Below, one piece after another: positions 1 through 64,000 of a stretch of 64,000 nt of DNA. The notes beneath the pieces are model-generated. The model was not told the origin of the DNA and did not search any database. It worked only from the letters and a program-made list of their open reading frames with translations. Position numbers and translations under genes: made by a program. Origin of the DNA: Thermosphaera aggregans. GTDB taxonomy: Archaea > Thermoproteota > Thermoprotei_A > Sulfolobales > Desulfurococcaceae. The DNA is taken from positions 176,582-240,581 of the forward strand of contig NZ_CP063144.1 of assembly GCF_014962245.1 (NCBI RefSeq). The letters are read 5' to 3'. How positions within the stretch are numbered: position 1 is the stretch's first letter; every line of letters begins with the position of its first letter.

Positions 1-285
1 GGTGTCAAGTTCCCGAAGGTAGTGATAAAGGGGGATAGGGTTTCCGAGATACTTGTTTCCGAGGTCCCCTTGTTCGACCCCGAGGAGTTCAAGGATTTCC
101 TGCTCCACGAGATGAAGATTGCTGAGCACCTGGTAAGGGTGATCCCGGAGGCCAGGATAGTGGAGGTTCAGGGAAGATACAGGGTTAGCGAGAAGGGTGT
201 TGAAGGAGTTGGACCAATGGCTGAAACACTGTATAGTCTCTGGAAGAAGTATACTGCTGTTAAAGAAAAGGCTGTAAAGGGATAG
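1..285 (+). CDS. C-terminal part of an unrecognised protein (5' end outside window)
   Basis: The reading frame is open from the first base, so this is the tail of a gene that begins upstream of the window. About 94 residues are visible. They are rich in Lys, Glu and Val, with helix-like stretches (for example FKDFLLHEMKIAEHL) and no membrane segment or cysteine motif. I do not recognise the family. The stop lies 5 bases before the TTG start of tgtA, so the two are probably cotranscribed and a role in tRNA or RNA metabolism is possible, but that is inference from position only. Confidence 0.7.
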   Translation, partial: GVKFPKVVIKGDRVSEILVSEVPLFDPEEFKDFLLHEMKIAEHLVRVIPEARIVEVQGRYRVSEKGVEGVGPMAETLYSLWKKYTAVKEKAVKG

Positions 286-290
286 GCGAT

Positions 291-1337
291 TTGTACTTTG
301 AGCCTAGAGAGTACGAGCTCGCGGGGAGGATAGGTAAGCTTAGGACAAGGCATGGAGTGATTGAAACCCCTTTTTTATTCCCTGTTGTAGACCCGGTTAG
401 GCAGGCTCCTGGCTTAAACGTTCTGCATGAAATAGGCTACGACGGGTTCATCACGAACGCCTACCTTTTCTACAAGAGAAACAATGGAGCTGTAAGAAGC
501 ATTCACCAAGCCTTGAACTGGAGCAAGCCCATAATGACTGACTCAGGCGGATACCAGGTCCTCGTGTACGGCGATGTCGAGGTAGATAATAAAACCATTG
601 TCGAGTACGAGAAGAACATAGGGGTTGACATAGGGGTTATACTAGATGTTCCAACAGGTAGCAAGATGACGTGGGAGGAGGCTCTTAAAGCCGTTCGCGA
701 AACCTATAGGAGGGCTGCTGAAGCCTTGCCCCTCATAATGGATTCAGACCAGGTATGGGTCCTCCCGATCCAGGGGTCGCCCTACAAGGATCTCCTGGTG
801 AGATCCTCGATCCAGGCGTGGAGGCTTCCCTACCAGATGTACGCTATAGGCTCGCCGACGCTGCTGCTGGAGAAGTATGAGTACAGGGTTATAGTCGAGC
901 TCACAGCACTGGCTAAGCTACACCTCCCTCCTGACAGGCCCCTGCACGTCTTCGGCGTGGGGCACCCGATGATCATACCGTTCCTCGTAGCCGTGGGGGC
1001 AGACTTCTTCGACTCCGCGAGCTACATACTCTACGCAAGGGATGGAAGATACATGACGGAGACGGGGACGAAGAACATAAGTGATCTAACCTACCTCCCG
1101 TGCAACTGCCCTGTTTGCAGCCGGTACAGTGCTGAGGAGTTGAAGGAGCTGGGTAGCAGGGAGAGGGAGGAGCTTCTGGCAACCCATAACCTGCATGTCT
1201 TAATGAAGGAGTTGAGGAATGTTAAGCAGCATAAAAGGGAGGGCCGTTTATGGGAGCTTCTCGAGTACAGGAGTAAATCCCACCCGAGCTTGAGGAGAGC
1301 CTTCCACGTGGTTAGGAAGTACCGTGATATACTGTAG
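291..1337 (+). CDS. tgtA: Archaeosine tRNA-guanine(15) ribosyltransferase, catalytic part only
   Basis: The enzyme exchanges guanine at position 15 of archaeal tRNA for preQ0, the first committed step of archaeosine formation. The 348 residues show the TGT catalytic barrel: MTDSGGYQVL near residue 82, ILDVPTGS (nucleophile Asp region) near residue 118, and a zinc site CNCPVC followed by THNLH near residues 270-300. Euryarchaeal enzymes are much longer and carry C-terminal C1, C2 and PUA domains; these are absent here, so the protein is a minimal form. A separate PUA protein lies 1.2 kb away on the other strand. The start is TTG. Confidence 0.9.
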   Translation: MYFEPREYELAGRIGKLRTRHGVIETPFLFPVVDPVRQAPGLNVLHEIGYDGFITNAYLFYKRNNGAVRSIHQALNWSKPIMTDSGGYQVLVYGDVEVDNKTIVEYEKNIGVDIGVILDVPTGSKMTWEEALKAVRETYRRAAEALPLIMDSDQVWVLPIQGSPYKDLLVRSSIQAWRLPYQMYAIGSPTLLLEKYEYRVIVELTALAKLHLPPDRPLHVFGVGHPMIIPFLVAVGADFFDSASYILYARDGRYMTETGTKNISDLTYLPCNCPVCSRYSAEELKELGSREREELLATHNLHVLMKELRNVKQHKREGRLWELLEYRSKSHPSLRRAFHVVRKYRDIL

Positions 1338-1376
1338 AAGTATAATCCTCGTTCAAAGCCTGATGGTAGAGCATTG

Positions 1377-1859
1377 ATGATTATTGACAGGGACTCGCTT
1401 GAAAACCCCAGGCTGGCTCACGCTAGGAGGAGGAGCCTCCAGGTTCTAGAGAACCGGGTGAGAGGGAAGAGGGTTATCCTGATCCCGGCTCACTCCAAAC
1501 CCTTCAACCACCAGCCAGAGTACTTGAAGCTAACGGTGGGCCAGGCTGGAGTGGGGGAGGGGTTTGAAGTCTTGTTCATACACCCAGCCCTGGGAGTGTT
1601 CCATCCCTCGCTATCCCCGACGTACCCGTTCTACCAGCATGAGGGCGGGATAACCAGGGATGTTTTAAACCACAAGCACCTTGCAAGGCTCATGGATAAG
1701 CTGGTAGAGAAGGCTGGGGCCCGTGATTTAATAGTCCTGGAGTCCTCGTGGATGAGCAGGGAGCTGTTTGAAAGGATAAGGAAGTATTCAAGACATGGGG
1801 ATAAAATCCTTATATATAGCTTAGGCGAGATTTCTTCTCTGCTAGCTCGCTCTCCATAG
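1377..1859 (+). CDS. Possible DUF5591-like (archaeosine-linked) protein
   Basis: A 160-residue soluble protein starting at ATG 1377, three bases after a possible TTG. Visible stretches include VILIPAHSKPFNHQPEYLKL and HPALGVFHPSLSPTYPFYQH. They remind me of the DUF5591 domain that accompanies TGT/ArcS proteins, with its histidine- and proline-rich 'Y..YP..QHE' segment. It lies 39 bases after tgtA on the same strand, which supports a role in archaeosine metabolism or tRNA binding. The family assignment is from memory and tentative. Its last 50 bases overlap the end of the convergent PAC2 gene. Confidence 0.5.
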   Translation: MIIDRDSLENPRLAHARRRSLQVLENRVRGKRVILIPAHSKPFNHQPEYLKLTVGQAGVGEGFEVLFIHPALGVFHPSLSPTYPFYQHEGGITRDVLNHKHLARLMDKLVEKAGARDLIVLESSWMSRELFERIRKYSRHGDKILIYSLGEISSLLARSP

Positions 1860-2553
1860 CTTTCTCAATCTTCTCCCTCTCCATCTCTATAGCGTCAATA
1901 ATCTTGGCTTCTTCAAGCAGTGATGAAGTATCTATCTTAGTGTTCAGCAACTCCCCAACGATCTCGACAGCTACAGCACTGGCCCGCGGATCCGGCTTGT
2001 AGAGGTCTGTGTAAGCCAGGACTACTACCCCGTTTAAACCGTATGCTTCAACAAACATCATTGTCAAGGCTAACGGGCCTATTACATGCCTGTTCTTGAG
2101 GATTGGGGCGTTCAAGCTGATCCTGGTTCTCCCTATCGGTATCCACCTGTACTTCTCATCCTCGCTCTCCTTTAAACTAGGGTCTAACCCGCCGACCAGA
2201 ACCGCCTCATCAACCTTGAAAGCCTTCATCAAGGATGCTGCGAACTCTGCGTAATCCGTTCTCTCATGTATGTGTGGAACCGCGTTGTTCAACAACACTA
2301 GTACTTTACGCCCGGACACCTCGCCCGCGTAGAGCTCGAACGGGTAGAGAAGCCCGCCATCCCCGTACAGGGTTACCTCGGGCATGTGCTTCGTCCTGAT
2401 CAACCCTATCTTCTCAAGCTTCAGCTCCCTAACCAGGTGGCGGGTTGTCAAATATCCTACCATCCCGAAACCCTGGTAACCTGTTATGAACAGCGCGTTC
2501 TCGAAGAGTGATTTGTCAAGGCTTTTCAAAGGTATTATCTTAATGCTCCCCAT
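1810..2553 (-). CDS. PAC2-family protein (proteasome-assembly-chaperone-like)
   Basis: A 247-residue soluble protein from ATG 2553; a start 15 bases upstream is open but less likely. The N-terminal ITGYQGFGMVGYLTTRHLV and VGGLDPSL segments fit the PAC2 fold (archaeal PbaA/PbaB-like), related to eukaryotic proteasome assembly chaperones. The C-terminal 40 residues are a charged helix (EMEREKIEKAMESELAEKK). It overlaps the upstream PUA gene by 14 bases and the PAN gene follows in the same orientation farther upstream, so a proteasome-related role is plausible. It ends inside the convergent + strand gene. Confidence 0.8.
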   Translation of the reverse strand: MGSIKIIPLKSLDKSLFENALFITGYQGFGMVGYLTTRHLVRELKLEKIGLIRTKHMPEVTLYGDGGLLYPFELYAGEVSGRKVLVLLNNAVPHIHERTDYAEFAASLMKAFKVDEAVLVGGLDPSLKESEDEKYRWIPIGRTRISLNAPILKNRHVIGPLALTMMFVEAYGLNGVVVLAYTDLYKPDPRASAVAVEIVGELLNTKIDTSSLLEEAKIIDAIEMEREKIEKAMESELAEKKSRLSYI

Positions 2554-3031
2554 GCTTACCTCCCACATACTCTCTTATCCTTATTGCTTCACCCCGTTTA
2601 TAATATACTATTTCCCAGCCCGGGAGCATGGCTCTCCCCACAGCGATCACCTCATCCCCATCCATGACTAAAACCTCATCCTCCGGCCTCATCCCCGGGT
2701 CAGCCATTAACACGTGCTTGCTGAAGAGATTCCCGCCTTCACGTATGAAAACGCTGTACTCCGGCTTAACGTAAACCCGGTGATAGGGGTGGGGGAGGAG
2801 CTGGTTAAGCCTCCGCCCTGCCTCCAGGTGGAGGATGAACCTGTAGTCCTGTGCTCTCAGGGACAGGTATTTCTCCCCGTTAACAAGTATCATTCTCAGC
2901 TTGTAGGTTCTAGGGCTTAGGATGAAAACAGAGTCATCGGGGATGAAATCCTCCCCTCTAACGTTAAACTGGTACTCGGCTATCCTCCGCGCTTCATCCA
3001 GCTCCTCCTTTAAAGGCTTCCTCGTTATCAA
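2540..3031 (-). CDS. PUA-domain RNA-binding protein
   Basis: 163 residues. The C-terminal 80 residues form a PUA domain (VYVKPEYSVFIREGGNLFSKHVLMADPGMRPEDEV, then AVGRAMLPGWEI), the fold that reads tRNA or rRNA stems. The N-terminal half resembles the domain that precedes PUA in archaeal TGT/ArcS proteins. Because TgtA in this window lacks its PUA region, this protein is a candidate for the detached tRNA-binding half. It overlaps the downstream PAC2 gene and lies 23 bases from the PAN stop codon, giving a PAN-PUA-PAC2 run on the minus strand. Confidence 0.75.
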   Translation of the reverse strand: MITRKPLKEELDEARRIAEYQFNVRGEDFIPDDSVFILSPRTYKLRMILVNGEKYLSLRAQDYRFILHLEAGRRLNQLLPHPYHRVYVKPEYSVFIREGGNLFSKHVLMADPGMRPEDEVLVMDGDEVIAVGRAMLPGWEIVYYKRGEAIRIREYVGGKHGEH

Positions 3032-3054
3032 CCCTGAATCCTCGGCTTGAAAGC

Positions 3055-4269
3055 TTATTGATACACATACTTCACGTACTCCCCTTTATCTTTTACCTCT
3101 AGGGAGAACTCGTCAACTCTCCTATACTGCTTCTTACTCTTAACCTTCTCAACAGCTTTCAGGAAATCGCTCATGGAGACCACCCTCCTGTTCTCCCTGA
3201 TAGCGTTGTACCCGGCCTCCGTGACAACGGCTTTGAGCTCGGCGCCGGAGAAGCCCTGGGTCATCTTGGCGATTGCTTTCAAGTCGACACTGCTGTCCAG
3301 CTTCATCCTGCGGGTGTGAATCCTCAGTATCTCAACCCTGCCGTCCAGGTCTGGGAGCGGTACTTCGATAAGCCTGTCAAGCCTTCCAGGCCTCAGGATG
3401 GCCGGGTCGAGGATGTCTATCCTGTTCGTCGCCGCGATAACCTTGATCCTGTCGAGGGGTTTGAAACCATCCAGCTCTGCGAGGAGCTGCATGAGTGTTC
3501 TCTGCACCTCTCTCTCACCGCTCGTCCCAATATCTATTCTCTTAGCCGCGATAGCGTCTACCTCGTCGATGAATATTATGGCAGGAGCCTTCCTGCGTGC
3601 GTAAGCGAAGAGCTCCCTGACTATCCTGGCTCCCTCACCTATGAACTTCTGAACCAGCTCACTCCCCACTATGCTTATGAACGTTGCGCCAGCTTCTGAG
3701 GCAACTGCCTTGGCGAGCATTGTCTTCCCGCAGCCTGGTGGGCCGTATAGTAGCACGCCTTTCGGAGGCTCGATGCCAACCTCCTGGAAGAGCTCAGGGT
3801 TCTTCAAAGGCAGCTCAACAACCTCCCGTAGCTCCCTTATCTGCTCGCTTAAACCACCTATATCATCGTACTTCACGCTAGGCTTTTCTATAACCTCCAT
3901 AGACTGGACGAGGGCGTCAACATACTCTGGGAGAACATCCACTATTGTAGAACCCCTCTGGTTTAAAGCTACCCTTGCCCCGGGGACTATTCTAGACTTG
4001 TCAACGTTGTCTGAAACCGTGACTACAAGGGTTGGCCCTGTGCTACTTTTAACAAGAACCTTCCCATCCTGGAGCACGTTCTCGACTACAGCCTCGATCA
4101 AGGGTGAGGCGAGGAGCTTGTCGAGCTCGCTCCTGTAGTAGTTAAGCTTCAACAGAAGGTTCTTCCGCTCATTCTCCAGCGTTTTAACCTTGTTTTCAAG
4201 ATACCTGACGTAATCCTCCTCGTTAACGACAACGTCAAGCCGATCCAGGTTTTCAATCTCACTACTCAT
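3055..4269 (-). CDS. pan: Proteasome-activating nucleotidase (PAN), AAA ATPase
   Basis: A hexameric ATPase that unfolds substrates and opens the 20S proteasome gate. The 404 residues from ATG 4269 show an N-terminal coiled coil (about 16-55), an OB domain (about 60-115), Walker A GPPGCGKT (176-183), Walker B IIFIDE (231-236) and the second region of homology. The last three residues are VYQ, a hydrophobic-Tyr-X tail that docks into the alpha ring. A longer open frame reaches 4446, but those extra residues are low-quality sequence running through the divergent mbf1 promoter, so the start at 4269 is preferred. A TATA-like element lies at about 4296-4305. Confidence 0.95.
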
Positions 4270-4349
4270 AACGAAACCCGGTTTTATTATCCCATTATAA
4301 AACCCATTTAAACCATAGGTAGATATTGAAGCAGGGGTGTGGCGGGAAA

Positions 4350-4859
4350 ATGCCATGCTACTGTGAAATATGTGGTAGAGAGGTAGAGGACAGCAGGGAT
4401 TGTAGAAAGATCGTGGTAGAGGGGAGTGTTTTAATAGCATGCCCACAGTGCTACAACAGGCTTGTAACCCAGGGAAAGGCTAGGCCTTACATTGAGGAGA
4501 AGAAGAAAACACCACAGCCGAAGCCTGCGGCAACCCCGCCGAGGCCTAAAGCGGTCAGGGAGGAGTACGAGGTTGTCGAGGACTATGCTAAAAGGGTTAG
4601 GGAGGCTAGGGAGAGGCTTGGGTGGACGCAACAGGTACTGGCTCAGAAGGTTAAGGAGAGCGAGAACATTATCAAGAGGATTGAGGCTGGGAGGCTGAAG
4701 CCCGGGATAGACCTGGCTAGGAGGCTTGAGAAGGTTCTCGGGATAAAGCTCCTGGAGCCTATTGTAGACGAGTCTGCGCCGGCGTCAGGCAGGGGCGAGG
4801 ACTACATAACCATTGGAGACCTCGTCAAGCTTAACAAGGAGGATAAGGGTGGTTCCTAA
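4350..4859 (+). CDS. mbf1: Multiprotein bridging factor 1-like transcription factor
   Basis: 169 residues from ATG 4350, preceded by a GGGGTG ribosome site. An N-terminal zinc ribbon ([10 protein letters not shown] ... CPQCYNRL) is joined by a Pro/Lys linker (about 55-75) to a Cro/C1-type helix-turn-helix ([31 protein letters not shown]). Archaeal MBF1 has this architecture and binds the small ribosomal subunit; its transcription role is less clear. It is divergent from pan across an 80-base promoter region and ends 3 bases before hflX, so mbf1-hflX-trm56 form an operon. Confidence 0.92.
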
Positions 4860-4862
4860 GGG

Positions 4863-5930
4863 TTGATCGTTGAGGTAGCGGTTCCGAAGAAGTATGTTGA
4901 ATACCTTGATGAAGAGCTCAGCCTCGTGAGAACTGTTTACCCCGTGATCGAGGATGTTTTCGTTGTTAAGAAGCCGAGCAGGAAAACATACGTCTCGGCG
5001 CCAGTGCTCGACGAGTTGAGGAAGAAGAGGTTTGACAAGCTCGTTGTAATGGACTCGCTGAAGCCGACGCAGATAATAAACCTTGTCAGGGAGCTGAGGA
5101 AGGATGTTGTAGACCGGTCAATGCTCATCCTCGAGATCTTTGCAAACCATGCTGGAAGCCTCGAGGCTAAGCTCCAGATAGAGCTGGCACAGCTGAGGCG
5201 CAACCTCCCGCTGATCAAGGAGGCTATAAGGTATGCTAAGATAGGGGAGATGCACGGTTTCCTCGGGGCTGGAGAGTACGGGTTTGAAAAATACTACTTC
5301 ATGCTGAAGAGGAGGGAGAACAAGGTTAGAAGGGAGATTGAACGGGTTAGGAGGACGAGGTCGCTGAGAAGGGAGAGGAGGGAGAGGCTGGGATACCCTC
5401 ACGTAGCAATCATAGGCTATACGTGCGCGGGGAAGACAACCCTTTTCAACAGGCTGACAAGGCTCAGCAAGCCCGTGGGCCCCGAGCCCTTCACAACCCT
5501 CACCCCGAAGTCGTACAAGGTGAGGTTTAACAGCCTTGAAGCCGTGGTGACAGATACTGTTGGCTTCATAAGGGATCTGCCGCCGGAGGTTGTTGAAGCA
5601 TTCTACGCTACTCTCGAAGAGGTTGCCGAGTCCGACCTAATCCTCAACGTCCTAGACTCCTCGAAGCCGTTGGAGAGGATTATGGGGGAGGTTGAAACCT
5701 CCATGAGCATTCTCAGCAAAATAGGGTGTAAGGGTAAGCCTTTAATCCATGTTTTAAACAAGATAGACCTGGTCAGCAGTGAAAGGTTGAACGGGATCAT
5801 GGAGGGTTTGACGAGGGTTTTAAACAATGACCAGGATAGCTTACTGCCTATTTCAGCGGAGAAGGACATCAACATTGATAAGCTGATAATGCTTGTTGAG
5901 GCAACGCTGAGGAAGGTGTTGAGGAAGTGA
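4863..5930 (+). CDS. hflX: Ribosome-associated GTPase HflX
   Basis: 355 residues, TTG start. Residues 1-115 form the HflX N-terminal domain, 116-178 a basic helical linker (RREIERVRRTRSLRRERRER), and 180 onward the GTPase: G1 GYTCAGKT (185-192), G3 DTVGF (231-235), G4 NKID (about 299). HflX binds the 50S subunit and in bacteria rescues or splits stalled ribosomes; archaeal members also bind the large subunit. The gene starts 3 bases after mbf1 and overlaps trm56 by 4 bases (GTGA), a sign of translational coupling. Confidence 0.93.
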   Translation: MIVEVAVPKKYVEYLDEELSLVRTVYPVIEDVFVVKKPSRKTYVSAPVLDELRKKRFDKLVVMDSLKPTQIINLVRELRKDVVDRSMLILEIFANHAGSLEAKLQIELAQLRRNLPLIKEAIRYAKIGEMHGFLGAGEYGFEKYYFMLKRRENKVRREIERVRRTRSLRRERRERLGYPHVAIIGYTCAGKTTLFNRLTRLSKPVGPEPFTTLTPKSYKVRFNSLEAVVTDTVGFIRDLPPEVVEAFYATLEEVAESDLILNVLDSSKPLERIMGEVETSMSILSKIGCKGKPLIHVLNKIDLVSSERLNGIMEGLTRVLNNDQDSLLPISAEKDINIDKLIMLVEATLRKVLRK

Positions 5931-6493
5931 GCCCTGCGAAAATCTATGTTTTAAGATACGGGCACAGGCCTCAAAGGGATAAAAGGGTTACAACCCACGC
6001 CCTGCTGGTTGCAAGAGCTTTCGGAGCGAACGGCTTCATACTCGGGGATGTCGTGGACGAGAAGATTAAGGAGGCGTTCGAGAAGACCGTTAAGATCTGG
6101 GGAGGGCGCCTCCACTTTGAAATGGGGGTTGACTCCTTCAAGTACGCGCAGGAGTGGAGGAGGCACGGCTTCATTGTTCACTTGACAATGTATGGTTTAC
6201 CGGTTGACAGCGTTATCGACGAGATAAGGGGGAGGGGTAGCGACATGCTTATTGTGATAGGTGCTTCCAAGGTTCCAAGATTCTTCTACGAGGTAGCGGA
6301 CTACAATGTAGCGGTGGGCAACCAGCCCCACTCCGAGATAGCTGCGCTCGCCATATTCCTCGACAGGTACTACCAGGGGAGGGAGCTGTACTTCGAGCAT
6401 GAGGGAGGGAGGTTGAGGATTATTCCCCATGAACGGGGGAAGAAGGTTGTTCCCAAGCATTCCTTCTCACCCCTGGACGCGGAGACCCGTTAA
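5927..6493 (+). CDS. trm56: tRNA (cytidine-56-2'-O)-methyltransferase
   Basis: 188 residues matching archaeal Trm56 of the SPOUT class, which methylates C56 in the T-loop of tRNA. The diagnostic start VLRYGHRPQRDKRVTTH and the C-terminal VGNQPHSEIAALAIFLDRY (knot, SAM-binding region) are both present. The GTG start overlaps the hflX stop by 4 bases. The final 27 bases overlap the convergent surface-protein gene at 6467. Most archaea use this protein for C56 modification; Pyrobaculum species lack it and use a guide RNA. Confidence 0.93.
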   Translation: MSPAKIYVLRYGHRPQRDKRVTTHALLVARAFGANGFILGDVVDEKIKEAFEKTVKIWGGRLHFEMGVDSFKYAQEWRRHGFIVHLTMYGLPVDSVIDEIRGRGSDMLIVIGASKVPRFFYEVADYNVAVGNQPHSEIAALAIFLDRYYQGRELYFEHEGGRLRIIPHERGKKVVPKHSFSPLDAETR

Positions 6494-7681
6494 CTCCACC
6501 TGAACCATAGTGCTCGCCACAACTGTCGAGACTAATTCAACCCCGTAGACAACGAGCGCTTCCTTCAATCCAAGCCCTGAAAGGCTTACTGTCAGGTTGA
6601 AAACTCCCTGAACCTGTAGAACACCCTGCGGGGGAGCTTCGACCACCATTCTGCCAATCCATGGGTGGGGCCCCGTGGACCCTATGCTTGAAGAATCTAT
6701 GAGGACCGGTTGCATGATGTTGACGCGTGGGTCGTAAACATAGGCTGTTACAAAAATCCTGGAGCTCTTGGTAGCGTTGATTATTGAAGCATTAACTGTG
6801 AAAGAAGCCTCGAGGTCGTCGTAGACCAGCGCAGCCCTGAACACCTGCACGTAGGTGTGGCCGCCTTGAAGCCCAAGGTACGGTGAAAGGGAGGACAGGT
6901 TCAGCTTGAGGATGCCGTTTTCATAGATGAGGCCGCGCGCTGGATCTGTTAAAACCCCGTTGTAGGTTATGAAGGAGTAGTAAGGCTTGCTCGGCAACTC
7001 CCCGTAGGTTAGCCAGCCGTAGTTCTGAACCATGCTCACAGTGCAGAGGTACGGGGTTGGAATGGTCTGGTAGCATTGAACAGGCCCCTTCTCAATCAAT
7101 GTTTTAAAATCCGGCCCTGTGTTAGTGTAGTTGACTATTCCAAGCCCAACCTTGTACCCAGCCCAGTCCAGGTTTAAAACAAGCTGGGTCCTCGATGCGC
7201 TGTTTAAATAGCTGACCAGCTCCTCATCTATAACCGTCCTCCCCACGATCTCAGGGGGCGCGGTCTGCAGCCAAGGGTCTCTCCAAGGTGAGTAGTAGAG
7301 GAGTACTCCCCCGGATAAGACCACGCCGGTTTTAAACGGGATACCAGTGTAGTTCAGCGGGAAGAGGAGTTCACCGCTCACGGTTTCCGAAACCTTCGCC
7401 AACGACCTATAGCCCTCGTACTCTTTAAACACTGCCTCGATGAGAACCGGCTGGACTGTTTTAACTATGAGGTAGAGCTCACCGTTGAGGACTCTGAGGC
7501 TGAGCAGGGGCGGGTTTGTAATGCTCGTTAAAGACTCCACAGTGCTTTTCTGAACACTCCTCCACGACTCAATACTCTGCGTGTAGGAGTATGCGAGCTG
7601 TGAAACCATCATAACAGTTATAACGAGGACCAGGTAGCCGCCCACTATTGTGCTGACAGATTTCAAGCAGACCCCTTTCAC
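6467..7681 (-). CDS. Membrane-anchored surface protein with pilin-like N-terminus
   Basis: 404 residues with one N-terminal hydrophobic segment (about 8-31, STIVGGYLVLVITVMMVSQL) followed by a polar, aromatic-rich ectodomain with several N-x-S/T sequons. The Lys-Ser-Val-Ser-Thr-Ile-Val-Gly-Gly start of the hydrophobic segment is reminiscent of archaeal type IV pilin and flagellin signal peptides, but a clean class III cleavage site is not obvious, so a simple signal anchor is equally possible. I do not recognise a named family for the ectodomain. It is divergent from the membrane protein at 7750; together with 8772-11861 it forms an envelope cluster. Confidence 0.75.
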   Translation of the reverse strand: MKGVCLKSVSTIVGGYLVLVITVMMVSQLAYSYTQSIESWRSVQKSTVESLTSITNPPLLSLRVLNGELYLIVKTVQPVLIEAVFKEYEGYRSLAKVSETVSGELLFPLNYTGIPFKTGVVLSGGVLLYYSPWRDPWLQTAPPEIVGRTVIDEELVSYLNSASRTQLVLNLDWAGYKVGLGIVNYTNTGPDFKTLIEKGPVQCYQTIPTPYLCTVSMVQNYGWLTYGELPSKPYYSFITYNGVLTDPARGLIYENGILKLNLSSLSPYLGLQGGHTYVQVFRAALVYDDLEASFTVNASIINATKSSRIFVTAYVYDPRVNIMQPVLIDSSSIGSTGPHPWIGRMVVEAPPQGVLQVQGVFNLTVSLSGLGLKEALVVYGVELVSTVVASTMVQVELTGLRVQG

Positions 7682-7749
7682 GACAGAGTCTTTTTCAAGG
7701 AGTGTGTTTCGCGAAACTATTATATCCCAGGCCTCCTTATAATTTATTG

Positions 7750-8748
7750 ATGCGTATGGGCAGTATCACTATAACCATTAGCGTTGACAAGCTGGCTGTT
7801 CTAGCCTCCATAGCGATCGTGATCGCTCTTTCAGCATGGATTCTCACAGTAGATTACGGCGCATCCTACACCTGGATACTTCCGCTGGATACTGCTCAAT
7901 CAATAACAGGCCACTGGAAGACGAGCACTGCCATAGGGGTCTACGACCTAGGGTTTGAACGAGCCAACTACTCCAACACTGTGATAGTTAACGGGGTGTT
8001 CACCCAGGTGTTCGTGGACAGGGTTGACACGGGCTACGCGATAATCGTTGCTAAAGGCTTCAACCCTTACGTAGTGCTCATCACTACCGCAGTGCTGGTT
8101 AACATTTTCTTAGCAGCGGCTAGGAGGCTTAGAGGGGTGCGTTACAGCGGCTTCCCGCTGGACATGGTCTTCCTAGCACTGCTTGCATCGGCAACACTCC
8201 TCTCCCTGGCCCCGTACATCAGCGAGGGCTACACGCTCGGCTACGGTGTTCACGAGTACCCGGTTAAAGAGTATTTCTTCAAGGACCTCCCTTACAACCA
8301 GCTCTCATCCAACACTAGCCTGCAGCTAGGCTTCTACAGGTTTGCCTATAACATAACCGTCACCAATGTCCCCGGCGGAAGCCTTGTCAGAATATGGTTT
8401 ACACCAGGCAACGACACTGTCCTGCTCCCAACCCTCATCTACGTTGAAGAGGAGGGAACGGGGAATGCTACGAGACTGCTGGTCTCGAACAATAACGAGG
8501 TTTTCACAGCCTTCTACGTCTCCGGCGGTAGAGAAGGCGCTACGGGCGTGCTGAAAATACTTGTCTTCTCCGAGAAGCAGTTGAGCTCCTCGGCAATAGG
8601 CTACTACGTGCTCAGCTTTTACAACGGCAAGAATAATCCAAGCATCACGGGCTTCGCTCTACCAGTGGTCTTCACACTAGTGCTAACAGTGTTCAACCTT
8701 CCCCAGCCGAGAATCTGGGCAAGGGCTAAGACTGCGAGGAATGTTTGA
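7750..8748 (+). CDS. Polytopic membrane protein of unknown function
   Basis: 332 residues starting at ATG 7750; the open frame runs 48 bases farther upstream, but ATG 7750 (or ATG 7756) sits directly before the first helix. Four transmembrane segments are visible: about 13-33, 111-129, 140-160 and 305-322. Two extracytoplasmic loops (about 34-110 and 165-300) contain sequons such as NYS, NTS, NIT and NAT. No catalytic motif is recognised. Position between two surface-protein genes suggests an envelope role, perhaps anchoring or assembly of the S-layer. Confidence 0.7.
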   Translation: MRMGSITITISVDKLAVLASIAIVIALSAWILTVDYGASYTWILPLDTAQSITGHWKTSTAIGVYDLGFERANYSNTVIVNGVFTQVFVDRVDTGYAIIVAKGFNPYVVLITTAVLVNIFLAAARRLRGVRYSGFPLDMVFLALLASATLLSLAPYISEGYTLGYGVHEYPVKEYFFKDLPYNQLSSNTSLQLGFYRFAYNITVTNVPGGSLVRIWFTPGNDTVLLPTLIYVEEEGTGNATRLLVSNNNEVFTAFYVSGGREGATGVLKILVFSEKQLSSSAIGYYVLSFYNGKNNPSITGFALPVVFTLVLTVFNLPQPRIWARAKTARNV

Positions 8749-8771
8749 GTTTGGGTAAAAAAGATTTTTCA

Positions 8772-11700
8772 TTACCCGGGTCTCCTAGGCCTCATGTAGG
8801 CTAGCAGGCCTAGGGCCGCGCCAACAAGGCCTATCACTAAGGCTATTATCCCTATCGAGTAGCTCATCGACGCTTGTGATGAAACATCGTCAAGCCTGCT
8901 TGACAGCTGGTTGAGACTGCTGTGGAGAGTGCTCACCCGGCCTTCTAGATCGCTAACCCTGCTGTTCAAGTCTCCAACATCCTCTCCTAGGCTTTCGAGA
9001 TCGCTGGAAATATTGTTGACGAGGCTGCTCAGCCCGGTGAGGCTCTCCTCCAGCTCATTAATCCTTGACGACAGCTCCTGGATAGTGGTTAAAGCGTTTT
9101 CAAGCCTGGTTCTCAAGTCCTCTATACTGTCGGTTAAGGACGTGTTAACCATTTCAAGCTGCTGGCTCAGGTTTGCGATTAGCTGCTCAAGCTCCATGAT
9201 TCTCTGCCTCAAGAGGCTTATCTCACCGCTCAAGGTAGCGTTGACCAGGTTCAGCTGCCCGGTGAGATCGCTGATCATGTCCTGGAGGAGGGCTATCTCC
9301 TGCGACAGCTCCTCTATCATGGACTCGACTCCTGCTAGCTGCTGCTCCAGCATGGAGAGCCTGGCCTCTATCTCGTCAAGCCTCTGAGTTATCTCTAAAG
9401 GTATTATAACCAGAACTGGAAGCTCAGCCGAGGACTCGTTGCCGCCGGGGTCTTCATAGTACAGTGTAACCATGTAGAGCGCTGGCTGCGAGAAAGGTAT
9501 TGTAAGGGATGGGTACCCGTAGCTGCTTACGAGCAGTCCATTGGAGTTGACGTACCAGCCTGTCTGGATGTAGAAGGCGTAGAACATTAAGGCGTCTGTG
9601 CCGTTGACGAGGACTGCTTTGAACACTGTGCCTGGTTTCAAGCCTGAGCCGTAGATCCTTATGATTCCGGAGCCTTCCAGCACGAGCTCGTCCTTGCCCA
9701 GGGCCGTAGCTATTATCCTCCCCTCTATCTCGAGCTCTGTGACTGTTTCGTCGAGAAGCCATACTGCCTCAACAGTGCCTGTCTCCTCGCCCTCGAGCAC
9801 TATGCTGTAGCTGCCTCCCGGCACAGAGGGGGCTAGGCCTGTGAACACCACTCTGCCCGAGTAGTCGGCTCTTGCCGTGCCGGCGAGGACTCCTCCAACA
9901 TATATGTTGACTGTTTCGTTAACGCCGAAGCCGTAGCCGAGGACTTGAATATAGTCTCCTAGGTAAGCCACCTCACCTGTCGGGTAGTAGACTATTATCT
10001 GGGTTCCATTGTAGGATGCTGAAGCCCTGGGGGCGTCCCTGGGCTCGTGCTCGTAGTCCAGTACGAGCCAGAAGGCGCTGGGCTGGATCACCAGGGTGGT
10101 GTTGAGGATTACTCCAGACTCCACACCCTCAACCCTGAGCTCCTGGACTCCTCCCGGAACATCGAGCGGTATCCTGATCACGAAGGTTGCGTTACCGTCT
10201 ACGTCAACACTGTCCGTGTATATCAGCCTGTTAGCCAGGTAGACGTTGACTGTTTCACCGGATGCGAAGCCGTAGAGCGCTATCGATATTGTGTCGCCTA
10301 TCTTAACGCTCGGGCCGGTTAACAGCTCCATTAAAGCCGTGACTGAAACATAGGATGAGGTTGCCAGCACGCCTCCGCTGTCAAGCTTCACGAGCAGTTG
10401 GTAGGTTCCATAGGACATGTTTGTTGCGAAGTAGTTTCCAAGCTCTGGTATGTGGAAGAATCCTGTGTTGTCAGCGTAAACGTCTCCAACCGGGAACACG
10501 TAGCAGTTGGTGGCGCAGAGCCAGATCTCGGAGACCCCTGTGCCCTCGATGAAGCCGTAGCCGTAAACTGTTAAGCCGTGGACGCTGCTGTATTTACCTG
10601 GGATGCTGCTGGGCTGTACTACGGCGAACGGTGTTGAAAGGTAGAAGTAGGCTTCGTAAACCCCGTCGGTCACGAGTATGGTCACGTTGCCCTCCTCAAC
10701 CAGCTCCGGCACCGGCAGGGCGAACTCCGCGTAGCCGTTTTCATCAGTGGCTTCCTGAACCATTAGCACGCCGTTAACGTAGACGTATATCAGCGTCCCG
10801 GGCTGGAAGCCCGCGGCCCTGAACCATATGAGCGTGCTAGGCTGGTACACGTCCGGGCCCAGCAGCTCGATGTAGGGGAGCACGGTGTAGAGCGCGCTGG
10901 GGAAGACGTATGTTTCCTCAGCAGTCTCCACGACGAGGTAGTAGACTCCTCCTGCGAGAGGTGTGCTATTGTATTGGCTTAGATCGTAGATGTAGAGGAA
11001 GCCGTCGGAGTCGGTGAAGAAGTTTTCGAGCGGGAACACGTAGCACAGCGCCGGGTTTGAGACGCTGCACAGCTTTATGCTTTCAACCTCGGCCTCCGCG
11101 GGGAAGCCGAGACCCCATACCTCGACCTCCATGAGGTCTTCAACTGTTCCCCGCCCCTCCGTCGGGTTTATGAAGGCTATCGGGTTAATGGTGAGAATCC
11201 CCGGTTGCTGGTAGTCGTTGAACTCGGCGTCGCTGTCAGCCCACACCTCGTGCTCCCCGCCTGGTATGCTGGAGCCGGTTATGTCGACCAGGTAGAACTC
11301 GTACTCGAACATGCCGCTGGTGTTGGCGTATACAGGCTCCTCGAGCTCGTAGTAGTATTCTCCAAGGTAGAAGCCGTAGACGCCTGCACCCTCTTCGAAG
11401 CCGAAGCCTGAGACATGGATCTTCTTCGGCAGCCCGTTCTCGTCAAGGATTGTTGTAACCGATGGTGAAACCATTATGAGCGGGTAAACGCTCCTGTACA
11501 CGCTTATAGACTCCGTGCCGAATATTATCTGGATCCATAGCACATTGTATGCTGTGTCGCCGATGTTGAACAGCTCGTATGGGACATGGAGTATAACACT
11601 GTATGTTCCCGGGTCTGGGAAAATCGTTGTATTAGCGTAGTAAACCACCTCAGGGTTGTATGTGTGCCTTAACAGGAATGTTACCCTTGCGTATGGAACG

Positions 11701-11861
11701 GATGTTTGAATGGTTATGTTTACATCCTCACCAGGGTAGAGGTAGTCCCTGTCAGGGGTTATCGAGACGAGTTGGACAGGCTGTGCTTGAACAGGCTTAA
11801 CTAGTGTTAGGTAGGGGGTAAGTAATGCCAGTATGATTAGTATTGACAAGATCTTCTTCAA
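8772..11861 (-). CDS. Giant stalk-like surface (S-layer-type) protein
   Basis: 1029 residues from TTG 11861, with GGTGA ribosome site upstream. There is a signal peptide (1-26, hydrophobic LSILIILALLTPYLTLV, ending VQAQ), then a series of roughly 100-residue beta domains with recurring 'GFG...G..V' and 'D.NG.A.F..P.....G' signatures (about 30-835), then a long heptad coiled coil (about 835-995, e.g. IEARLSMLEQQLAGVESMIE), one transmembrane helix (about 1003-1022) and a short basic tail RPRRPG. Ig-like domains on a membrane-anchored coiled-coil stalk resemble S-layer stalks of Desulfurococcales such as tetrabrachion in architecture, not necessarily in sequence. Confidence 0.85.
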   Translation of the reverse strand: MKKILSILIILALLTPYLTLVKPVQAQPVQLVSITPDRDYLYPGEDVNITIQTSVPYARVTFLLRHTYNPEVVYYANTTIFPDPGTYSVILHVPYELFNIGDTAYNVLWIQIIFGTESISVYRSVYPLIMVSPSVTTILDENGLPKKIHVSGFGFEEGAGVYGFYLGEYYYELEEPVYANTSGMFEYEFYLVDITGSSIPGGEHEVWADSDAEFNDYQQPGILTINPIAFINPTEGRGTVEDLMEVEVWGLGFPAEAEVESIKLCSVSNPALCYVFPLENFFTDSDGFLYIYDLSQYNSTPLAGGVYYLVVETAEETYVFPSALYTVLPYIELLGPDVYQPSTLIWFRAAGFQPGTLIYVYVNGVLMVQEATDENGYAEFALPVPELVEEGNVTILVTDGVYEAYFYLSTPFAVVQPSSIPGKYSSVHGLTVYGYGFIEGTGVSEIWLCATNCYVFPVGDVYADNTGFFHIPELGNYFATNMSYGTYQLLVKLDSGGVLATSSYVSVTALMELLTGPSVKIGDTISIALYGFASGETVNVYLANRLIYTDSVDVDGNATFVIRIPLDVPGGVQELRVEGVESGVILNTTLVIQPSAFWLVLDYEHEPRDAPRASASYNGTQIIVYYPTGEVAYLGDYIQVLGYGFGVNETVNIYVGGVLAGTARADYSGRVVFTGLAPSVPGGSYSIVLEGEETGTVEAVWLLDETVTELEIEGRIIATALGKDELVLEGSGIIRIYGSGLKPGTVFKAVLVNGTDALMFYAFYIQTGWYVNSNGLLVSSYGYPSLTIPFSQPALYMVTLYYEDPGGNESSAELPVLVIIPLEITQRLDEIEARLSMLEQQLAGVESMIEELSQEIALLQDMISDLTGQLNLVNATLSGEISLLRQRIMELEQLIANLSQQLEMVNTSLTDSIEDLRTRLENALTTIQELSSRINELEESLTGLSSLVNNISSDLESLGEDVGDLNSRVSDLEGRVSTLHSSLNQLSSRLDDVSSQASMSYSIGIIALVIGLVGAALGLLAYMRPRRPG

Positions 11862-11902
11862 TCAGGCTCACCTGATCCCATATATATACTATTTCCGAAA
11901 GG

Positions 11903-11912
11903 TTATAAACTA
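11903..11912 (-). promoter_or_regulatory. TATA-like promoter element of the giant surface protein
   Basis: On the minus strand the sequence GTTTATAACC lies about 45 bases upstream of the TTG start at 11861. That places transcription initiation near 11880 and leaves a short leader containing the GGTGA ribosome site. This is inference from spacing; no other regulatory signal is visible. Confidence 0.4.
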
Positions 11913-12003
11913 ATTGCTAATCCCACTGGAAAACCCTGGTTAATCGTTGAAAAGCAATGCTTCAAATATTTAACATGTAGTAATTATTAAGGGTGCCCGT
12001 GGA

Positions 12004-13056
12004 TTGGCTGAGTGGTACTGCCCTCGGTGCGGGTTTAAAGCAGGCTTGTGGAGCAGGTACTTCTACGAATGCCCCGTGTGCAGGTTCCCCCTGGAGATCT
12101 CTCACCCGCTGGTTTTCGAGCCTAGGGGGCGGGGTCTAGCCCGGTACTCGTCCATGCTGCCCTTCACTCCTGAGCGTGGGAGGGGTGAGGGCGGGACCCC
12201 GCTGGTTAGGGAGGTGTTGAACGGTGTTGAAGTATGGTTTAAGCTGGACTATTTGAACCCTAGCGGGAGCTTCAAGGACAGGGGGTCAGCTCTCTCACTC
12301 TACTATGCTTACAGGATGGGGTTTGACACCGCTGTCGAGGATACGAGCGGGAACACGGGGATATCCGTATCGCTCTACTCAAGGCTCTACGGGCTGAAGC
12401 CTTTCATCTACATGCCGAGGAGTGCTCCGGAGGGTAAGAAGAAGCTTGTGAGAAGGCTTGGCGGAGTGGTGGTTGAAACGGTGGACAGGGCTGAAGCGTC
12501 GAGGAGGGTGCTGGAGCGTGCTGGGGAATCATTCTACGTCTCCCACACCAGGAGCCCCTTGTTCCTCGAGGGCTTCGCTACAATTGCTTACGAGATTTAC
12601 GAGGAAGCCGGGGTCCCCGATGCCTTGATCATCCCTGTCGGCTCGGGCTCCCTCCTCCTAGGCGTGTATAAGGGTTTCAAAAACCTTGCAAACCTCGGAC
12701 TAGTCTCTAAAACACCCGTGATCTACGCTGTTCAAGGATACAGCGTGCAACCTGTTTACAAAGCCTTCAAGGGGTGTGAGGAGCAGGGGGAGGCTTCCAC
12801 CCTGGCGGACGGGGTTGCTGTGCCCAACCCGCCGAGGCTTGAGCAGATTGTTTCAGCGGTGAGGGAGAGCAAGGGGGATGTCGTACTGGTTGGGAACAGC
12901 GAGATCGAGAAGGCTTACACGGAGCTCTGGGAGAGAGGCTTCACAATAGAGCCCACCTCGGCAATAGTTTACGCAGCCTTCCTGAAGCTGCTCGACAGGC
13001 TTAAGGGTATGAGTGTGGCAACCGTTTTAACAGGCTCAGGGCTGAAAATGATCTAA
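12004..13056 (+). CDS. thrC: Threonine synthase (PLP-dependent)
   Basis: Converts O-phosphohomoserine to threonine. The 350 residues carry an N-terminal zinc ribbon (C6, C9, C23, C26), then the fold-type II PLP enzyme: NPSGSFKDRGS with the Schiff-base lysine near residue 91, DTSGNTGIS (substrate carboxylate loop, about 119-127), and IPVGSGSLLLG (PLP phosphate-binding glycine loop). The start is TTG. It is divergent from the surface protein and followed by tRNA-Arg; no other threonine pathway gene is adjacent. Some archaeal paralogues act on cysteate or related substrates, so threonine synthase is the likely but not the only function. Confidence 0.85.
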   Translation: MAEWYCPRCGFKAGLWSRYFYECPVCRFPLEISHPLVFEPRGRGLARYSSMLPFTPERGRGEGGTPLVREVLNGVEVWFKLDYLNPSGSFKDRGSALSLYYAYRMGFDTAVEDTSGNTGISVSLYSRLYGLKPFIYMPRSAPEGKKKLVRRLGGVVVETVDRAEASRRVLERAGESFYVSHTRSPLFLEGFATIAYEIYEEAGVPDALIIPVGSGSLLLGVYKGFKNLANLGLVSKTPVIYAVQGYSVQPVYKAFKGCEEQGEASTLADGVAVPNPPRLEQIVSAVRESKGDVVLVGNSEIEKAYTELWERGFTIEPTSAIVYAAFLKLLDRLKGMSVATVLTGSGLKMI

Positions 13057-13113
13057 CCATTCATCCCGGAGAACACACTATTAAAGCATCCAATCTAAAT
13101 AACTATTTGAAAA

Positions 13114-13188
13114 GGGCCCGTAGCCTAGCCTGGACAGGGCGCCGGCCTCCGGAGCCGGAGGACCCGGGTTCAAATCCCGGCGGGCCCG
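13114..13188 (+). tRNA. tRNA-Arg (anticodon CCG)
   Basis: Complete cloverleaf, no intron. The acceptor GGGCCCG pairs with CGGGCCC, discriminator G; D arm GCCU...GGGC; anticodon stem CCGGC/GCCGG with loop CUCCGGA giving anticodon CCG (codon CGG); T arm CCCGG-GUUCAAAU-CCCGG. CCA is not encoded. It is 72/75 identical to the tRNA-Arg(GCG) at 37755, with the last 40 bases the same. The AT-rich glycan island begins downstream, so this tRNA may mark a historical integration point, though no integrase is present. Confidence 0.95.
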
Positions 13189-13234
13189 TCAAACAAAGCA
13201 CTCACTAACTAGTTCACAGTAAGGTTCCAACAGA

Positions 13235-13390
13235 GTGATTCAGGAACAAGCCCACACCCTGTTTAAAGAGCGAGTGCACACGCTAGAGGGAATGGTCTGG
13301 TATTACATCCTGCTGTATAGGGGAATCCTTCCACGGGTTTTGAGAAAATTTTTAAACTCACTCCCACTATATAGTGGTGTTGATTTATAG
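13235..13390 (+). CDS. Possible small ORF or gene remnant (51 aa)
   Basis: An open frame from GTG 13235 encodes 51 residues with plausible protein composition (an amphipathic, aromatic and basic stretch LEGMVWYYILLYRGILPRVL) rather than random sequence. It lies between tRNA-Arg and the 143-aa ORF. No clear ribosome site precedes it. It may be a genuine small protein, or the C-terminal remnant of a gene brought in beside the tRNA. The palindrome at 13364 lies inside its 3' end. I do not recognise a family. Confidence 0.25.
   Translation: MIQEQAHTLFKERVHTLEGMVWYYILLYRGILPRVLRKFLNSLPLYSGVDL
13364..13377. promoter_or_regulatory. 14-base perfect palindrome, possible operator
   Basis: CCACTATATAGTGG is a perfect inverted repeat centred on TATATA, 32 bases before the GTG start at 13409, just downstream of the TATA-like AATTTTTAAAC. 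The position and dyad symmetry fit an operator or promoter overlap for the operon that begins at 13409. No regulator gene is adjacent, so the assignment rests on symmetry and location only. Confidence 0.3.
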
Positions 13391-13408
13391 GGCATTGCTG
13401 AGTGAGAT

Positions 13409-13840
13409 GTGTTGACACTTATAGCCGCTGCCTGGATGGATTTACTGGAGAGTAGCCACCCCCAGGGCTCCCTTGAGGTGGCGAGGAGCCTGGTTGCCGA
13501 GCACCTCGTACCGGAGAATATTGACAGAGATGTTTTAAAGCGCTACGTGAGGAAGGCTTTGAGAAACGGTGCTTGGCGAAGGCTCCGGAGGGAGTCCCGG
13601 GCCCTCCTCTGGGCGGCGGCGAAACACCTCCACAAGGTAAAATCCCCTGTCCTCCGGGATGTTTTAAGGGGGATATTGCTGGAGATAGAGCTCTCCACTC
13701 TAAGAGGCCGCGCAGTATTCTACGGCGCACTCCTAGCCCTCAGGCAGGGCTTAACCCAAGTACTCGGCAACTTGAAAAGACTGATAACACTGGGAGTAGG
13801 CTACCTAAACCTGCCAACAATGTGGAGGGTGCTTGGTTAG
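13409..13840 (+). CDS. Hypothetical basic helical protein (143 aa)
   Basis: GTG start with weak GAG-type ribosome site. The 143 residues are mostly helical and rich in Arg, Leu and Ala, with a strongly basic middle (KRYVRKALRNGAWRRLRRES). A moderately hydrophobic C-terminal third (LITLGVGYLNLPTMWRVL) could associate with membrane. No known domain is recognised. It is followed after 9 bases by the 53-aa ORF at 13850, which in turn overlaps the GT2 gene, so it heads the glycan operon. Its GC content is closer to the backbone than to the later island genes. Confidence 0.55.
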   Translation: MLTLIAAAWMDLLESSHPQGSLEVARSLVAEHLVPENIDRDVLKRYVRKALRNGAWRRLRRESRALLWAAAKHLHKVKSPVLRDVLRGILLEIELSTLRGRAVFYGALLALRQGLTQVLGNLKRLITLGVGYLNLPTMWRVLG

Positions 13841-13849
13841 AGGCAACAC

Positions 13850-14011
13850 ATGCCTGATCCACTAGCACACTACGAATCAAGCACGCTAGTGGCTGGAACC
13901 AGGTTTAACACCAAGATAATCCAGGGAGCAGGAGTGTGCTATATCAGCACTGTAACAACCATAGTCACACTGGAAATCCTTAGGAAGCGCCTTGGCTTAG
14001 AGAAGCAATGA
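13850..14011 (+). CDS. Small ORF (53 aa) start-coupled to the GT2 glycosyltransferase
   Basis: ATG 13850 to TGA 14009-14011 encodes 53 residues containing YESSTLVAGTRFNTKIIQG, then GAGVCYISTVTTIVTLEI and a basic end. The stop overlaps the ATG of the next gene as ATGA, the usual sign of translational coupling, and the upstream gene ends 9 bases before. A GAGG-type ribosome site precedes it. These contacts make a real gene likely although it is short. It has one mildly hydrophobic stretch (about 27-43). No family is recognised. Confidence 0.5.
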   Translation: MPDPLAHYESSTLVAGTRFNTKIIQGAGVCYISTVTTIVTLEILRKRLGLEKQ

Positions 14012-15126
14012 ATGCAACACTATTAGACATTGTAGCATTAATGCTTGGACTTATACACTTTGGTGTACCATTAGCATACTACTTCTACATGAAGAAGAAG
14101 TACTTGAACAAGCCGTGGAACATCCGTGTCGACGAGAACTACAGGCCTAAAGTGTCGATCATCCTGCCAACATATAATGAATCCAGGATTATCCAGGCAA
14201 GGCTGGACAACATTCGCGGCCAAGACTATCCTAAGAGCCTGATGGAAGTAATCGTTGTCGACAGTAACAGTAGTGATGGAACAGCCGAGCTTGTTGAAGA
14301 GTCAGCCTCCAGGCATAGAGACATAGAGTTGAGGCTCATCCGGGAGGGCGAAAGGAGGGGTAAAGCACACGCGTTAAACCATGGGTTGAAGCATGCTACA
14401 GGCGAGATCGTAGTCATAGCGGATGCCGACGCGATGTGGCCCAGGGAGGCCCTTTCGGAAACCATGAAGTGGTTTGCAGACCCTGGGGTTGGAGCGGTCT
14501 CATGCTTGAAGAAGCCGGTTGGGTCAGGAGTTAACAGTGTTGAGGAAGGGTACAGGGAGTACTACAATGTTTTGAGAATAGCCGAGAGCAAGGCGCATGC
14601 TACCCCGGTGTTTCATGGAGAACTAGGGGCTTTTAGAAGAAGCCTGCTTGAGAAGCTTAATGGATTCCCTACCGATATAGGTGCTGATGACAGCCACACG
14701 GCCACGCGGATAGCCTTAATGGGCTACAGAGCAATCACCCCGGAGAACATCTTGGTTGAGGAGATAGTCCCCGAGAGAGGCTACTTCTGGTGGAGGGTGA
14801 GGCGGGCTCAGCACCTGATACAGCACTTCGCTAAAACACTCTGGATGATGAAGCAGGCGCCGAGAGAGTTCAAGTGGGTCCTGGCCGTAGAAGCATTCCT
14901 ACACCTTGTAAACCCATTCCTGCTACTAGCATCAATCACATTGCTGGTAGCAAGCATAGCAACCGCGCAATCCACCCTCGCACTAGCTATTACAACACTG
15001 GGAGTGGTGCTACTAGTAGTAAAACCATATAGAACGTGGATAGCTCAACAACTACACCTCATCATAGCAACGTTCAGAAACCTAAAAAACAAGGAAATAG
15101 TCTGGGATAAACAAGTTAAATCGTAG
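14008..15126 (+). CDS. Membrane GT2 family glycosyltransferase
   Basis: 372 residues. One N-terminal transmembrane helix (about 5-27), then a GT-A domain with VSIILPTYNES (nucleotide-sugar start), VVDSNSSDGT, the metal-binding IADADAMW, an acidic GADDSHTATR and a downstream RRAQHLIQHF segment that corresponds to the Q/RxxRW region. Two or three C-terminal hydrophobic helices (about 292-345) follow. This layout fits processive or polyprenyl-phosphate-linked membrane glycosyltransferases. It opens the glycan cluster and overlaps the 53-aa ORF by 4 bases. Confidence 0.9.
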   Translation: MNATLLDIVALMLGLIHFGVPLAYYFYMKKKYLNKPWNIRVDENYRPKVSIILPTYNESRIIQARLDNIRGQDYPKSLMEVIVVDSNSSDGTAELVEESASRHRDIELRLIREGERRGKAHALNHGLKHATGEIVVIADADAMWPREALSETMKWFADPGVGAVSCLKKPVGSGVNSVEEGYREYYNVLRIAESKAHATPVFHGELGAFRRSLLEKLNGFPTDIGADDSHTATRIALMGYRAITPENILVEEIVPERGYFWWRVRRAQHLIQHFAKTLWMMKQAPREFKWVLAVEAFLHLVNPFLLLASITLLVASIATAQSTLALAITTLGVVLLVVKPYRTWIAQQLHLIIATFRNLKNKEIVWDKQVKS

Positions 15127-15137
15127 ACATAAAAGCA

Positions 15138-16355
15138 ATGAGGCTAAGAAGTCAATTCACTTCAAGTGTATTATTTGTTTACACATATTATAGTGCTCCG
15201 TGGAGACTTGTATCGGGCGATGATGTAAGAATACATTCTATCTGTTCCGCATTATGTGTGCATTTAAATAGGGTGATAGTGTTTACACTGGATCATACCC
15301 GATGTAGCTATGCATACAAACTCAAAGATTGTGTGTACTATGTTCATGTGCCTCGGTGGTTCTATAAGTCAATAGCCGGGTTATTAAAGTGGAAAAACCA
15401 GGAAGATCTAAATCCATTAATTAAGCTGACCCACTACGTAGACGAGTTTATGGCGGTTATAAAGGTAATGAACGTATTCAGGAGATCAAACTTCTATTTG
15501 GTCTTTGGCTCCATGACGCTCTTCTCTTTTTTCGCACACTTACTTGGATTAAAGGGCAAAATAGTGATTTACGATCCCTTGGCAAATTACTCTCAAACAC
15601 TGTATCTGCGTTCACGGACTAATATCAATGAGTTTCTACGTTATGGACTTTACCTTGCGCTACATAAACTGCAATTGAGGAGCTCAACAAGTGTAATATA
15701 CCCTTCTGAGATAGATCTCGTAAACGCAAAGCGTATGTTCAAAGTTAATAGAACAGCCGTAGTACCAAATCCTTATCCCATATGCTTTGAGAGTATTGAT
15801 GAATATCTAAAGCTAAGGTCTAAAAGAGGCGCGGATGTACCTCACTTTATACTTTTAGCAGGTGGAAGGGCTAAGGCAAATGAGGAAGCTGTTAAAACGA
15901 CTATAGAAGTCTTTAATGGCATGCCGCCCGATAAATTTAGACTCTACATAACAGGACCCTGGGATGATATGAAAAAACAAGTACGAAACCCTAGCATCAA
16001 CATCTTGGGCAGAGTACCCTACGAAGAGCTAAAGAAATACTTGGCTGAAGCAGACTACGGACTTTCGCCTGTCTTCAGCCATGCGGCAGGAACATTTCTA
16101 AAAACTCTCGCATATGTAGCAAGCGGGCTAAACATCATAGCTACCCCCCAGAGCTTGCAAGGGATAGGCTTTTCAGCTTTGCGCAATAGGAAAGTATTCA
16201 TTGTTAAAAACCAAGTCGAGTATAGGAGGGCTATTGAGGAAGCCCTATCTATATCGCAGGGTGGAAAACCCTACATTATTACCTGCGATAGCTGGGAATC
16301 TCTTTGGAGGCAAAACGTGGCAAACATAATTGAACTTGCAACCTACGATCAATGA
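15138..16355 (+). CDS. GT4-type glycosyltransferase
   Basis: 405 residues with a GT-B plan: an N-terminal acceptor domain, then a donor domain beginning near residue 235 (HFILLAGGRAKANEEAV, then LYITGPWDDMKKQV and LGRVPYEELKKYLAEADYGLSP). The usual E-x7-E is degenerate (AGTFLKTLAYVASGLNIIATP), so the fold is clearer than the sugar specificity. From here the base composition becomes AT-rich and codon use shifts to A/T-ending codons compared with the flanking genes, consistent with lateral transfer of the island. Confidence 0.8.
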   Translation: MRLRSQFTSSVLFVYTYYSAPWRLVSGDDVRIHSICSALCVHLNRVIVFTLDHTRCSYAYKLKDCVYYVHVPRWFYKSIAGLLKWKNQEDLNPLIKLTHYVDEFMAVIKVMNVFRRSNFYLVFGSMTLFSFFAHLLGLKGKIVIYDPLANYSQTLYLRSRTNINEFLRYGLYLALHKLQLRSSTSVIYPSEIDLVNAKRMFKVNRTAVVPNPYPICFESIDEYLKLRSKRGADVPHFILLAGGRAKANEEAVKTTIEVFNGMPPDKFRLYITGPWDDMKKQVRNPSINILGRVPYEELKKYLAEADYGLSPVFSHAAGTFLKTLAYVASGLNIIATPQSLQGIGFSALRNRKVFIVKNQVEYRRAIEEALSISQGGKPYIITCDSWESLWRQNVANIIELATYDQ

Positions 16356-16427
16356 TTATGTCCGAATTCGCAGTAAAAGATTTGCTGGAGATAGAAATTT
16401 CATCTACTGCTTTTACGGTGGAGTAAA

Positions 16428-17504
16428 TTGAGCAAAAAAGATGTTTTGGAGATAGGTGTTTCTGAATTTGTGACTAAAGTTGCAAATCCGTACTTTACTT
16501 TGCGCGAAGACTTCTCTGATGTAAGTATAACAAAAGATTTCTTGAGTTCTTCGATAAAGTTCGCCGTGAAAAACAAGGTTTTCCCTCTCTTCTATGAAGG
16601 ATGTTTAAAGCTTGGCATAAGACTTCCAAAGGAAGCGGATCTTCTAATGGATGAATATGAAAGAAAGTGGAGAATGCAGATTGAAGAGATGGGTTCACTG
16701 TTGGACATTTCAGAAAAACTTGGTATTGAAATAATGATCTTCAAAACGTTTAAGCCTTTCCGATACATTCCAGACGATGTCGATATACTTTTACGCCATG
16801 AAAAAGACCTTTATCCTCTGATAACCAAGCTTGGGGAAAAGGGATATTTCATACTTAAAATAGGTACTCCTGAGGTTGTTCTAAGGAAGATCGGAAAAGG
16901 CGGTGCTTACGTAGACCTAGACATTCACACCCGCTTAGCCATTGGATATCTGGACGTGTTCAGGGTTGAGGATTTATGGCGCATACAGGCCTATGAAAGG
17001 TTCAAGCTTGAAAATAAGTGGATTGCGTTTAAGCTTTCCGAGGATTATGAAGTTGTTAGAGAGGCCGCTTATGCATTGCTTAAAGACTTTAATTTATCCA
17101 TACCTGGGCTTTATTTTGCAATCCATGCTTTGATGAAAAGAGACATAAGAAAAATAGAAAAAATAGCTGTGAGGAGTAACTTTTATTTGCCATTGGTTAT
17201 CTACTTATACAGTGCTCAATACTTAGCACACAAACTATTTAATTTCGATATAGATTTACAGCTTCAATTTAACAAACGATTTATATCTACGATGCCTTTG
17301 AGGATTATCAAGTCTGAGATTTCTAGAGAGTTTAGAGTGCCATATCCGTATCCTGTCTCCGTAATAGCTTGGACTTACATGTTGAAAACGTGGTTGGAAA
17401 TAAGTCGGAATAGAAATTTAAAAGTTTTAGGCCAGGTAATTAAGCAACCTTCATCAAAGGGCATAGGTATACTTTTAAATTACCTCCGGGAGCGCTTCAA
17501 ATGA
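16428..17504 (+). CDS. Nucleotidyltransferase-like protein (NTP_transf_5 type)
   Basis: 358 residues from TTG 16428 with a GGTGGAG ribosome site. The region 95-170 matches the pattern of the uncharacterised nucleotidyltransferase family often found in capsule and LPS clusters: a conserved Lys (IMIFKTFKP, 102-110), an acidic PDDVDILL (115-122) that would be the metal site, and VDLDIHTRL (162-170). The rest is helical. The stop overlaps the start of the P-loop kinase by 4 bases, so the two are made as a pair. The substrate is unknown; a sugar or lipid-linked glycan modification is inferred from context. Confidence 0.6.
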   Translation: MSKKDVLEIGVSEFVTKVANPYFTLREDFSDVSITKDFLSSSIKFAVKNKVFPLFYEGCLKLGIRLPKEADLLMDEYERKWRMQIEEMGSLLDISEKLGIEIMIFKTFKPFRYIPDDVDILLRHEKDLYPLITKLGEKGYFILKIGTPEVVLRKIGKGGAYVDLDIHTRLAIGYLDVFRVEDLWRIQAYERFKLENKWIAFKLSEDYEVVREAAYALLKDFNLSIPGLYFAIHALMKRDIRKIEKIAVRSNFYLPLVIYLYSAQYLAHKLFNFDIDLQLQFNKRFISTMPLRIIKSEISREFRVPYPYPVSVIAWTYMLKTWLEISRNRNLKVLGQVIKQPSSKGIGILLNYLRERFK

Positions 17505-18175
17505 GTGAGCTAAACTGTAAAATGATATACTTCTTTGGCCCTGATGGAACGGGTAAGACTACACATGCTGATCACGTAGCATCTTATTTGAGGAGGAAGG
17601 GGTGTAGAGTGTGGCGAACAGGTGTCAAGCATCATCATACCCTAGCATATTTGCTTTTAAAACTACTAAGCGGTAAAAACCCGGATGGACTTCCTCTCAG
17701 CTATTATGGCTTTAATGATGAGCTTAAACAAAAAATCAGAACGCCTTGGAAAATACTTGAATTGATAAGTTTACTTCCAGCAATATTCTACCGCGTGCTT
17801 CTGCCACAGCTACTAGGTTACATTGTGATTTGTGATAGATACTTATTGGATACATTAGTAACTCTCTCATACTTCTTAAACGATCAGGAGTTAATCACGG
17901 GCACGTATGCAAGACTGCTTACTTTGATGATCCCGAAACATGCGGTTCTTTTCTACATGAATGCGAGCACAGAGACTATACTTCAAAGAAAGAAAGACGA
18001 GCCTTTAACATCTAAACTCGTTGAATACTACAAATTAGCGTATCAAGTTATCATAAGGCAGGTAAAACTGAAAGTGGTAACGATTGATACAAGTAATGCT
18101 AAGATCGAAGATGTGAAGAACTTAGTGATGCAATATATGATTGAACATTGCGCTATAGTTGAACAACCAAGGTAG
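17501..18175 (+). CDS. Thymidylate-kinase-like P-loop protein of the glycan cluster
   Basis: 224 residues. Walker A GPDGTGKT (13-20) and a DRY motif (CDRYLLDTLV, D112-R113) match the dTMP kinase fold. Between them lies a long insertion with hydrophobic character (ILELISLLPAIFYRVLLPQLLGY) not typical of metabolic dTMP kinases, and the LID region is short (RKKDEPLTSK). The gene sits in the glycan cluster and overlaps the nucleotidyltransferase-like gene, so a sugar, polyol or lipid acceptor is more likely than dTMP. A relative lies at 23566. Confidence 0.7.
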   Translation: MSELNCKMIYFFGPDGTGKTTHADHVASYLRRKGCRVWRTGVKHHHTLAYLLLKLLSGKNPDGLPLSYYGFNDELKQKIRTPWKILELISLLPAIFYRVLLPQLLGYIVICDRYLLDTLVTLSYFLNDQELITGTYARLLTLMIPKHAVLFYMNASTETILQRKKDEPLTSKLVEYYKLAYQVIIRQVKLKVVTIDTSNAKIEDVKNLVMQYMIEHCAIVEQPR

Positions 18176-18186
18176 GTCACGGAGTA

Positions 18187-19398
18187 ATGCCTTCTAGAAT
18201 ACTTGTATTTTCCGAGTTGTTTTACCCTCATGGAAGCGGGGCCGAGCTAGCTACATGGTTATATTCGAAGCTACTAGCTAATGAAGGCTTCAAAGTAACG
18301 GTTGTCACCACCAAGTTTCCGGGCGAATCTTCACACGAGTTATTGAGCAATGGAGTAGAGATATACAGGATACCCATGAAAATGGTACTGTACGGAACCA
18401 GGTATTACACACTAGCCAATCTCGGAGTTTTACTAAGTAGTTTCATAAATAAGCTAATAAAGCAGAACGATGTAGTCTACATACCGGGTGGCTGGTACAG
18501 TGTAATACCAATCGCCAAAATTAACAGAAAACCCGTAATATTACACGTACACAACTACTCATTAACATGTCCAACATCGCTAATGTACGACTTTGAAAAA
18601 CAGAAAATAGGGCCTTCCCCCCTCAAATCGTTCATAATACATGAAATGATAGAAAGAAGGCGGAAAGCGGGATCTGTTGTAGGCTCCGCCTTTGTAAACG
18701 AACTTATAGGCAAACACTACAGTAGACTAGGAGCTCTCGCAGACGCGCTGATCTTTGTTAGCCATGCACAGAGAAATTTGGTAGTCTCAAAATCACCACA
18801 CCTACGAGATAAAAGCTATGTTATTTACAATCCAATTCCAGACTTACCATATATCAAAGCAGAGAGTAAAGGCATAGGCTACTTCGGCGGAAAAAGCTTC
18901 GCCAAAGGCTTCCACATTCTAATAAAAGCATTAAAATCCATCCAAAACAATAATGCCAATATCACAGTTTTCATGACGAAGATCTCAGAAAAACCTTACA
19001 CGATAAAACTCAGAAATGGTGTAGTAGTTAATTTACTGCCTAGGGTTAAAAGTCTCGAAGAGTTCGTGAACAAGATTGCATGTACGATAATTCCCTCTAT
19101 ATGGCCGGAACCACTACCATACGCGTTAATTGAGTCTATGTTGCATGGCAAACTGATTATCGCGTCAAATATTGGCGGAATACCTGAAATCGTAGCTGGA
19201 GCAGGCTATGGTGTTAAATTAATAAAACCAGGAGACTACAATGCAATCGCAGATGGGATAATGGCCTTTAAATCTCTCACGTTGGAGGAAGCTAACGAGC
19301 TAGGCATTAAAAACAGAGAACACATCATACAAAAGTTCAACAACCGTAGAACCATTTCGACATTCATAAGCGTTTTAGACAGAATATATTCGCAATAG
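18187..19398 (+). CDS. GT4 family glycosyltransferase
   Basis: 403 residues with a Rossmann-type N-domain opening ILVFSELFYPHGSGAELATW (glycine-rich acceptor loop), ILHVHNYSLTCPTS in the middle, and a donor domain with GKSFAKGFHILIKALKSI and the E-x7-E-like EPLPYALIESMLHGKLIIAS (around residues 315-335). This fits retaining GT4 enzymes that use nucleotide sugars on lipid-linked or protein-linked glycans. Start ATG with GGAG upstream, 11 bases after the kinase. Confidence 0.9.
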   Translation: MPSRILVFSELFYPHGSGAELATWLYSKLLANEGFKVTVVTTKFPGESSHELLSNGVEIYRIPMKMVLYGTRYYTLANLGVLLSSFINKLIKQNDVVYIPGGWYSVIPIAKINRKPVILHVHNYSLTCPTSLMYDFEKQKIGPSPLKSFIIHEMIERRRKAGSVVGSAFVNELIGKHYSRLGALADALIFVSHAQRNLVVSKSPHLRDKSYVIYNPIPDLPYIKAESKGIGYFGGKSFAKGFHILIKALKSIQNNNANITVFMTKISEKPYTIKLRNGVVVNLLPRVKSLEEFVNKIACTIIPSIWPEPLPYALIESMLHGKLIIASNIGGIPEIVAGAGYGVKLIKPGDYNAIADGIMAFKSLTLEEANELGIKNREHIIQKFNNRRTISTFISVLDRIYSQ

Positions 19399-19413
19399 TT
19401 ATAGGCGAATTCC

Positions 19414-20721
19414 ATGTTTTCCTTTTCTTATCCTTTCCTCGTCTTATATTTCTCGATGCTCTACTCAATAATCTTTCTTAAACTTCTCACGCATAATTCT
19501 TTAGGAGATAATCGTACTTGGTATCAGTTCAAATCTTTTTACATCGGAATGTTGCTTCTTCTACTTGTTCTCCCATGGGCCGTATACGCAAGGTCAAGTC
19601 CTCAGAACTTTCGCAATCCAGACATATTTGCCTACATGTTCGATTCCGAAGAAATTTTACGATTAGGCCATATACCAAGCGTCTTAAAGGAGGACATGTA
19701 TTATGTATCATTTCCCGTATTCACTCTGCTAACTTCCCTATTATCCCTCACGTCAAATCTAAACTCGTTACACTCCGTTTTATTACTAAACATGATAATC
19801 CAGATATTATTCTGGCTCTCAATATGGACTTTTATTCGTGAGATTTCCAATAGATTATTGAGACTCAGTCACATAGCCTTTGGCATGGTTACGGTTGTCT
19901 ATGCTAACCCGTATCTCTACGGTTACTTTAATACGCCTTTGCCACAAACTATGGGACTCTTTATTATGCTAATTTTGTATACCATCTATATCCGGCTTCG
20001 CATACTAAGTATAAGTAATTTAATCACATATCTCATTCTTTTGATAGCGGGTCTAGTGCATATAACGGTTATACCTTCCTTTTTATTCATGGTATTTGTA
20101 CTGTACCTTCTAAATAGAATTACTTTAAGACAAGGTATTCAGCACGGTGGTATTCAACATGGACAATATCGCGTATTGATACCTATAGCTGTGTTTTCAA
20201 TATATATAACTTATACTGTCGCTCTTTATCCTTTTAGTGGTTACTTACAAAAAGTTTTGGGTTTTATAAATCATGTTATAGTAGCTGCAGCACGCGGAGA
20301 GGTGGCGATAACCGAGGGTTTGCCGAGAGGGGTGTTGTATCCTTTAAATGCGCTAGGTCCTGCATTAGTTATAGGTGCAACTTTGTCATACATAATAATG
20401 CATCTTCGTGCAATCCTTAAACATGAGGAAACAGATAATGAGTTGGGAGCTGTTGCATTAACATCTATGGTATTCATTACACTCGGTAGTCTTAGACAGA
20501 GATTCTATGTATGGGGCATCGCATTTTTCAGTATTTCAAGGTATTTCAACCTTCCCGGGTATGCCTTGGCAACGGTTGTAGCAACATGGATTGTGGCAAA
20601 CGCTCTCAAGCATCAAAAGCAAAGATGGTTGTCAATACTACTAATTGCAGTGTTAATATTATCCGCCATAGGCGGATTGCTGGATCCTCTGGCTTTTAGA
20701 AGCCTCAATCTCAATCCATAA
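19414..20721 (+). CDS. Polytopic membrane protein, possible glycan polymerase or GT-C enzyme
   Basis: 435 residues with roughly ten to twelve hydrophobic helices spread over the whole length and short polar loops. An acidic segment after the second helix (RNPDIFAYMFDSEEILRLGH) and a large loop near residue 290 (ARGEVAITEGLPRGVL) may be functional. The layout resembles Wzy-type polymerases and GT-C glycosyltransferases, but no diagnostic motif is visible. Its place among GT4 genes supports a role in assembly of the surface glycan. Start ATG 19414; ribosome site weak. Confidence 0.6.
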   Translation: MFSFSYPFLVLYFSMLYSIIFLKLLTHNSLGDNRTWYQFKSFYIGMLLLLLVLPWAVYARSSPQNFRNPDIFAYMFDSEEILRLGHIPSVLKEDMYYVSFPVFTLLTSLLSLTSNLNSLHSVLLLNMIIQILFWLSIWTFIREISNRLLRLSHIAFGMVTVVYANPYLYGYFNTPLPQTMGLFIMLILYTIYIRLRILSISNLITYLILLIAGLVHITVIPSFLFMVFVLYLLNRITLRQGIQHGGIQHGQYRVLIPIAVFSIYITYTVALYPFSGYLQKVLGFINHVIVAAARGEVAITEGLPRGVLYPLNALGPALVIGATLSYIIMHLRAILKHEETDNELGAVALTSMVFITLGSLRQRFYVWGIAFFSISRYFNLPGYALATVVATWIVANALKHQKQRWLSILLIAVLILSAIGGLLDPLAFRSLNLNP

Positions 20722-20779
20722 ATAATAAGTAAAAAGAAGTATAAAGAAGATAGGGCTATCATTAAAAGGGAGGGTTGAT

Positions 20780-21944
20780 TTGAATAATTTCACAAATTTA
20801 CATGACCAGAAAACATGTAAAAAGCCAAAAATACTAATTATTTCCTCCGCCCCTATTACCCCATACTCTAGTGGATACCATGTCAAGGGTAGGCAACCTA
20901 TTATAGAACGATTAACGCAAATTTATGATGTTGTACCATGGGGTTGGACGAGGCGCCGCGAACTACCAATCAGTTTTAAGCACGTCTACCTCTTAGATGG
21001 TTTACCAATTTTCCTCGGTCTTACACGCTGCATACTGAGGGGCCGCTTCGATGTGATAATCACAACAGGTATTCCTGTGTTGGAGTCTATACCTGCATTT
21101 ATCTTGGCCAAACTTCTGCGCATTCCCATAATAGTTAGGGAGACCCATTGGTACTGGCCTAATACCCTTGTCGCTAAATTGGCATGGCCCATAAACAAAT
21201 TAATGTGTTCCAATGCTACATTAGTAATCTGTCCAGGTAAACGAGCGTATACTTACTGGCGATTGCTAGGCATACCCAAGGAAAAGATTAAGATCGTTCA
21301 CTTCTACACCAGTGTACTTCAGCCAACCCCTGAGAATGTAGAGTTTGCCAAACGCCTCCGAGCTGAGTTTGACGACAAAGTTATCGTATTGTACTTTGGT
21401 CGGCTAATAAAGAAAAAAGGTGTAGACTATTTGATTAAAGCATTTGCAAAACTCGAGAGAGAATTTGAGAACATTGTTTTAATTATAGCCGGAGACGGGC
21501 CTGAACGACAAAATCTAGAAAACCTATGTGGGGAGTTAAAGGTAAAAAAACGTTGTTTTTACCGGGGCTATACCTGAAGAAGTTAAACCTGCTTATTTTC
21601 TAGCCGCAGACATTTATGTTTATCCTTCAATCACGCTAGAATTACCTGAAGAGTGGCCTTTAGGCGTGGTAGAGGCCATGTCGGTCGGAAAGCCTGTTAT
21701 TGTTACCACTGCGGTTGGTTCCGCCCCCGATGTAGTTCAACATGGAGTTAACGGTTATATTGTACCAGAAAAGGATGCAGATTCCTTGTACAATGCGCTG
21801 AAAAACATAATCATGAATAAAGATGCGAGGGAAAGAATGGGCATAACGTCTAAGAAAATCATAGAAAAAGCTTACACGTATGAACACGCGGTTAAAGGTT
21901 TAGATAGAGCAATAAGAGCGGTTATTTGTAGCAGAGCAGATTAA
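20780..21944 (+). pseudogene. GT4 glycosyltransferase interrupted by a one-base frameshift
   Basis: The first frame (TTG 20780, GGGAGGG ribosome site) encodes the acceptor domain and the start of the donor domain (LYFGRLIKKKGVDYLIKAF, IAGDGPERQNLENL) and stops at 21577. The second frame resumes at once with VVFTGAIPEEVKPAYFLAAD and the E-x7-E signature EEWPLGVVEAMSVGKPVIV and runs to 21944. The break is at a run of seven A bases (21544-21550); a one-base shift there restores a continuous protein of about 388 residues, normal for GT4. It may be a real inactivating mutation, a sequence error, or a case of slippage. Confidence 0.8.
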
Positions 21945-22381
21945 AAAGAATGATGTAAAATTCAAATGAGGCGTAAAGCTGTGCAAACAGGGAAAAGCCG
22001 TTAAGTATAATCTTCATCCCGTTTATCGAAAGTGATACAAGCGAACGGATCCCTTCGTTAATTAGAGTCTTATGTTTTCAGAAGAAAGCATAAGTGGCTT
22101 ATTCTCATAACATCACACTATGAATGATAACCGATCCATCCAATATGGAAAGCTCGTCATAAGTTTTTGTATTTTATTTGACTTCACGTTCAGGGCACGC
22201 AACACTCCGGGCTCTCTAACAACATGAACCCAAAGGTACTAACTACAGAGACAATGATAATGCGTAAAAACCCCTCAACACTGATAAAACCGAAAACTTT
22301 ACTACATACGGCTTGGTCGAGATAGCCTATTATCGTATGTAAACAGAACATTGAACCCTAAAGTTAAGATAGGAAAACGAA
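21945..22381. other. 437-base intergenic region without a recognised gene
   Basis: AT-rich sequence between the frameshifted GT4 gene and the next GT4 gene. I see no open frame of protein-like composition on either strand, no direct repeats and no tRNA. It presumably contains the promoter for 22382, but the TATA candidates in such AT-rich sequence are too many to choose from. It may be the remains of a deleted glycan gene. Confidence 0.5.
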
Positions 22382-23560
22382 ATGTCTAAAGCCAATATTC
22401 TGGTTATTACCTCAGACCCCTGGTTGGACAGGTTACATGGAGCCTCAGTTCTTAGAATGTTTAGAAGCCTTGCAGATACTGGATATAAAGTCCGGATAAT
22501 AATGCCTAGCACTATCAATAAAAGTGTGAAACAAAACAACTTGCTAATTACGACCTTAGAAGTCAAAAATTATATTCCATTATTCACCTTAATGAAATTA
22601 TATGCTTCGGCTTTTAAGATCCTTTTAAGGGAAAGACCTAAGCTTATAATTTTTGACTATTCCATGCTTCCAATATTCTTTCTTGCCAAGACACTGCTAA
22701 ATAATAAAGGTATAATGTTAATCCTCAGCAGGCCAGTAGGCGAATCTGGTTTTAGGGGCTTTATCAGATTTCTCAATTTCAAGTTATCCCTTATCATTGG
22801 CAGGTGCTTTGTTGATCTTTTCACTGCCATAACACCTTTTGAAGCTTATGAGTTTTCAAGAATTGCAAATATCCCGCTGAGAAAGTTTGTGGTTATACCA
22901 TCTCCTCTCGGAGACGAATTTGTAAAATTCAGCATTTCTGAAAATATTAACGAAATAAGACCAAAACTAGGGCTTCAATCTCTAATTAACAAGAAGATCC
23001 TCCTTTATCACGGAAGTCTAGATAAAGAAAGAGGTATTATGCAAATAATAAAGCTTTTTTACGAGTCATTTAAAGAAAATAGTGAAATAGTTCTTTTACT
23101 AGCTGGAACAGGTACAGCCGAAAACTTGATAAGAGAATTCATCAAGCAAAACAGAGTTAACAATATAATTATTTTACCTCCTGTTCCCTTCGAACAGGTT
23201 CCAATACTTGTATCTTCATGCGATGTAGGTCTTGTAATACTTCCGGATCATCCTTGGTGGCGATATCAATGTCCTACTAAGCTAGTAGAGTACCTAGCAT
23301 TGGGTAAACCAGTGATTGCAAGCGATTTACCTGGAATAAGATGGGTTGCTGGTAAGTGCCCATTGGTCATGTATATAAAATCCTTGAAGAAGAAGGAATT
23401 TGAAGAAGCAGTTAGTAAAGCGCTCATTCTGATTAGAGAACCGTCATTCAATCTTGAAAAATTATATGCACAGAAATATGTACAAAGAAGATTTGGTAGT
23501 TCCAGTATTGCCTTAAAATTGGGATACTTGATCGATTCGTTAATAAATAAGTCAAGGTAG
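22382..23560 (+). CDS. GT4 family glycosyltransferase
   Basis: 392 residues, GT-B fold. N-terminal ILVITSDPWLDRLHGASVLR forms the acceptor-side loop; the donor domain shows LLYHGSLDKERGIMQIIKLF, LLLAGTGTAENLIREF and the signature CPTKLVEYLALGKPVIASDL (about 300-320) that corresponds to E-x7-E with a Lys/Glu pair. Codon use is AT-rich as in the rest of the island. It is followed after 5 bases by a P-loop kinase-like gene, an arrangement that parallels the pair at 16428-18175. Confidence 0.88.
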   Translation: MSKANILVITSDPWLDRLHGASVLRMFRSLADTGYKVRIIMPSTINKSVKQNNLLITTLEVKNYIPLFTLMKLYASAFKILLRERPKLIIFDYSMLPIFFLAKTLLNNKGIMLILSRPVGESGFRGFIRFLNFKLSLIIGRCFVDLFTAITPFEAYEFSRIANIPLRKFVVIPSPLGDEFVKFSISENINEIRPKLGLQSLINKKILLYHGSLDKERGIMQIIKLFYESFKENSEIVLLLAGTGTAENLIREFIKQNRVNNIIILPPVPFEQVPILVSSCDVGLVILPDHPWWRYQCPTKLVEYLALGKPVIASDLPGIRWVAGKCPLVMYIKSLKKKEFEEAVSKALILIREPSFNLEKLYAQKYVQRRFGSSSIALKLGYLIDSLINKSR

Positions 23561-23565
23561 TAATT

Positions 23566-24225
23566 ATGAAGTTCATTTACCTTTACGGGCCCGATGGTGC
23601 TGGTAAAAGTACGCAAGCACGATTAATTGTCAAGGTATTGAGGTTGAAAGGATTAAAAGTAAAGCGTGTATTAATTCGATCGAAACACTATCCCTTCCGC
23701 ATTCTTTGGAACTTTCTCAGGCTAACATGCGGTGAACCATATGTTTATCCCGGAGGATATGTCACAAAGGTTCCTAAGAGAACAATATTGCAAAGAATTT
23801 CAACGTTTATTGTATATGCAGAATTACTGAATGCGTTGGCCTTAACGTTCATTGTTCAACTCTATTTACGTCTCGGCTACGTTATTGTTGCCGAGCGCTA
23901 TCTTCTAGATTCATTCACGGATTTCTTGTATTTCTTCAAAAATATTGTGAAAAAAAGACCCATTGGTGTCTTGAAAATACTGTTTGCTTTTATCCCCAGA
24001 GATATGATTTTTATATTTTTAGACGCGGATTACCAAACTCTTTGGAAACGCTATAAGAAACGTGGATCTATTCCTGAGCCGGAGGATTATATTGCTTTTC
24101 AAAGAGCCGTCGGCAAAGTTTTCTCTCAGCGATTTAATCCCAACATAACAATATTTACACCTAAAAACACTATAATTCAAACACATTCCCTAATAATTAA
24201 CGTCGTCTTTAAAGAAGAAATCTAA
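23566..24225 (+). CDS. Second thymidylate-kinase-like P-loop protein
   Basis: 219 residues. Walker A GPDGAGKS (8-15); the DRY motif is changed to ERY (E110-R111, VIVAERYLLDSF); a hydrophobic segment (85-105) precedes it as in the relative at 17501; a basic LID-like loop KRYKKRGSIPEPEDY follows. The two proteins share fold and layout but are well diverged. Metabolic dTMP kinase would not be expected twice in a glycan cluster, so a phosphotransfer to a sugar or lipid intermediate is the favoured, unproven, guess. Start ATG with AAGGTAG upstream. Confidence 0.68.
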   Translation: MKFIYLYGPDGAGKSTQARLIVKVLRLKGLKVKRVLIRSKHYPFRILWNFLRLTCGEPYVYPGGYVTKVPKRTILQRISTFIVYAELLNALALTFIVQLYLRLGYVIVAERYLLDSFTDFLYFFKNIVKKRPIGVLKILFAFIPRDMIFIFLDADYQTLWKRYKKRGSIPEPEDYIAFQRAVGKVFSQRFNPNITIFTPKNTIIQTHSLIINVVFKEEI

Positions 24226-24327
24226 TAGAATTGGCGAAGGATGTGCGATGTGTATTTTATATTTTATGTTACAATTATGTTATTTTCGTATTAAACTGGG
24301 TTAGGTTAGAAATTAGGTGTAATTGAA

Positions 24328-25542
24328 TTGGATATTTTGATATTAAACAATACGGGTTGGGGGCTTGGAGGTGGTGTGGAGGAATATTCTAGAATACTAG
24401 CCGACATAAATCTTGAGTTGGGTAATAGAATTATTAAAGCATCTTTAAATCGGACAAGGCGGACTTATGAAGACTTAGTTTTATATGCTAGAACAGAAAA
24501 GCATATCGTAAACATTTTTGATAATTACCTTGAGAAAAGCCTAAGTAAAGTCTGCTTAAGATTCAAAATTGACTTAATACATGCTAACATCACAGATGCC
24601 TATAATGGTTATCCTATCTTCAAAGTATCTCGTAAACTAAAAATCCCATTGGTTTTCACTATTCATGGATGGAACTACTTATGTCCTATAGGGTGGAAGA
24701 TAATGCTCCCAGAATTTAAAGTGTGTAAAAAGATAGCGCCACATCCTCATTGTGCTATATGTGTAGCTTCGCTAAAAAAACATGAATCGCGATCACCAAT
24801 AGAAATCCCTTTAAAAATCACTCGCATACCTTATGTTTCTTATATCTATAGGAAATTACTACAAGACGCTGATTGCGTGATCTCTCCTTCTAAGACATTT
24901 ACTCTTGAATTATATAGGGAACTTGGCGTTAAGGCTCAGTACATTCCAAACCCGGTAAACCCAGCTCTACTAAGAGACGCATTGGAACCCCGAGTAGAGT
25001 CTATACGTAAAGATGAAGAACAAATAGTGCTCTTCATTGGTCGACTTGTCCATGAAAAAGGTGTATTGTTCCTACCAGAAATAGCTAGGAGGCTGAATCC
25101 GAAGGCTGAACTCCACGTAGCTGGGACGGGGCCTTTAGAGGAGAAACTAATGCGATACCGTATGCCAAATATGATTTTACACGGCTTATTGTTTGGAGAA
25201 GAGAAAAAGAATCTTTTGAAAAGAGCCTCAGTTGTTATTGTACCTTCTGTATGTAGGGAAATGCTTCCTTATGTTATACTAGAAGCTTTCGTTCATCGTA
25301 AACCCGTTGTTGCTTTCGATGTTGAGGGTGGACAGAAGGAGTTGATAGAGATGACTGGCAGCGGCTTACTCGCAAAGCCATTTGACATTCAAGACTTTGC
25401 CGATAAAGTTAATTACTTGCTTCAAAACCCTGATGAAGTTGAAAATATGACGAGAAATGTGCACAAAGTATTGTTAAAGGAATTTACAATCGACAATTAC
25501 AAAGAGAAACTAGCAAGAATTTACAACAATGTAGTAAGCTAA
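24328..25542 (+). CDS. GT4 glycosyltransferase with a cysteine-rich insertion
   Basis: 404 residues from TTG 24328 with AGGTG ribosome site. Opening ILILNNTGWGLGGGVEEYSR gives the glycine-rich acceptor loop; the donor domain has LFIGRLVHEKGVLFLPEIAR and EMLPYVILEAFVHRKPVVAF (E-x7-E). Between about 113 and 155 there is a cysteine-rich segment (LCPIGW, VCKK, HCAICV) followed by basic residues, seen in some GT4 enzymes and possibly zinc-binding. It is the last intact gene of the island. Confidence 0.88.
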   Translation: MDILILNNTGWGLGGGVEEYSRILADINLELGNRIIKASLNRTRRTYEDLVLYARTEKHIVNIFDNYLEKSLSKVCLRFKIDLIHANITDAYNGYPIFKVSRKLKIPLVFTIHGWNYLCPIGWKIMLPEFKVCKKIAPHPHCAICVASLKKHESRSPIEIPLKITRIPYVSYIYRKLLQDADCVISPSKTFTLELYRELGVKAQYIPNPVNPALLRDALEPRVESIRKDEEQIVLFIGRLVHEKGVLFLPEIARRLNPKAELHVAGTGPLEEKLMRYRMPNMILHGLLFGEEKKNLLKRASVVIVPSVCREMLPYVILEAFVHRKPVVAFDVEGGQKELIEMTGSGLLAKPFDIQDFADKVNYLLQNPDEVENMTRNVHKVLLKEFTIDNYKEKLARIYNNVVS

Positions 25543-25652
25543 TAGTAACCACAGTATTCTTAAACTGTGAAATCTATTCCGTAAATGATGTTTCAGTAAA
25601 GGACGAGAGAAATTCGTAGCTATCTTATAAGTCACGGCTCTATTCAACCAGA

Positions 25653-25740
25653 TTGTGCAAGTGCGAGACTCCGGCTTAGTGCTTTCATTGGGTAGAGTCT
25701 AAAGCAGAGTGAGAAACCTGGGTTGAAGAGGCTTCTTATA
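25653..25740 (+). ncRNA. Possible relic of a TnpB-type omega-RNA / IS200-IS605 right end
   Basis: The segment contains CGGCTTAGTGC, then GGGTAGAGTCT and a GTGAGAAACCTGGGTTGAAG tail. AGACTC (25666-25671) can pair with GAGTCT (25695-25700) around a loop in which GTGCTTT can pair with AAAGCA. This order resembles what I remember of the structured right ends of archaeal IS200/IS605 elements, where the omega-RNA is made. No tnpB gene lies upstream (a GT4 gene is there), so it would be an orphan remnant. The match is from memory and unverified. Confidence 0.3.
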
Positions 25741-25940
25741 GTTATAAGCGTTGGGGAAGATCGTTGATTCACTTGTTCATTATTATGATTCAATGATGAT
25801 GTTTTAACAGGATTACTCGTTATGATCCAATTATTGAACGTTGTTTAATCATAACTTACCGAGATTCTGCCAGCGATTTCAGGGGATTTGGGAGTGGATG
25901 CTGGTGTTTACGGTTGTGTTTTTCTAGGTGATTATGTGCC

Positions 25941-26426
25941 TTAGCTTCTCGGGATTGTGAGTGAGAGTGGGAATATGGCATCTTTGGCTTTTACTCCCGT
26001 GTTTTTGGTTAGTTTGGCGAGGTGTTTCTGGTATATTGTTTGCTTGGGTTCTTTTATAATTGCTGAGAGGTTGTCTGCGTAGTCTACCGGTAGTGGTATT
26101 TCTGTCTCGCTACTGACTTGTACTAGGCTTGAGATTGGTTTGATCTTGCTCAGTGAGTTGTTGGTTGCGTGCTCGGTCTTGACTGTTACCGGGTATGTTG
26201 TGGCTGGGGCTCTGTTGTAGGATTGCTTAACCGTGGAGCCTCTTGGCACGTTTTTCACTACGGATTCATACTATCTAAGTCTGGCCTCCAGCTAATCCTC
26301 CGACATCTCGGGCCTTTCCCGGAGTCTTCTCAACTCCTTGTAGATCTTGGGGTGGGAGCCGGCTGTCTCGTGGTTGGAGGGCTCTAGGGTCAAGCTTATA
26401 ACTGTTTTATGGCTGAAGCCTTTTGC
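25941..26426 (-). pseudogene. Gene remnant with two in-frame TAG stops
   Basis: On the minus strand one frame reads from 26426 to a stop at 25941 with only two TAG interruptions (26294-26292 and 26273-26271). Both sides look coding: upstream SHPKIYKELRRLRERPEMSE, downstream 105 residues including SSLVQVSSETEIPLPVDYAD and IYQKHLAKLTKNTGVKAKDA. The family is not recognised; transposase or nuclease origin is conceivable given the neighbourhood. The downstream part has a GTG at 26258 but no clear ribosome site. Decay is the simplest reading. Confidence 0.4.
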
Positions 26427-26568
26427 TTACGCGTTGTTCTCGAAGACTGTTGCCTTGTGTGTTCTAATGGTTGGTGTAGTGTTTAACCGGGTGGGGTGGG
26501 CTTTGTCTTCTGCGGGAAGGGTGTTGAAAAAGTGTGTGGTTTACGGGTTGGGATTGGGCAGGGGAGGG

Positions 26569-27218
26569 TTATGCTTGCTTCTTCGTTAATGCTGACTTGG
26601 CTGCTTTATACAGTAGTATCCACCCTATAACGCTCACTACTGCTGCTACGGGGAGTGTGATGCCTAGTGCTGTCCCCGCGATTATTAGTTTAGCTGAGGT
26701 TTTGAAACCGCTTACACCTGTGAACTCTTCAAGCTTGAACAAGCCTAATGCTAAACCTATCTCCCCGATAAGCCTCAGTATATCAGCAACCGTTAGCAAA
26801 CCACTCATTAAAGGCAACATGATGCTGATGAATAATAGTGCTGAGAAAACACCATACCCTACCTGAACCAGGGTAGTAGGCGTGGAGAAATCCTCGAGAC
26901 TATACTCCTTGAAGCGTGTGAAAGACGGTATTAAGTAGCCGAATATTGTTAAAACATAGACTGCTGCAACAATAATCTCCACCACAATTATGAATCCAAG
27001 AGTGTAGCTAGAACAGGAATCCCACCGGGAGCTACCGTGTTCTGAGTTAAAACCAGCAGCGATAAACCACCGATCGCGGCAAGGATTAAAACACCCGCAG
27101 CCCTAACCACCAGCATTAAAACAGCACCAATCCTCAGCTTCTCCAAGCCCCCGGTAAACCTATCACTCACCTGGTCCGACTCGTAGGTCTCGCCACTTGA
27201 AGGAAGGGCCTCCGACAT
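26569..27218 (-). pseudogene. DUF973-type membrane protein split by a frameshift
   Basis: Two frames adjoin: the first (27218 to 26988, 76 aa) has GGLEKLRIGAVLMLVVRAAG and one helix; the second (26985 to 26569, 138 aa) has three to four helices (VEIIVAAVYVLTIFGYL, VFSALLFISIMLPLMS, ALGITLPVAAVVSVIGWILL). The start 'GL.KLR.GA' and the overall layout match archaeal DUF973 membrane proteins. At 26990-27000 a minus-one shift would join ATLL directly to GFIIVVEIIV in one uninterrupted helix, so the gene was probably single. Translation as two coupled halves (the second GTG is 2 bases after the stop) is the alternative. Confidence 0.55.
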
Positions 27219-27416
27219 CGAACCCCCGATATAAATTACCCCACGCGACGATATATGCTTTACAACCAGGGATCAGACACCGCGATTTCCAAACAAGTTG
27301 AAGCCAAACCCCTCCCGGGCAACCACCTGCTCTCCCGTTCACACCGCCACAGTGAGACAGGGTTTCCACAAGGGAATCTATATACTTGGCTTTACTTAAC
27401 GTATATAGGGCTGTGC

Positions 27417-28337
27417 ATGAGTGCTGCGCCCGCTAGGTTTCACGGGGTTATAGTCCCTCTTATAACACCGTTCAAGGAGGATTTCTCAATAGATGTTGAC
27501 GCTACCAGGTGGCTGGTTGAATACCTGGTTGAGAACAGGGTCCACGGCGTCTTCCCCAACAGCACTACGGGCGAGTTCCCACACTTATCCAGGGATGAGG
27601 CTGTATTGCTTACTAAAGTGGTTCTCGAGGAGGCTGGCGGCAGGGTCTGGGTTCTCCCAGGGATAAGCGCTAACTACACTGAGGACTGTGTCTCCCTGGG
27701 AAGGGTTTTCAAGGATCTAGGCGTTCACGGCGTTATCCTGACACCCCCGTACTTTTTCAAAGTATCCGGGGAGAGGCTGAGGCTACACTTCTCAAGAGTT
27801 CTTGAAAAAGTTGACCTCCCCCTCATAGCCTACAACATCCCAGCCGCCACAGGCATCAACATACCGGTAGACCTCTACGTGGAGCTAGCCAGGGAGTACA
27901 GCAACCTAGCCGGGGCTAAGGTAACCTACGAGAGCTTCACCTACATTAGACAGTTGATCCAGAGGGTTAAAGAGGTTAGGAAAGACTTCGCGGTTTTAAC
28001 AGGCCTGGACGACATGCTCCTACCAGTCTTAATGATGGGCGGCGACGGGGGCGTGATGGCCTTGGCTAACGCTTACCCGCAGCTGCACAGGGCAGTGTAC
28101 GATGCCTACGTATCCGGGGACCTGGGGAAAGCCCTGGAGGCTTGGAGGAGGCTGCTAAGCCTGGTTAAAGTATACGACTACTCGACATCATACCCGACAG
28201 CGGTTAAAACACTACTCAAACTGCTTAAAACACCTGTAAAACCCTACGTAAGGCCGCCGCTAACACCTGAAAAACCCGGGGTCGAGGAAAGCATTAAAAG
28301 AATTGTGGAGGAACTGGGCATTCCACCGTTAAGCTAG
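27417..28337 (+). CDS. Dihydrodipicolinate synthase / N-acetylneuraminate lyase family aldolase
   Basis: 306 residues from ATG 27417, a TATA-like ACGTATATA about 15-25 bases upstream suggesting a short or absent leader; the open frame extends to 27255 but that part is not protein-like. The barrel shows NSTTGEFPHLS (48-58, TTGE phosphate/carboxylate loop), LIAYNIPAATG (Tyr about 139) and the Schiff-base lysine in GAKVTYES (K168). The family splits pyruvate-derived sugars or amino acids; in Crenarchaeota candidates include 2-keto-3-deoxygluconate aldolase. Specificity cannot be read from the motif GAKVTYES alone. Confidence 0.85.
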   Translation: MSAAPARFHGVIVPLITPFKEDFSIDVDATRWLVEYLVENRVHGVFPNSTTGEFPHLSRDEAVLLTKVVLEEAGGRVWVLPGISANYTEDCVSLGRVFKDLGVHGVILTPPYFFKVSGERLRLHFSRVLEKVDLPLIAYNIPAATGINIPVDLYVELAREYSNLAGAKVTYESFTYIRQLIQRVKEVRKDFAVLTGLDDMLLPVLMMGGDGGVMALANAYPQLHRAVYDAYVSGDLGKALEAWRRLLSLVKVYDYSTSYPTAVKTLLKLLKTPVKPYVRPPLTPEKPGVEESIKRIVEELGIPPLS

Positions 28338-28340
28338 CAT

Positions 28341-28375
28341 CCCTGGAACACCCAGGGGTTTCCTACTCGTTTTTA
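28341..28375 (+). terminator. Hairpin plus T-run after the aldolase gene
   Basis: CCCTGG (28341-28346) pairs with CCAGGG (28352-28357) around a 5-base loop, followed by T-rich sequence (TCGTTTTTAAGG, 28367-28379). Archaeal termination mostly relies on the T-run; the hairpin may stabilise the 3' end. It begins 4 bases after the aldolase stop. Confidence 0.4.
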
Positions 28376-28463
28376 AGGTTTTGTTTAAATTCTAGAACAA
28401 ACTAATTATATATAGGCTATAAGCAGAGGACTTGGATATCACTGTTTCCATCGGGGTGTTATT

Positions 28464-29966
28464 CTGAGGCTGAATAAACTCCTGGCCGCTGTCCTCGCCA
28501 CCGTCTCAGCCCTCAGGCTCATACCCTGGTTTGTAAACAATGCTGTTTACTCAACTGATACATGGCCCTTGCTGAGGCTGGCCGCTCTGCTGGAGGCTGA
28601 GCCCGGGGTGAGAATGCTCGAGCTTGCCACGCACCATGCTAAATATCCTTCAGCAGTTGTTTCATCGCTAACGTACACGCTTGTGACAGGGGTAGACCTT
28701 TACTCCTTCTACGCTTTCATAGGAGCCCCCTTGCTCTCGCTCGCGCTAGGAATCCTCTTCTACGCTCTGCTTAGAAGGTTTTTCCAACCCTTGGCAAGCA
28801 GTCTCGGAGCCCTAGCACTGGCTATCTACCCTTCCTTCACACTGTTCACCAGTGCCTACTTGAAAGAGGTTTACGCGCACCCGGTCGCGCTGACCCTGCT
28901 ACTCCTAATGGCTGTCGGAGGGGGTAAAAGTAGGTGGCTCGGTATTGCCACCGCATGCATGGGGCTCGTTCTCAGCCACCCGCTAACCTCACTGATCACG
29001 CTGGCATATCTTACAACGCTAATGTACGTAAGAGTTGTGGACGCGTTGAAAAATCCCGGGCTGGAAGGGCTCAGGGCTTACTCAAGCACTATATATGCTA
29101 CCGCACTACTGGGCGTGGCCTGCGCGGTGTTTGCCTGGCGGATCGGGATGCCGGTGCCGCTTAACCCAGAGACCACGGCAATGCTTGTAGCCTACGGGCT
29201 GGTTTTCTATGCTTCCTACCTCGTCCTCTTCAGCATTAGGCATGATGGTTTAATAGCCATGCTAACCCCCAGCCTCCTGGTTTTCGAGCTCATCTCCCAC
29301 CAGTACTCGGTCTTCACGGAGGCTTTGAAAAACACCCTTTGGCTCCTGCTCTACGCTACCCCTCTAGCCTTCCTAGCGGCCACGCCGCGCAAGAGCGGGA
29401 GAGGTGAGCCAGCACCCCTGAGCCCTGTGCCAGCAGTTCTACCAGTCGCTGCCACCGTGCTCTATGTTTCAGCCCACGCAGGGTTCGCCGCCTCCATAGT
29501 CCACAGATTTCTAAACTACCTCGTCTACCCTGTAGGGCTCGGCTTGGCGAAAGCCTCAAAGACGAGGCCTTTTGCAACATGTCTCCTAGCTATAGTGCTA
29601 CTAGCATCGTCAACCATGCTTGTCTACGAGGCTTCAACAGGCGGGGACTCGCTCACCTTCTACTGGAGGTACACTGTGATGGATTTAGAGCTGAAGAGCT
29701 TTGTTGAAGCACACTCCTCCAGCCGCCTCCTGGGGAGCGCTAAATACTGGTATATGCTGGGCGAGGAGCACGCCTCCATAGACCTCGGGCTGGTAGCGGC
29801 CCTCGCGGACGAGGGGTTGGGCAGGAGGCTACTAGTGTTCAGCACGGAGGAGCTCCGCTACGGCTTCCCAGTAAGCCCTCTGCACTACGTTAAGCCATGC
29901 TTCAGCATGCAAGCTATCAGGGGCCTCGTCTACAGCAACAGCTACTCTTTCATAGGGGTTTTGTAA
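28464..29966 (+). CDS. Polytopic membrane protein, GT-C-like, probable CTG start
   Basis: The frame is open from 28416, yet the first ATG/GTG/TTG is TTG 28569, inside what looks like the first ectoloop. The upstream in-frame residues (KLLAAVLATVSALRLIPWFV, then STDTWPL) form the expected first helix and acidic loop of a GT-C enzyme. A GGGGTG ribosome site (28453-28458) sits 5 bases before CTG 28464, which is therefore the best start, giving 500 residues. About ten further helices follow, ending with a lumenal tail (MLGEEHASIDLGLV). A dolichyl-phosphate-sugar-dependent glycosyltransferase is likely; substrate unknown. Confidence 0.65.
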   Translation: MRLNKLLAAVLATVSALRLIPWFVNNAVYSTDTWPLLRLAALLEAEPGVRMLELATHHAKYPSAVVSSLTYTLVTGVDLYSFYAFIGAPLLSLALGILFYALLRRFFQPLASSLGALALAIYPSFTLFTSAYLKEVYAHPVALTLLLLMAVGGGKSRWLGIATACMGLVLSHPLTSLITLAYLTTLMYVRVVDALKNPGLEGLRAYSSTIYATALLGVACAVFAWRIGMPVPLNPETTAMLVAYGLVFYASYLVLFSIRHDGLIAMLTPSLLVFELISHQYSVFTEALKNTLWLLLYATPLAFLAATPRKSGRGEPAPLSPVPAVLPVAATVLYVSAHAGFAASIVHRFLNYLVYPVGLGLAKASKTRPFATCLLAIVLLASSTMLVYEASTGGDSLTFYWRYTVMDLELKSFVEAHSSSRLLGSAKYWYMLGEEHASIDLGLVAALADEGLGRRLLVFSTEELRYGFPVSPLHYVKPCFSMQAIRGLVYSNSYSFIGVL

Positions 29967-30070
29967 ACCCGGCTGAAAACTACCTCGCTGAGCCAGGCGC
30001 TGAAGAAGCCCCGGCTTCCGTTGGGGAAGCTGGTGGGGGTGAAAAAGAATAAGGCGTGATGGGTTTTGCC

Positions 30071-30727
30071 TTAGCCCGGTGAGCATTTCTCGATTATTCT
30101 CCGAGCCCTTTCAACAGCATTCGCCAGGAAGCCCTCCCTGCTCGGCTCATAGGACCTCTTTCCGGCTGCTTCCAGGAACTCCTCGGCCTCGCCGCAGATT
30201 TCACGTAGCTGGCGGGCCCTGTGGTTCTCATCCAGCGGTTTCTCACCCTGGAGCTTAGGGCTGCCCTCCATGAATCCTTCTGCGAAGTACCAGTTCTTGA
30301 ACCATGTGAAGCCGTTTTCAAGGAGCATGTAGCCTAGGCGTGTTAGGGGCGGGGGGACGCCTGCTTCGAGAGCCTTGTATGTTTCATCATCATAAACGTA
30401 CTCGATAAACATCTTCTCCCCTGGGGAGAGCTGGCTTGCTAAGCACTTGACCAGGCTCTCCTCCTCTGGCGAGTTCACGTAGACGTATCTAAACTTTTTA
30501 ACATAGACCTCGGGGAGGATGTGGAATATTTCAACCCATCCCCGGTAGAAGGGAGGTCTACCGTTGAACTTCTTCACAGCCAGCAGCCTAACCCAGGTCT
30601 CCCCCAGCCCCAGGTATACCTCGTGGTTAACCTCCTCGGGAAACCTCCCCTTTCTAGCCACTATCCTAGTTTCGAAGGGTTTCAGGGTTTTGAAAACCTC
30701 TAAGCAGTCCAAGCCTTCCCCAGCCAC
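30071..30727 (-). CDS. DUF1122 family protein
   Basis: 218 residues, GTG start with GGAGGT ribosome site overlapping the end of the upstream beta-subunit gene. The middle segment (GVPPPLTRLGYMLLENGFTW followed by FKNWYFAEGFMEGSPKLQGE) is characteristic of DUF1122, a family of archaeal proteins thought to be related to GNAT acetyltransferases. No function is established. It is the last gene of the ferredoxin-oxidoreductase operon, 3 bases after the beta subunit, so it may serve that enzyme. Confidence 0.75.
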   Translation of the reverse strand: MAGEGLDCLEVFKTLKPFETRIVARKGRFPEEVNHEVYLGLGETWVRLLAVKKFNGRPPFYRGWVEIFHILPEVYVKKFRYVYVNSPEEESLVKCLASQLSPGEKMFIEYVYDDETYKALEAGVPPPLTRLGYMLLENGFTWFKNWYFAEGFMEGSPKLQGEKPLDENHRARQLREICGEAEEFLEAAGKRSYEPSREGFLANAVERARRIIEKCSPG

Positions 30728-30730
30728 TTT

Positions 30731-31684
30731 CTACCTCCCCTGCGTCCCCGAAACCCTTACTATGAACTCCTTGAACATTTTCTCGAAAGCCTCCTGGCTC
30801 AGCACAGGCTTCCCGGCTGACTCTATAGGCGTGTTAGAGGGGTTTTGAACCGGGTATTTCCTCAGCCTCTCGCCAAGCCTCTCCTCAAAGGTTGACACGT
30901 GCGGGTTGACGTAGAACACTCCTACCGGTATTCTATCACCCCATTCAAGGCTCTTCTCAACAGCCCGCATCAGCTTAACACTGGCTTCCTCGGATGTTTT
31001 CACAACAGGGTCCCATCCAGGATCGCTTTCAAGCTTGTAGACTGCTTTCCTGTAGAAGTCAGCAGTGTACACGTCGTTGAATGTTATACAGGGCTGTAGG
31101 ACATCTATGAACGCTGCCCCGCGGTGTTGAACAGCCATTTTGATCAAGTTCTTTAAGTACGCTCCGTCGAAAGCGTAGCCTCTTGCAACGAACGTGTAGC
31201 CTGATGAGAGGGCGAGGAGAACCGGGTTAACCGGTTGCTGAATATTCGGCTTAGCCAGCGACTTCGTCCTGGCTTTCAAAGGCAGTGTTGGCGAGGCCTG
31301 CCCCTTGGTTAAACCGTAGACGCCGTTGTCGTGTAGTATTACCGTTACGTCGATATTCCTCCTCCCCAGGGCTACGAAGTGCCCTGCGCCTATGCCCAGC
31401 AGGTCTCCATCACCCCCGTGGACAATAACCTTCAGCCCGGGGTTGGCCAGCTTAATCCCTGTTGCGAAAGGTATTGCCCTCCCGTGGAGAGTGTGGACGC
31501 CGTTGACGTTGACGAAGTGGGGTGTTTTACCCGAGCACCCGATGCCTGAGACTATTACTGTTTGCGAAGGATCAAGGCTCAGCTCCTCCAGGGCTTTCAA
31601 CAGCGCTGTCAGTATTCCGAAGTTCCCGCAACCGGGGCACCAGTCAGGCCAGACGTTGGACTTGTAGCTCCACCTAGGCTCCAT
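30731..31684 (-). CDS. 2-oxoacid:ferredoxin oxidoreductase, beta subunit
   Basis: 317 residues carrying thiamine diphosphate. [14 protein letters not shown] near the N-terminus supplies cysteines of the [4Fe-4S] cluster, [13 protein letters not shown] is the substrate/cofactor loop, and [10 protein letters not shown]...[10 protein letters not shown] is the ThDP-Mg motif. Crenarchaeal enzymes of this two-subunit type act on several 2-oxoacids (pyruvate, 2-oxoglutarate and others), giving acyl-CoA and reduced ferredoxin. It overlaps the alpha gene by 11 bases. Confidence 0.93.
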
Positions 31685-33605
31685 AAGTCAACACCACCCT
31701 TTCCCTCCTGCCTGAAACAATCTCCTCCAAACCCTTGACCAGCTCGTCAAGCATGATCGGCCTCCCAGTGTACTTTGAAACACGTTTAACAATCCTCCTC
31801 CCAGTGCTCATTGAAACCAGCTCGGCAATGTTCACGCCGTAGCTGTGCTCGACAGCCAGGATCCTTGAGTCGGGTAGCCCACTGGTTATTTTCAGGAATT
31901 CCTCAGATGGGAATGGCCATAGGAGTTTAACATCGAGGTAGGCCATCCTCAGCCCCTTCTCCGAGAAGTACTCGATCGCGTCCAGCACCACTCCTTTAAC
32001 CGAGCCCCACCCTACCACAAGGTAGTCTGGGCTACCCGGCCCGTGAAGCCTCAGCTTCCTCTCCAGCGGCAGTTCTCTCTGAATAAGGTTGAGCTTCTCA
32101 ATCCTTTTCGAATACATCTTAACCCTGATCTCAGGGTCCTCCGCGATATGCCCGTGCTCGTCGTGCTCGTCGCCCGTGTACCACATCACGGTGTCCCTTG
32201 CCCCGATGAATGCTCTAGGGGAGATCAGAGACTCCAGGCTGAACCTTTTATAGCCGGGGCCTCCCTTAGCTAAAACACCTCTCTCAATCCCGACCCCTCC
32301 GAGATCGGGTACGGGCATCACGGCGACAGTGTTAGCCAGGAACTTGTCGAGCAAGTGTATCACGGGCACCTGGTATTTCTCAGCAATGTTAAAGGCTTCG
32401 ATAGTGTCGTAGAAAGCTTCGAGATGGTCGCTGGAGGATAAGACTACTCTAGCGAACTCCCCGTGCCCTGCGAAAACAGCGTTGAAAAGGTCGCTCTGGC
32501 TTCCACGGGTTGGCTGCCCGGTGCTGGGGCCTCCCCTCTGGTAGTATGTTATGACCAGGGGGACCTCGTTCATGCCTGCCCAGGATAATCCTTCAACCAT
32601 TAGGTCGAAGCCTGGGCCGCTGGTGGTTGTGGAAGCCCTAGCCCCTGTTAAAGCCGCGCCGATAGCCGAGTTCACCGCTGCTATCTCATCCTCAGTCTGC
32701 ACAACCACTACTGAGCCTACCACCTCCCCGGTCTCATCCACTATGTTGTCGTACCTCTCAAGAAGGAAGCTCTCGTCTGCAGCAGGGGTTATAGGGTAGT
32801 AGCTCTGATACCTAACCCCTGCCACGATCTTGGCGATAGCCACTACGTCATTGCCTGTTACAACCATTGCCTTCTCCATGGAGAATCCTGGTTCATCCAG
32901 CCTCACAGCCCCGTAGTGATTGCTTAAAGCATCCCTCACCAGCCTGTAGAGCGCGGTGTTCTGCTCGACAAGGTGCTTCCTCTCCCCGAACTGTTGCTCA
33001 AAGCCTTGCACAACAGCTTCCTCGCTCAGACCTAGGACAACAGCGACCGATGACACTATGATACCGCTCAGGAATCTTGAGAGAGCGCGTGCGTCAATCC
33101 TGTACTGCTCGCTCAGGGTTTTCAGGAGCGCGGAGAAGTCCAGCCCGAGGGGGAGGATCCTCTTATCCCTCTCCAAGTACTTGACAACGGATTCCACGGA
33201 GGGCTCGACATTCTTATCCGACAGGATCCTGGCAACCCTCTCCCTGGTGGCATCCTCCATGCTCGGTATTTCATCAATCCTCCTGGATGAGGTGTTCACA
33301 TCGTATATTAGGATCCCGCCCTCCGATATGTCGGTGAAGTGGGTGAAGACTGTTTCAGCATCCATTGAAGCCAGTATTTCAACAGGGTATTTGAGAGACC
33401 TGGGAGGCTTGACGGAGGATGCGAGCATTTGAATATAGCTGTGCCTCCCGGTTATGTTTGAGAAGTACTCCCTATCCGCTATCACCCCATACCCCTTGCT
33501 GACGAGAACCCTGCTCAGGATCCACATGGATGTTTCAATACCCGAGCCCTGCGGACCCCCTAGCAGGATGCCTACCTCTTTCAAGCTTCCACCCATCCAG
33601 CTCAA
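31674..33605 (-). CDS. 2-oxoacid:ferredoxin oxidoreductase, fused gamma-alpha subunit
   Basis: 643 residues. The N-terminal 190 residues are the gamma domain ([20 protein letters not shown]), and the rest is the alpha domain with the [10 protein letters not shown] motif that fits crenarchaeal broad-range 2-oxoacid oxidoreductases, and [20 protein letters not shown]. This fusion with a separate beta subunit is the Sulfolobus-type architecture. The start overlaps the upstream small zinc-finger gene by 4 bases, and the end overlaps the beta gene. Confidence 0.93.
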
Positions 33606-33904
33606 TCCCCGCTAGGCGCTTCCTCAGCAACGGATTCGTCGACGAGGACGCCTGGGATGACCACGTGTTTCCTGTAATGCTCCAGCAGCTCCTCCTCGCT
33701 CGTAATTGTTGAAGCACACGTTAAGCAGTACAGCCACCCCTCCTTCTCCAGCACGGCTTTCAACTCGTCAATAGTTGCCTCCCTGAAATCCCCGCAGGGT
33801 GCTCCATGCTCGATGGCTGACTCAGCCCTCCTCCTCGCCTCACAGTACCCTATGTAGGGGAGTATGCTGTTAGGCTTGAAGTAGACGCATCTCAGGCAGC
33901 TCAT
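33602..33904 (-). CDS. Small cysteine-rich zinc-finger protein heading the oxidoreductase operon
   Basis: 100 residues. The N-terminal part has CLRC (C3, C6), GYCEA (about C20) and PCGDF (about C38), a set that could hold a metal or Fe-S cluster. The C-terminal part has CLTC followed by LLEHYRKH, a C2H2-type finger. It overlaps the alpha-subunit gene by 4 bases and is the first gene of the operon. I do not know a characterised homologue; assembly, regulation or electron transfer for the oxidoreductase are possible. Confidence 0.7.
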   Translation of the reverse strand: MSCLRCVYFKPNSILPYIGYCEARRRAESAIEHGAPCGDFREATIDELKAVLEKEGWLYCLTCASTITSEEELLEHYRKHVVIPGVLVDESVAEEAPSGD

Positions 33905-34086
33905 TCATCCCGCCCTCCCGGGAACCCACCCTTGCCAAGCGAGTTCTCCGAGCAGGTTTGAGAAGCGTGTTTAATAATCCCACCTGTGTTTTTAAAATGT
34001 TTAACAAGGATTTTAACGCTTATTGTTCAACCACGACGGGGCTGTTTTAAAACCTAATGAATGGTTTAAACAATTAAACATGAAGG

Positions 34087-34092
34087 TATAAA
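34087..34092 (+). promoter_or_regulatory. TATA box of gapN
   Basis: TATAAA, preceded by purines (GAAGG) that could form a BRE, lies 24-29 bases before ATG 34116. With the usual archaeal spacing transcription would begin at or next to the ATG, so the gapN message is probably leaderless. No ribosome site precedes the ATG, which agrees. Confidence 0.55.
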
Positions 34093-34115
34093 ATCATATA
34101 TTCCCTTAATCCATC

Positions 34116-35657
34116 ATGGAGGCGGTTGAAACGGACTCCTTCAAGCCTGGTTCTAAACTCTTCGAGGAACTATACTCTGTGAGAAACGGTTCCACATACT
34201 TTAAAACGTTCATCACTGGTGAATGGGTTGACACAGGCTCCTACATGGATGTTAAAACCCCGATAGACCTGTCCGTGATAGCCCGGGTTTCAAAAACCGG
34301 TTGGGAGCTGGCGGACAAGGCCATGGCCACGCTGCACGCCAGGGGAAGGTGGAGCGCCAGGGACCTGCCCGGGTGGAGGCGCGTGGAGGTTTTGGAGAAA
34401 GCTGCTGAAATGCTTGAGGAGTTGAAGGAGGACTTCGTGAACGCGTTGATGATTAACTCGGGTAAAACCCGTAGCCAAGCACAGGGCGAGGTTTTGGCAA
34501 GCATTGACAGGCTTAGAGCCGCCCATCTTGACGCTAGGAAGATTTTCGGCGAGTACATGCCCGGGGACTGGGATCAGACAACAATTGAAACCGAGGCTGT
34601 TGTCAGGAGGGAGCCTGTTGGAATAGTGCTAGCAATCATCCCCTTCAACTACCCGTTGTTCGACACCGTGTCGAAGATAACGTACAGCTTCATAGCAGGC
34701 AACGCTGTAGCTGTTAAACCCCCTTCAGCCGACCCGCTACCCGTGCTCCTCCTTGCAAGAGTCCTGGAGGCAAGCGGGTTCCCCAGTGATGCTCTAGCAG
34801 TTCTAACAGTCCCCGGTAGCGAGAGCGACAGGATCATAAGGGATGACAGGGTTGGCGTGGTAAGCTTCACAGGCAGCAGTGAGACGGGGAAGAAGGTTGT
34901 TCAGAAAGCAGGGATTAAACAGCTCGTTATGGAGCTAGGGGGAGGGGATCCGGCAATAGTCCTGGGCGATGCCGACGTGGACTTCTCAGCTGAAAGAGTG
35001 GCAATGGGTATTTACAGCTACTCCGGCCAGAGGTGCGATGCTATAAAGCTGGTCCTCGTTAAGAACGAGGTTTACGGACCCTTTAAGAAAGCCCTGCTGA
35101 GGGAGCTCTCCAAGGTCAGGGTTGGAGACCCTAGAGACCCGTCCACGACAATAGGTCCCTTGATAGAGCCGGGCGCTGTAGACGAGGCTTTGAAAGCTGT
35201 TGAAGACGCTGTTGAGAAGGGAGGAGTAGTGCTCCACGGGGGTAGGAGGCTGGGGCCAACCTACATGGAGCCAACACTGGTCGAGTTCAGGGATCACGGG
35301 TTGCTGAGGCAGAGCATCCTCTACTGGAAGGAGGTGTTCGCCCCTGTAGCCCTTATCACAGGGTTTAACAGCGTTGACGAGGCTGTTTCACTAGTGAATG
35401 AGAGAAGGTATGGGCTGGACGCTGCTGTCTTCGGGCAGAACATGGATGAGATAAGGAAGCTGGTAAGATTTCTTGAGGTCGGGGCAGTGTACGTTAACGA
35501 TATGCCGAGGCACGGGGTAGGCTACTACCCGTACGGGGGGAGGAAGGACTCGGGGATTGGGAGGGAGGGTGTTGGCTACTCGATAGAGTACACAACCTCC
35601 TATAAGACCATAATATACAATTACAGGGGCAAGGGCGTGTGGAAGTACACGCTCTAA
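34116..35657 (+). CDS. gapN: Non-phosphorylating glyceraldehyde-3-phosphate dehydrogenase
   Basis: Oxidises glyceraldehyde-3-phosphate directly to 3-phosphoglycerate with NAD(P)+, replacing the GAPDH/PGK pair in glycolysis. The 513 residues show the aldehyde dehydrogenase plan: IIPFNYP (oxyanion Asn near 178), FTGSSETGK (cofactor loop), MELGGGDP (general base Glu near 273) and YSGQRCDA (nucleophile Cys near 307). The GGGDP and QRCDA variants are those of archaeal GAPN. Related aldehyde dehydrogenases cannot be fully excluded, but the match is good. Confidence 0.88.
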   Translation: MEAVETDSFKPGSKLFEELYSVRNGSTYFKTFITGEWVDTGSYMDVKTPIDLSVIARVSKTGWELADKAMATLHARGRWSARDLPGWRRVEVLEKAAEMLEELKEDFVNALMINSGKTRSQAQGEVLASIDRLRAAHLDARKIFGEYMPGDWDQTTIETEAVVRREPVGIVLAIIPFNYPLFDTVSKITYSFIAGNAVAVKPPSADPLPVLLLARVLEASGFPSDALAVLTVPGSESDRIIRDDRVGVVSFTGSSETGKKVVQKAGIKQLVMELGGGDPAIVLGDADVDFSAERVAMGIYSYSGQRCDAIKLVLVKNEVYGPFKKALLRELSKVRVGDPRDPSTTIGPLIEPGAVDEALKAVEDAVEKGGVVLHGGRRLGPTYMEPTLVEFRDHGLLRQSILYWKEVFAPVALITGFNSVDEAVSLVNERRYGLDAAVFGQNMDEIRKLVRFLEVGAVYVNDMPRHGVGYYPYGGRKDSGIGREGVGYSIEYTTSYKTIIYNYRGKGVWKYTL

Positions 35658-35687
35658 CCGGTTGATTTTAAAAAAGTTTTTTGAAAG

Positions 35688-36248
35688 CTAGAACCCCTTG
35701 TACATGCTTCTCGGGGCGCCGCAAACAGGGCACTTCTCAGGGGGCTCCCTGCCCACGTGGGTGTGGCCGCATACAGGGCATATCCAGACTTTCTCGTCAG
35801 GGCCTAGGGGGAAGTCCTGCTTCCTATCCACATACTCCTTAGCGGTCTTGTAGAGCTCTGCGTGAATCTTCTCCGCTGACAAGGCGAAGTGGAAGCTTCG
35901 CTGAGCCTCCCTCTCACCCTGATACTTCGCTATCTCGAGGTAGACAGGGTACATCTCCTCCACCTCGTAAACCTCCCCTCTGTAGGCTAGGTCGAGGTTT
36001 TTACTAGTATCCCCGGGGCCTATTGGAGCACCTGATGAAACCTTGGCCTCCTCGTTGAAAATTCTCAGCGCATTGTAGTGGTTTCCAGCGTGAACCTGCT
36101 CCGCGTACGCTATAGCCCTGAAGAGCCTTGCCACGTTGCTGAACCCTTCCCTCTCAGCAATGTCCGCGAAAACCAGGTACCTCATGTGAGCCATTGACTC
36201 ACCGGCGAATGCTGAGAGGAGTGCGTCCTTGGTCATGGATTTTACCAT
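35688..36248 (-). CDS. Rubrerythrin
   Basis: 186 residues. An N-terminal four-helix di-iron domain (GESMAHMRYLVFADIAEREG, AEQVHAGNHYNAL, then AKYQGEREAQRSFHFALSAE) is followed by a C-terminal rubredoxin-like domain CPVCGHTHVGREPPEKCPVCG. Rubrerythrins reduce hydrogen peroxide in anaerobes. ATG 36248 has GGTGG upstream; ATG 36236 is an alternative. A monocistronic unit, convergent with gapN. Confidence 0.93.
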   Translation of the reverse strand: MVKSMTKDALLSAFAGESMAHMRYLVFADIAEREGFSNVARLFRAIAYAEQVHAGNHYNALRIFNEEAKVSSGAPIGPGDTSKNLDLAYRGEVYEVEEMYPVYLEIAKYQGEREAQRSFHFALSAEKIHAELYKTAKEYVDRKQDFPLGPDEKVWICPVCGHTHVGREPPEKCPVCGAPRSMYKGF

Positions 36249-36349
36249 TCGCCCACCACGATTATATTTCGAGCTACCACAGCTTATTAAGCTTAGCGCG
36301 AGCGTTAACCCAATGGATTTTCAACCCGCAACTCCGCCTACACTGCCTC

Positions 36350-36955
36350 CTAAATAATCTTGGAAACCTGTTCAACCGGCTTCCTCGGCCGCGACGCGGT
36401 TTTCTCAGCCGGGTACCCCAACGCTATTATGGCTGAGAGCTCGCATTTCTCAGGAGGCGTTAACACCTTGTCAAACTCCTCCCTCATGAAGACTGGGACA
36501 CCTATCCACACGCTTCCCAGCCCCATGCTCCAGGCAGCTATGATCAGGTTTTCCACGGCGGCTGACAAGGATTGAACAGCCATCAGCCTCTCATACTCGA
36601 AGTATTCGTCCCTGAAGATCCTCTCCCGGAGGTCCAAGTAGGCTGCTACGTAGAGGGGGGCAGCGTACATCCCCTGGTCAATCCTGCTCATCCATTTAGC
36701 CACAGCCCCGGGGCTGTACGGCTTCAGCAACACGCTGGTAGCGTAGTGCTCGTGCGCCTTTCTCAAAAGCCTGTGAATCTCCCTCCTCTTCTCCTCCGAA
36801 ACCACTGCCATGAAAAACCACTGCTCAGCACCCTGGGCGGTTGGAGCCCTCACCGCTGCCTCCAGGAGCCTGCGCACAGTCTCCTCAGGGATAGGGTCTG
36901 GCCTAAACCATCTCACGCTGCAACGCGTGTTGATAACATCTAGGCATTGAGACAT
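36350..36955 (-). CDS. Nitroreductase family flavoprotein
   Basis: 201 residues. NTRCSVRWFRPDPIPEE and AAVRAPTAQGAEQWFF are the FMN-binding N-terminal motifs; IIAAWSMGLGSVWIGVPV and ALGYPAEKTASRPRKPVEQV complete the FMN pocket. Members use NAD(P)H to reduce nitro groups, quinones or flavins; the natural substrate is unknown. Single gene, start ATG. Confidence 0.9.
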   Translation of the reverse strand: MSQCLDVINTRCSVRWFRPDPIPEETVRRLLEAAVRAPTAQGAEQWFFMAVVSEEKRREIHRLLRKAHEHYATSVLLKPYSPGAVAKWMSRIDQGMYAAPLYVAAYLDLRERIFRDEYFEYERLMAVQSLSAAVENLIIAAWSMGLGSVWIGVPVFMREEFDKVLTPPEKCELSAIIALGYPAEKTASRPRKPVEQVSKII

Positions 36956-37042
36956 GGCTACAACCAGGGATAGTATTGTTTGAACAAGCTAATATGTGCT
37001 CGCAGACCACCCGCTAAAGGCTTAGAACTGGTCTGGGATATG

Positions 37043-37049
37043 TATAAAT
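37043..37049 (+). promoter_or_regulatory. TATA-like element of the proteasome beta-like gene
   Basis: TATAAAT lies 43-49 bases upstream of ATG 37092. Initiation near 37072 would leave a leader of about 20 bases carrying the AAGGTG ribosome site (37079-37084), so the message is leadered, unlike gapN. Confidence 0.45.
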
Positions 37050-37091
37050 TCCTTGTTAAAAATATATTGGTTGAGAAGAAGGTGCGTGTTC

Positions 37092-37700
37092 ATGAGCATG
37101 TTGCCTGGCACAGCCATAGGTGTTAAGACAAGGGAAGGCGTTGTCCTAGCCAGTGAGAAAAGGCTTACATACGACGGGTTCGTGCTGAGCAGGAGCGTTA
37201 AAAAAGTCTACGCGATAACCCCGCACGTAGGCGTAGGGTTCGCGGGGTTGATGGGTGATGTGAACATTTTGAAGAGAATGCTCGAGATGGAGGCTAAGTA
37301 CTACGAGCTCCAGCACGGCAGGGAGATCAGGGTTAAAGGACTGGCTAAGATGCTGTCCGTAATACTCTACAGCTACAAGCTCGCCCCAATGCTCACGGAG
37401 ATCGTTGTCGGAGGATACGATGACAGCGGCCCACAGCTCTACATCCTCGACCCTGTCGGCAGCTTGATCGAGGAGAAGTACGCAGCACTGGGCTCCGGCG
37501 CCCAGCTAGCGCTCGGATACATCGAGCCGAAGTACACTCCTGACATAAGCCTCGAGGAAGCTGAGAAGCTCGTTGTCGAAGCCGTTAAAACAGTGATAGA
37601 GAGGGATGTTCTCTCAGGAGACGGCGTGGACATATTGAAGATAACTGCTAAAGGACCCGAGGAGAAAACCATCCTCTTCAAAAACACGCTCACACAGTAG
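37092..37700 (+). CDS. psmB: Proteasome beta-type subunit lacking the Thr1 nucleophile
   Basis: 202 residues from ATG 37092 with AAGGTG 7 bases upstream; a frame open to 37053 is less likely. It aligns without gaps to the other beta subunit (46355): LPGTAIGVKTREGVVLASEK against SKTTTVGLVAGKYVVLAADK. At position 1 of the mature protein there is Gly instead of Thr, Asp17 is Glu, Lys33 is kept. Without Thr1 neither self-processing nor proteolysis is expected, so the subunit is probably structural or regulatory in the beta ring. Crenarchaea often encode two beta subunits of unequal activity. Confidence 0.88.
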   Translation: MSMLPGTAIGVKTREGVVLASEKRLTYDGFVLSRSVKKVYAITPHVGVGFAGLMGDVNILKRMLEMEAKYYELQHGREIRVKGLAKMLSVILYSYKLAPMLTEIVVGGYDDSGPQLYILDPVGSLIEEKYAALGSGAQLALGYIEPKYTPDISLEEAEKLVVEAVKTVIERDVLSGDGVDILKITAKGPEEKTILFKNTLTQ

Positions 37701-37754
37701 AACACCTTGTAAAACAGTTTTTAACACCGGGGAAAACATTAAAACACGTTAAAA

Positions 37755-37829
37755 GGGCCCGTTGCCTAGCCTGGATAGGGCGCCGGCCTGCGGAGCCGGA
37801 GGACCCGGGTTCAAATCCCGGCGGGCCCG
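37755..37829 (+). tRNA. tRNA-Arg (anticodon GCG)
   Basis: Complete cloverleaf, no intron: acceptor GGGCCCG/CGGGCCC, discriminator G, anticodon stem CCGGC/GCCGG with loop CUGCGGA, anticodon GCG (codon CGC). CCA is not encoded. It differs from tRNA-Arg(CCG) at 13114 in only three positions, one of them the anticodon, and has the same orientation. Confidence 0.95.
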
Positions 37830-38024
37830 CCTCCTCCAAGTACTCAGCATGGGGAAGGTTTGAGTTAAGTGGTCAATGGCTTGGAATAGGTGAGGCTTTA
37901 AGGCCCAGCATAATTGCGAATACAATGATAGGCAATGATGGCTAGGATCAACGAGGCAATCTAAACGATGCTCCGAGGGAATACTCCTATGCGGGGAAGT
38001 CTTCACTGTTAAGGATTTCATTTT

Positions 38025-38056
38025 ATTAAAAAACGGTTAGCCTGCTTCACTGCAGG
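38025..38056 (-). terminator. Hairpin and T-run at the end of the MFS gene
   Basis: On the minus strand CCTGC (38056-38052) pairs with GCAGG (38045-38041) around AGTGAA, followed after seven bases by six T (38033-38028). The stem includes the last codons and stop of the transporter gene. It looks like an intrinsic terminator; in archaea the T-run alone may suffice. Confidence 0.45.
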
Positions 38057-39285
38057 TAGAGAGCTAGACGCTTCTTCAAGTAAAGGTTTACCAGTCCTCC
38101 CGCCACGCTGAGAATGCTTGATATTATTAAGGCGAGCTCGTAGCCTCCTGTTGAATCCACGATATAGCTGCCTAGTGACGGGAAGAGCAGGCCGCTCAGC
38201 CCCCAGCCGATGAAGATGAGGGAGTAGTTTTCCGAGAGGTGTTTTAAGCCGAAGAAGTCGCCTGTTGCAGCAGGGAACAGGGCGAGGCCGGAGCCGTAGA
38301 AGAAGCCTAGTGCTGCAACCATGAAGAAGAAGAGCCATGGAATGCTTGCCAACGGGGTTGAAAGCGCGTAGAACACTAAGCCCTGTGCTGTGAAGAACGC
38401 TGTCATCGTCAAGGGTCTTCCAAACCTTCCAAGCTTGTCGGAGACCCAGCCCGCGGGAGGCCTCCCCAGCGCGTTCATCACTGAGAAAATGCTGACAGCG
38501 AGGGGAGGGCTGGGTATGTTGTTTAGCGCGGCGAGATTCGCCATATGCCCTATCAACATGAGCCCGGGGCCTGCTGTAAGCATGAAGCTAGCCCAGAGCA
38601 GCCAGAAATCAGGTGTTTTAAGAGCCTCGCCGGGCTTATAGTCTCTCTTAGGGATTACCGCTCTCTTCTTCGCGAACCTGCTGAAGTAGTTGACAAGCTC
38701 CTGCGGGGGATCACGCACCACCATGGCGGCTGGAACCCCGATCGTGAAGGAGATCAAGCCCACCGCGGCAAATGTTAGGCCAACCCCCATGAGCTCTATC
38801 AGCAAGGCCTTGAGAGGCGCGAACGCGAGGGCGCTGCCGCCGTAGCCGAGTATTACAACACCCGTGGCGAAGCCGGCCTTGTCGGGATACCACTTCCTAG
38901 CTAGAGCCACTATCGGCACGTAGCCCATGCCGTTGCCAAGCCCCACGACCACCCCGTAGGTTGTTGCAAGCCATAAGGGGGTTGAAACCACCTCCACGAG
39001 CGATGACAGTAGAAGCCCGCCCCCGGTTAAAACCATGCTGAGCAGGGCTGGAACCCTAATGTTCCCCTTCCTAGCGTAGAGCCTGCCGCCTATAATGCTT
39101 GAGAAGGCGAAGGTTGCGATAAGGATTGAGAATGGTAGTGAAGCCCAGAAGGTGCTCCCCCATAGGCTGGCAAGCGGTGCCACGTACACGCTGTAGGCGT
39201 AAGAATTGCCCAGGACTGATGTGACCGCGACGCTTGCGGCTAGAACTTTTAACCCACCACTCCTATTAAGACTAGCCCCATTCAT
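38047..39285 (-). CDS. Major facilitator superfamily transporter (OFA-like)
   Basis: 412 residues from ATG 39285; the longer open frame to 39387 adds a charged segment unlike an MFS N-terminus. Twelve hydrophobic helices are visible, with RLYARKGNIRVPAL (loop 2-3 signature region) and RPPAGWVSDKLGRFGRPL (loop 8-9). The sequence resembles the oxalate/formate antiporter group of monocarboxylate carriers, which often export or import small organic acids in archaea. Substrate unknown. No coupled gene. Confidence 0.85.
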   Translation of the reverse strand: MNGASLNRSGGLKVLAASVAVTSVLGNSYAYSVYVAPLASLWGSTFWASLPFSILIATFAFSSIIGGRLYARKGNIRVPALLSMVLTGGGLLLSSLVEVVSTPLWLATTYGVVVGLGNGMGYVPIVALARKWYPDKAGFATGVVILGYGGSALAFAPLKALLIELMGVGLTFAAVGLISFTIGVPAAMVVRDPPQELVNYFSRFAKKRAVIPKRDYKPGEALKTPDFWLLWASFMLTAGPGLMLIGHMANLAALNNIPSPPLAVSIFSVMNALGRPPAGWVSDKLGRFGRPLTMTAFFTAQGLVFYALSTPLASIPWLFFFMVAALGFFYGSGLALFPAATGDFFGLKHLSENYSLIFIGWGLSGLLFPSLGSYIVDSTGGYELALIISSILSVAGGLVNLYLKKRLALYLQ

Positions 39286-39461
39286 CAACAAATTTCCAAA
39301 CCCGTTGAAAATTTGATGAAGCAAGGCGATAATAAGCTTGACCCGTCGGCCGCCCACGGCCCCAGGGTTTTCATCAATCTCCTCCACGCGAGCCCGCTAC
39401 GAGATCAAGCATATTATCCCGGCATTCACTAGTAATATACGTGAAATTAGGGTGCCTTGGA

Positions 39462-40319
39462 ATGTTTGACCCCGTGAGCCTGTTATTCTTCCTACTGCTC
39501 CTTTACATGGCTGTTCACCCGCAGCTCCAGCTGAGGTCGCTAGCCAATGCCAGGTTGAAGCTGATCAGGGAGATAGAGAGGAGGTATGGCTGGAGAGTCA
39601 TCACCATGATACACAGGCAGGAGAAAATAGGGTTCCTGGGCTTCCCAGTGTACAGGTATATCGACATAGAGGATTCGGAGGCCGTGATCAGGGCGATCAG
39701 GAGCACTCCTCCGGATCAGCCAATAGCTTTAATACTTCACACGCCGGGAGGGCTGGTCCTGGCGGCCTCGCAGATCGCGATGGCGCTTAAGAAGCATCCT
39801 GGGAGGAAAGTAGTGATCGTGCCGCACTACGCCATGAGCGGGGGGACGCTGATAGCTTTAGCCGCGGACGAGATCGTGATGGACCCGGACGCCGTCCTGG
39901 GGCCGCTTGACCCTCAGATACCCGTGGGCAACATGGTTTACCCTGCCCCAAGCCTCGTGAAGATAGCTAAGCTGAAAGGCAGGGATGCGAGGGATGACAT
40001 CCTAGTGCTGGCTGATGTCGCCGAGAAAGCTATCAAGGAGATACAGGGCTTCATTGTTAAACTGCTGGAGGATAAGCTGGGGGTTGAGAAGGCTCGTGAA
40101 GTAGCCAGGGCTTTAACAGAGGGAAGGTACACGCACGACTACCCTATAACCGTGGAGGAGGCGAGAAGTCTTGGGCTGAACGTAAGCGTTAAAGTCCCCC
40201 TGGAAGTCTACGCGTTAATGAGCCTGTACCCGCAAGCTATTCAGCAGAGGCCCGGGGTTGAATACCTGCCGCGGCCGCCGGTGCCATTCTATCAGAAGGA
40301 GCGGAGGGAAGGAGGCTAG
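39462..40319 (+). CDS. Membrane-bound ClpP-class serine protease (SDH proteinase family)
   Basis: 285 residues from ATG 39462, with GGGTG 7 bases upstream; a GTG 21 bases earlier is open too. One N-terminal membrane helix (SLLFFLLLLYMAV) is followed by the crotonase/ClpP-like fold: LHTPGGLVLAASQIAMAL (oxyanion glycine loop) and HYAMSGGTLIALAADEIVMD (catalytic Ser near 126), then LGPLDPQI. This matches the serine dehydrogenase proteinase / archaeal membrane protease family (PF01972). Stomatin, a frequent partner of the related NfeD proteases, is not adjacent. Confidence 0.85.
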   Translation: MFDPVSLLFFLLLLYMAVHPQLQLRSLANARLKLIREIERRYGWRVITMIHRQEKIGFLGFPVYRYIDIEDSEAVIRAIRSTPPDQPIALILHTPGGLVLAASQIAMALKKHPGRKVVIVPHYAMSGGTLIALAADEIVMDPDAVLGPLDPQIPVGNMVYPAPSLVKIAKLKGRDARDDILVLADVAEKAIKEIQGFIVKLLEDKLGVEKAREVARALTEGRYTHDYPITVEEARSLGLNVSVKVPLEVYALMSLYPQAIQQRPGVEYLPRPPVPFYQKERREGG

Positions 40320-40444
40320 CCACTTTTCATCGGGAGAAGCCTTTTCCACGGGTTCCTCACCTCTTTTCTAAAAACACTGTAACATACTATGCTTTAACCT
40401 TCCACGCAAGCTGGTGCTTGGATGGGGGACGGGTGCTGGGGGAT

Positions 40445-40828
40445 TCACCATTTGAACACGTAGGCGTACAGGATGAATGATACTATTGAGAGCACTGTGA
40501 AGAGTATTATAGCTTGAGTAATGATCGCCCTCCTGCTGAGCGGCGTGGGGGACGATACCAACTGCCTAAGCCATTTCTTATCGGCTTCCCTGGCCTTCTC
40601 ATTAAGTATTTCCAGGAGCTTCCCTCTCAGATCCTCAGGGATTGAGCTCAGGGGAGCCTCCTTTAATCTCCCGGCTTCATCTAGCACGTATAGTATGGGA
40701 CCATGGGTTAACCTCCTGCTCAGCCGCTTAGCAAACCTTATGTTTTCTATAGTGAAAACCAGTGTTATTACGAAAGCCTGTGTAACCGCCATCACTGCTT
40801 TAAAGACCAACTCCTCCACGAGCACCAC
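40445..40828 (-). CDS. Small membrane protein, unknown function (127 aa)
   Basis: 127 residues with a hydrophobic helix at each end (about 8-27 and 103-124) and a charged helical middle (EDLRGKLLEILNEKAREADK). Both termini are close to the membrane, giving a hairpin topology. A GTG at 40828 or at 40819 can serve as start; GGGGTG precedes both. No family is recognised. It is convergent with the SDH protease across a 125-base gap in which I see no gene. Confidence 0.6.
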   Translation of the reverse strand: MVLVEELVFKAVMAVTQAFVITLVFTIENIRFAKRLSRRLTHGPILYVLDEAGRLKEAPLSSIPEDLRGKLLEILNEKAREADKKWLRQLVSSPTPLSRRAIITQAIILFTVLSIVSFILYAYVFKW

Positions 40829-40917
40829 CCCCTATTATAATGTATTCTGGGTCAAGCCTTTTTCTCCTTTCAACCATGCTACCGCTGCTGCGTAAGCCCT
40901 GCCAGCGCGCACGCTTC

Positions 40918-40940
40918 TTGCACATCATGATAGTGTGCAA
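40918..40940. repeat. Inverted repeat upstream of the TFB paralogue
   Basis: TTGCACA (40918-40924) and TGTGCAA (40934-40940) form a perfect 7-base dyad around TCATGATAG, in the 243-base intergenic region between divergent genes 40828 and 41072. It could be an operator or an RNA hairpin. There is no T-run after it, so it is not an obvious terminator. The rest of this intergenic region shows no gene. Confidence 0.3.
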
Positions 40941-41071
40941 CGCTAGCTCCGAACCCGCGTGAGGCTCCTGGCTGGGAGCATGCGTCTCCTCCTGGGATAG
41001 AATTACTTTCGCCCTACTCTCCCTATCTATTTGGATGTTTCACCTAAGAGAAATAATGGAGTTGCGTATAC

Positions 41072-41680
41072 ATGACGCGTTCAACCTGCCCTGTCTGCGG
41101 CAACCCCCTGGTATGGGATTACAGGGATGGCTTCGTAGTCTGCAGCGGCTGCGGGCTCGTGGTCGAGAACATTATCGAGGAGGCTCACGTAGGCTTCGAG
41201 GAAGAGGAGCCGCAGCCCAGGAGGAGGCGGCCTGTGAAAAGGATTGTTTCAGAGAACTACTCGGTTAACATGAGGCTTTACAGGATGGCTGAGAAGAGGG
41301 TGAGGAATAAGCCGTGGCTCACAGTAGACTACGATGCCGTCTTGTCCTCGAAGAGATTTGTGAAAACCATCATGTCTAAAGCCTCGATGGAGGCTGTTGA
41401 GAACATTGAGGCGAACGGGTACTGGGATGATGTGAGGAATGGCTTGAAACTCATAGAGGAGTTGAACCCCGCGCTCCTCTCCAGGAGCGAGAGAGGTAAG
41501 TACGCGCTAGCGTACATGCTCTCCGTCAGGGTGAGGACGGGGAAGACCCCGGGGCCTGAGGATGTTGCAAGAGTCTTCAACATCAGCGGGACAAACTACC
41601 GGAGGCTCTACAATATTGTTAAAAACCTCGCTCCCAGGATACAGCCTCCCCAAGCCCATAAGCAGGCGTTAACCCATTAG
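41072..41680 (+). CDS. Short TFIIB (TFB) paralogue with one C-terminal helical domain
   Basis: 202 residues. The N-terminal zinc ribbon (C6, C9, C24, C27: CPVCGNPLV ... CSGCGLV) matches archaeal TFB, which recruits RNA polymerase. The B-reader region is replaced by an acidic then basic linker (EEEEPQPRRRRPVKR), and only one cyclin-like/HTH domain remains (KYALAYMLSVRVRTGKTPGP EDVARVFNISG...), against two in true TFB of about 300 residues. It is therefore a specialised factor, comparable in concept to TFB3 of Sulfolobus, that may modulate initiation. Confidence 0.75.
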   Translation: MTRSTCPVCGNPLVWDYRDGFVVCSGCGLVVENIIEEAHVGFEEEEPQPRRRRPVKRIVSENYSVNMRLYRMAEKRVRNKPWLTVDYDAVLSSKRFVKTIMSKASMEAVENIEANGYWDDVRNGLKLIEELNPALLSRSERGKYALAYMLSVRVRTGKTPGPEDVARVFNISGTNYRRLYNIVKNLAPRIQPPQAHKQALTH

Positions 41681-41720
41681 CCTTTAAGAAGCTTTAAACA
41701 TTCCTACACTAAGGGTTTGG

Positions 41721-42728
41721 TTGAAGCCGGAGGATTTTAGGAGGAGCATTATTCACGAGCCGGGCGAGTTCCTAGCCATCCTTGAGCGGAGGCTAAAATC
41801 CGCTGGCTCCTCGGGAAGGGTTAGCGCCAGGGCAAGGCTTCTTGAAAAGCTTTCAACATGCTACCAGCTGGTTGACGGCGAGCTCTCCAAGGCTGAAGCA
41901 TTCCTTAGAAAGGTGATAGAGATTGGAGGATTCCACGCTGAGCTCTTCAAGCTTGAAGCAAGCGTTGAACCCGGGGAGGTGTTGAAGAGGATTAAGGCTT
42001 TGAGGAGGGCGGCTGTCGACATATATGCTTCTTCGAGAAGCGGGCTCAAGGCTTCCGAGGGGGAGGTTGCTGCGAGGGAGGTTTTCAGAGCCGGGGTTGG
42101 AAGGCTTGTATCAATCTACAAGAGGAATAGGAGGATCCTGTCAACGGTGAGGAAGACAGCCATAGAGTTCTCAAGGATGCCGGATGTGGAGGGTGATTTA
42201 AGAGTTATCATAGCCGGAATGCCCCAGGCTGGTAAGTCAACCCTTATATCAAGGCTCACCAACGCGAAGCCTGAGATAGGCTTCTACCCTTTCACAACCA
42301 AGAACATTATCGCAGGGCACTTGGCGGTGGAGCCTTACGGGAGGATCGTGTTGATTGACACGCCGGGGATTCTCGACAGGCCTATGAGCGAGAGAAACCC
42401 TGTGGAGCACAGGGCGGTCCTAGCCGTGAAGCACTTGGCTGATGCCCTCCTCTTCCTCATCGACCCGTCCCCTGGGAAATACTACAGTCTAGACGAGCAG
42501 TTGAATGTTTACAGGACTGTTCAAGGCATGCTCCAGGGTAAACCGTTGATGATAGTTTTGAACAAGGCGGATGCAACACCCCCGGGCGAGCTGGAGGAGG
42601 CTCGTGAAAGAGTGCGGAGGGAGACAGGGGCTGAGCCCCTGGTTGTCTCCGCTTTAACAGGTTTAAACCTGGATGCTTTGAAAAACTGGCTTGTAGGATT
42701 GCTTAAGGCTGGAACCCAGGGCTTTTAA
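41721..42728 (+). CDS. NOG1-like GTPase
   Basis: 335 residues, TTG start. An N-terminal helical domain (1-160) precedes an OBG/NOG1-type GTPase: G1 GMPQAGKST (about 169-177), G2 FTTKN, G3 DTPGI, G4 NKAD. NOG1 acts on the maturing 60S subunit in eukaryotes; archaeal versions are assumed to act in large-subunit assembly. It follows the TFB paralogue by 40 bases and overlaps the convergent rtcA by 26 bases. Confidence 0.87.
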   Translation: MKPEDFRRSIIHEPGEFLAILERRLKSAGSSGRVSARARLLEKLSTCYQLVDGELSKAEAFLRKVIEIGGFHAELFKLEASVEPGEVLKRIKALRRAAVDIYASSRSGLKASEGEVAAREVFRAGVGRLVSIYKRNRRILSTVRKTAIEFSRMPDVEGDLRVIIAGMPQAGKSTLISRLTNAKPEIGFYPFTTKNIIAGHLAVEPYGRIVLIDTPGILDRPMSERNPVEHRAVLAVKHLADALLFLIDPSPGKYYSLDEQLNVYRTVQGMLQGKPLMIVLNKADATPPGELEEARERVRRETGAEPLVVSALTGLNLDALKNWLVGLLKAGTQGF

Positions 42729-43776
42729 CCTCGACAATGCCTGGGCCGTCTGCAACTCCTTCAACCCTTGCTTCAGCACCGGGGAAGAAGAGCCTGGATA
42801 TTTCGAGAGCAGTGGTGAGGTGTGAGGTTATTCTCGCAACCCCTATCCTGCTAACCCCTTGAGCAAGGAAGAGGTAGGGGATTAGCATATCCCCCATGTG
42901 CCTGTCGAAAGCCATCCCTGTCTCATAATCCTCGGCCAGCTTCCTGAAAGCCTCCTCCCCCACCTTCTCAGCCGGCTTACCCTTCTCGCCGAGAGCATCC
43001 CCTCCAAGCCTGACCCAGGGCTCTGCTTCAACATAGGCTAGCACCCCGCTCCCCGGCCCCAGGTGGGTGTCGCTCTCAGGCGGCGGGGCATCCACCACTA
43101 CCTCGGGCTTAACCCCGAGCACTCTCTCAATGAGGCTTGCCGCTGTGGAGGCCTGCCTCTCCGCGACATGTCTTGGAAGCCTGACGGAGTGGCTGACCAC
43201 GACGGCTTTCAAAAGCCTTCCCCGCTTGACAAGGCTTAAGGGTTTCAAAGGCTTCGCAACCGGCTTGACACGGAGCTCCACGGCTCCCCCTCCCCTCGGG
43301 TAGTGGCCGCGCTTCAGAAGCCTCACCGATGCTTCAACCCCCATGGGCTTCAGGTTGTGCGTGAAAACCAGGGACATGTAGTCAACCGGGGGGCTCCAGG
43401 GCACGTCTGTGCCTCCTTTAACAGTAACCGCTGACTCCCCGGGCGAGTAAAGGAGGACTGGGAGTATTGCCTGGATAACGAGCGACACGCTCCCCGCTGT
43501 CCCAACGTCAATGCTCAGGGAGCCGTGAACCCTCCTCCTCGGCTTGAACAAGACCTCCATGCTACCTGGGGAGGCACCCTTAACCTCCGCTCCTGAAACC
43601 TCGGCGAGAGCTCTCACGGCTGCGAGGTGCTGGGGCCTGAGGCCTGGATTATCCCTTTTAGCCCTTATGTTGAACACTCTAACAGGCTTCAACGTGAGCG
43701 CTGACAGAGCTAGCGAGTACCTTAAAACCTGCCCCCCACCCTCGCCTAGGCTACCGTCAACCTCAATATACTCCAC
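42703..43776 (-). CDS. rtcA: RNA 3'-terminal phosphate cyclase
   Basis: 357 residues. Converts RNA 3'-phosphate to 2',3'-cyclic phosphate with ATP, through a covalent AMP-histidine. EGGGQVLRYSLALSAL and RDNPGLRPQHLAAVRAL (nucleotide/phosphate binding) are near the N-terminus, RGHYPRGGG in the middle, and DRHMGDMLIPYLFLAQG near the C-terminus carries the likely nucleophilic histidine. RNA-end healing may link it to tRNA splicing. It overlaps nadM by 14 bases. Confidence 0.95.
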   Translation of the reverse strand: MEYIEVDGSLGEGGGQVLRYSLALSALTLKPVRVFNIRAKRDNPGLRPQHLAAVRALAEVSGAEVKGASPGSMEVLFKPRRRVHGSLSIDVGTAGSVSLVIQAILPVLLYSPGESAVTVKGGTDVPWSPPVDYMSLVFTHNLKPMGVEASVRLLKRGHYPRGGGAVELRVKPVAKPLKPLSLVKRGRLLKAVVVSHSVRLPRHVAERQASTAASLIERVLGVKPEVVVDAPPPESDTHLGPGSGVLAYVEAEPWVRLGGDALGEKGKPAEKVGEEAFRKLAEDYETGMAFDRHMGDMLIPYLFLAQGVSRIGVARITSHLTTALEISRLFFPGAEARVEGVADGPGIVEVKSPGFQP

Positions 43777-44284
43777 TGGAGCACACCTTTCGAACCCTTT
43801 CCACGCCGTTTACAGAGTCAATGTACTCGGCTATGATGTCTGGGACAAGGCTCCTCCACTCACCGCCCTCGAGCATTACGCTCCTAATCCTCGACCCGTT
43901 ATACCTGTACGGCTCGTGGAGTTTGAGCTCTATTGTTTTCAAACCAGCCCACTTGTAAATATACAGGACGTGAGGGTTGCCTGAGGCAACAGCCTCAACC
44001 CTTGGAGCCATTGCCAAGACATGGGTGGTCCACGCCAAGGGCATCCTTATATCCGGGACCGGTATGAGCCAAACCCTGTTCCTGAGCCCGTCGCGCCTGA
44101 GGAGAGCGTCTATCATCTCAAGCCTCTCGCCAGCTGTGAAAGGGTTCTGGCATGTGAAACCCTCCTGCGCGCTCCCAACCGCTAACACTGCTTCATCATA
44201 TTCTTCGAGAAGGCTTCTGAGAGCACTGTAGTGCCCGTTGTGGAATGGCTGGAACCTGCCGGGCATTAAAACCCTCCTAACCAT
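43763..44284 (-). CDS. nadM: Nicotinamide-nucleotide adenylyltransferase
   Basis: 173 residues. Makes NAD+ from NMN and ATP. GRFQPFHNGH (9-18) is the nucleotidyl-transfer HxGH motif, and NGSRIRSVML near residue 128 is the second (ISSTxxR-like) motif. The size and motifs match archaeal NMN adenylyltransferase (hexameric in Methanocaldococcus). It lies 15 bases after aCPSF1 and overlaps rtcA. Confidence 0.95.
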   Translation of the reverse strand: MVRRVLMPGRFQPFHNGHYSALRSLLEEYDEAVLAVGSAQEGFTCQNPFTAGERLEMIDALLRRDGLRNRVWLIPVPDIRMPLAWTTHVLAMAPRVEAVASGNPHVLYIYKWAGLKTIELKLHEPYRYNGSRIRSVMLEGGEWRSLVPDIIAEYIDSVNGVERVRKVCSSGVY

Positions 44285-44299
44285 GCCGCACCGCCCCTG

Positions 44300-46255
44300 C
44301 TATGATGTGAGGTGGATGGTGTCAAGGTTGGAGGGGGTGTAGATTTCTGGGAGAGAAGTGTAGCCTGTTCCCGGAGCCAGCAGCGCCCTGCGCAGGAGCT
44401 TGGCCAAGGTGTCGATCGCAGAGGGCTCCCCGTGGTTGAGGATTATCTTCTTAGGCTTGGGCTTAATGCTTTGAGCATACCTCACCAGCTCAGCCTGGTC
44501 GCTGTGCCCGCTGAAGCCGTCGATGCTGTATACTTCAAGCTCTACCTTGACTGCTTCAACCTTGTTCTCAACAACCATTGTCAACTCCCTCATCCCATCC
44601 TTAATCTTCCTGCCCAGGGTCCCCTCGGCCTGGTAGCCTACGAAGACGAGGCTGTTCCTAGGGTCGTTGGCCAGGAGTTTGAGGTAGTCGACGGCTGGCC
44701 CGCCGGTGAGCATGCCGCTCGTAGCTATTATCACGGAGGGCCGGTCCTCAACGATGTCGGGTCTTGCAACGCCTGATTCAAGGATTTTGAGCCAGTCAGC
44801 CGTGAACGGGTTCTCACCCCTGTATATAGCCTCCCTAATGCTCCTGCTCAAGTACTCGGGGTACTGTGTGTGGATGGCTGTAACCTCGTTCACAAGTCCT
44901 TCAACGTAGACGTTGAGCTTGGGTATTGAACCATTCTTCATGGCCTCGTTCAATATCAGTATTATCTCCTGACCCCTGCCCACGGCGAAAACAGGTATCA
45001 GCACGATTCCCTGGCGCTCAACAGTCCTCTTAACAATGTTGACAAGCTCAGCCTCTGCTTCAAGCCTGTTCTGCTGCCTCGCAGCCCCGTACGTGGACTC
45101 CATGATAAGGGTTTCCACCCTCGGAAACTCCGTGTTAGCCCTGTCGAGAAGCCTTGTGGAAGCATACTTGAAGTCGCCGGTGTAGACGATGTTGTGAAGC
45201 CCCATTCCAACGTGGAGGTGGACTATGGCTGAGCCGAGTATGTGGCCCGCGTTGTACATTGTCAGCTTGACATCAGGGGCTACGTCGGTGACCTCGTCGT
45301 ACTCTACGGTGATTGTGTGGAGTATCATCGTGGTTAAATCCTTCTCGGTGAAAGGCAGGTATCTCCCAGACCTTCTCGAAACCTCTATTAAATCCTTAAG
45401 CATGACTATCATTAACTCCCTGGTAGGCTTGGTAACGTACAGCGGGCCCCTGTAGCCGTACTTGTAGAGCAGGGGTACGAGGCCGACGTGGTCGAGGTGG
45501 GAGTGCGTGACTATTATCCCGTCAAGCTCCTCAAGCTTTAACGAGTCTACATCTATGTATGGGAATGCCTTGAACGGGTCGTCCATAACGCCCGTGTTAA
45601 TCCCCATGTCTAGGAGCAGCCTGCTCTCCCGTGTCTCAACCAGTATTGAGGATCGGCCAACCTCCCTGAACCCTCCCAGCGCGGTTATCCTCACATAGTT
45701 GTTCTTGAAAACAACGTCCCTGTGGATCCTGTCGCCAAGCCTTCTGAGGAATTCAAGCCTGTACTCGCTCTGCTTCAAAGTCCCTGCTACAACCTCTCTG
45801 AGCACCTTGGACTCGAGAGGGCTAGCCCTCATCGGCACTGCTCTCCAACCAGTCTCCGCGAGGATCCTGTGTCTTACGTAGTTACCCCTCCCCACTATCA
45901 GACCCGGCTTCTCAACCTTAACCCAGACCTCGCCGCTGGTCTCGTCGAAGTATATGCCGTTAGGGTCGAGACCAGCCTCCTTGGGAGCTATCTCAAGGAT
46001 TTTCTTCTTAGCCTCGTCAACAGGCAGTCTCGACTCTGTTGAAACCCTTATGACAACCCTCTTCCTAACTTTCTTCGCAATATTCTGCGCTAGATCCAGG
46101 TGCTCGCTAATAGCCTTCCTGTTCCTCACGTAGACAACTATTGAGGGTCCTTCAAACTCTATATTGGATAGCTCGAGCTCCGGCGGTATCTCCTGCACAA
46201 TGCTACCGAGTAGTGCAAGCTTATTCCTGTTCAACACTGACTTATCAATTTTCAC
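44300..46255 (-). CDS. aCPSF1/FttA, KH-domain beta-CASP ribonuclease and termination factor
   Basis: 651 residues. Two N-terminal KH domains (about 1-145, GLIVGRGNYV) are followed by a metallo-beta-lactamase domain (HSHLDH 251-256) into which a beta-CASP domain is inserted, and a final part with SIDGFSGHSDQAELV and ILNHGEPSA. This protein mediates transcription termination with RNA 3'-end cleavage in archaea. It lies 99 bases downstream of the active psmB gene, a linkage known in other archaea, and precedes nadM and rtcA. Confidence 0.95.
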   Translation of the reverse strand: MKIDKSVLNRNKLALLGSIVQEIPPELELSNIEFEGPSIVVYVRNRKAISEHLDLAQNIAKKVRKRVVIRVSTESRLPVDEAKKKILEIAPKEAGLDPNGIYFDETSGEVWVKVEKPGLIVGRGNYVRHRILAETGWRAVPMRASPLESKVLREVVAGTLKQSEYRLEFLRRLGDRIHRDVVFKNNYVRITALGGFREVGRSSILVETRESRLLLDMGINTGVMDDPFKAFPYIDVDSLKLEELDGIIVTHSHLDHVGLVPLLYKYGYRGPLYVTKPTRELMIVMLKDLIEVSRRSGRYLPFTEKDLTTMILHTITVEYDEVTDVAPDVKLTMYNAGHILGSAIVHLHVGMGLHNIVYTGDFKYASTRLLDRANTEFPRVETLIMESTYGAARQQNRLEAEAELVNIVKRTVERQGIVLIPVFAVGRGQEIILILNEAMKNGSIPKLNVYVEGLVNEVTAIHTQYPEYLSRSIREAIYRGENPFTADWLKILESGVARPDIVEDRPSVIIATSGMLTGGPAVDYLKLLANDPRNSLVFVGYQAEGTLGRKIKDGMRELTMVVENKVEAVKVELEVYSIDGFSGHSDQAELVRYAQSIKPKPKKIILNHGEPSAIDTLAKLLRRALLAPGTGYTSLPEIYTPSNLDTIHLTS

Positions 46256-46354
46256 AATCCATCCCTTTTCTCCAAGGTTTAAACGGGTTAGAAAACTACT
46301 GCGTGTCTTCAGCGATGAAAAACATATTAAAACATACTTATAAGTGTTTCCAAG

Positions 46355-46975
46355 CTAAACCGTTGCATATGTTTTCTTAAACAGCCTTGTCTCCTCGGAA
46401 ATCCCTTCAGGACCTATCACCACTATGTCAACCCCTTCACCGGTGAAGCTATCCCTCATTATTGCTGAGGAAACAGCTTTGAAAGCAAGCTCCTTAGCCT
46501 CCTCCAGCGTCAACCCCTCCCTATACCCTTGCTCCAGGACTCCGAAGGCAACGGGGGAGCCGCTGCCGGTTGACATGTACTTTTCTCTTGAAACACTCCC
46601 GTAGAGATCCATGTAGTATAGCTTAGGCCCTTCGTCGTCAACACCTCCTAGGAGGAGCTGAACAATGAAGGGTGAGAACCTTAGGTATGCTGAAAGTATG
46701 AGGGAAATCCTGCTGGCTAAGGCGTCAATGCTTATCCGCTTCCCCATTTTAAGCTCGTAATCCTTCGCAACATACTTAGCGTTCTCAACCAGGAACTGCG
46801 CGTCCGCGACAAGCCCTGATATAGTCATGGCGGCGTAAGGGGTTATCTCCAATATCTTCCTAACCCTTTTATGATAGACCATAGGCCCTGCTGTAGCCCT
46901 CTTGTCAGCAGCGAGCACAACGTACTTTCCAGCCACCAGTCCAACTGTCGTGGTCTTAGAAGCAGTCTTCTCCAT
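46355..46975 (-). CDS. psmB: Proteasome beta subunit, catalytically competent
   Basis: 206 residues. A seven-residue propeptide MEKTASK precedes TTTVGLVAGKYVVLAADKRAT: Thr1, Asp17 and Lys33 of the mature chain are all present, as is GSGSPVAFGVLEQGY (Asp/Ser region near 129-145). It should self-process and hydrolyse peptides. The cleavage site is Lys-Thr rather than the common Gly-Thr. It would share the beta ring with the subunit at 37092. Confidence 0.95.
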   Translation of the reverse strand: MEKTASKTTTVGLVAGKYVVLAADKRATAGPMVYHKRVRKILEITPYAAMTISGLVADAQFLVENAKYVAKDYELKMGKRISIDALASRISLILSAYLRFSPFIVQLLLGGVDDEGPKLYYMDLYGSVSREKYMSTGSGSPVAFGVLEQGYREGLTLEEAKELAFKAVSSAIMRDSFTGEGVDIVVIGPEGISEETRLFKKTYATV

Positions 46976-47053
46976 GCCGCACCGCCTGTTCTTTTAAATT
47001 CTCAAATTATTAACCAGGCTTAAATATATGATTCGTATGCTGGAGGATGTGTT

Positions 47054-48100
47054 TTGCAGAGTGTTCACGAGATAACACTCCCGTTGAAAGTCATCGTCGG
47101 CCACAGGGTTGTCGAGAAGGTTTCCGAGATACTTCCCCCTTCTGTTAGAAAGGTTGGAATAGTGACAGGGGAGTTGACCTACGAGGTTGCTGGGAGAAGG
47201 GTTGAGGAGGCTCTCAGCCCTGAGAGAAAGGTTGTTGTCTGGAAGACTCCTAACGCTATGGTTGACAGCGCGGTGGCTTTAGCGGGGAGGGCCCGGGAGG
47301 AAGGGGTTGAAGCAGTGGTCGGCGTGGGCGGTGGGAAGGCTATTGACGTGGCAAAGTATGTTGCGAAGGAAACAGGCTCCTTAATGATAAGCATCCCGAC
47401 CACGCCAAGCCATGACGGGATAGCAAGCCCTTTCGCCAGCTTAAAGGGAACCGGGAAGCCCACCAGCATCTACACTAAAACACCCTACGCGGTAATAGCG
47501 GATGTTGAAATCATTGCTAAAGCCCCTAGGAGGCTTATAATGGCAGGGTTCGGCGACCTGGTCGGCAAGCTGGTGGCTGTTAAGGACTGGGCTCTCGCGC
47601 ACAGGTTGAAGGGAGAGTACTACGGCGACTACGCTGCCCAGCTAGCATTGATGAGCGCTAAGCACGTGCTCAAATACCATGAGCTGATCGCGAGCGGGAG
47701 CGTGGAAGGGGTTAGAATACTGGTGGAAGCCCTCGTGAGCAGCGGGGTAGCCATGTGCATAGCCGGGTCAAGCCGCCCCGCCAGCGGGAGCGAGCACTTG
47801 TTCAGCCACGCCCTGGATATTGTAGCGCCCGGCAGAGCGCTCCACGGGGAGCAGATAGCTCTTGGAACAATAATGATGCTCTACCTTCACGGCGACTCAT
47901 CGTGGAGAAGGGTTAGAAGGATCTTGAGGAAAGTGGGGCTTCCGACAAGCGCTCGTGAAATAGGGATTGAGCCTGAGAAGATTGTTGAAGCCTTGACGAT
48001 CGCTCACACGATAAGGCCTGAAAGATACACGATACTTGGTGAAAATGGTTTAACGCGAGAGGCTGCTTACAGGCTGGCCAGGGAAACCGGGGTCATCTAA
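47054..48100 (+). CDS. egsA: sn-Glycerol-1-phosphate dehydrogenase
   Basis: Reduces dihydroxyacetone phosphate to sn-glycerol-1-phosphate, setting the stereochemistry of archaeal lipids. The 348 residues show [17 protein letters not shown] (NAD(P)H loop), [17 protein letters not shown] (substrate region), and the metal ligands in [23 protein letters not shown] and [10 protein letters not shown]. Start TTG with GGAGGATG upstream. It overlaps the convergent FKBP gene by 4 bases. Confidence 0.95.
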
Positions 48101-48804
48101 CCGGTTTGAGCCTGGGTTTTCGACAAGGTTTCCTGGAACACTAGTTTTTCAACAGCATCCTTGAACATGTCGAAGATGTCTGTCGCCAGCGATATCTTGG
48201 AGTAGTTCAGCTCCCTCCTCGACAAGTACTTCCCGGGGATGCTTACAACCAGCTTCTTCTCCGCCTCCTCATAGGCTACGTCTATGTCGCTGCCGGCGAT
48301 GTTGAGGTGTCTTGAAGCAAGGGCTTTAACCTTCTCTTTGAACTCTTCAAGCTTCCCCACGACCTTAACCTTGTAGACAAGGGTTCTCCCAGCCAGCGGG
48401 TGGTTGAAATCAACTACCACCCTGCCGCCGCTTATGCTTTTAACAACGCCCTTAACCCCTCCAACCTCGACAACATCCCCCACGTTAACACTGTACCCTC
48501 TTCTCTGAAACTCCTTCAGGCTGAAGGTTCTAACCTTCCCCGAGTCCCTCTCGCCGAAGGCTTTCTCAGGAGGTACTTCAACCTCCTTCTCCTCGTTAAC
48601 CTCCATCTTCATAAGCTCCTGCTCAACAACCTCGTTCATCCAGCCCCTGCCCAGGACTACGAGTGTTGGGCCGTAGAGCCTGTCAGCCTCGTATATGTTC
48701 TCCTTCTTAGCCAGCTCCTCGTCCGTGGTGTCTAGGAGGGTCCCGGTTTCCTTAACCCTAATACTGTACTCGACGAGTATGAAGTCACCCTGGTTGAACA
48801 CCAT
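48097..48804 (-). CDS. FKBP-type peptidyl-prolyl isomerase (SlyD-like)
   Basis: 235 residues from ATG 48804 (a GTG 9 bases upstream is open). The N-terminal half has the FKBP fold with an inserted IF chaperone flap: [43 protein letters not shown] and [19 protein letters not shown]. The C-terminal 85 residues form an extra helical/beta domain seen in archaeal long FKBPs. It is a folding catalyst of the cytosol. A divergent promoter region separates it from nothing else; the PUA gene follows upstream in the same orientation. Confidence 0.9.
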
Positions 48805-48880
48805 GGTTAACACCCTTCCCGTTTAATCCAGGTTTTCAACCTATATTTAGACATGTTTTAAATGTTAACGGTTGAAGAGG

Positions 48881-49366
48881 TCAGGGGCCATGCCTCCATA
48901 TTTCATCGTTGAAGTAGTGAATGTTCTCAACAACCTTACCCTTCTTGAGCTCCCCCTTGACTATGGGGTCTGAGGGGGTTAGTGCTCTGCCAACAGCGAA
49001 GGGTCTGCGGGACTCGAGCTCGCAGATCACTACGATATCTCCCTCCTTGAAAACTCCTTCAACACTCTTTATCCCGGGAGCCATCAGGTCCGCGCCCCTG
49101 AGCAAGGCCTCCATTGCCCCTTTATCCACGTAAACCTTTGGAAGCCTGAGGGCTTGAAGGTTTTTCAGGATGAATCTTAAATGAGGTATCCACTTATCCC
49201 TGAGCTTGACGAATGCTGCTTCACCGTTTACAAGTATTTTCTCACCGTTCTCATCCTGATAATACTCCACCAGCCCTTCATCCTCAATCCTTAAATCACC
49301 AATGTAGGAGAGCTCCTCGGCGAGCCTTCTCCGCTCCTTCTTCGAGAGAGTATGCCTCTTAGCCAT
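48881..49366 (-). CDS. PUA-domain RNA-binding protein (MCT-1-like, DUF1947)
   Basis: 161 residues from ATG 49366. Basic N-terminal helix (KRHTLSKKERRRLAEEL), a DUF1947 domain, and a C-terminal PUA domain (PKVYVDKGAMEALLRGADLM, then VVICELESRRPFAVGRAL). The arrangement matches archaeal relatives of eukaryotic MCT-1/DENR-type translation factors, which bind the small ribosomal subunit and tRNA. Archaeal function is not established. Confidence 0.85.
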   Translation of the reverse strand: MAKRHTLSKKERRRLAEELSYIGDLRIEDEGLVEYYQDENGEKILVNGEAAFVKLRDKWIPHLRFILKNLQALRLPKVYVDKGAMEALLRGADLMAPGIKSVEGVFKEGDIVVICELESRRPFAVGRALTPSDPIVKGELKKGKVVENIHYFNDEIWRHGP

Positions 49367-49467
49367 TACCAACCACGTTGAGCCTGTTGATCGCTAAGTA
49401 TTTAAGGATACCTAGTATTTTAAACTTCATGTAGATTCATTAAGCATTAACGTTAGAGGTGCTGGTT

Positions 49468-49698
49468 TTGAGCGAGACAGCGCATAAAATGCTCGAGGAG
49501 AACATTGGGAACATAGTTTTAATCAAGATAAAGGATGATATAACGCTCCGCGGAAAGCTGAGGAGCTATGATCAACACTTGAACATAGTGCTCGACGATG
49601 TCGAGGAAATAGGGGAGGGCGGGTCCAGCAGGAAGCTGGGCACTGTTGTGATAAGAGGAGACACCGTGGTCTTCATATCCCCTATAACCGAGCAGTGA
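49468..49698 (+). CDS. Archaeal Sm-like protein (SmAP)
   Basis: 76 residues from TTG 49468, placed 6 bases after GAGGTG; a GTG at 49459 is also in frame but overlaps that ribosome site. The Sm1 (NIVLIKIKDDITLRGKLRSYDQHLNIVLDD) and Sm2 (GTVVIRGDTVVFIS) motifs are both present. SmAPs form heptameric rings that bind U-rich RNA. It is followed by L37e and shares an operon with it, the usual archaeal arrangement. Confidence 0.95.
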   Translation: MSETAHKMLEENIGNIVLIKIKDDITLRGKLRSYDQHLNIVLDDVEEIGEGGSSRKLGTVVIRGDTVVFISPITEQ

Positions 49699-49708
49699 GG
49701 TGGTTTAG

Positions 49709-49897
49709 GTGACCAAGGGTACGAGCAGCATGGGGAGGAGGAGCCGCGGTAAAACCCATATCAGGTGTAGAAGATGCGGCAGGCACAGCTTCAACGTCTC
49801 CAAGGGATACTGCGCGGCATGCGGCTACGGGCGGAGCAGGAGGATTAGAAGGTACGCGTGGGCTAATAAAAAGGTTAACAGGGTTAGGGTTGTATAG
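49709..49897 (+). CDS. rpl37e: 50S ribosomal protein L37e
   Basis: 62 residues from GTG 49709, with GAGGTGG ribosome site overlapping the SmAP stop region. Zinc finger [11 protein letters not shown] ... [11 protein letters not shown] (C-x2-C...C-x2-C) in a strongly basic chain. L37e binds 23S rRNA in the large subunit. The residues before [10 protein letters not shown] could be extra; MGRRSRGK at the second in-frame Met would also fit the family start. Confidence 0.95.
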
Positions 49898-49977
49898 GTT
49901 TTTAACCAGGCATTCTGCGAGGATGCAGTGCTTATTATACGGGTTTTCAAATCCTTATAATAGACAATGGTGGTTTA

Positions 49978-51231
49978 ATGAGCAAGTATCTGATAAGGGC
50001 TAAGATAGAGATCGACGGGGTTGTCGAGAAGCACGACATTGTCGGCGCAATATTCGGGCAGACCGAGGGATTGCTTGGCGACCAGTTCGACCTCCGCCAG
50101 CTACAGGACAAGGGCAGGATAGGGAGGATACAGGTTAACACTAAGATACAGGGTAGTAAGACGATTGGCGAGATCCTGATACCGAGCAACCTTGACAGGG
50201 TTGAGACAGCCCTCCTAGCCGCGCTCATAGAGAGCGTTGACAAGGTAGGGCCTTACGACGCCAGCTTGAAAGTGGTCGACATAGTCGACCTGAGGCTGGA
50301 GAAGATTAAGAAGATAATGGAGAGGGCTGAGGAAATACTTAGAAAGTGGAGCAAGGAGAAGGCTCCCGACGTCAGGGAGATCATTAAGAGCATTCAGGAA
50401 ATGCTTAAAGCACCCGAGCCGATAAGCTACGGCCCAGACGAGCTTCCAGCAGGGCCGGATGTCGAGAAGGCTGACACGATCATACTGGTTGAGGGCAGGG
50501 CTGACGTTATAAACCTTCTAAGATACGGGATAAACAACGTGATAGCCATAGGCGGGGCTAGAAAGGTTCCTGAAACCCTTAAGAAGCTGGCTGAGACGAA
50601 GAAGATCCTGCTGTTCGTGGACGGGGACCACGGAGGAGACCTTATTCTCAAAGAGGTTTTGAGAAACCTGAAGGTAGACTTCGTGGCAAGAGCGCCTGCT
50701 GGCAGGGAGGTTGAGGAGTTAACGGGGAGGGAGGTTGAGGAGGCTTTATCCAAGAGCATGAGCGTGTTCGACTACCTCAGCAACCTGGTGAAGCAGGGGA
50801 GTAAGGAGGCGCAACACCTCCTGCAGATACAGCAGAAGCTGCACAAGCTCCCCGTTGAGGCTAAACCGGTAGAGGTGAAGGAGGAGGCGCCGCCGCAGCC
50901 GCCTCCGCAGCCTGTTGAGAAGGAGGAAGCGATTGTGATCCCGGGGAAGCTTGCCGAGGATGCTAAGGGTTTAGTCGGGACTCTTGAAGCCGTCCTGTAC
51001 GATCAGAACTGGAATCCTTTGAAGAAAATCCCTGTTAGAGACCTTGTCAACGAGCTAGCGAGCGCTCAGCCCGGCAGCGTTCACGGCGTACTACTAGATG
51101 GTATCCTAACCCAGAGGCTGATAAACACAGCGGCCGAGAAGAATGTTAAAGTCCTCGTGGGCGCTAGGCTGGGGAAGGTTGAGGAGAAGCCACGGGACAT
51201 AGTTCTTTTAACCTTCAACGAGCTCTCCTGA
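49978..51231 (+). CDS. dnaG: Archaeal DnaG-like protein (TOPRIM)
   Basis: 417 residues. An N-terminal helical domain, then a TOPRIM domain with IILVEGRADVINLLRYG (catalytic Glu) and LLFVDGDHGGDLILKEV (DxD), then a Pro/Gln-rich linker (EEAPPQPPPQPVEKEE, about 302-318) and a C-terminal domain. Archaeal DnaG can make RNA primers in vitro and is associated with the exosome, where it binds A-rich RNA. ATG start, ribosome site GGTGG upstream. Confidence 0.93.
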   Translation: MSKYLIRAKIEIDGVVEKHDIVGAIFGQTEGLLGDQFDLRQLQDKGRIGRIQVNTKIQGSKTIGEILIPSNLDRVETALLAALIESVDKVGPYDASLKVVDIVDLRLEKIKKIMERAEEILRKWSKEKAPDVREIIKSIQEMLKAPEPISYGPDELPAGPDVEKADTIILVEGRADVINLLRYGINNVIAIGGARKVPETLKKLAETKKILLFVDGDHGGDLILKEVLRNLKVDFVARAPAGREVEELTGREVEEALSKSMSVFDYLSNLVKQGSKEAQHLLQIQQKLHKLPVEAKPVEVKEEAPPQPPPQPVEKEEAIVIPGKLAEDAKGLVGTLEAVLYDQNWNPLKKIPVRDLVNELASAQPGSVHGVLLDGILTQRLINTAAEKNVKVLVGARLGKVEEKPRDIVLLTFNELS

Positions 51232-51279
51232 AGCACTCCCCCACTCCTTGTTCAACCGGGCTCAGCCTTCAGGGATATA

Positions 51280-51287
51280 GTTTAAAT
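51280..51287 (+). promoter_or_regulatory. TATA-like element of the Trp/Glu micro-ORF
   Basis: TTTAAATA lies about 50 bases upstream of the TTG start at 51338, after purine-rich AGGGATATAG. Initiation near 51310 would leave a leader with the GAGGTG ribosome site. This independent promoter supports expression separate from dnaG. Confidence 0.4.
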
Positions 51288-51337
51288 ACCGGGTTCCAAC
51301 CAATTTAAAACAAGGAGTAACTAACGAGGTGCAGGGC

Positions 51338-51424
51338 TTGGTCTGGTTCGAGGAGGAATGGGAAGAGGAGTGGTGGGAAGAGGAAGAGGAATGGGAGGAA
51401 GAGTGGGAAGAAGAGGAGTGGTAG
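51338..51424 (+). CDS. Micro-ORF encoding a Trp/Glu-only peptide (28 aa)
   Basis: TTG 51338 to TAG 51424. GAGGTG (51326-51331) lies 6 bases upstream, the same ribosome site and spacing as the SmAP gene at 49468. After Met-Val-Trp-Phe every residue is Glu or Trp: 18 Glu and 7 Trp in 28, with Trp at 3, 8, 12, 13, 19, 23 and 28. On a helix, Trp 8, 12, 19 and 23 would fall on one face. A GTG start at 51329 would add three residues. The stop is 2 bases from the end of the convergent Cgi121-like gene. No known family comes to mind; a purine-tract artefact is the alternative. Confidence 0.5.
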   Translation: MVWFEEEWEEEWWEEEEEWEEEWEEEEW

Positions 51425-51426
51425 GG

Positions 51427-51945
51427 CTATATCAGTGACAGTAAACTACTAATGTTTTTTACAAGAACAGCCCGGGATTCCTCGTCAATGTTTTGAACAT
51501 AATCCTTGAAAACCTCGCACCCTGTTTTGTCGAAGCCTTCACCACCTATCGAGAACAGCAGGTAGTGGCTGCTCTCGGAATACCTCGCCCTTAGATCGCT
51601 GAGCAGGCTGCTGATCTGGGAGTGACCTGTTGCCAGCAGGAGTAGGAGAAGCCCCTGATTCCTGAATCTTGAAAGCTCGCTCCTGTAGAGCTCGTAGTGA
51701 ATACCTGCCTGGACAAGCTGGAGAGGGGTTTTAAACATTGAGAGCGGGAGAATAGCCGCGGGCTTATCCGGGGTGAGACCCCTGAGCCCCAGCTCCTTCT
51801 CGAAATCCTCATGCTGCTTGACACACTTGTAAGCGAACAGCTTCACCACTAGTTTGTTAAACCTTATGAGAAGGCATTCCCCGCCGGGCTCTACTGAGAA
51901 AACAGTGTCGGAATCGGCTGGTGTCTGCAAGAACAGGCCTCTCAA
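51427..51945 (-). CDS. Probable KEOPS subunit Cgi121-like protein
   Basis: 172 residues. The central part, FKTPLQLVQAGIHYELYRSE then LLLLLATGHSQISSLL, resembles the Cgi121/TPRKB pattern of an alternating helix followed by an 'A(S/T)G..QI' loop, which in KEOPS binds the tRNA CCA end for t6A37 formation. Length is right for the family. The match is suggestive, not decisive. It overlaps the rps17e gene by 4 bases and is cotranscribed with it. Confidence 0.45.
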   Translation of the reverse strand: MRGLFLQTPADSDTVFSVEPGGECLLIRFNKLVVKLFAYKCVKQHEDFEKELGLRGLTPDKPAAILPLSMFKTPLQLVQAGIHYELYRSELSRFRNQGLLLLLLATGHSQISSLLSDLRARYSESSHYLLFSIGGEGFDKTGCEVFKDYVQNIDEESRAVLVKNISSLLSLI

Positions 51946-52145
51946 GCCTTAGCCTTCTTCTCCCTGACAGCAACCAGGTGGGTTACATAGCCTGCTATCA
52001 GGTTCCTAACCTTCTTCGACTGAGTCTCCACCAGCCTGGAGACCAGGGCCTTGTTCTGTTCAAAATCCCTTGTAAACATATCCGGGTACTTCTCAAGCAG
52101 CTCCCTGGCGGTTCTCTTAACGACACGGATCCTTATCTTCCCCAT
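51942..52145 (-). CDS. rps17e: 30S ribosomal protein S17e
   Basis: 67 residues from ATG 52145 with GGTGAT 4-9 bases upstream; three further upstream codons are open. KIRIRVVKRTARELLEKYPD followed by FTRDFEQNKALVSRL is the S17e signature, with a basic tail (VREKKAKA). A small-subunit protein found in archaea and eukaryotes. Divergent from the TFS-like gene across a promoter region. Confidence 0.95.
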   Translation of the reverse strand: MGKIRIRVVKRTARELLEKYPDMFTRDFEQNKALVSRLVETQSKKVRNLIAGYVTHLVAVREKKAKA

Positions 52146-52315
52146 AAGCATCACCGTTTAGCAGTCATCACATACCATATTGTAAGCGGGTTTTTAAAAT
52201 ATTACAATCCCGGGAGCCCTGAGGGGCTGGCTCGCGAGGCTTCCTCGACTAGAAACCTTTATAATACGGTTATTATACACTATTATAAAAGTCGTAGAAG
52301 AACGTGGTGAAACAC

Positions 52316-52609
52316 GTGGTTAAATTCTGCCCTAGATGCGGCGGCCCCATGATGCCTACCAGGAAGGATGGAGAAGTCTTCTTCAAATGCAGCAAGTGCG
52401 GCTACGAGGTCAAAGCTGCTAAGAAAGACCTTGAGAAGTACGGGATGAAATACCAGGTTGAATCCAGCAAGAGGGTTGTAACGGCTAAGGCAACGGAGAG
52501 TAAGGCCTCCGGGCTAACACCTGAGGAGAGGGAGATGCTGCAGGAGTACTACGAGATATTCCTCGAAGAGTTTGCTGCGGAGGAAGGTGAAAGCGGGGAG
52601 AGTGACTAA
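52316..52609 (+). CDS. TFS/RpoM-like single zinc-ribbon protein
   Basis: 97 residues from GTG 52316, with GGTGA 5 bases upstream; GTG 52304 is an alternative. The N-terminal ribbon FCPRCGGPMMPTRKDGEVFF then CSKCGY matches the N-terminal domain of archaeal TFS / RPB9. The C-terminal ribbon that carries the cleavage-stimulating acidic hairpin is missing; instead there is a Lys/Ser linker and an acidic helical tail (EYYEIFLEEFAAEEGE). It may bind RNA polymerase without TFIIS-type activity. The stop codon lies in the hairpin 52600-52620. Confidence 0.8.
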   Translation: MVKFCPRCGGPMMPTRKDGEVFFKCSKCGYEVKAAKKDLEKYGMKYQVESSKRVVTAKATESKASGLTPEEREMLQEYYEIFLEEFAAEEGESGESD

Positions 52610-52620
52610 ATCAGTCACTC
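52600..52620. repeat. 8-base inverted repeat at the stop of the TFS-like gene
   Basis: GAGTGACT (52600-52607) and AGTCACTC (52613-52620) flank AAATC and include the TAA stop. On the + strand no T-run follows. On the minus strand the same bases contain the D box of the candidate C/D sRNA, so the dyad could be its terminal stem or a 3'-end signal. Confidence 0.4.
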
Positions 52621-52671
52621 ATACTCCTCATCGCTCAAGGCTCAGAGCCGTCACCATTCTTCATCAGTTAT
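52608..52671 (-). ncRNA. Candidate C/D-box sRNA
   Basis: Read on the minus strand the order is box C CTGATGA (52667-52661), 15 bases, box D' CTGA (52645-52642), 9 bases, box C' GCGATGA (52634-52628), 13 bases, box D CTGA (52614-52611). Archaeal C/D sRNAs have just this symmetric plan of about 60 bases with 12-base guides. A TATA-like AATTATAATAGG about 26 bases upstream (centre near 52696) gives a matching start. The first base of C is C instead of A/G and the terminal stem is weak, so it is a good but unproven candidate. Guide targets were not searched. Confidence 0.5.
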
Positions 52672-52778
52672 AAAATGGTTTTCAAATCCTATTATAATTG
52701 TCCAGCACGGGATTGCCTGCTTTCAAATTGATCCTGCCCGGGTAGAGAGCAGCGCTGGTTGAGGAGAGGGGGTAGTGG

Positions 52779-54587
52779 TTGACGAGGCTTGCAGTGGTTG
52801 ACAGGGATTACTGTAAACCGGATAAGTGCAGCCTTGAGTGTATAAGGTTCTGCCCTGTGAACAGGACGAGGAAGGTTAAGGCTATAGATTTAAGCGAGGA
52901 CAGGAGCCACTCCGTCATATTCGAGGATAAGTGCATAGGCTGTGGAATATGCGTTAAGAAATGCCCGTTCAACGCAATATCCATCGTCAACGTTCCCGAT
53001 GAGCTGGAGAAGCAGCTTGTCCACAGGTACGGGGAGAACATGTTCAAGCTGTACGGCCTCCCCGTGCCGAAAACCGGCGGCGTGCTGGGGATTATCGGGA
53101 AGAACGGCGCCGGGAAGACGACGAGCATTAAGATATTGTCAGGGCAGTTGAAGCCTAATCTTGGAGACTACTCCAGCGACCCAGACTGGGACAGGGTTGT
53201 TAAAGCCTTCAAGGGGAGCGAGCTGCAGACATACTTCTCCCGCATAGCCAATAACGAGTTGAAGAGTGTTGTGAAACCCCAGTATATTGAAGCTGCTAGG
53301 CGCGTGCTCAAGGGGAGTGTTGGAGACCTGTTATCCAAGGCTGATGAGAGAGGCTTGTTCAAGGACGTTGTGGATAAGCTGAACCTGAAAAACCTTCTCG
53401 ATAGAAGCGTGTCAGAGCTGAGCGGCGGGGAGTTGCAGAAGTTCCTCGTGGCAGCCGTCCTGTTGAAGAATGCTGACGCATACTTCTTCGACGAGCCCTG
53501 CAGCTACCTCGACGTGAGGGAGAGGGTTAGGGTTGCAGACGCTATCAGGGAGTTCACCAACCCCTCTAAAAACTACGTGGTGGTTGTCGAGCACGACCTC
53601 ATGATCCTCGACTACATCAGCGACAACATCGTGGTAATATACGGTGAGCCAGGGGTTTACGGGATAGCGTCGAAACCCTACGGTGTTAGAGCAGGGATAA
53701 ACCACTACTTGAACGGCTACCTTCCCGCTGAGAACATGAGGATCCGGCCTGAAGCAGTAAGGTTCAGGATACAGGTTGCTGAGAAACGCTTCGAGGAGTC
53801 GGAATACCCGGTGGTTAAATGGGAGAGGATGATACACCAGTATCCTTCATCAGGCTTCAAGCTCGTGGTTGAGGAGGGTGAGGCATACCCTGGCGAGGTC
53901 CTCGGCATCCTCGGGCCTAACGGTGTTGGCAAGTCAACATTCATCAAGCTGTTGAGCGGGGAGCTGAAGCCTGTTGAAGGAAGCGTGCTAATATCCGTTG
54001 AGAAGGTGAGCGTTAAACCCCAGGAGCTGTCCCCGAAGATCTTCGCGGAGGAAACAGTTTCTCAGGCCCTGAGGAACGCTTCCACGGAAGCACTCAACCC
54101 TGCTTCCTGGCTCTACAACGAGCTTGTGAGGAAGCTGAGGCTGAACAGGATGCTGGATAGGAGGATTGAAGAGCTCAGCGGTGGCGAGCTGCAGAAGGTT
54201 GCTGTAGCCGTCTCCCTGGCAAGGGATGCTGACCTCTACCTTTTAGACGAGCCCTCCGCATACCTTGACGTTGAGGAAAGAATTGTTGTTGCAAGAGTTA
54301 TCAGGAGGATTATTGAGGAGAAGAAGAAGACTGCCGTGGTGGTTGAGCACGACCTAATGCTTCAAAACTACATAAGCGATAAGATAGTGGTTTTCACGGG
54401 CAAGCCCTCCGTCGAGGGATACGCTAGCAGGACTCTCAGCATAAGGGAGGGCTTCAACACTCTTCTAATGAATCTTTCAATAACCGTTAGAAAAGACAGT
54501 GAGACAGGCCGTCCCAGGATAAACAAGCCTGGGTCAGTGCTTGATAGGGAGCAGAAAGCTCGCGGTGAGTACTACATCCCAGATTGA
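52779..54587 (+). CDS. rli1: ABCE1/Rli1 ribosome recycling factor
   Basis: 602 residues, TTG start with a GAGGAGAGGGGG region upstream. Two N-terminal [4Fe-4S] clusters (CKPDKCSLECIRFCP and CIGCGICVKKCPF), then twin ABC domains: Walker A GKNGAGKTT and GPNGVGKST, signatures SGGELQKFL and SGGELQKVA, Walker B with FFDEP and LLDEP, and the HLH insert in NBD1. It splits the 70S ribosome after termination. The sequence is complete and highly conserved. Confidence 0.97.
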   Translation: MTRLAVVDRDYCKPDKCSLECIRFCPVNRTRKVKAIDLSEDRSHSVIFEDKCIGCGICVKKCPFNAISIVNVPDELEKQLVHRYGENMFKLYGLPVPKTGGVLGIIGKNGAGKTTSIKILSGQLKPNLGDYSSDPDWDRVVKAFKGSELQTYFSRIANNELKSVVKPQYIEAARRVLKGSVGDLLSKADERGLFKDVVDKLNLKNLLDRSVSELSGGELQKFLVAAVLLKNADAYFFDEPCSYLDVRERVRVADAIREFTNPSKNYVVVVEHDLMILDYISDNIVVIYGEPGVYGIASKPYGVRAGINHYLNGYLPAENMRIRPEAVRFRIQVAEKRFEESEYPVVKWERMIHQYPSSGFKLVVEEGEAYPGEVLGILGPNGVGKSTFIKLLSGELKPVEGSVLISVEKVSVKPQELSPKIFAEETVSQALRNASTEALNPASWLYNELVRKLRLNRMLDRRIEELSGGELQKVAVAVSLARDADLYLLDEPSAYLDVEERIVVARVIRRIIEEKKKTAVVVEHDLMLQNYISDKIVVFTGKPSVEGYASRTLSIREGFNTLLMNLSITVRKDSETGRPRINKPGSVLDREQKARGEYYIPD

Positions 54588-54674
54588 TTTAAACAAACGT
54601 TTAAAAATCTCCGTTAACCCGGGAATACATGTTTATTAATCCTTGCAACTAATACTTTAAAATATGGTGTAATT

Positions 54675-55820
54675 ATGGGAGAGAAAATCACCTTATCTAT
54701 TATAAAAGCAGATGTTGGAAGCATTGCTGGACACCACATGCCTCACCCAGACCAGTTGGCTGCTGCAACGAAGATCCTGGCGGAGGCTAAGCAGAAGGAT
54801 ATTATAATAGACTTCTACGTAACACATGTAGGCGACGACATCCAGTTGATAATGACCCATAGGAAAGGAGTTGACCACCCGGACATCCACGGCTTAGCAT
54901 GGGAGGCTTTCAAATCAGCCACGAAGGTTGCCAGGGAGCTGAAGCTCTACGCTGCCGGGCAGGACCTGTTGAGCGAGGCCTTCTCTGGGAACGTGAGGGG
55001 AATGGGCCCCGGCGTGGCCGAGCTCGAGATGGAGGAGAGGGAGGCTGAGCCCGTTATAACATTCCACGCTGACAAGACCGAGCCCGGAGCCTTCAACATG
55101 CCTATTTACAGGATTTTCGCAGACCCGTTCAACACTGCTGGGCTGGTAATAGACCCTAAGATGCACGATGGCTTCATATTCGAAGTATACGATGTGTTCG
55201 AGGGCAGGAGTGTCTTGATGAAAACGCCCGAGGAATCATACGACGTCCTAGCCTTGATAGGAACCCCTGGCAGGTATATTGTGAGAAGGGTTTACAGGAA
55301 ATCCGACAACCTGCTCGCAGCCGTGGTCAGCGTTGAAAGGCTCAACCTGACAGCCGGGAGATATGTTGGGAAGGATGACCCTGTAGCGATTGTGAGAGCC
55401 CAGCACGGGCTCCCCGCAGTGGGGGAGATACTGGAGCCCTTCAGCTTCCCACACCTGGTTGCAGGGTGGATGAGAGGGTCTCACCACGGCCCATTAATGC
55501 CTGTGCCAATGAGGTATGCGAAGGTTACAAGGTTCGACGGGCCTCCGAGAATAATTGCTCTAGGATGGAATATTTCAAGAGGCAGGCTGATAGGTCCAGT
55601 AGACCTGTTCGACGACGTAGCCTTCGACGAGACGAGGAGGCTTGCGGAAACCATTGCCGAGTACATGAGGAGGCACGGCCCCTTCATGCCTCACAGGCTC
55701 GGGCCAGAGGAGATGGAGTACACCACGCTGCCGTCAGTGCTGGAGAAGTTGAAGGATAGGTTTGTGAAAACCGAGGAGGCTAAGGTAGTTAAGAAGCACA
55801 GCGACCTGCTCTCACACTAG
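54675..55820 (+). CDS. fbp: Bifunctional fructose-1,6-bisphosphate aldolase/phosphatase
   Basis: 381 residues, ATG start with a TATA-like TTTAAAATATG region just upstream, so possibly leaderless. SIIKADVGSIAGHHMPHP and YVTHVGDDIQLIMTH are metal-binding motifs of the type V enzyme; HADKTEPGAFNMP and the YRVYRK-type region around 210 belong to the moving loops that switch aldolase to phosphatase. It drives gluconeogenesis in most thermophilic archaea. Confidence 0.96.
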   Translation: MGEKITLSIIKADVGSIAGHHMPHPDQLAAATKILAEAKQKDIIIDFYVTHVGDDIQLIMTHRKGVDHPDIHGLAWEAFKSATKVARELKLYAAGQDLLSEAFSGNVRGMGPGVAELEMEEREAEPVITFHADKTEPGAFNMPIYRIFADPFNTAGLVIDPKMHDGFIFEVYDVFEGRSVLMKTPEESYDVLALIGTPGRYIVRRVYRKSDNLLAAVVSVERLNLTAGRYVGKDDPVAIVRAQHGLPAVGEILEPFSFPHLVAGWMRGSHHGPLMPVPMRYAKVTRFDGPPRIIALGWNISRGRLIGPVDLFDDVAFDETRRLAETIAEYMRRHGPFMPHRLGPEEMEYTTLPSVLEKLKDRFVKTEEAKVVKKHSDLLSH

Positions 55821-55867
55821 TCTTTTTCCCCTCTTAACAACCACATGCTCTACACAAGGGCTAATAT

Positions 55868-56575
55868 ATGAGGGTGTCTGGCTTGAAGCCTATAATAGCT
55901 GTAAACTACAAGGCATACCACCCCCACAGCTTCGGCGAGAACGCTCTGCGAATAGCAAGGGATGCGAGAAGGGTTTGGGAGGAAACCGGTGTTGAGATTA
56001 TTCTAGCACCCCCGTTCACCGAGATACACCGTGTCCTGAAAGAGGTTGAGGGGTCAGGGGTTAAGGTTTTCGCGCAGCACGCAGACCCTGTTGAGCCAGG
56101 GGCTGTAACAGGCTACATACCGGTTGAAGGGTTGAAGGAGGCTGGGGTTCAAGGAGTAATATTAAACCACAGCGAGCACAGGCTTAAGATTGCTGACATA
56201 AACATGCTGATAGCCAAGGCTAGGAGGCTCGGATTGAAAACCCTTGCCTGCGCAGACGTGCCTGAAACCGGTGCCGCTATAGCGTTGCTGAAGCCTGATA
56301 TGATAGCTGTCGAACCCCCCGAGCTAATAGGCACAGGGGTAAGCGTGAGCAAGGCCAAGCCCGAGGTGATAACCAACAGCGTGTCAATGATCAGGAGCGT
56401 TAACAAGGAGGTTTTAATCCTGACAGGAGCAGGCATAACCACAGGGGAGGACGTATACCAGGCAATCAAGCTGGGAACAATCGGTGTTCTCGTAGCATCA
56501 GGCATCGTGAAGGCTAAAGACCCCTACAGCGTCATGAAGGATATGGCTCTCAACGCGTTGAAAGCCCTCGCCTAA
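55868..56575 (+). CDS. tpiA: Triosephosphate isomerase
   Basis: 235 residues, ATG start. A short archaeal (tetrameric) TIM: VNYKAYHPHSF holds the Asn-Lys pair, LNHSEHRLKI the catalytic His, VEPPELIGTG the catalytic Glu and phosphate loop, and LTGAGITTGEDVYQAIKLG plus GVLVASGIV the phosphate-binding glycines. It interconverts dihydroxyacetone phosphate and glyceraldehyde-3-phosphate. It lies 47 bases after fbp. Confidence 0.97.
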   Translation: MRVSGLKPIIAVNYKAYHPHSFGENALRIARDARRVWEETGVEIILAPPFTEIHRVLKEVEGSGVKVFAQHADPVEPGAVTGYIPVEGLKEAGVQGVILNHSEHRLKIADINMLIAKARRLGLKTLACADVPETGAAIALLKPDMIAVEPPELIGTGVSVSKAKPEVITNSVSMIRSVNKEVLILTGAGITTGEDVYQAIKLGTIGVLVASGIVKAKDPYSVMKDMALNALKALA

Positions 56576-56622
56576 CCATACTTTAACATTTTATAAACAC
56601 CTTCTCCCTAAACCATTATAGA

Positions 56623-56725
56623 GCCGCCGTAGCTCAGCCCGGTGGAGCGCCGGCCTCGTAACGGCTGATCAACACCGGAGTCGCTGGACAGCCGGTGGAC
56701 GCGGGTTCAAATCCCGCCGGCGGCT
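56623..56725 (+). tRNA. tRNA-Thr (anticodon CGU) with a 29-base intron
   Basis: Acceptor GCCGCCG/CGGCGGC, discriminator U; D arm GCUC/GAGC; anticodon stem CCGGC (56650-56654) pairs with GCCGG (56691-56695); loop CUCGUA...A gives anticodon CGU (codon ACG). The intervening 56661-56689 (29 bases) is an intron at the canonical 37/38 site, with bases able to form a bulge-helix-bulge. T arm GCGGG-UUCAAAU-CCCGC. CCA is not encoded. A TATA-like TTTTATAAAC lies at 56589-56598. Confidence 0.93.
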
Positions 56726-56798
56726 CTACAGTGCTCACGAGCGTGGAGGGGTTCGGGTTTATTAATAACTTTGTTATAATTGATACATGGTGGTTTAT

Positions 56799-56975
56799 TT
56801 GAGCCAGAAGCAGGTAGACCCTGTGTGCGGAATGAGCGTCGACCCCGGGAGCGCGCGGTTTAAAACAGTGTACAAGGGGAAGATATACTACTTCTGTAGC
56901 AGGAGATGTCTCGAAGAGTTTGAGAAAAACCCTGAGCACTACCTCACCCACGGCCCCAGCGGCATGCCCGAGTAG
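56799..56975 (+). CDS. YHS-domain protein
   Basis: 58 residues from TTG 56799, 5 bases after GGTGG; ATG 56787 is in frame but overlaps that ribosome site. VDPVCGMSVDPGSARFKTVY then YYFCSRRCLEEFEKNPEHY is a complete YHS domain with the metal-binding cysteines (C-x..C...C). Such domains are often joined to or next to copper-transporting ATPases. The copper ATPase gene follows after 42 bases, which supports a copper-delivery role. Confidence 0.9.
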   Translation: MSQKQVDPVCGMSVDPGSARFKTVYKGKIYYFCSRRCLEEFEKNPEHYLTHGPSGMPE

Positions 56976-57017
56976 CGGTTAAAGCCTTCCTCTAGCAGGC
57001 TTGAAGGTGTTTAATCA

Positions 57018-59414
57018 TTGAGAAGGACTAGGCTTAAGATCATAGGGATTGACTGCCCTAGTTGCGTATACGCTATTGAGAGAAGGTTGAGAAGCCTCGG
57101 CTGCGTCAGCAGTTTCAAGGTCGAGGTGAGCACTGGCGAGGCAGAGGTTGAGTATGATGATGAGAAGTGCCTTCTCAAGAATGTTTACGAAGCAGTAAGG
57201 GATGCTGGCTACGATGTCTACAAGGAGAAGATGTACTTCGACCTGAAAAGCCTCAGCGGCGAGGAGGCAGCATTGCTCGAGTCTAAGATAAGGGGTTTGC
57301 AAGGAGTTTTCGACGCAAAGATCTCCTTAACCGGGGTTGCAACAGTTGTCTACAACCCTTTGGAAACCACTCCCGAGGATGTTGCAAGCAGGCTGGTAGC
57401 ATACGGGGCCAAGCCTTTAACCGCTGTTGCCGAGAAGTCTGTAAGCCTGGGCGAGAAAACCCTGCTGTACAGGAGGGTGGCCTCATTCATCATTGGCTTA
57501 ACAGCTGTGTCACTCTCCATGTATTCAATGCTGAATGGGGGTGTTCAGGGCTGGGGCGCTGTAAGTGAAAAACTGCTCCTCCCCATGGCTGCAGCAGCCA
57601 TTGTTCTCAACTACGATATTGTCGCAAGGGGTTTGAAATCCCTGTTAATGCTGATCCCGGTGATGGACTCCTTGATTGCTGTCTCAGTAATCTCAACGTT
57701 CACGGCCGGGGTGGCATCTACCATTGGGCTGATGCACCTGCACGGGGGTTTACACTCCTCATCATTCTTCGAAGCATCAGCCGGGGTCATAGGGTTCGTC
57801 GGGCTTGGGAAATACCTGGAGGAGAGGCTTCGGAGGAGAGCGTTTAAATCACTGGAGGAGCTTGCCTCGCTGCTACGGGGCAGTGTAAGAGTGGTGGTTG
57901 GAGACTCCGTTGTGGAAAAACCTGTTTCCCAGCTGGCCCCGGGGGAGGTTGTAGAGGTTAGGGCGGGCGAGATCATCCCTGTTGACGGAGTGGTTGTCGA
58001 GGGCTCCGGCTACGTGGACGAGTCAAGCTTCACAGGGGAGCCGGTTCCCCGCGCCAAGAAGGCTGAAAACAGGGATCCCGTTCTCGCAGGTAGTGTTTTA
58101 AACACGGGTTTCTTAAGGGTTAGGGCGACAAGGGTTGGCGGAGACCTTCTCATAGCACAGGTTATTGAAACAGTGAGGGAGGCTGAGTCCGTTAAACCGA
58201 GGCTGGCAAGGCTTGCCGATAAAATAGTTGGCTACTTCACATGGATCGTCCTAGGGCTTGCAGCGGCAACATTCTCCTACTGGAGCCTCCTAGCAGGGAA
58301 TCTCCAGATGGGGGTGGTTTTTACAGCCGCGGTTTTAACTGTTGCATGCCCTTGCGCACTAGGTATTGCAACACCGCTCGTAGTCTCCATAGCTGTTTTA
58401 AAAGCTTCTAGAAGCGGTGTTTTAATCAGGGCTGGAGACGTCTTCGAGAAAATCCTAGGATCCAACACCATTGTTTTCGACAAGACAGGTACTCTAACCG
58501 TTGGGAAGCCGGCTGTGGTTAAAACACACCTGCTAGGCAACGCCGGGGTGGAGAGTGTTCTAAGAATGGCTTGCTCCGTTGAATCCCGGAGCGAGCACCC
58601 TCTCTCGCGAGCAATAGTTGAGAAGTGTGTTAGCGAGAAGGTAGAGTTCCCCGAGCCCGAGGAATATGTAAGCATCCCGGGTGAAGGGGTTTATGGCCTT
58701 GTCGAAGGCATAGGGGTTGCAGTAGGCAACCTGGAGCTGGCGGAGAGGCTTGGAGTACCGGTTAGCGAGAAAGCCTTGAGGCTTGTAGAGGAGGCAGGGG
58801 CAAGGGGGAACACCCCTGTCATGGTTTTCATAAACAATGAGGTGGAAGCCGTCTTGGAGATAGGGGATGTTGTGAAGGATGAAGCCGCCAGCGTTGTGCG
58901 CGCGTTGAAGGAGAGGGGTTTCAGAGTTGGCTTAGCCAGCGGGGATGTCGAGGCAAGCGTGAAGTATTACAGGGAAGCCCTAGGGCTCGACTTCGCCTAC
59001 TGGGGGCTTAAGCCAAGGGATAAGGCTGACCTGGTGAGGGATATGCAGAGGAATGGTTTAAAAGTAGTTTTCGTGGGGGATGGGTTAAACGATGCCCCAG
59101 CCCTTGCCGTGGCCGATGTCGGCGTGGCAATGGGTAGCGGGGCCGATGTCTCCAAGGAGGCTGGTGACATAGTGGTTTTAAACAACAGCTTGAGAACGCT
59201 TACATTCCTGCTTGACTTCAGCAGGCTGGTTAAGAGAAAGATTGTTCAAAACATTGCATGGGCTTTCGCATACAACGTGGTGCTCATACCTTTAGCCATG
59301 GGGGTTCTTTACCTGAGCCACCGGCTTTTCATAACGCCGGAGATGGCGGCTGCCGCAATGATTTTAAGCGATGTAAGCGTTCTCGCTAACGCGCTTTCTG
59401 TTTTAAGGTCTTAG
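57018..59414 (+). CDS. copA: Copper-transporting P-type ATPase
   Basis: 798 residues, TTG start. An N-terminal heavy-metal domain with IGIDCPSCVYAIERRL (CxxC near 13-16), then a second domain without the cysteines (about 80-140). Eight membrane helices including the CPC metal site (VACPCALGIATPL), TGE (SSFTGEP), phosphorylation loop DKTGTLTVGK, HP motif (SEHPLSRAIV) and GDGLNDAPALAVADVGVAMG. The CPC motif fits Cu+ export. The neighbouring YHS gene supports this. Confidence 0.94.
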   Translation: MRRTRLKIIGIDCPSCVYAIERRLRSLGCVSSFKVEVSTGEAEVEYDDEKCLLKNVYEAVRDAGYDVYKEKMYFDLKSLSGEEAALLESKIRGLQGVFDAKISLTGVATVVYNPLETTPEDVASRLVAYGAKPLTAVAEKSVSLGEKTLLYRRVASFIIGLTAVSLSMYSMLNGGVQGWGAVSEKLLLPMAAAAIVLNYDIVARGLKSLLMLIPVMDSLIAVSVISTFTAGVASTIGLMHLHGGLHSSSFFEASAGVIGFVGLGKYLEERLRRRAFKSLEELASLLRGSVRVVVGDSVVEKPVSQLAPGEVVEVRAGEIIPVDGVVVEGSGYVDESSFTGEPVPRAKKAENRDPVLAGSVLNTGFLRVRATRVGGDLLIAQVIETVREAESVKPRLARLADKIVGYFTWIVLGLAAATFSYWSLLAGNLQMGVVFTAAVLTVACPCALGIATPLVVSIAVLKASRSGVLIRAGDVFEKILGSNTIVFDKTGTLTVGKPAVVKTHLLGNAGVESVLRMACSVESRSEHPLSRAIVEKCVSEKVEFPEPEEYVSIPGEGVYGLVEGIGVAVGNLELAERLGVPVSEKALRLVEEAGARGNTPVMVFINNEVEAVLEIGDVVKDEAASVVRALKERGFRVGLASGDVEASVKYYREALGLDFAYWGLKPRDKADLVRDMQRNGLKVVFVGDGLNDAPALAVADVGVAMGSGADVSKEAGDIVVLNNSLRTLTFLLDFSRLVKRKIVQNIAWAFAYNVVLIPLAMGVLYLSHRLFITPEMAAAAMILSDVSVLANALSVLRS

Positions 59415-59419
59415 AAAGG

Positions 59420-60823
59420 CTACTTTACCTCCTCGATAATTATCTCGTGCACGCCGGTTCCTGATTTCACGTAGGCTTTAACCACGACATCCCCTATGTC
59501 GATAAGCCTCTTCTCCCTTACAACACGGTAGAGTTCTTCAACGCCTTTCTCGTAATCCATGTCTCCGCCCGCCCCGCCAAGGTTTACCGGTGTAAGCCCG
59601 TAGTAGATTGTTAAGGCTTCAGCAATCACCTTGGAGGATGTGCCAACGTAGACGGGGACAAGCGGCCTGTGCTTCGAGATAAGCGGGGGGACAGTGTTGC
59701 CTTTAGTGTAGACGAGTATTTTAGCGTTCAAGCTCTCAGCGAGTGACAGCAAGCCGTGCGCGTACTTCTCCATCAGTCCTGTCCCCACCCTTCTGGAGCG
59801 TTGCGGGATAGCAGGGTCGAGGCGGGACTCCGCGGTTTCAATAATCCTCCTAGTCCACTTCACGGTTTCAACAGGGTATTTGCCAACCGCGGTCTCATTC
59901 GTAAGCATGACCGCGTCAACCATGTCGTACACCGAGTTGTAAACGTCTACGACATCGCTTCTGCTGGGCCTCGGGTTTTCAATCATCGACTCCATCACCT
60001 GGGTTGCGACAATGCTGGGCTTGCCGAGGGAGTCGGCTACTGAGACAATGTTTTTCTGTATGAGAGGGATTTCTTCGAGCGGGAAGTGGAGCCCTAGGTC
60101 TCCCCTAGCCACTAGGACAGCGTCGGATGATTCAGCTATCTCCTTAAGGTTTAGATACGCTGACCTGGTCTCAATCTTAGCGATAACCCTGGGCTGGAAG
60201 CTCCTGCCCCTCAGCATGTTTCTAACAAGCTCCACATCCCTGGAGCTTCTGACATAGCTTAACGCAACATACGTCAGCTGGTTTGAAACAGCATGGTTCA
60301 ACAGCTCCACATCCCTGCCGGAGAGCATGGGGAGGCTTATCTCCTTACCCTGGACAACGATCTTCTTCCGCGGCTTGACAACCCCGTCGTTTAAAACCAG
60401 TAGAGTTGATGAGTGCTCGTCAACGCTCAGCACTCTAAGAGATATCTCGCCGTCACCGTAGAGCACAACGTCGCCTGGCTCGAGGGATATGAAGAGCTCG
60501 CGCACCGGTACAGGAATAGTCCTCGCGCCCGAGCTCGTGGAAGCATGCTCCAGCCGGACCTGGTCGCCTCTGGTAACGCTGAACCCTTCGAAATCACCCG
60601 ACCTCACCTGGGGCCCGGGCAGATCCCCTATCACGGATACGGTTTCACCTAGCTCTGCCGAGGCTTCTCTCACTATTTTAACGTAGAGATCCCATGTTCT
60701 CGCATCGCCATGGGCGTAGTTTATCCTGAAGCCTGATGCTCCTTCACGAATCATTCTCCTAACTGTTTCGAAATCCCCGCTGCTGGGTCCGAGGGTTGCA
60801 AGTATTTTAACCCTTGGCTTCAA
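59420..60823 (-). CDS. pyk: Pyruvate kinase
   Basis: 467 residues from TTG 60823, preceded by GAGGAG; GTG at 60838 is open but lies inside the ribosome site. KPRVKILATLGPSSGDFETV, RINYAHGD, IAKIETRSAYLNLKEIAESS (active-site Lys) and ARGDLGLHFPLEEIPLIQKN, VMLTNETAVGKYPVE are present. It makes pyruvate and ATP from phosphoenolpyruvate. Convergent with copA (5-base gap). Confidence 0.96.
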   Translation of the reverse strand: MKPRVKILATLGPSSGDFETVRRMIREGASGFRINYAHGDARTWDLYVKIVREASAELGETVSVIGDLPGPQVRSGDFEGFSVTRGDQVRLEHASTSSGARTIPVPVRELFISLEPGDVVLYGDGEISLRVLSVDEHSSTLLVLNDGVVKPRKKIVVQGKEISLPMLSGRDVELLNHAVSNQLTYVALSYVRSSRDVELVRNMLRGRSFQPRVIAKIETRSAYLNLKEIAESSDAVLVARGDLGLHFPLEEIPLIQKNIVSVADSLGKPSIVATQVMESMIENPRPSRSDVVDVYNSVYDMVDAVMLTNETAVGKYPVETVKWTRRIIETAESRLDPAIPQRSRRVGTGLMEKYAHGLLSLAESLNAKILVYTKGNTVPPLISKHRPLVPVYVGTSSKVIAEALTIYYGLTPVNLGGAGGDMDYEKGVEELYRVVREKRLIDIGDVVVKAYVKSGTGVHEIIIEEVK

Positions 60824-60834
60824 GACCGCTCCTC

Positions 60835-61137
60835 TCACAACTGGTCGAGAACATCCTTAAGCCTAACCCCTTTCCTCAAACCCTTAGCCTCGGCCTTCGA
60901 GGTTGCCTCAGCAATCTCCTTCTCAAGCAACTCCTCAACCGAGCCTACCCCGGGTATTTTAACAGCCACCACACCCTTCTTCTCGGCTGCTGAAACATCG
61001 AGGAACCCGCACATGGCGAAGCCTGACTCACCCACTAGGAGGACCAGCGGGGGCGACCCTGGCAGGCTGACCTCGAGCCCCAGGTACTTCCTCCCGCCAT
61101 GCCTCACCTCTTTCACACGGACTACTTCCCCAGCCAT
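60835..61137 (-). CDS. DUF1805 family protein
   Basis: 100 residues. YLGLEVSLPGSPPLVLLVGE then GFAMCGFLDVSAAEKKGVVA with the central Met-Cys-Gly and the GV..VEELLEKEI tail follow the DUF1805 family, a small archaeal/bacterial protein of unknown function. The ATG start is near a basal promoter in the gap to the DUF131 gene. It is 11 bases upstream of pyk and may be cotranscribed with it. Confidence 0.8.
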   Translation of the reverse strand: MAGEVVRVKEVRHGGRKYLGLEVSLPGSPPLVLLVGESGFAMCGFLDVSAAEKKGVVAVKIPGVGSVEELLEKEIAEATSKAEAKGLRKGVRLKDVLDQL

Positions 61138-61186
61138 TTCTAAAACACCCTCATGAATCCATATTAGGTTGATTAGGGATTAAAGC

Positions 61187-61441
61187 ATGCTGGGGCCGGC
61201 GGGGATGGCTGCTCTACAGCTGCTTTTAATCGGGCTGGTGTTGATTATCGCCGGGATCCTCGTCCTAGTCTACTCCATGATCAAGGAGGGCGGGGGGAGG
61301 GTTGAGGCCGGAGGGTTGATCATGATTGGCCCAATACCGATCCTGGTCGCAAGCTCGAGGAGGATAGGGCTTGCGCTCCTGCTGATAGCTGCCGCGGTGC
61401 TAGCTGTTTTAATAGTTTTCACAGCAGGGGTTGCTTCATGA
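61187..61441 (+). CDS. DUF131-type small membrane protein
   Basis: 84 residues with two hydrophobic helices (about 8-31 and 60-80) and the loop GGRVEAGGLIMIGPIPILVA, which is the DUF131 / TIGR00304 signature. Function unknown. The stop overlaps the next gene's ATG by 4 bases (ATGA), so the two are coupled. ATG start directly after the TATA-like region at about 61160-61170. Confidence 0.75.
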   Translation: MLGPAGMAALQLLLIGLVLIIAGILVLVYSMIKEGGGRVEAGGLIMIGPIPILVASSRRIGLALLLIAAAVLAVLIVFTAGVAS

Positions 61442-61731
61442 GCCCTGGGAGGATAGGGCTTATACTAATAGCCCTCGGCTTTGCAGTAGTGCTAGCGGCC
61501 GCGGCGCTGTGGACGGGGTCCGGCGGCGGGGAAGCAGGGTTTGCGGGGTGCGTGATCATATTCTTCATACCGCTGTGCTGGGGTGTTGGAAGCCCCGGGA
61601 TTATCAGTATCCTACTGTTAGCATTGATAGTTATCCTTGCTGTAGCAGTGCTCTTGAACATTTTCCTCGCAACCAGTGTGTTGAAACAGTTGAGGAAGCA
61701 GTCCCGGGATGAAGAAGCCTGGGAGGATTAG
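61438..61731 (+). CDS. Small membrane protein paired with the DUF131 protein
   Basis: 97 residues with helices about 6-24, 37-52 and 57-77, and a basic/acidic tail (KQLRKQSRDEEAWED). The central loop (GVGSPGIISIL) may be a relaxed version of the DUF131 loop. Start overlaps the previous stop by 4 bases. Ends 24 bases before the convergent 5S rRNA gene. Confidence 0.7.
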   Translation: MSPGRIGLILIALGFAVVLAAAALWTGSGGGEAGFAGCVIIFFIPLCWGVGSPGIISILLLALIVILAVAVLLNIFLATSVLKQLRKQSRDEEAWED

Positions 61732-61755
61732 TGATTGAGCAAGCGGTAGGGAAGA

Positions 61756-61884
61756 GTGCCCGATCCCAGCTCAGGGCGGCTGCGAGGCCTCGCGGACCTC
61801 ACTGCCACCCTGACGTGGCCGGCTTAACTTCCGGGTTCGATACGAGACCGGGTGTTGCCCGGCCACTATGGCCGGGTCGGGCAC
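61756..61884 (-). rRNA. 5S ribosomal RNA
   Basis: On the minus strand the sequence opens GTGCCCGA and closes TCGGGCAC, a perfect terminal helix, with internal GAACCCGGAAGTTAAGCC and GGTGGCAGTGAGGTC as in crenarchaeal 5S rRNA; length about 129. No 16S or 23S gene is in the window, so it is a solitary 5S gene, as is common in Crenarchaeota. A TATA-like TTTTAAAACC lies about 30 bases upstream, inside the 3' end of the neighbouring gene. Confidence 0.95.
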
Positions 61885-61893
61885 CTATCAATC

Positions 61894-62181
61894 CTAAGGA
61901 TTACCGGGTTTTAAAATCTTTTCCTTCTCGACAGAGTAGATTCCCTCAACCCTTAACTCCCCGCCGCACTTAGGGCACTTGTCCTTGACGAGCCCTATGA
62001 AGTCGCCTGGCTCGAACTCTTTCTCAACGGAGAATCCGCATTTAGCACACTTCAACAGCTCCCTTGTAACATACTCCTTCTTCTTAGGCTTCTTGGTGAA
62101 GGTGTCTATTAGAAGGTAGGCTATCAGCAGTATGACGGCTATGATGAGGAATAAGCTGTAAACATCTATCCCGTCGGGCAT
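61894..62181 (-). CDS. Membrane-anchored zinc-ribbon protein
   Basis: 95 residues: an N-terminal membrane helix (YSLFLIIAVILLIAYLLI), basic linker, then a zinc ribbon CAKCGFSVEKEF ... CPKCGGEL. Unknown function. Its ATG overlaps the DUF1512 stop by one base, and its 3' end contains the 5S rRNA promoter. The two proteins may work together at the membrane. Confidence 0.75.
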   Translation of the reverse strand: MPDGIDVYSLFLIIAVILLIAYLLIDTFTKKPKKKEYVTRELLKCAKCGFSVEKEFEPGDFIGLVKDKCPKCGGELRVEGIYSVEKEKILKPGNP

Positions 62182-63275
62182 TAGCCAGGCACCCCCATGG
62201 TGTTGCCTATCCCAGCCACGATCACTGTTGCCTTAGGCTTCGTCTCCTCCTCTATGATCTTGTCGACATATTTGAAAGCCTTGTAGCATGCTTCGAAAAT
62301 CTCCTTCCTCATCACGGTTATAGCCTCCCTTAAATCCATCTTAACAACCAGGGCTCTCAACGGGATATTGTACTTGGAGGCAGCCCTCTCTATCGCTATC
62401 TTCTCAGGGCCTGGGTCGCCTATTGCTGCTCCAACACCCTCCGCCAGCGACCCTGTCTCCTCCCCCTCGAGCTTTAAAGCAGCGTCAATAGTTATGATCA
62501 AGTCCACATTACCCTTCAAGTCCTCGACAAGCTTGTTTAAAACAGCGCCCGGGTGTCCCACGTTGCTCCCGGGGCCCTCAGCTTTTATCACGAAAACCCT
62601 CCTATCCTTGTAGTACAGCTCTATAATGCTGGTTTCATCAACAACCTTTCTCGACACAACCTGCCCGTTCTCTATAAGCCTGTGAACCGTTAACGGGCCG
62701 GCAGCGTCACCTATTGGCTTCCCGGTTGAGAAGGCGTCGAGGGCTTCGTGATAAGTGTTGACAATCTTCATTATCATCGGCATCTGGAACTGGAGCTGCA
62801 TTATAAGGATCCAGTTGTTCTCTCTTTCACCGGTTAGCAGGTAGTGCCTGACAATCTTGTAAATAGTGTTTAAAGCCCCGACTATTGAAAGGCTGGATTC
62901 GATCAGGGTTTTTTCATACCTTCCAACATGAGGGACTGTTGCCTCAACCATTCTCTTAACCGACTCATCAGTCGTCCTAACCAGGTGGTCAAGCCTCTTG
63001 ATAATGTCTGTGGGCTCTATCTCAACAGGCTCGATGGTGAAGAAGTCTACAACCCTGTTTATCAGCACATCAGGGGCTGCTACCCCCAGGTTGCGCAGCA
63101 TGTTCGCAACCCTCCGCCTATCCTCCTCTACAAGAGACATTATCACGTTAAGCTTAGTCCTGATATCCATGATCCATATCTTGGTCTGTATCTTCTGGTT
63201 TAAACCAGTAATTATGAGGAAGAAGAATATCAGCCATATCAGCTGCATGATCATTGAAGACGTGTCCCCGTCCAT
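62181..63275 (-). CDS. DUF1512 family membrane-anchored protein
   Basis: 364 residues from ATG 63275; the frame opens at 63311 but the residues before Met are less family-like. An N-terminal helix (MIMQLIWLIFFFLIITGLNQ) anchors a cytoplasmic domain (about 40-360) with conserved stretches such as IMSLVEEDRRRVANMLRNLG and VGAAIGDPGPEKIAIERAAS. This fits DUF1512, an archaeal family without known activity. It is upstream of the zinc-ribbon gene and divergent from nothing near. Confidence 0.78.
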   Translation of the reverse strand: MDGDTSSMIMQLIWLIFFFLIITGLNQKIQTKIWIMDIRTKLNVIMSLVEEDRRRVANMLRNLGVAAPDVLINRVVDFFTIEPVEIEPTDIIKRLDHLVRTTDESVKRMVEATVPHVGRYEKTLIESSLSIVGALNTIYKIVRHYLLTGERENNWILIMQLQFQMPMIMKIVNTYHEALDAFSTGKPIGDAAGPLTVHRLIENGQVVSRKVVDETSIIELYYKDRRVFVIKAEGPGSNVGHPGAVLNKLVEDLKGNVDLIITIDAALKLEGEETGSLAEGVGAAIGDPGPEKIAIERAASKYNIPLRALVVKMDLREAITVMRKEIFEACYKAFKYVDKIIEEETKPKATVIVAGIGNTMGVPG

Positions 63276-63339
63276 ACCAGCCCACTCAGCACTCTTCTTA
63301 ATCTCTAACACTATAGTCGTTTAAAAACATGTGTTAAAA

Positions 63340-64000
63340 CTAGAGGGTGGATACTACAACCTCCTTCTCGAGAACTATGAAGGTGTGCTCGAACTGTGAT
63401 ACGAGCCCGCCCTCTCTTTCAACCAGGACAGGGTAGGCTGTGAGTAAGTGGTTCCTCTCCATCAAAGCCAGCAACCCCTTCAACCCCTCAGCCGAGGATG
63501 CGAGGTTCAAATACCATCTCTCAGCGAACGGGAGGGTTCTCCTCTCACCGTAGATTTGATCGTAGAGCTTGAGAGCCTGCGGGGGGAGCCTCCCACGCTT
63601 TCCCTGCTTGAGAGCGTAGATTGTTTTCAAGCTTACATCCTTAACCAGCCCAGCCCCGTTGGTTGCGAAAGGCTCCACAGCGTAAACCCCTTGATCCAGC
63701 TTAAACCTTGCGAACAAGTCGTTGAAGTTTGGAATGCTCACGCCTGCGTGAATAGTGTAGGCTGATATGCTGTGGCCGCTCAGGTTCTTTACCGGCTTAA
63801 ACCCGTAGCTCCTTATAGTGTCCTCGACAACCCTCCCGATCTCGGAAGCCTTAACCCCGGGCTTGAAAACCTCGACAACTCTTTCAAGAGCTCTCCGAGC
63901 AGCCTCAACCAGCCCCTCCATAGCCGGGTTGAAGCAGACTGTTGTAGCGGTGTCGGCTATGTAGCCGTCCACGTGAACCCCTATGTCTATTTTAACCACG
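63340..64000 (-). CDS. map: Methionine aminopeptidase, type II (N-terminus outside window)
   Basis: About 220 C-terminal residues are visible; the frame stays open to the last base and the visible start (VVKIDIGVHVDGYIADTA) is an internal motif, so the gene continues beyond 64000. Metal ligands include DIGVHVDGYIAD (two Asp), the His in GHSISAYTIH, the Glu in AVEPFATNG and the final Glu in QFEHTF. The type II insertion is present. It removes initiator methionine. Convergent direction: ends 29 bases before the DUF1512 upstream region. Confidence 0.93.
   Translation of the reverse strand, partial: VVKIDIGVHVDGYIADTATTVCFNPAMEGLVEAARRALERVVEVFKPGVKASEIGRVVEDTIRSYGFKPVKNLSGHSISAYTIHAGVSIPNFNDLFARFKLDQGVYAVEPFATNGAGLVKDVSLKTIYALKQGKRGRLPPQALKLYDQIYGERRTLPFAERWYLNLASSAEGLKGLLALMERNHLLTAYPVLVEREGGLVSQFEHTFIVLEKEVVVSTL

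Follow-up and report, generated by a model that had tools for sequence, protein, structure and literature searches.

Between dnaG and a convergent gene of Thermosphaera aggregans lies a reading frame of only 28 codons that is composed almost entirely of glutamate and tryptophan. This locus raises the question of whether such a purine-rich stretch is a gene at all and, if so, which process its product could serve. The features that bear on this question are given below with their positions in the window, i.e. the whole stretch of 64,000 nucleotides that was analysed.

51281..51288, plus strand: TATA-like promoter element TTTAAATA of the microgene, kept in L003 and present as TTTTAAATA in L004
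51326..51331, plus strand: Shine-Dalgarno motif GAGGTG, with a 6-base spacer to the TTG at 51338
51338..51424, plus strand: predicted microprotein gene, 28 amino acids, MVWFEEEWEEEWWEEEEEWEEEWEEEEW, stop codon TAG; TTG start backed by relatives
51427-51945, minus strand: convergent gene of 172 amino acids
51455..51460, plus strand: T6 tract, probable terminator, 31 nt past the stop codon and inside the 3' end of the convergent gene; found in all three species
51942-52154, minus strand: gene for ribosomal protein eS17, adjoining the convergent gene
52304..52609, plus strand: RPB9/TFS-like protein with a single zinc ribbon (Pfam PF02150; TFS equivalog below its cut-off)
52779..54587, plus strand: ABCE1/Rli1 with an Fe-S domain and two ABC domains (NCBIfam NF009945, 881 bits; Pfam Fer4_RLI)

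The frame from 51338 to 51424 translates as LVWFEEEWEEEWWEEEEEWEEEWEEEEW followed by the stop codon, and its 28 codons comprise 18 Glu and 7 Trp, the latter with a spacing of 5-4-1-6-4-5; retranslation thus reproduced the counts and spacings of the original prediction. Its claim that the ORF has its own promoter and ribosome site also agrees with the sequence and with signal counts in relatives. The GAGGTG motif stands 6 bases before the TTG, in the same layout as at the SmAP start, and the TATA-like element is present, although it occupies 51281-51288 and not 51280-51287 as had been given. The sequence GAGGTGCAGGGCTTG around the microgene is invariant in three species of the genus. Starting at an alternative in-frame GTG (51329), which lies inside the Shine-Dalgarno motif, would yield 31 amino acids. 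The TTG is nevertheless the probable start, because relatives begin with ATG as MIWFEEEW, MLWFEEEW or MVVFEEEW and these starts align there. With a TATA box, a Shine-Dalgarno motif, an ORF and a T-run terminator, the microgene is predicted to be a stand-alone transcription unit.

The original prediction had further proposed that the tryptophans form a stripe on one face of an α-helix. This was not supported, as the tryptophans give a resultant of 0.24 at 100 degrees, a value reached by 55% of random placements, and their best periodicity is about 5 residues. An AlphaFold2 single-sequence model returned one helix (residues 4-30, pLDDT 87), which was not relied upon because the peptide is of low complexity and carries a net charge of about -18.

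Is the tract translated, or is it merely a purine-rich stretch that is open by chance? Composition alone speaks for the latter. The same ORF is found downstream of dnaG in two congeners, with its frame intact in both, and the two most different congeners are separated by nine synonymous GAG/GAA changes at third positions and a single V/I change. In six independent pairs of closely related members, 35 base changes were counted, 32 of which fall on position 3, three on position 1 and none on position 2, while length differences among paired members are whole codons. A constraint that only keeps purines would predict about one third of the changes at position 3, and this disagreement disfavours the reading as a mere purine tract. 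The conserved Shine-Dalgarno motif and terminator also speak against it, as does the fact that the ORF recurs at a fixed place and nearly always ends in Trp. A chance-open tract is therefore largely refuted on present data and appears highly improbable. We consider the 28-codon ORF to be a real gene, with translation predicted from the synonymous-only conservation of its Glu/Trp array in the congeners, as the original prediction had supposed.

The peptide appears to be the local member of an archaeal family, which we name WE microproteins and which is apparently undescribed and spread through the archaeal phylum of Thermosphaera. A plain protein search with the 31-amino-acid peptide recovered matches in the genus only, and degenerate GAR/TGG patterns were used for this reason. 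Such a pattern matched 21 of the 197 genomes of the order (reversed control, 0), at loci that read as short stand-alone ORFs. A scan of GTDB genomes returned 49 stretches, mostly archaeal, from Desulfurococcaceae, Thermogladius, Thermofilum, Bathyarchaeota, Hecatellales, Culexmicrobium and others. More families of the order were added by a pattern that tolerates Glu/Asp, and with another pattern some families without a copy beside ABCE1 proved to have members elsewhere. Bearers of the family presumably include Staphylothermus, Ignisphaera, Sulfolobus acidocaldarius and Metallosphaera, among others. In several families the vicinity of ABCE1 lacked a copy, and in some of the genomes searched none was found anywhere; since the patterns miss variants such as L318, absences at the family level are provisional.

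WE microproteins start with M-x-x-[FL]-EEEW, contain about 65% Glu and 18% Trp, and are mostly 21-60 amino acids long (median 27 in the representatives). Among 91 distinct ORFs, 83 end in Trp and three in Phe (86/91 in total), mostly within EEEEW or WEEEW. The signals seen in the window recur in the 57 non-redundant members: a TATA-like element in 42 (21% of random positions), a Shine-Dalgarno-like motif in 46 (41% at random) and a T5 run within 60 nt after the stop codon in 44 (12% at random). Lys and Arg are absent from 26 of the 35 representatives, so that ordinary tryptic proteomics would miss these peptides. A whole protein family can thus escape notice when its members are very short, maskable as low complexity and mostly devoid of Lys and Arg. 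In line with the earlier statement that no known family matches, searches with six WE peptides in Pfam and NCBIfam and with two in the PDB gave no match. No description of the family was found in the literature, where the string WEEEW occurs in one unrelated paper. Because the sequences are too simple for alignment statistics, distant homology rests on position, on start and end motifs and on gene anatomy.

Several other matches were not counted as members. The only match in viral contigs lies inside a frame of 1489 codons and was set aside; the bacterial matches of the genome scan fall within large proteins or apparent chance frames, and a match in Lokiarchaeia (L076), in the gap between two long ORFs, was judged to be due to chance. 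Two Thermococcus MAGs (L097, L112) encode MQPPKKKKVEEIEEEFF...WEEEW proteins with a basic N-terminus. These KKKK...WE look-alikes were kept apart, as they occur in another context and not near ABCE1. In a Nanopusillus MAG (L106, around 5975-6131, reverse strand), a Trp/acid-rich ORF is flanked by an NMD3-like gene on one side and an aIF1A gene on the other. The Thermococcus and DPANN look-alikes may be unrelated to the WE family. The WE peptide does not seem to correspond to aS33 or aS34, two ribosomal proteins of Saccharolobus (PMC11698992).

Which process the family serves is best approached through its neighbours. The gene upstream of the window microgene (dnaG) gave Toprim matches only; outside the genus, the microgene is tied to ABCE1 rather than to dnaG. 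Clustering of the neighbours identified ABCE1/Rli1 as the commonest cluster, which comprises 39 loci, a few of them with other ABC proteins. For the reverse test, ABCE1 was located in 380 of 397 genomes of the phylum and the 800 bp upstream were taken for 60 of them, about one per genus. A Trp/acid micro-ORF was present in the sense direction in 33 of these 60 genera and in the antisense direction in none, whereas random pieces carry one at a rate of about 1 in 1000. Although the genera are not independent of each other, at least 20 family labels of the sample are represented among the hits. Within the order, 19 of 30 loci have the microgene no more than 1.5 kb upstream of ABCE1, sense or divergent, and 5 of 28 genomes from families picked as likely negatives have it near ABCE1. 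The gap between both genes is mostly 41-134 nt and otherwise 219-508 nt, contains T-runs, and in several cases harbours a zinc-ribbon ORF (L214, L220, L233, L242, L253, L270). In the window, 1.35 kb separate the microgene from ABCE1 downstream of it, and the convergent gene and eS17 lie in between. Such a neighbourhood indicates a functional tie and not contact; clustering is seen for many information genes of archaea.

Few proteins of Archaea and Eukarya are as conserved as ABCE1, the ATPase of ribosome recycling, which is served in eukaryotes by the helpers eIF3j and Yae1-Lto1. To our knowledge, these helpers have no archaeal counterpart, and the WE family, tied to the ABCE1 gene in many archaeal families, is a direct and testable candidate for this role. 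We assign a probability of about 0.5 to the reading that the acidic, Trp-rich microprotein acts in trans, has ABCE1/Rli1 or the ABCE1-30S complex as its partner and docks in an eIF3j-like manner. Such a partnership would serve ribosome recycling and the return to initiation, and the place of the Nanopusillus look-alike between NMD3 and aIF1A genes agrees with it. Its likeliest mode would be multivalent docking, in which W-(E)n motifs and the C-terminal Trp enter hydrophobic pockets surrounded by basic residues, modelled on the acidic, Trp-containing N-terminus of eIF3j/Hcr1 in eukaryotes. The sequence comparisons establish the coding conservation, the family, its gene anatomy, the tie to ABCE1 and its persistence in unlinked places, while translation, binding to ABCE1 and an effect on recycling are inferred.

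Contact of eIF3j is reportedly seen in the ABCE1-43S complexes described by Kratzat in 2021. The PDB entries 6zce and 7a1g each contain both eIF3j and Rli1. ABCE1 is assisted by eIF3j (PMC7196836, PMC9618717), in which an acidic motif with Trp at its centre binds a hydrophobic protein pocket (PMC2824034). Both eIF3j/Hcr1 and the WE peptides contain acidic motifs centred on Trp, those of yeast being MSWDDE, DSWDAE and QSWDAEEEE (the Hcr1 N-terminus was checked in PDB 6zce); this is a resemblance and not homology. While eIF3j has a working link to ABCE1/Rli1, the corresponding link of the WE peptides is one of gene linkage. Yeast eIF3j comprises 265 residues with further domains, whereas the WE peptides have no other domain, and the window peptide, with 28-31 amino acids and no Pfam or NCBIfam match, displays neither its length nor its globular region. 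The comparison gave no evidence for common descent.

Helping ABCE1 could also mean supplying its Fe-S domain. As an Lto1-like adaptor, the peptide would bring Fe-S assembly factors to apo-ABCE1, with the C-terminal Trp and its carboxylate as docking signal. Yeast Rli1 requires the adaptor Yae1-Lto1, in which the C-terminal Trp of Lto1 binds the CIA targeting complex (PMC4523923), and a terminal aromatic side chain and carboxylate dominate binding to this complex (PMC13082141). The predominance of Trp or Phe at the end of the WE ORFs, after an acidic residue, fits this scheme, as does a PF01883 (Cia2-type) protein in 19 of the 21 genomes searched. However, the eukaryotic C-terminal motif is [LIM][DES][WF], whereas almost all WE ORFs have Glu instead of the aliphatic residue at the antepenultimate position (-2), and few archaeal Fe-S proteins end in W/F (PMC10623007). 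The PDB matches of the PF01883 protein from the window genome were four sequences of prokaryotic type, Cia2 not being among them, and an archaeal targeting complex is not established. The WE peptides also contain no glycine repeats and thus no deca-GX3 motif as defined for Lto1 (PMC4523923), and the repeated internal Trp residues would be left unexplained. The WE family fits neither the eIF3j nor the Lto1 definition in full: the many internal Trp favour the eIF3j-like model, the nearly invariant last Trp the Lto1-like one, which we regard as unlikely overall. Somewhat less likely still is that ABCE1 adjacency merely reflects a cluster of translation genes and that the peptide has another partner (the 30S subunit, the convergent 172-amino-acid protein or the zinc-ribbon protein) or is a disordered, nucleic-acid-mimicking peptide of the DSS1/Sem1 type. 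In Desulfurococcaceae, the microgene is also found beside the convergent gene and eS17, so that another partner is possible. Homologues of the convergent gene (159-172 amino acids) accompany it in 16 Desulfurococcaceae loci, genes for eS17, NMD3, aIF1A or EF-2 lie near some members, and a zinc-ribbon ORF separates microgene and ABCE1 in several lineages. ABCE1 recurs more widely than any of these neighbours, however, and the convergent gene was for the most part inherited as a single block. DSS1/Sem1 is likewise small, strongly acidic and Trp/Phe-containing, with about 70 amino acids and a C-terminal helix. Its acidic-aromatic segment precedes a helix of ordinary composition, while WE sequences end within the acidic array and have no Pfam match; no linkage to DSS1 partners was seen among the neighbours.

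The position directly before ABCE1 could also reflect control in cis, if translation of the acidic, Trp-rich ORF sensed recycling capacity or destabilised the ribosome and thereby tuned ABCE1 expression. Most adjacent copies are on the sense strand, 41-134 nt before ABCE1 and with T-runs in the gap, and a translation-aborting small ORF controls a Mg2+ transporter of Salmonella (PMC8092293). Like trp leaders and acidic translation-aborting ORFs, the microgene is a tiny ORF rich in one costly residue and often directly upstream of a larger gene. Leader peptides lie upstream of the regulated gene and on the same strand. This arrangement is true of many genera, but a convergent gene intervenes in the window and the microgene is divergent or distant in others, and the WE amino acid sequence is kept even without a same-strand gene directly downstream. 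In a Staphylothermus-like locus the microgene is divergent from ABCE1 and encodes a peptide of the same kind; in other genera it lies about 5 kb from ABCE1 or elsewhere in the genome, and the peptide, its start and end, the promoter and the terminator are kept. In the window, the intervening convergent gene and eS17 place it badly for a cis effect on ABCE1. The persistence of the peptide in these arrangements favours action in trans, and we consider a cis leader improbable, more so than the other partners discussed above.

On the preferred reading as a trans-acting ABCE1 partner, WE microproteins would be an ancient, undescribed archaeal family with an almost two-letter E/W sequence and would represent the missing archaeal ABCE1 cofactor, in the role of either eIF3j (recycling, initiation) or Lto1 (Fe-S loading); we see about even odds for this broader interpretation.

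The neighbours of the microgene deserve some additional remarks. The convergent gene had been called Cgi121-like, a name that found no support, since a Pfam search with its product gave nothing even at E=10. The zinc-ribbon protein ends in a YYE.FLE-type segment and is encoded directly before ABCE1 in several lineages, sometimes with the microgene as the third member of a trio. In two loci (L302 and L303, genomes G221 and G249), the Fe-S ligand motif of ABCE1 appears to be interrupted by an intein of roughly 320 residues, between CGIC and CVKKC.
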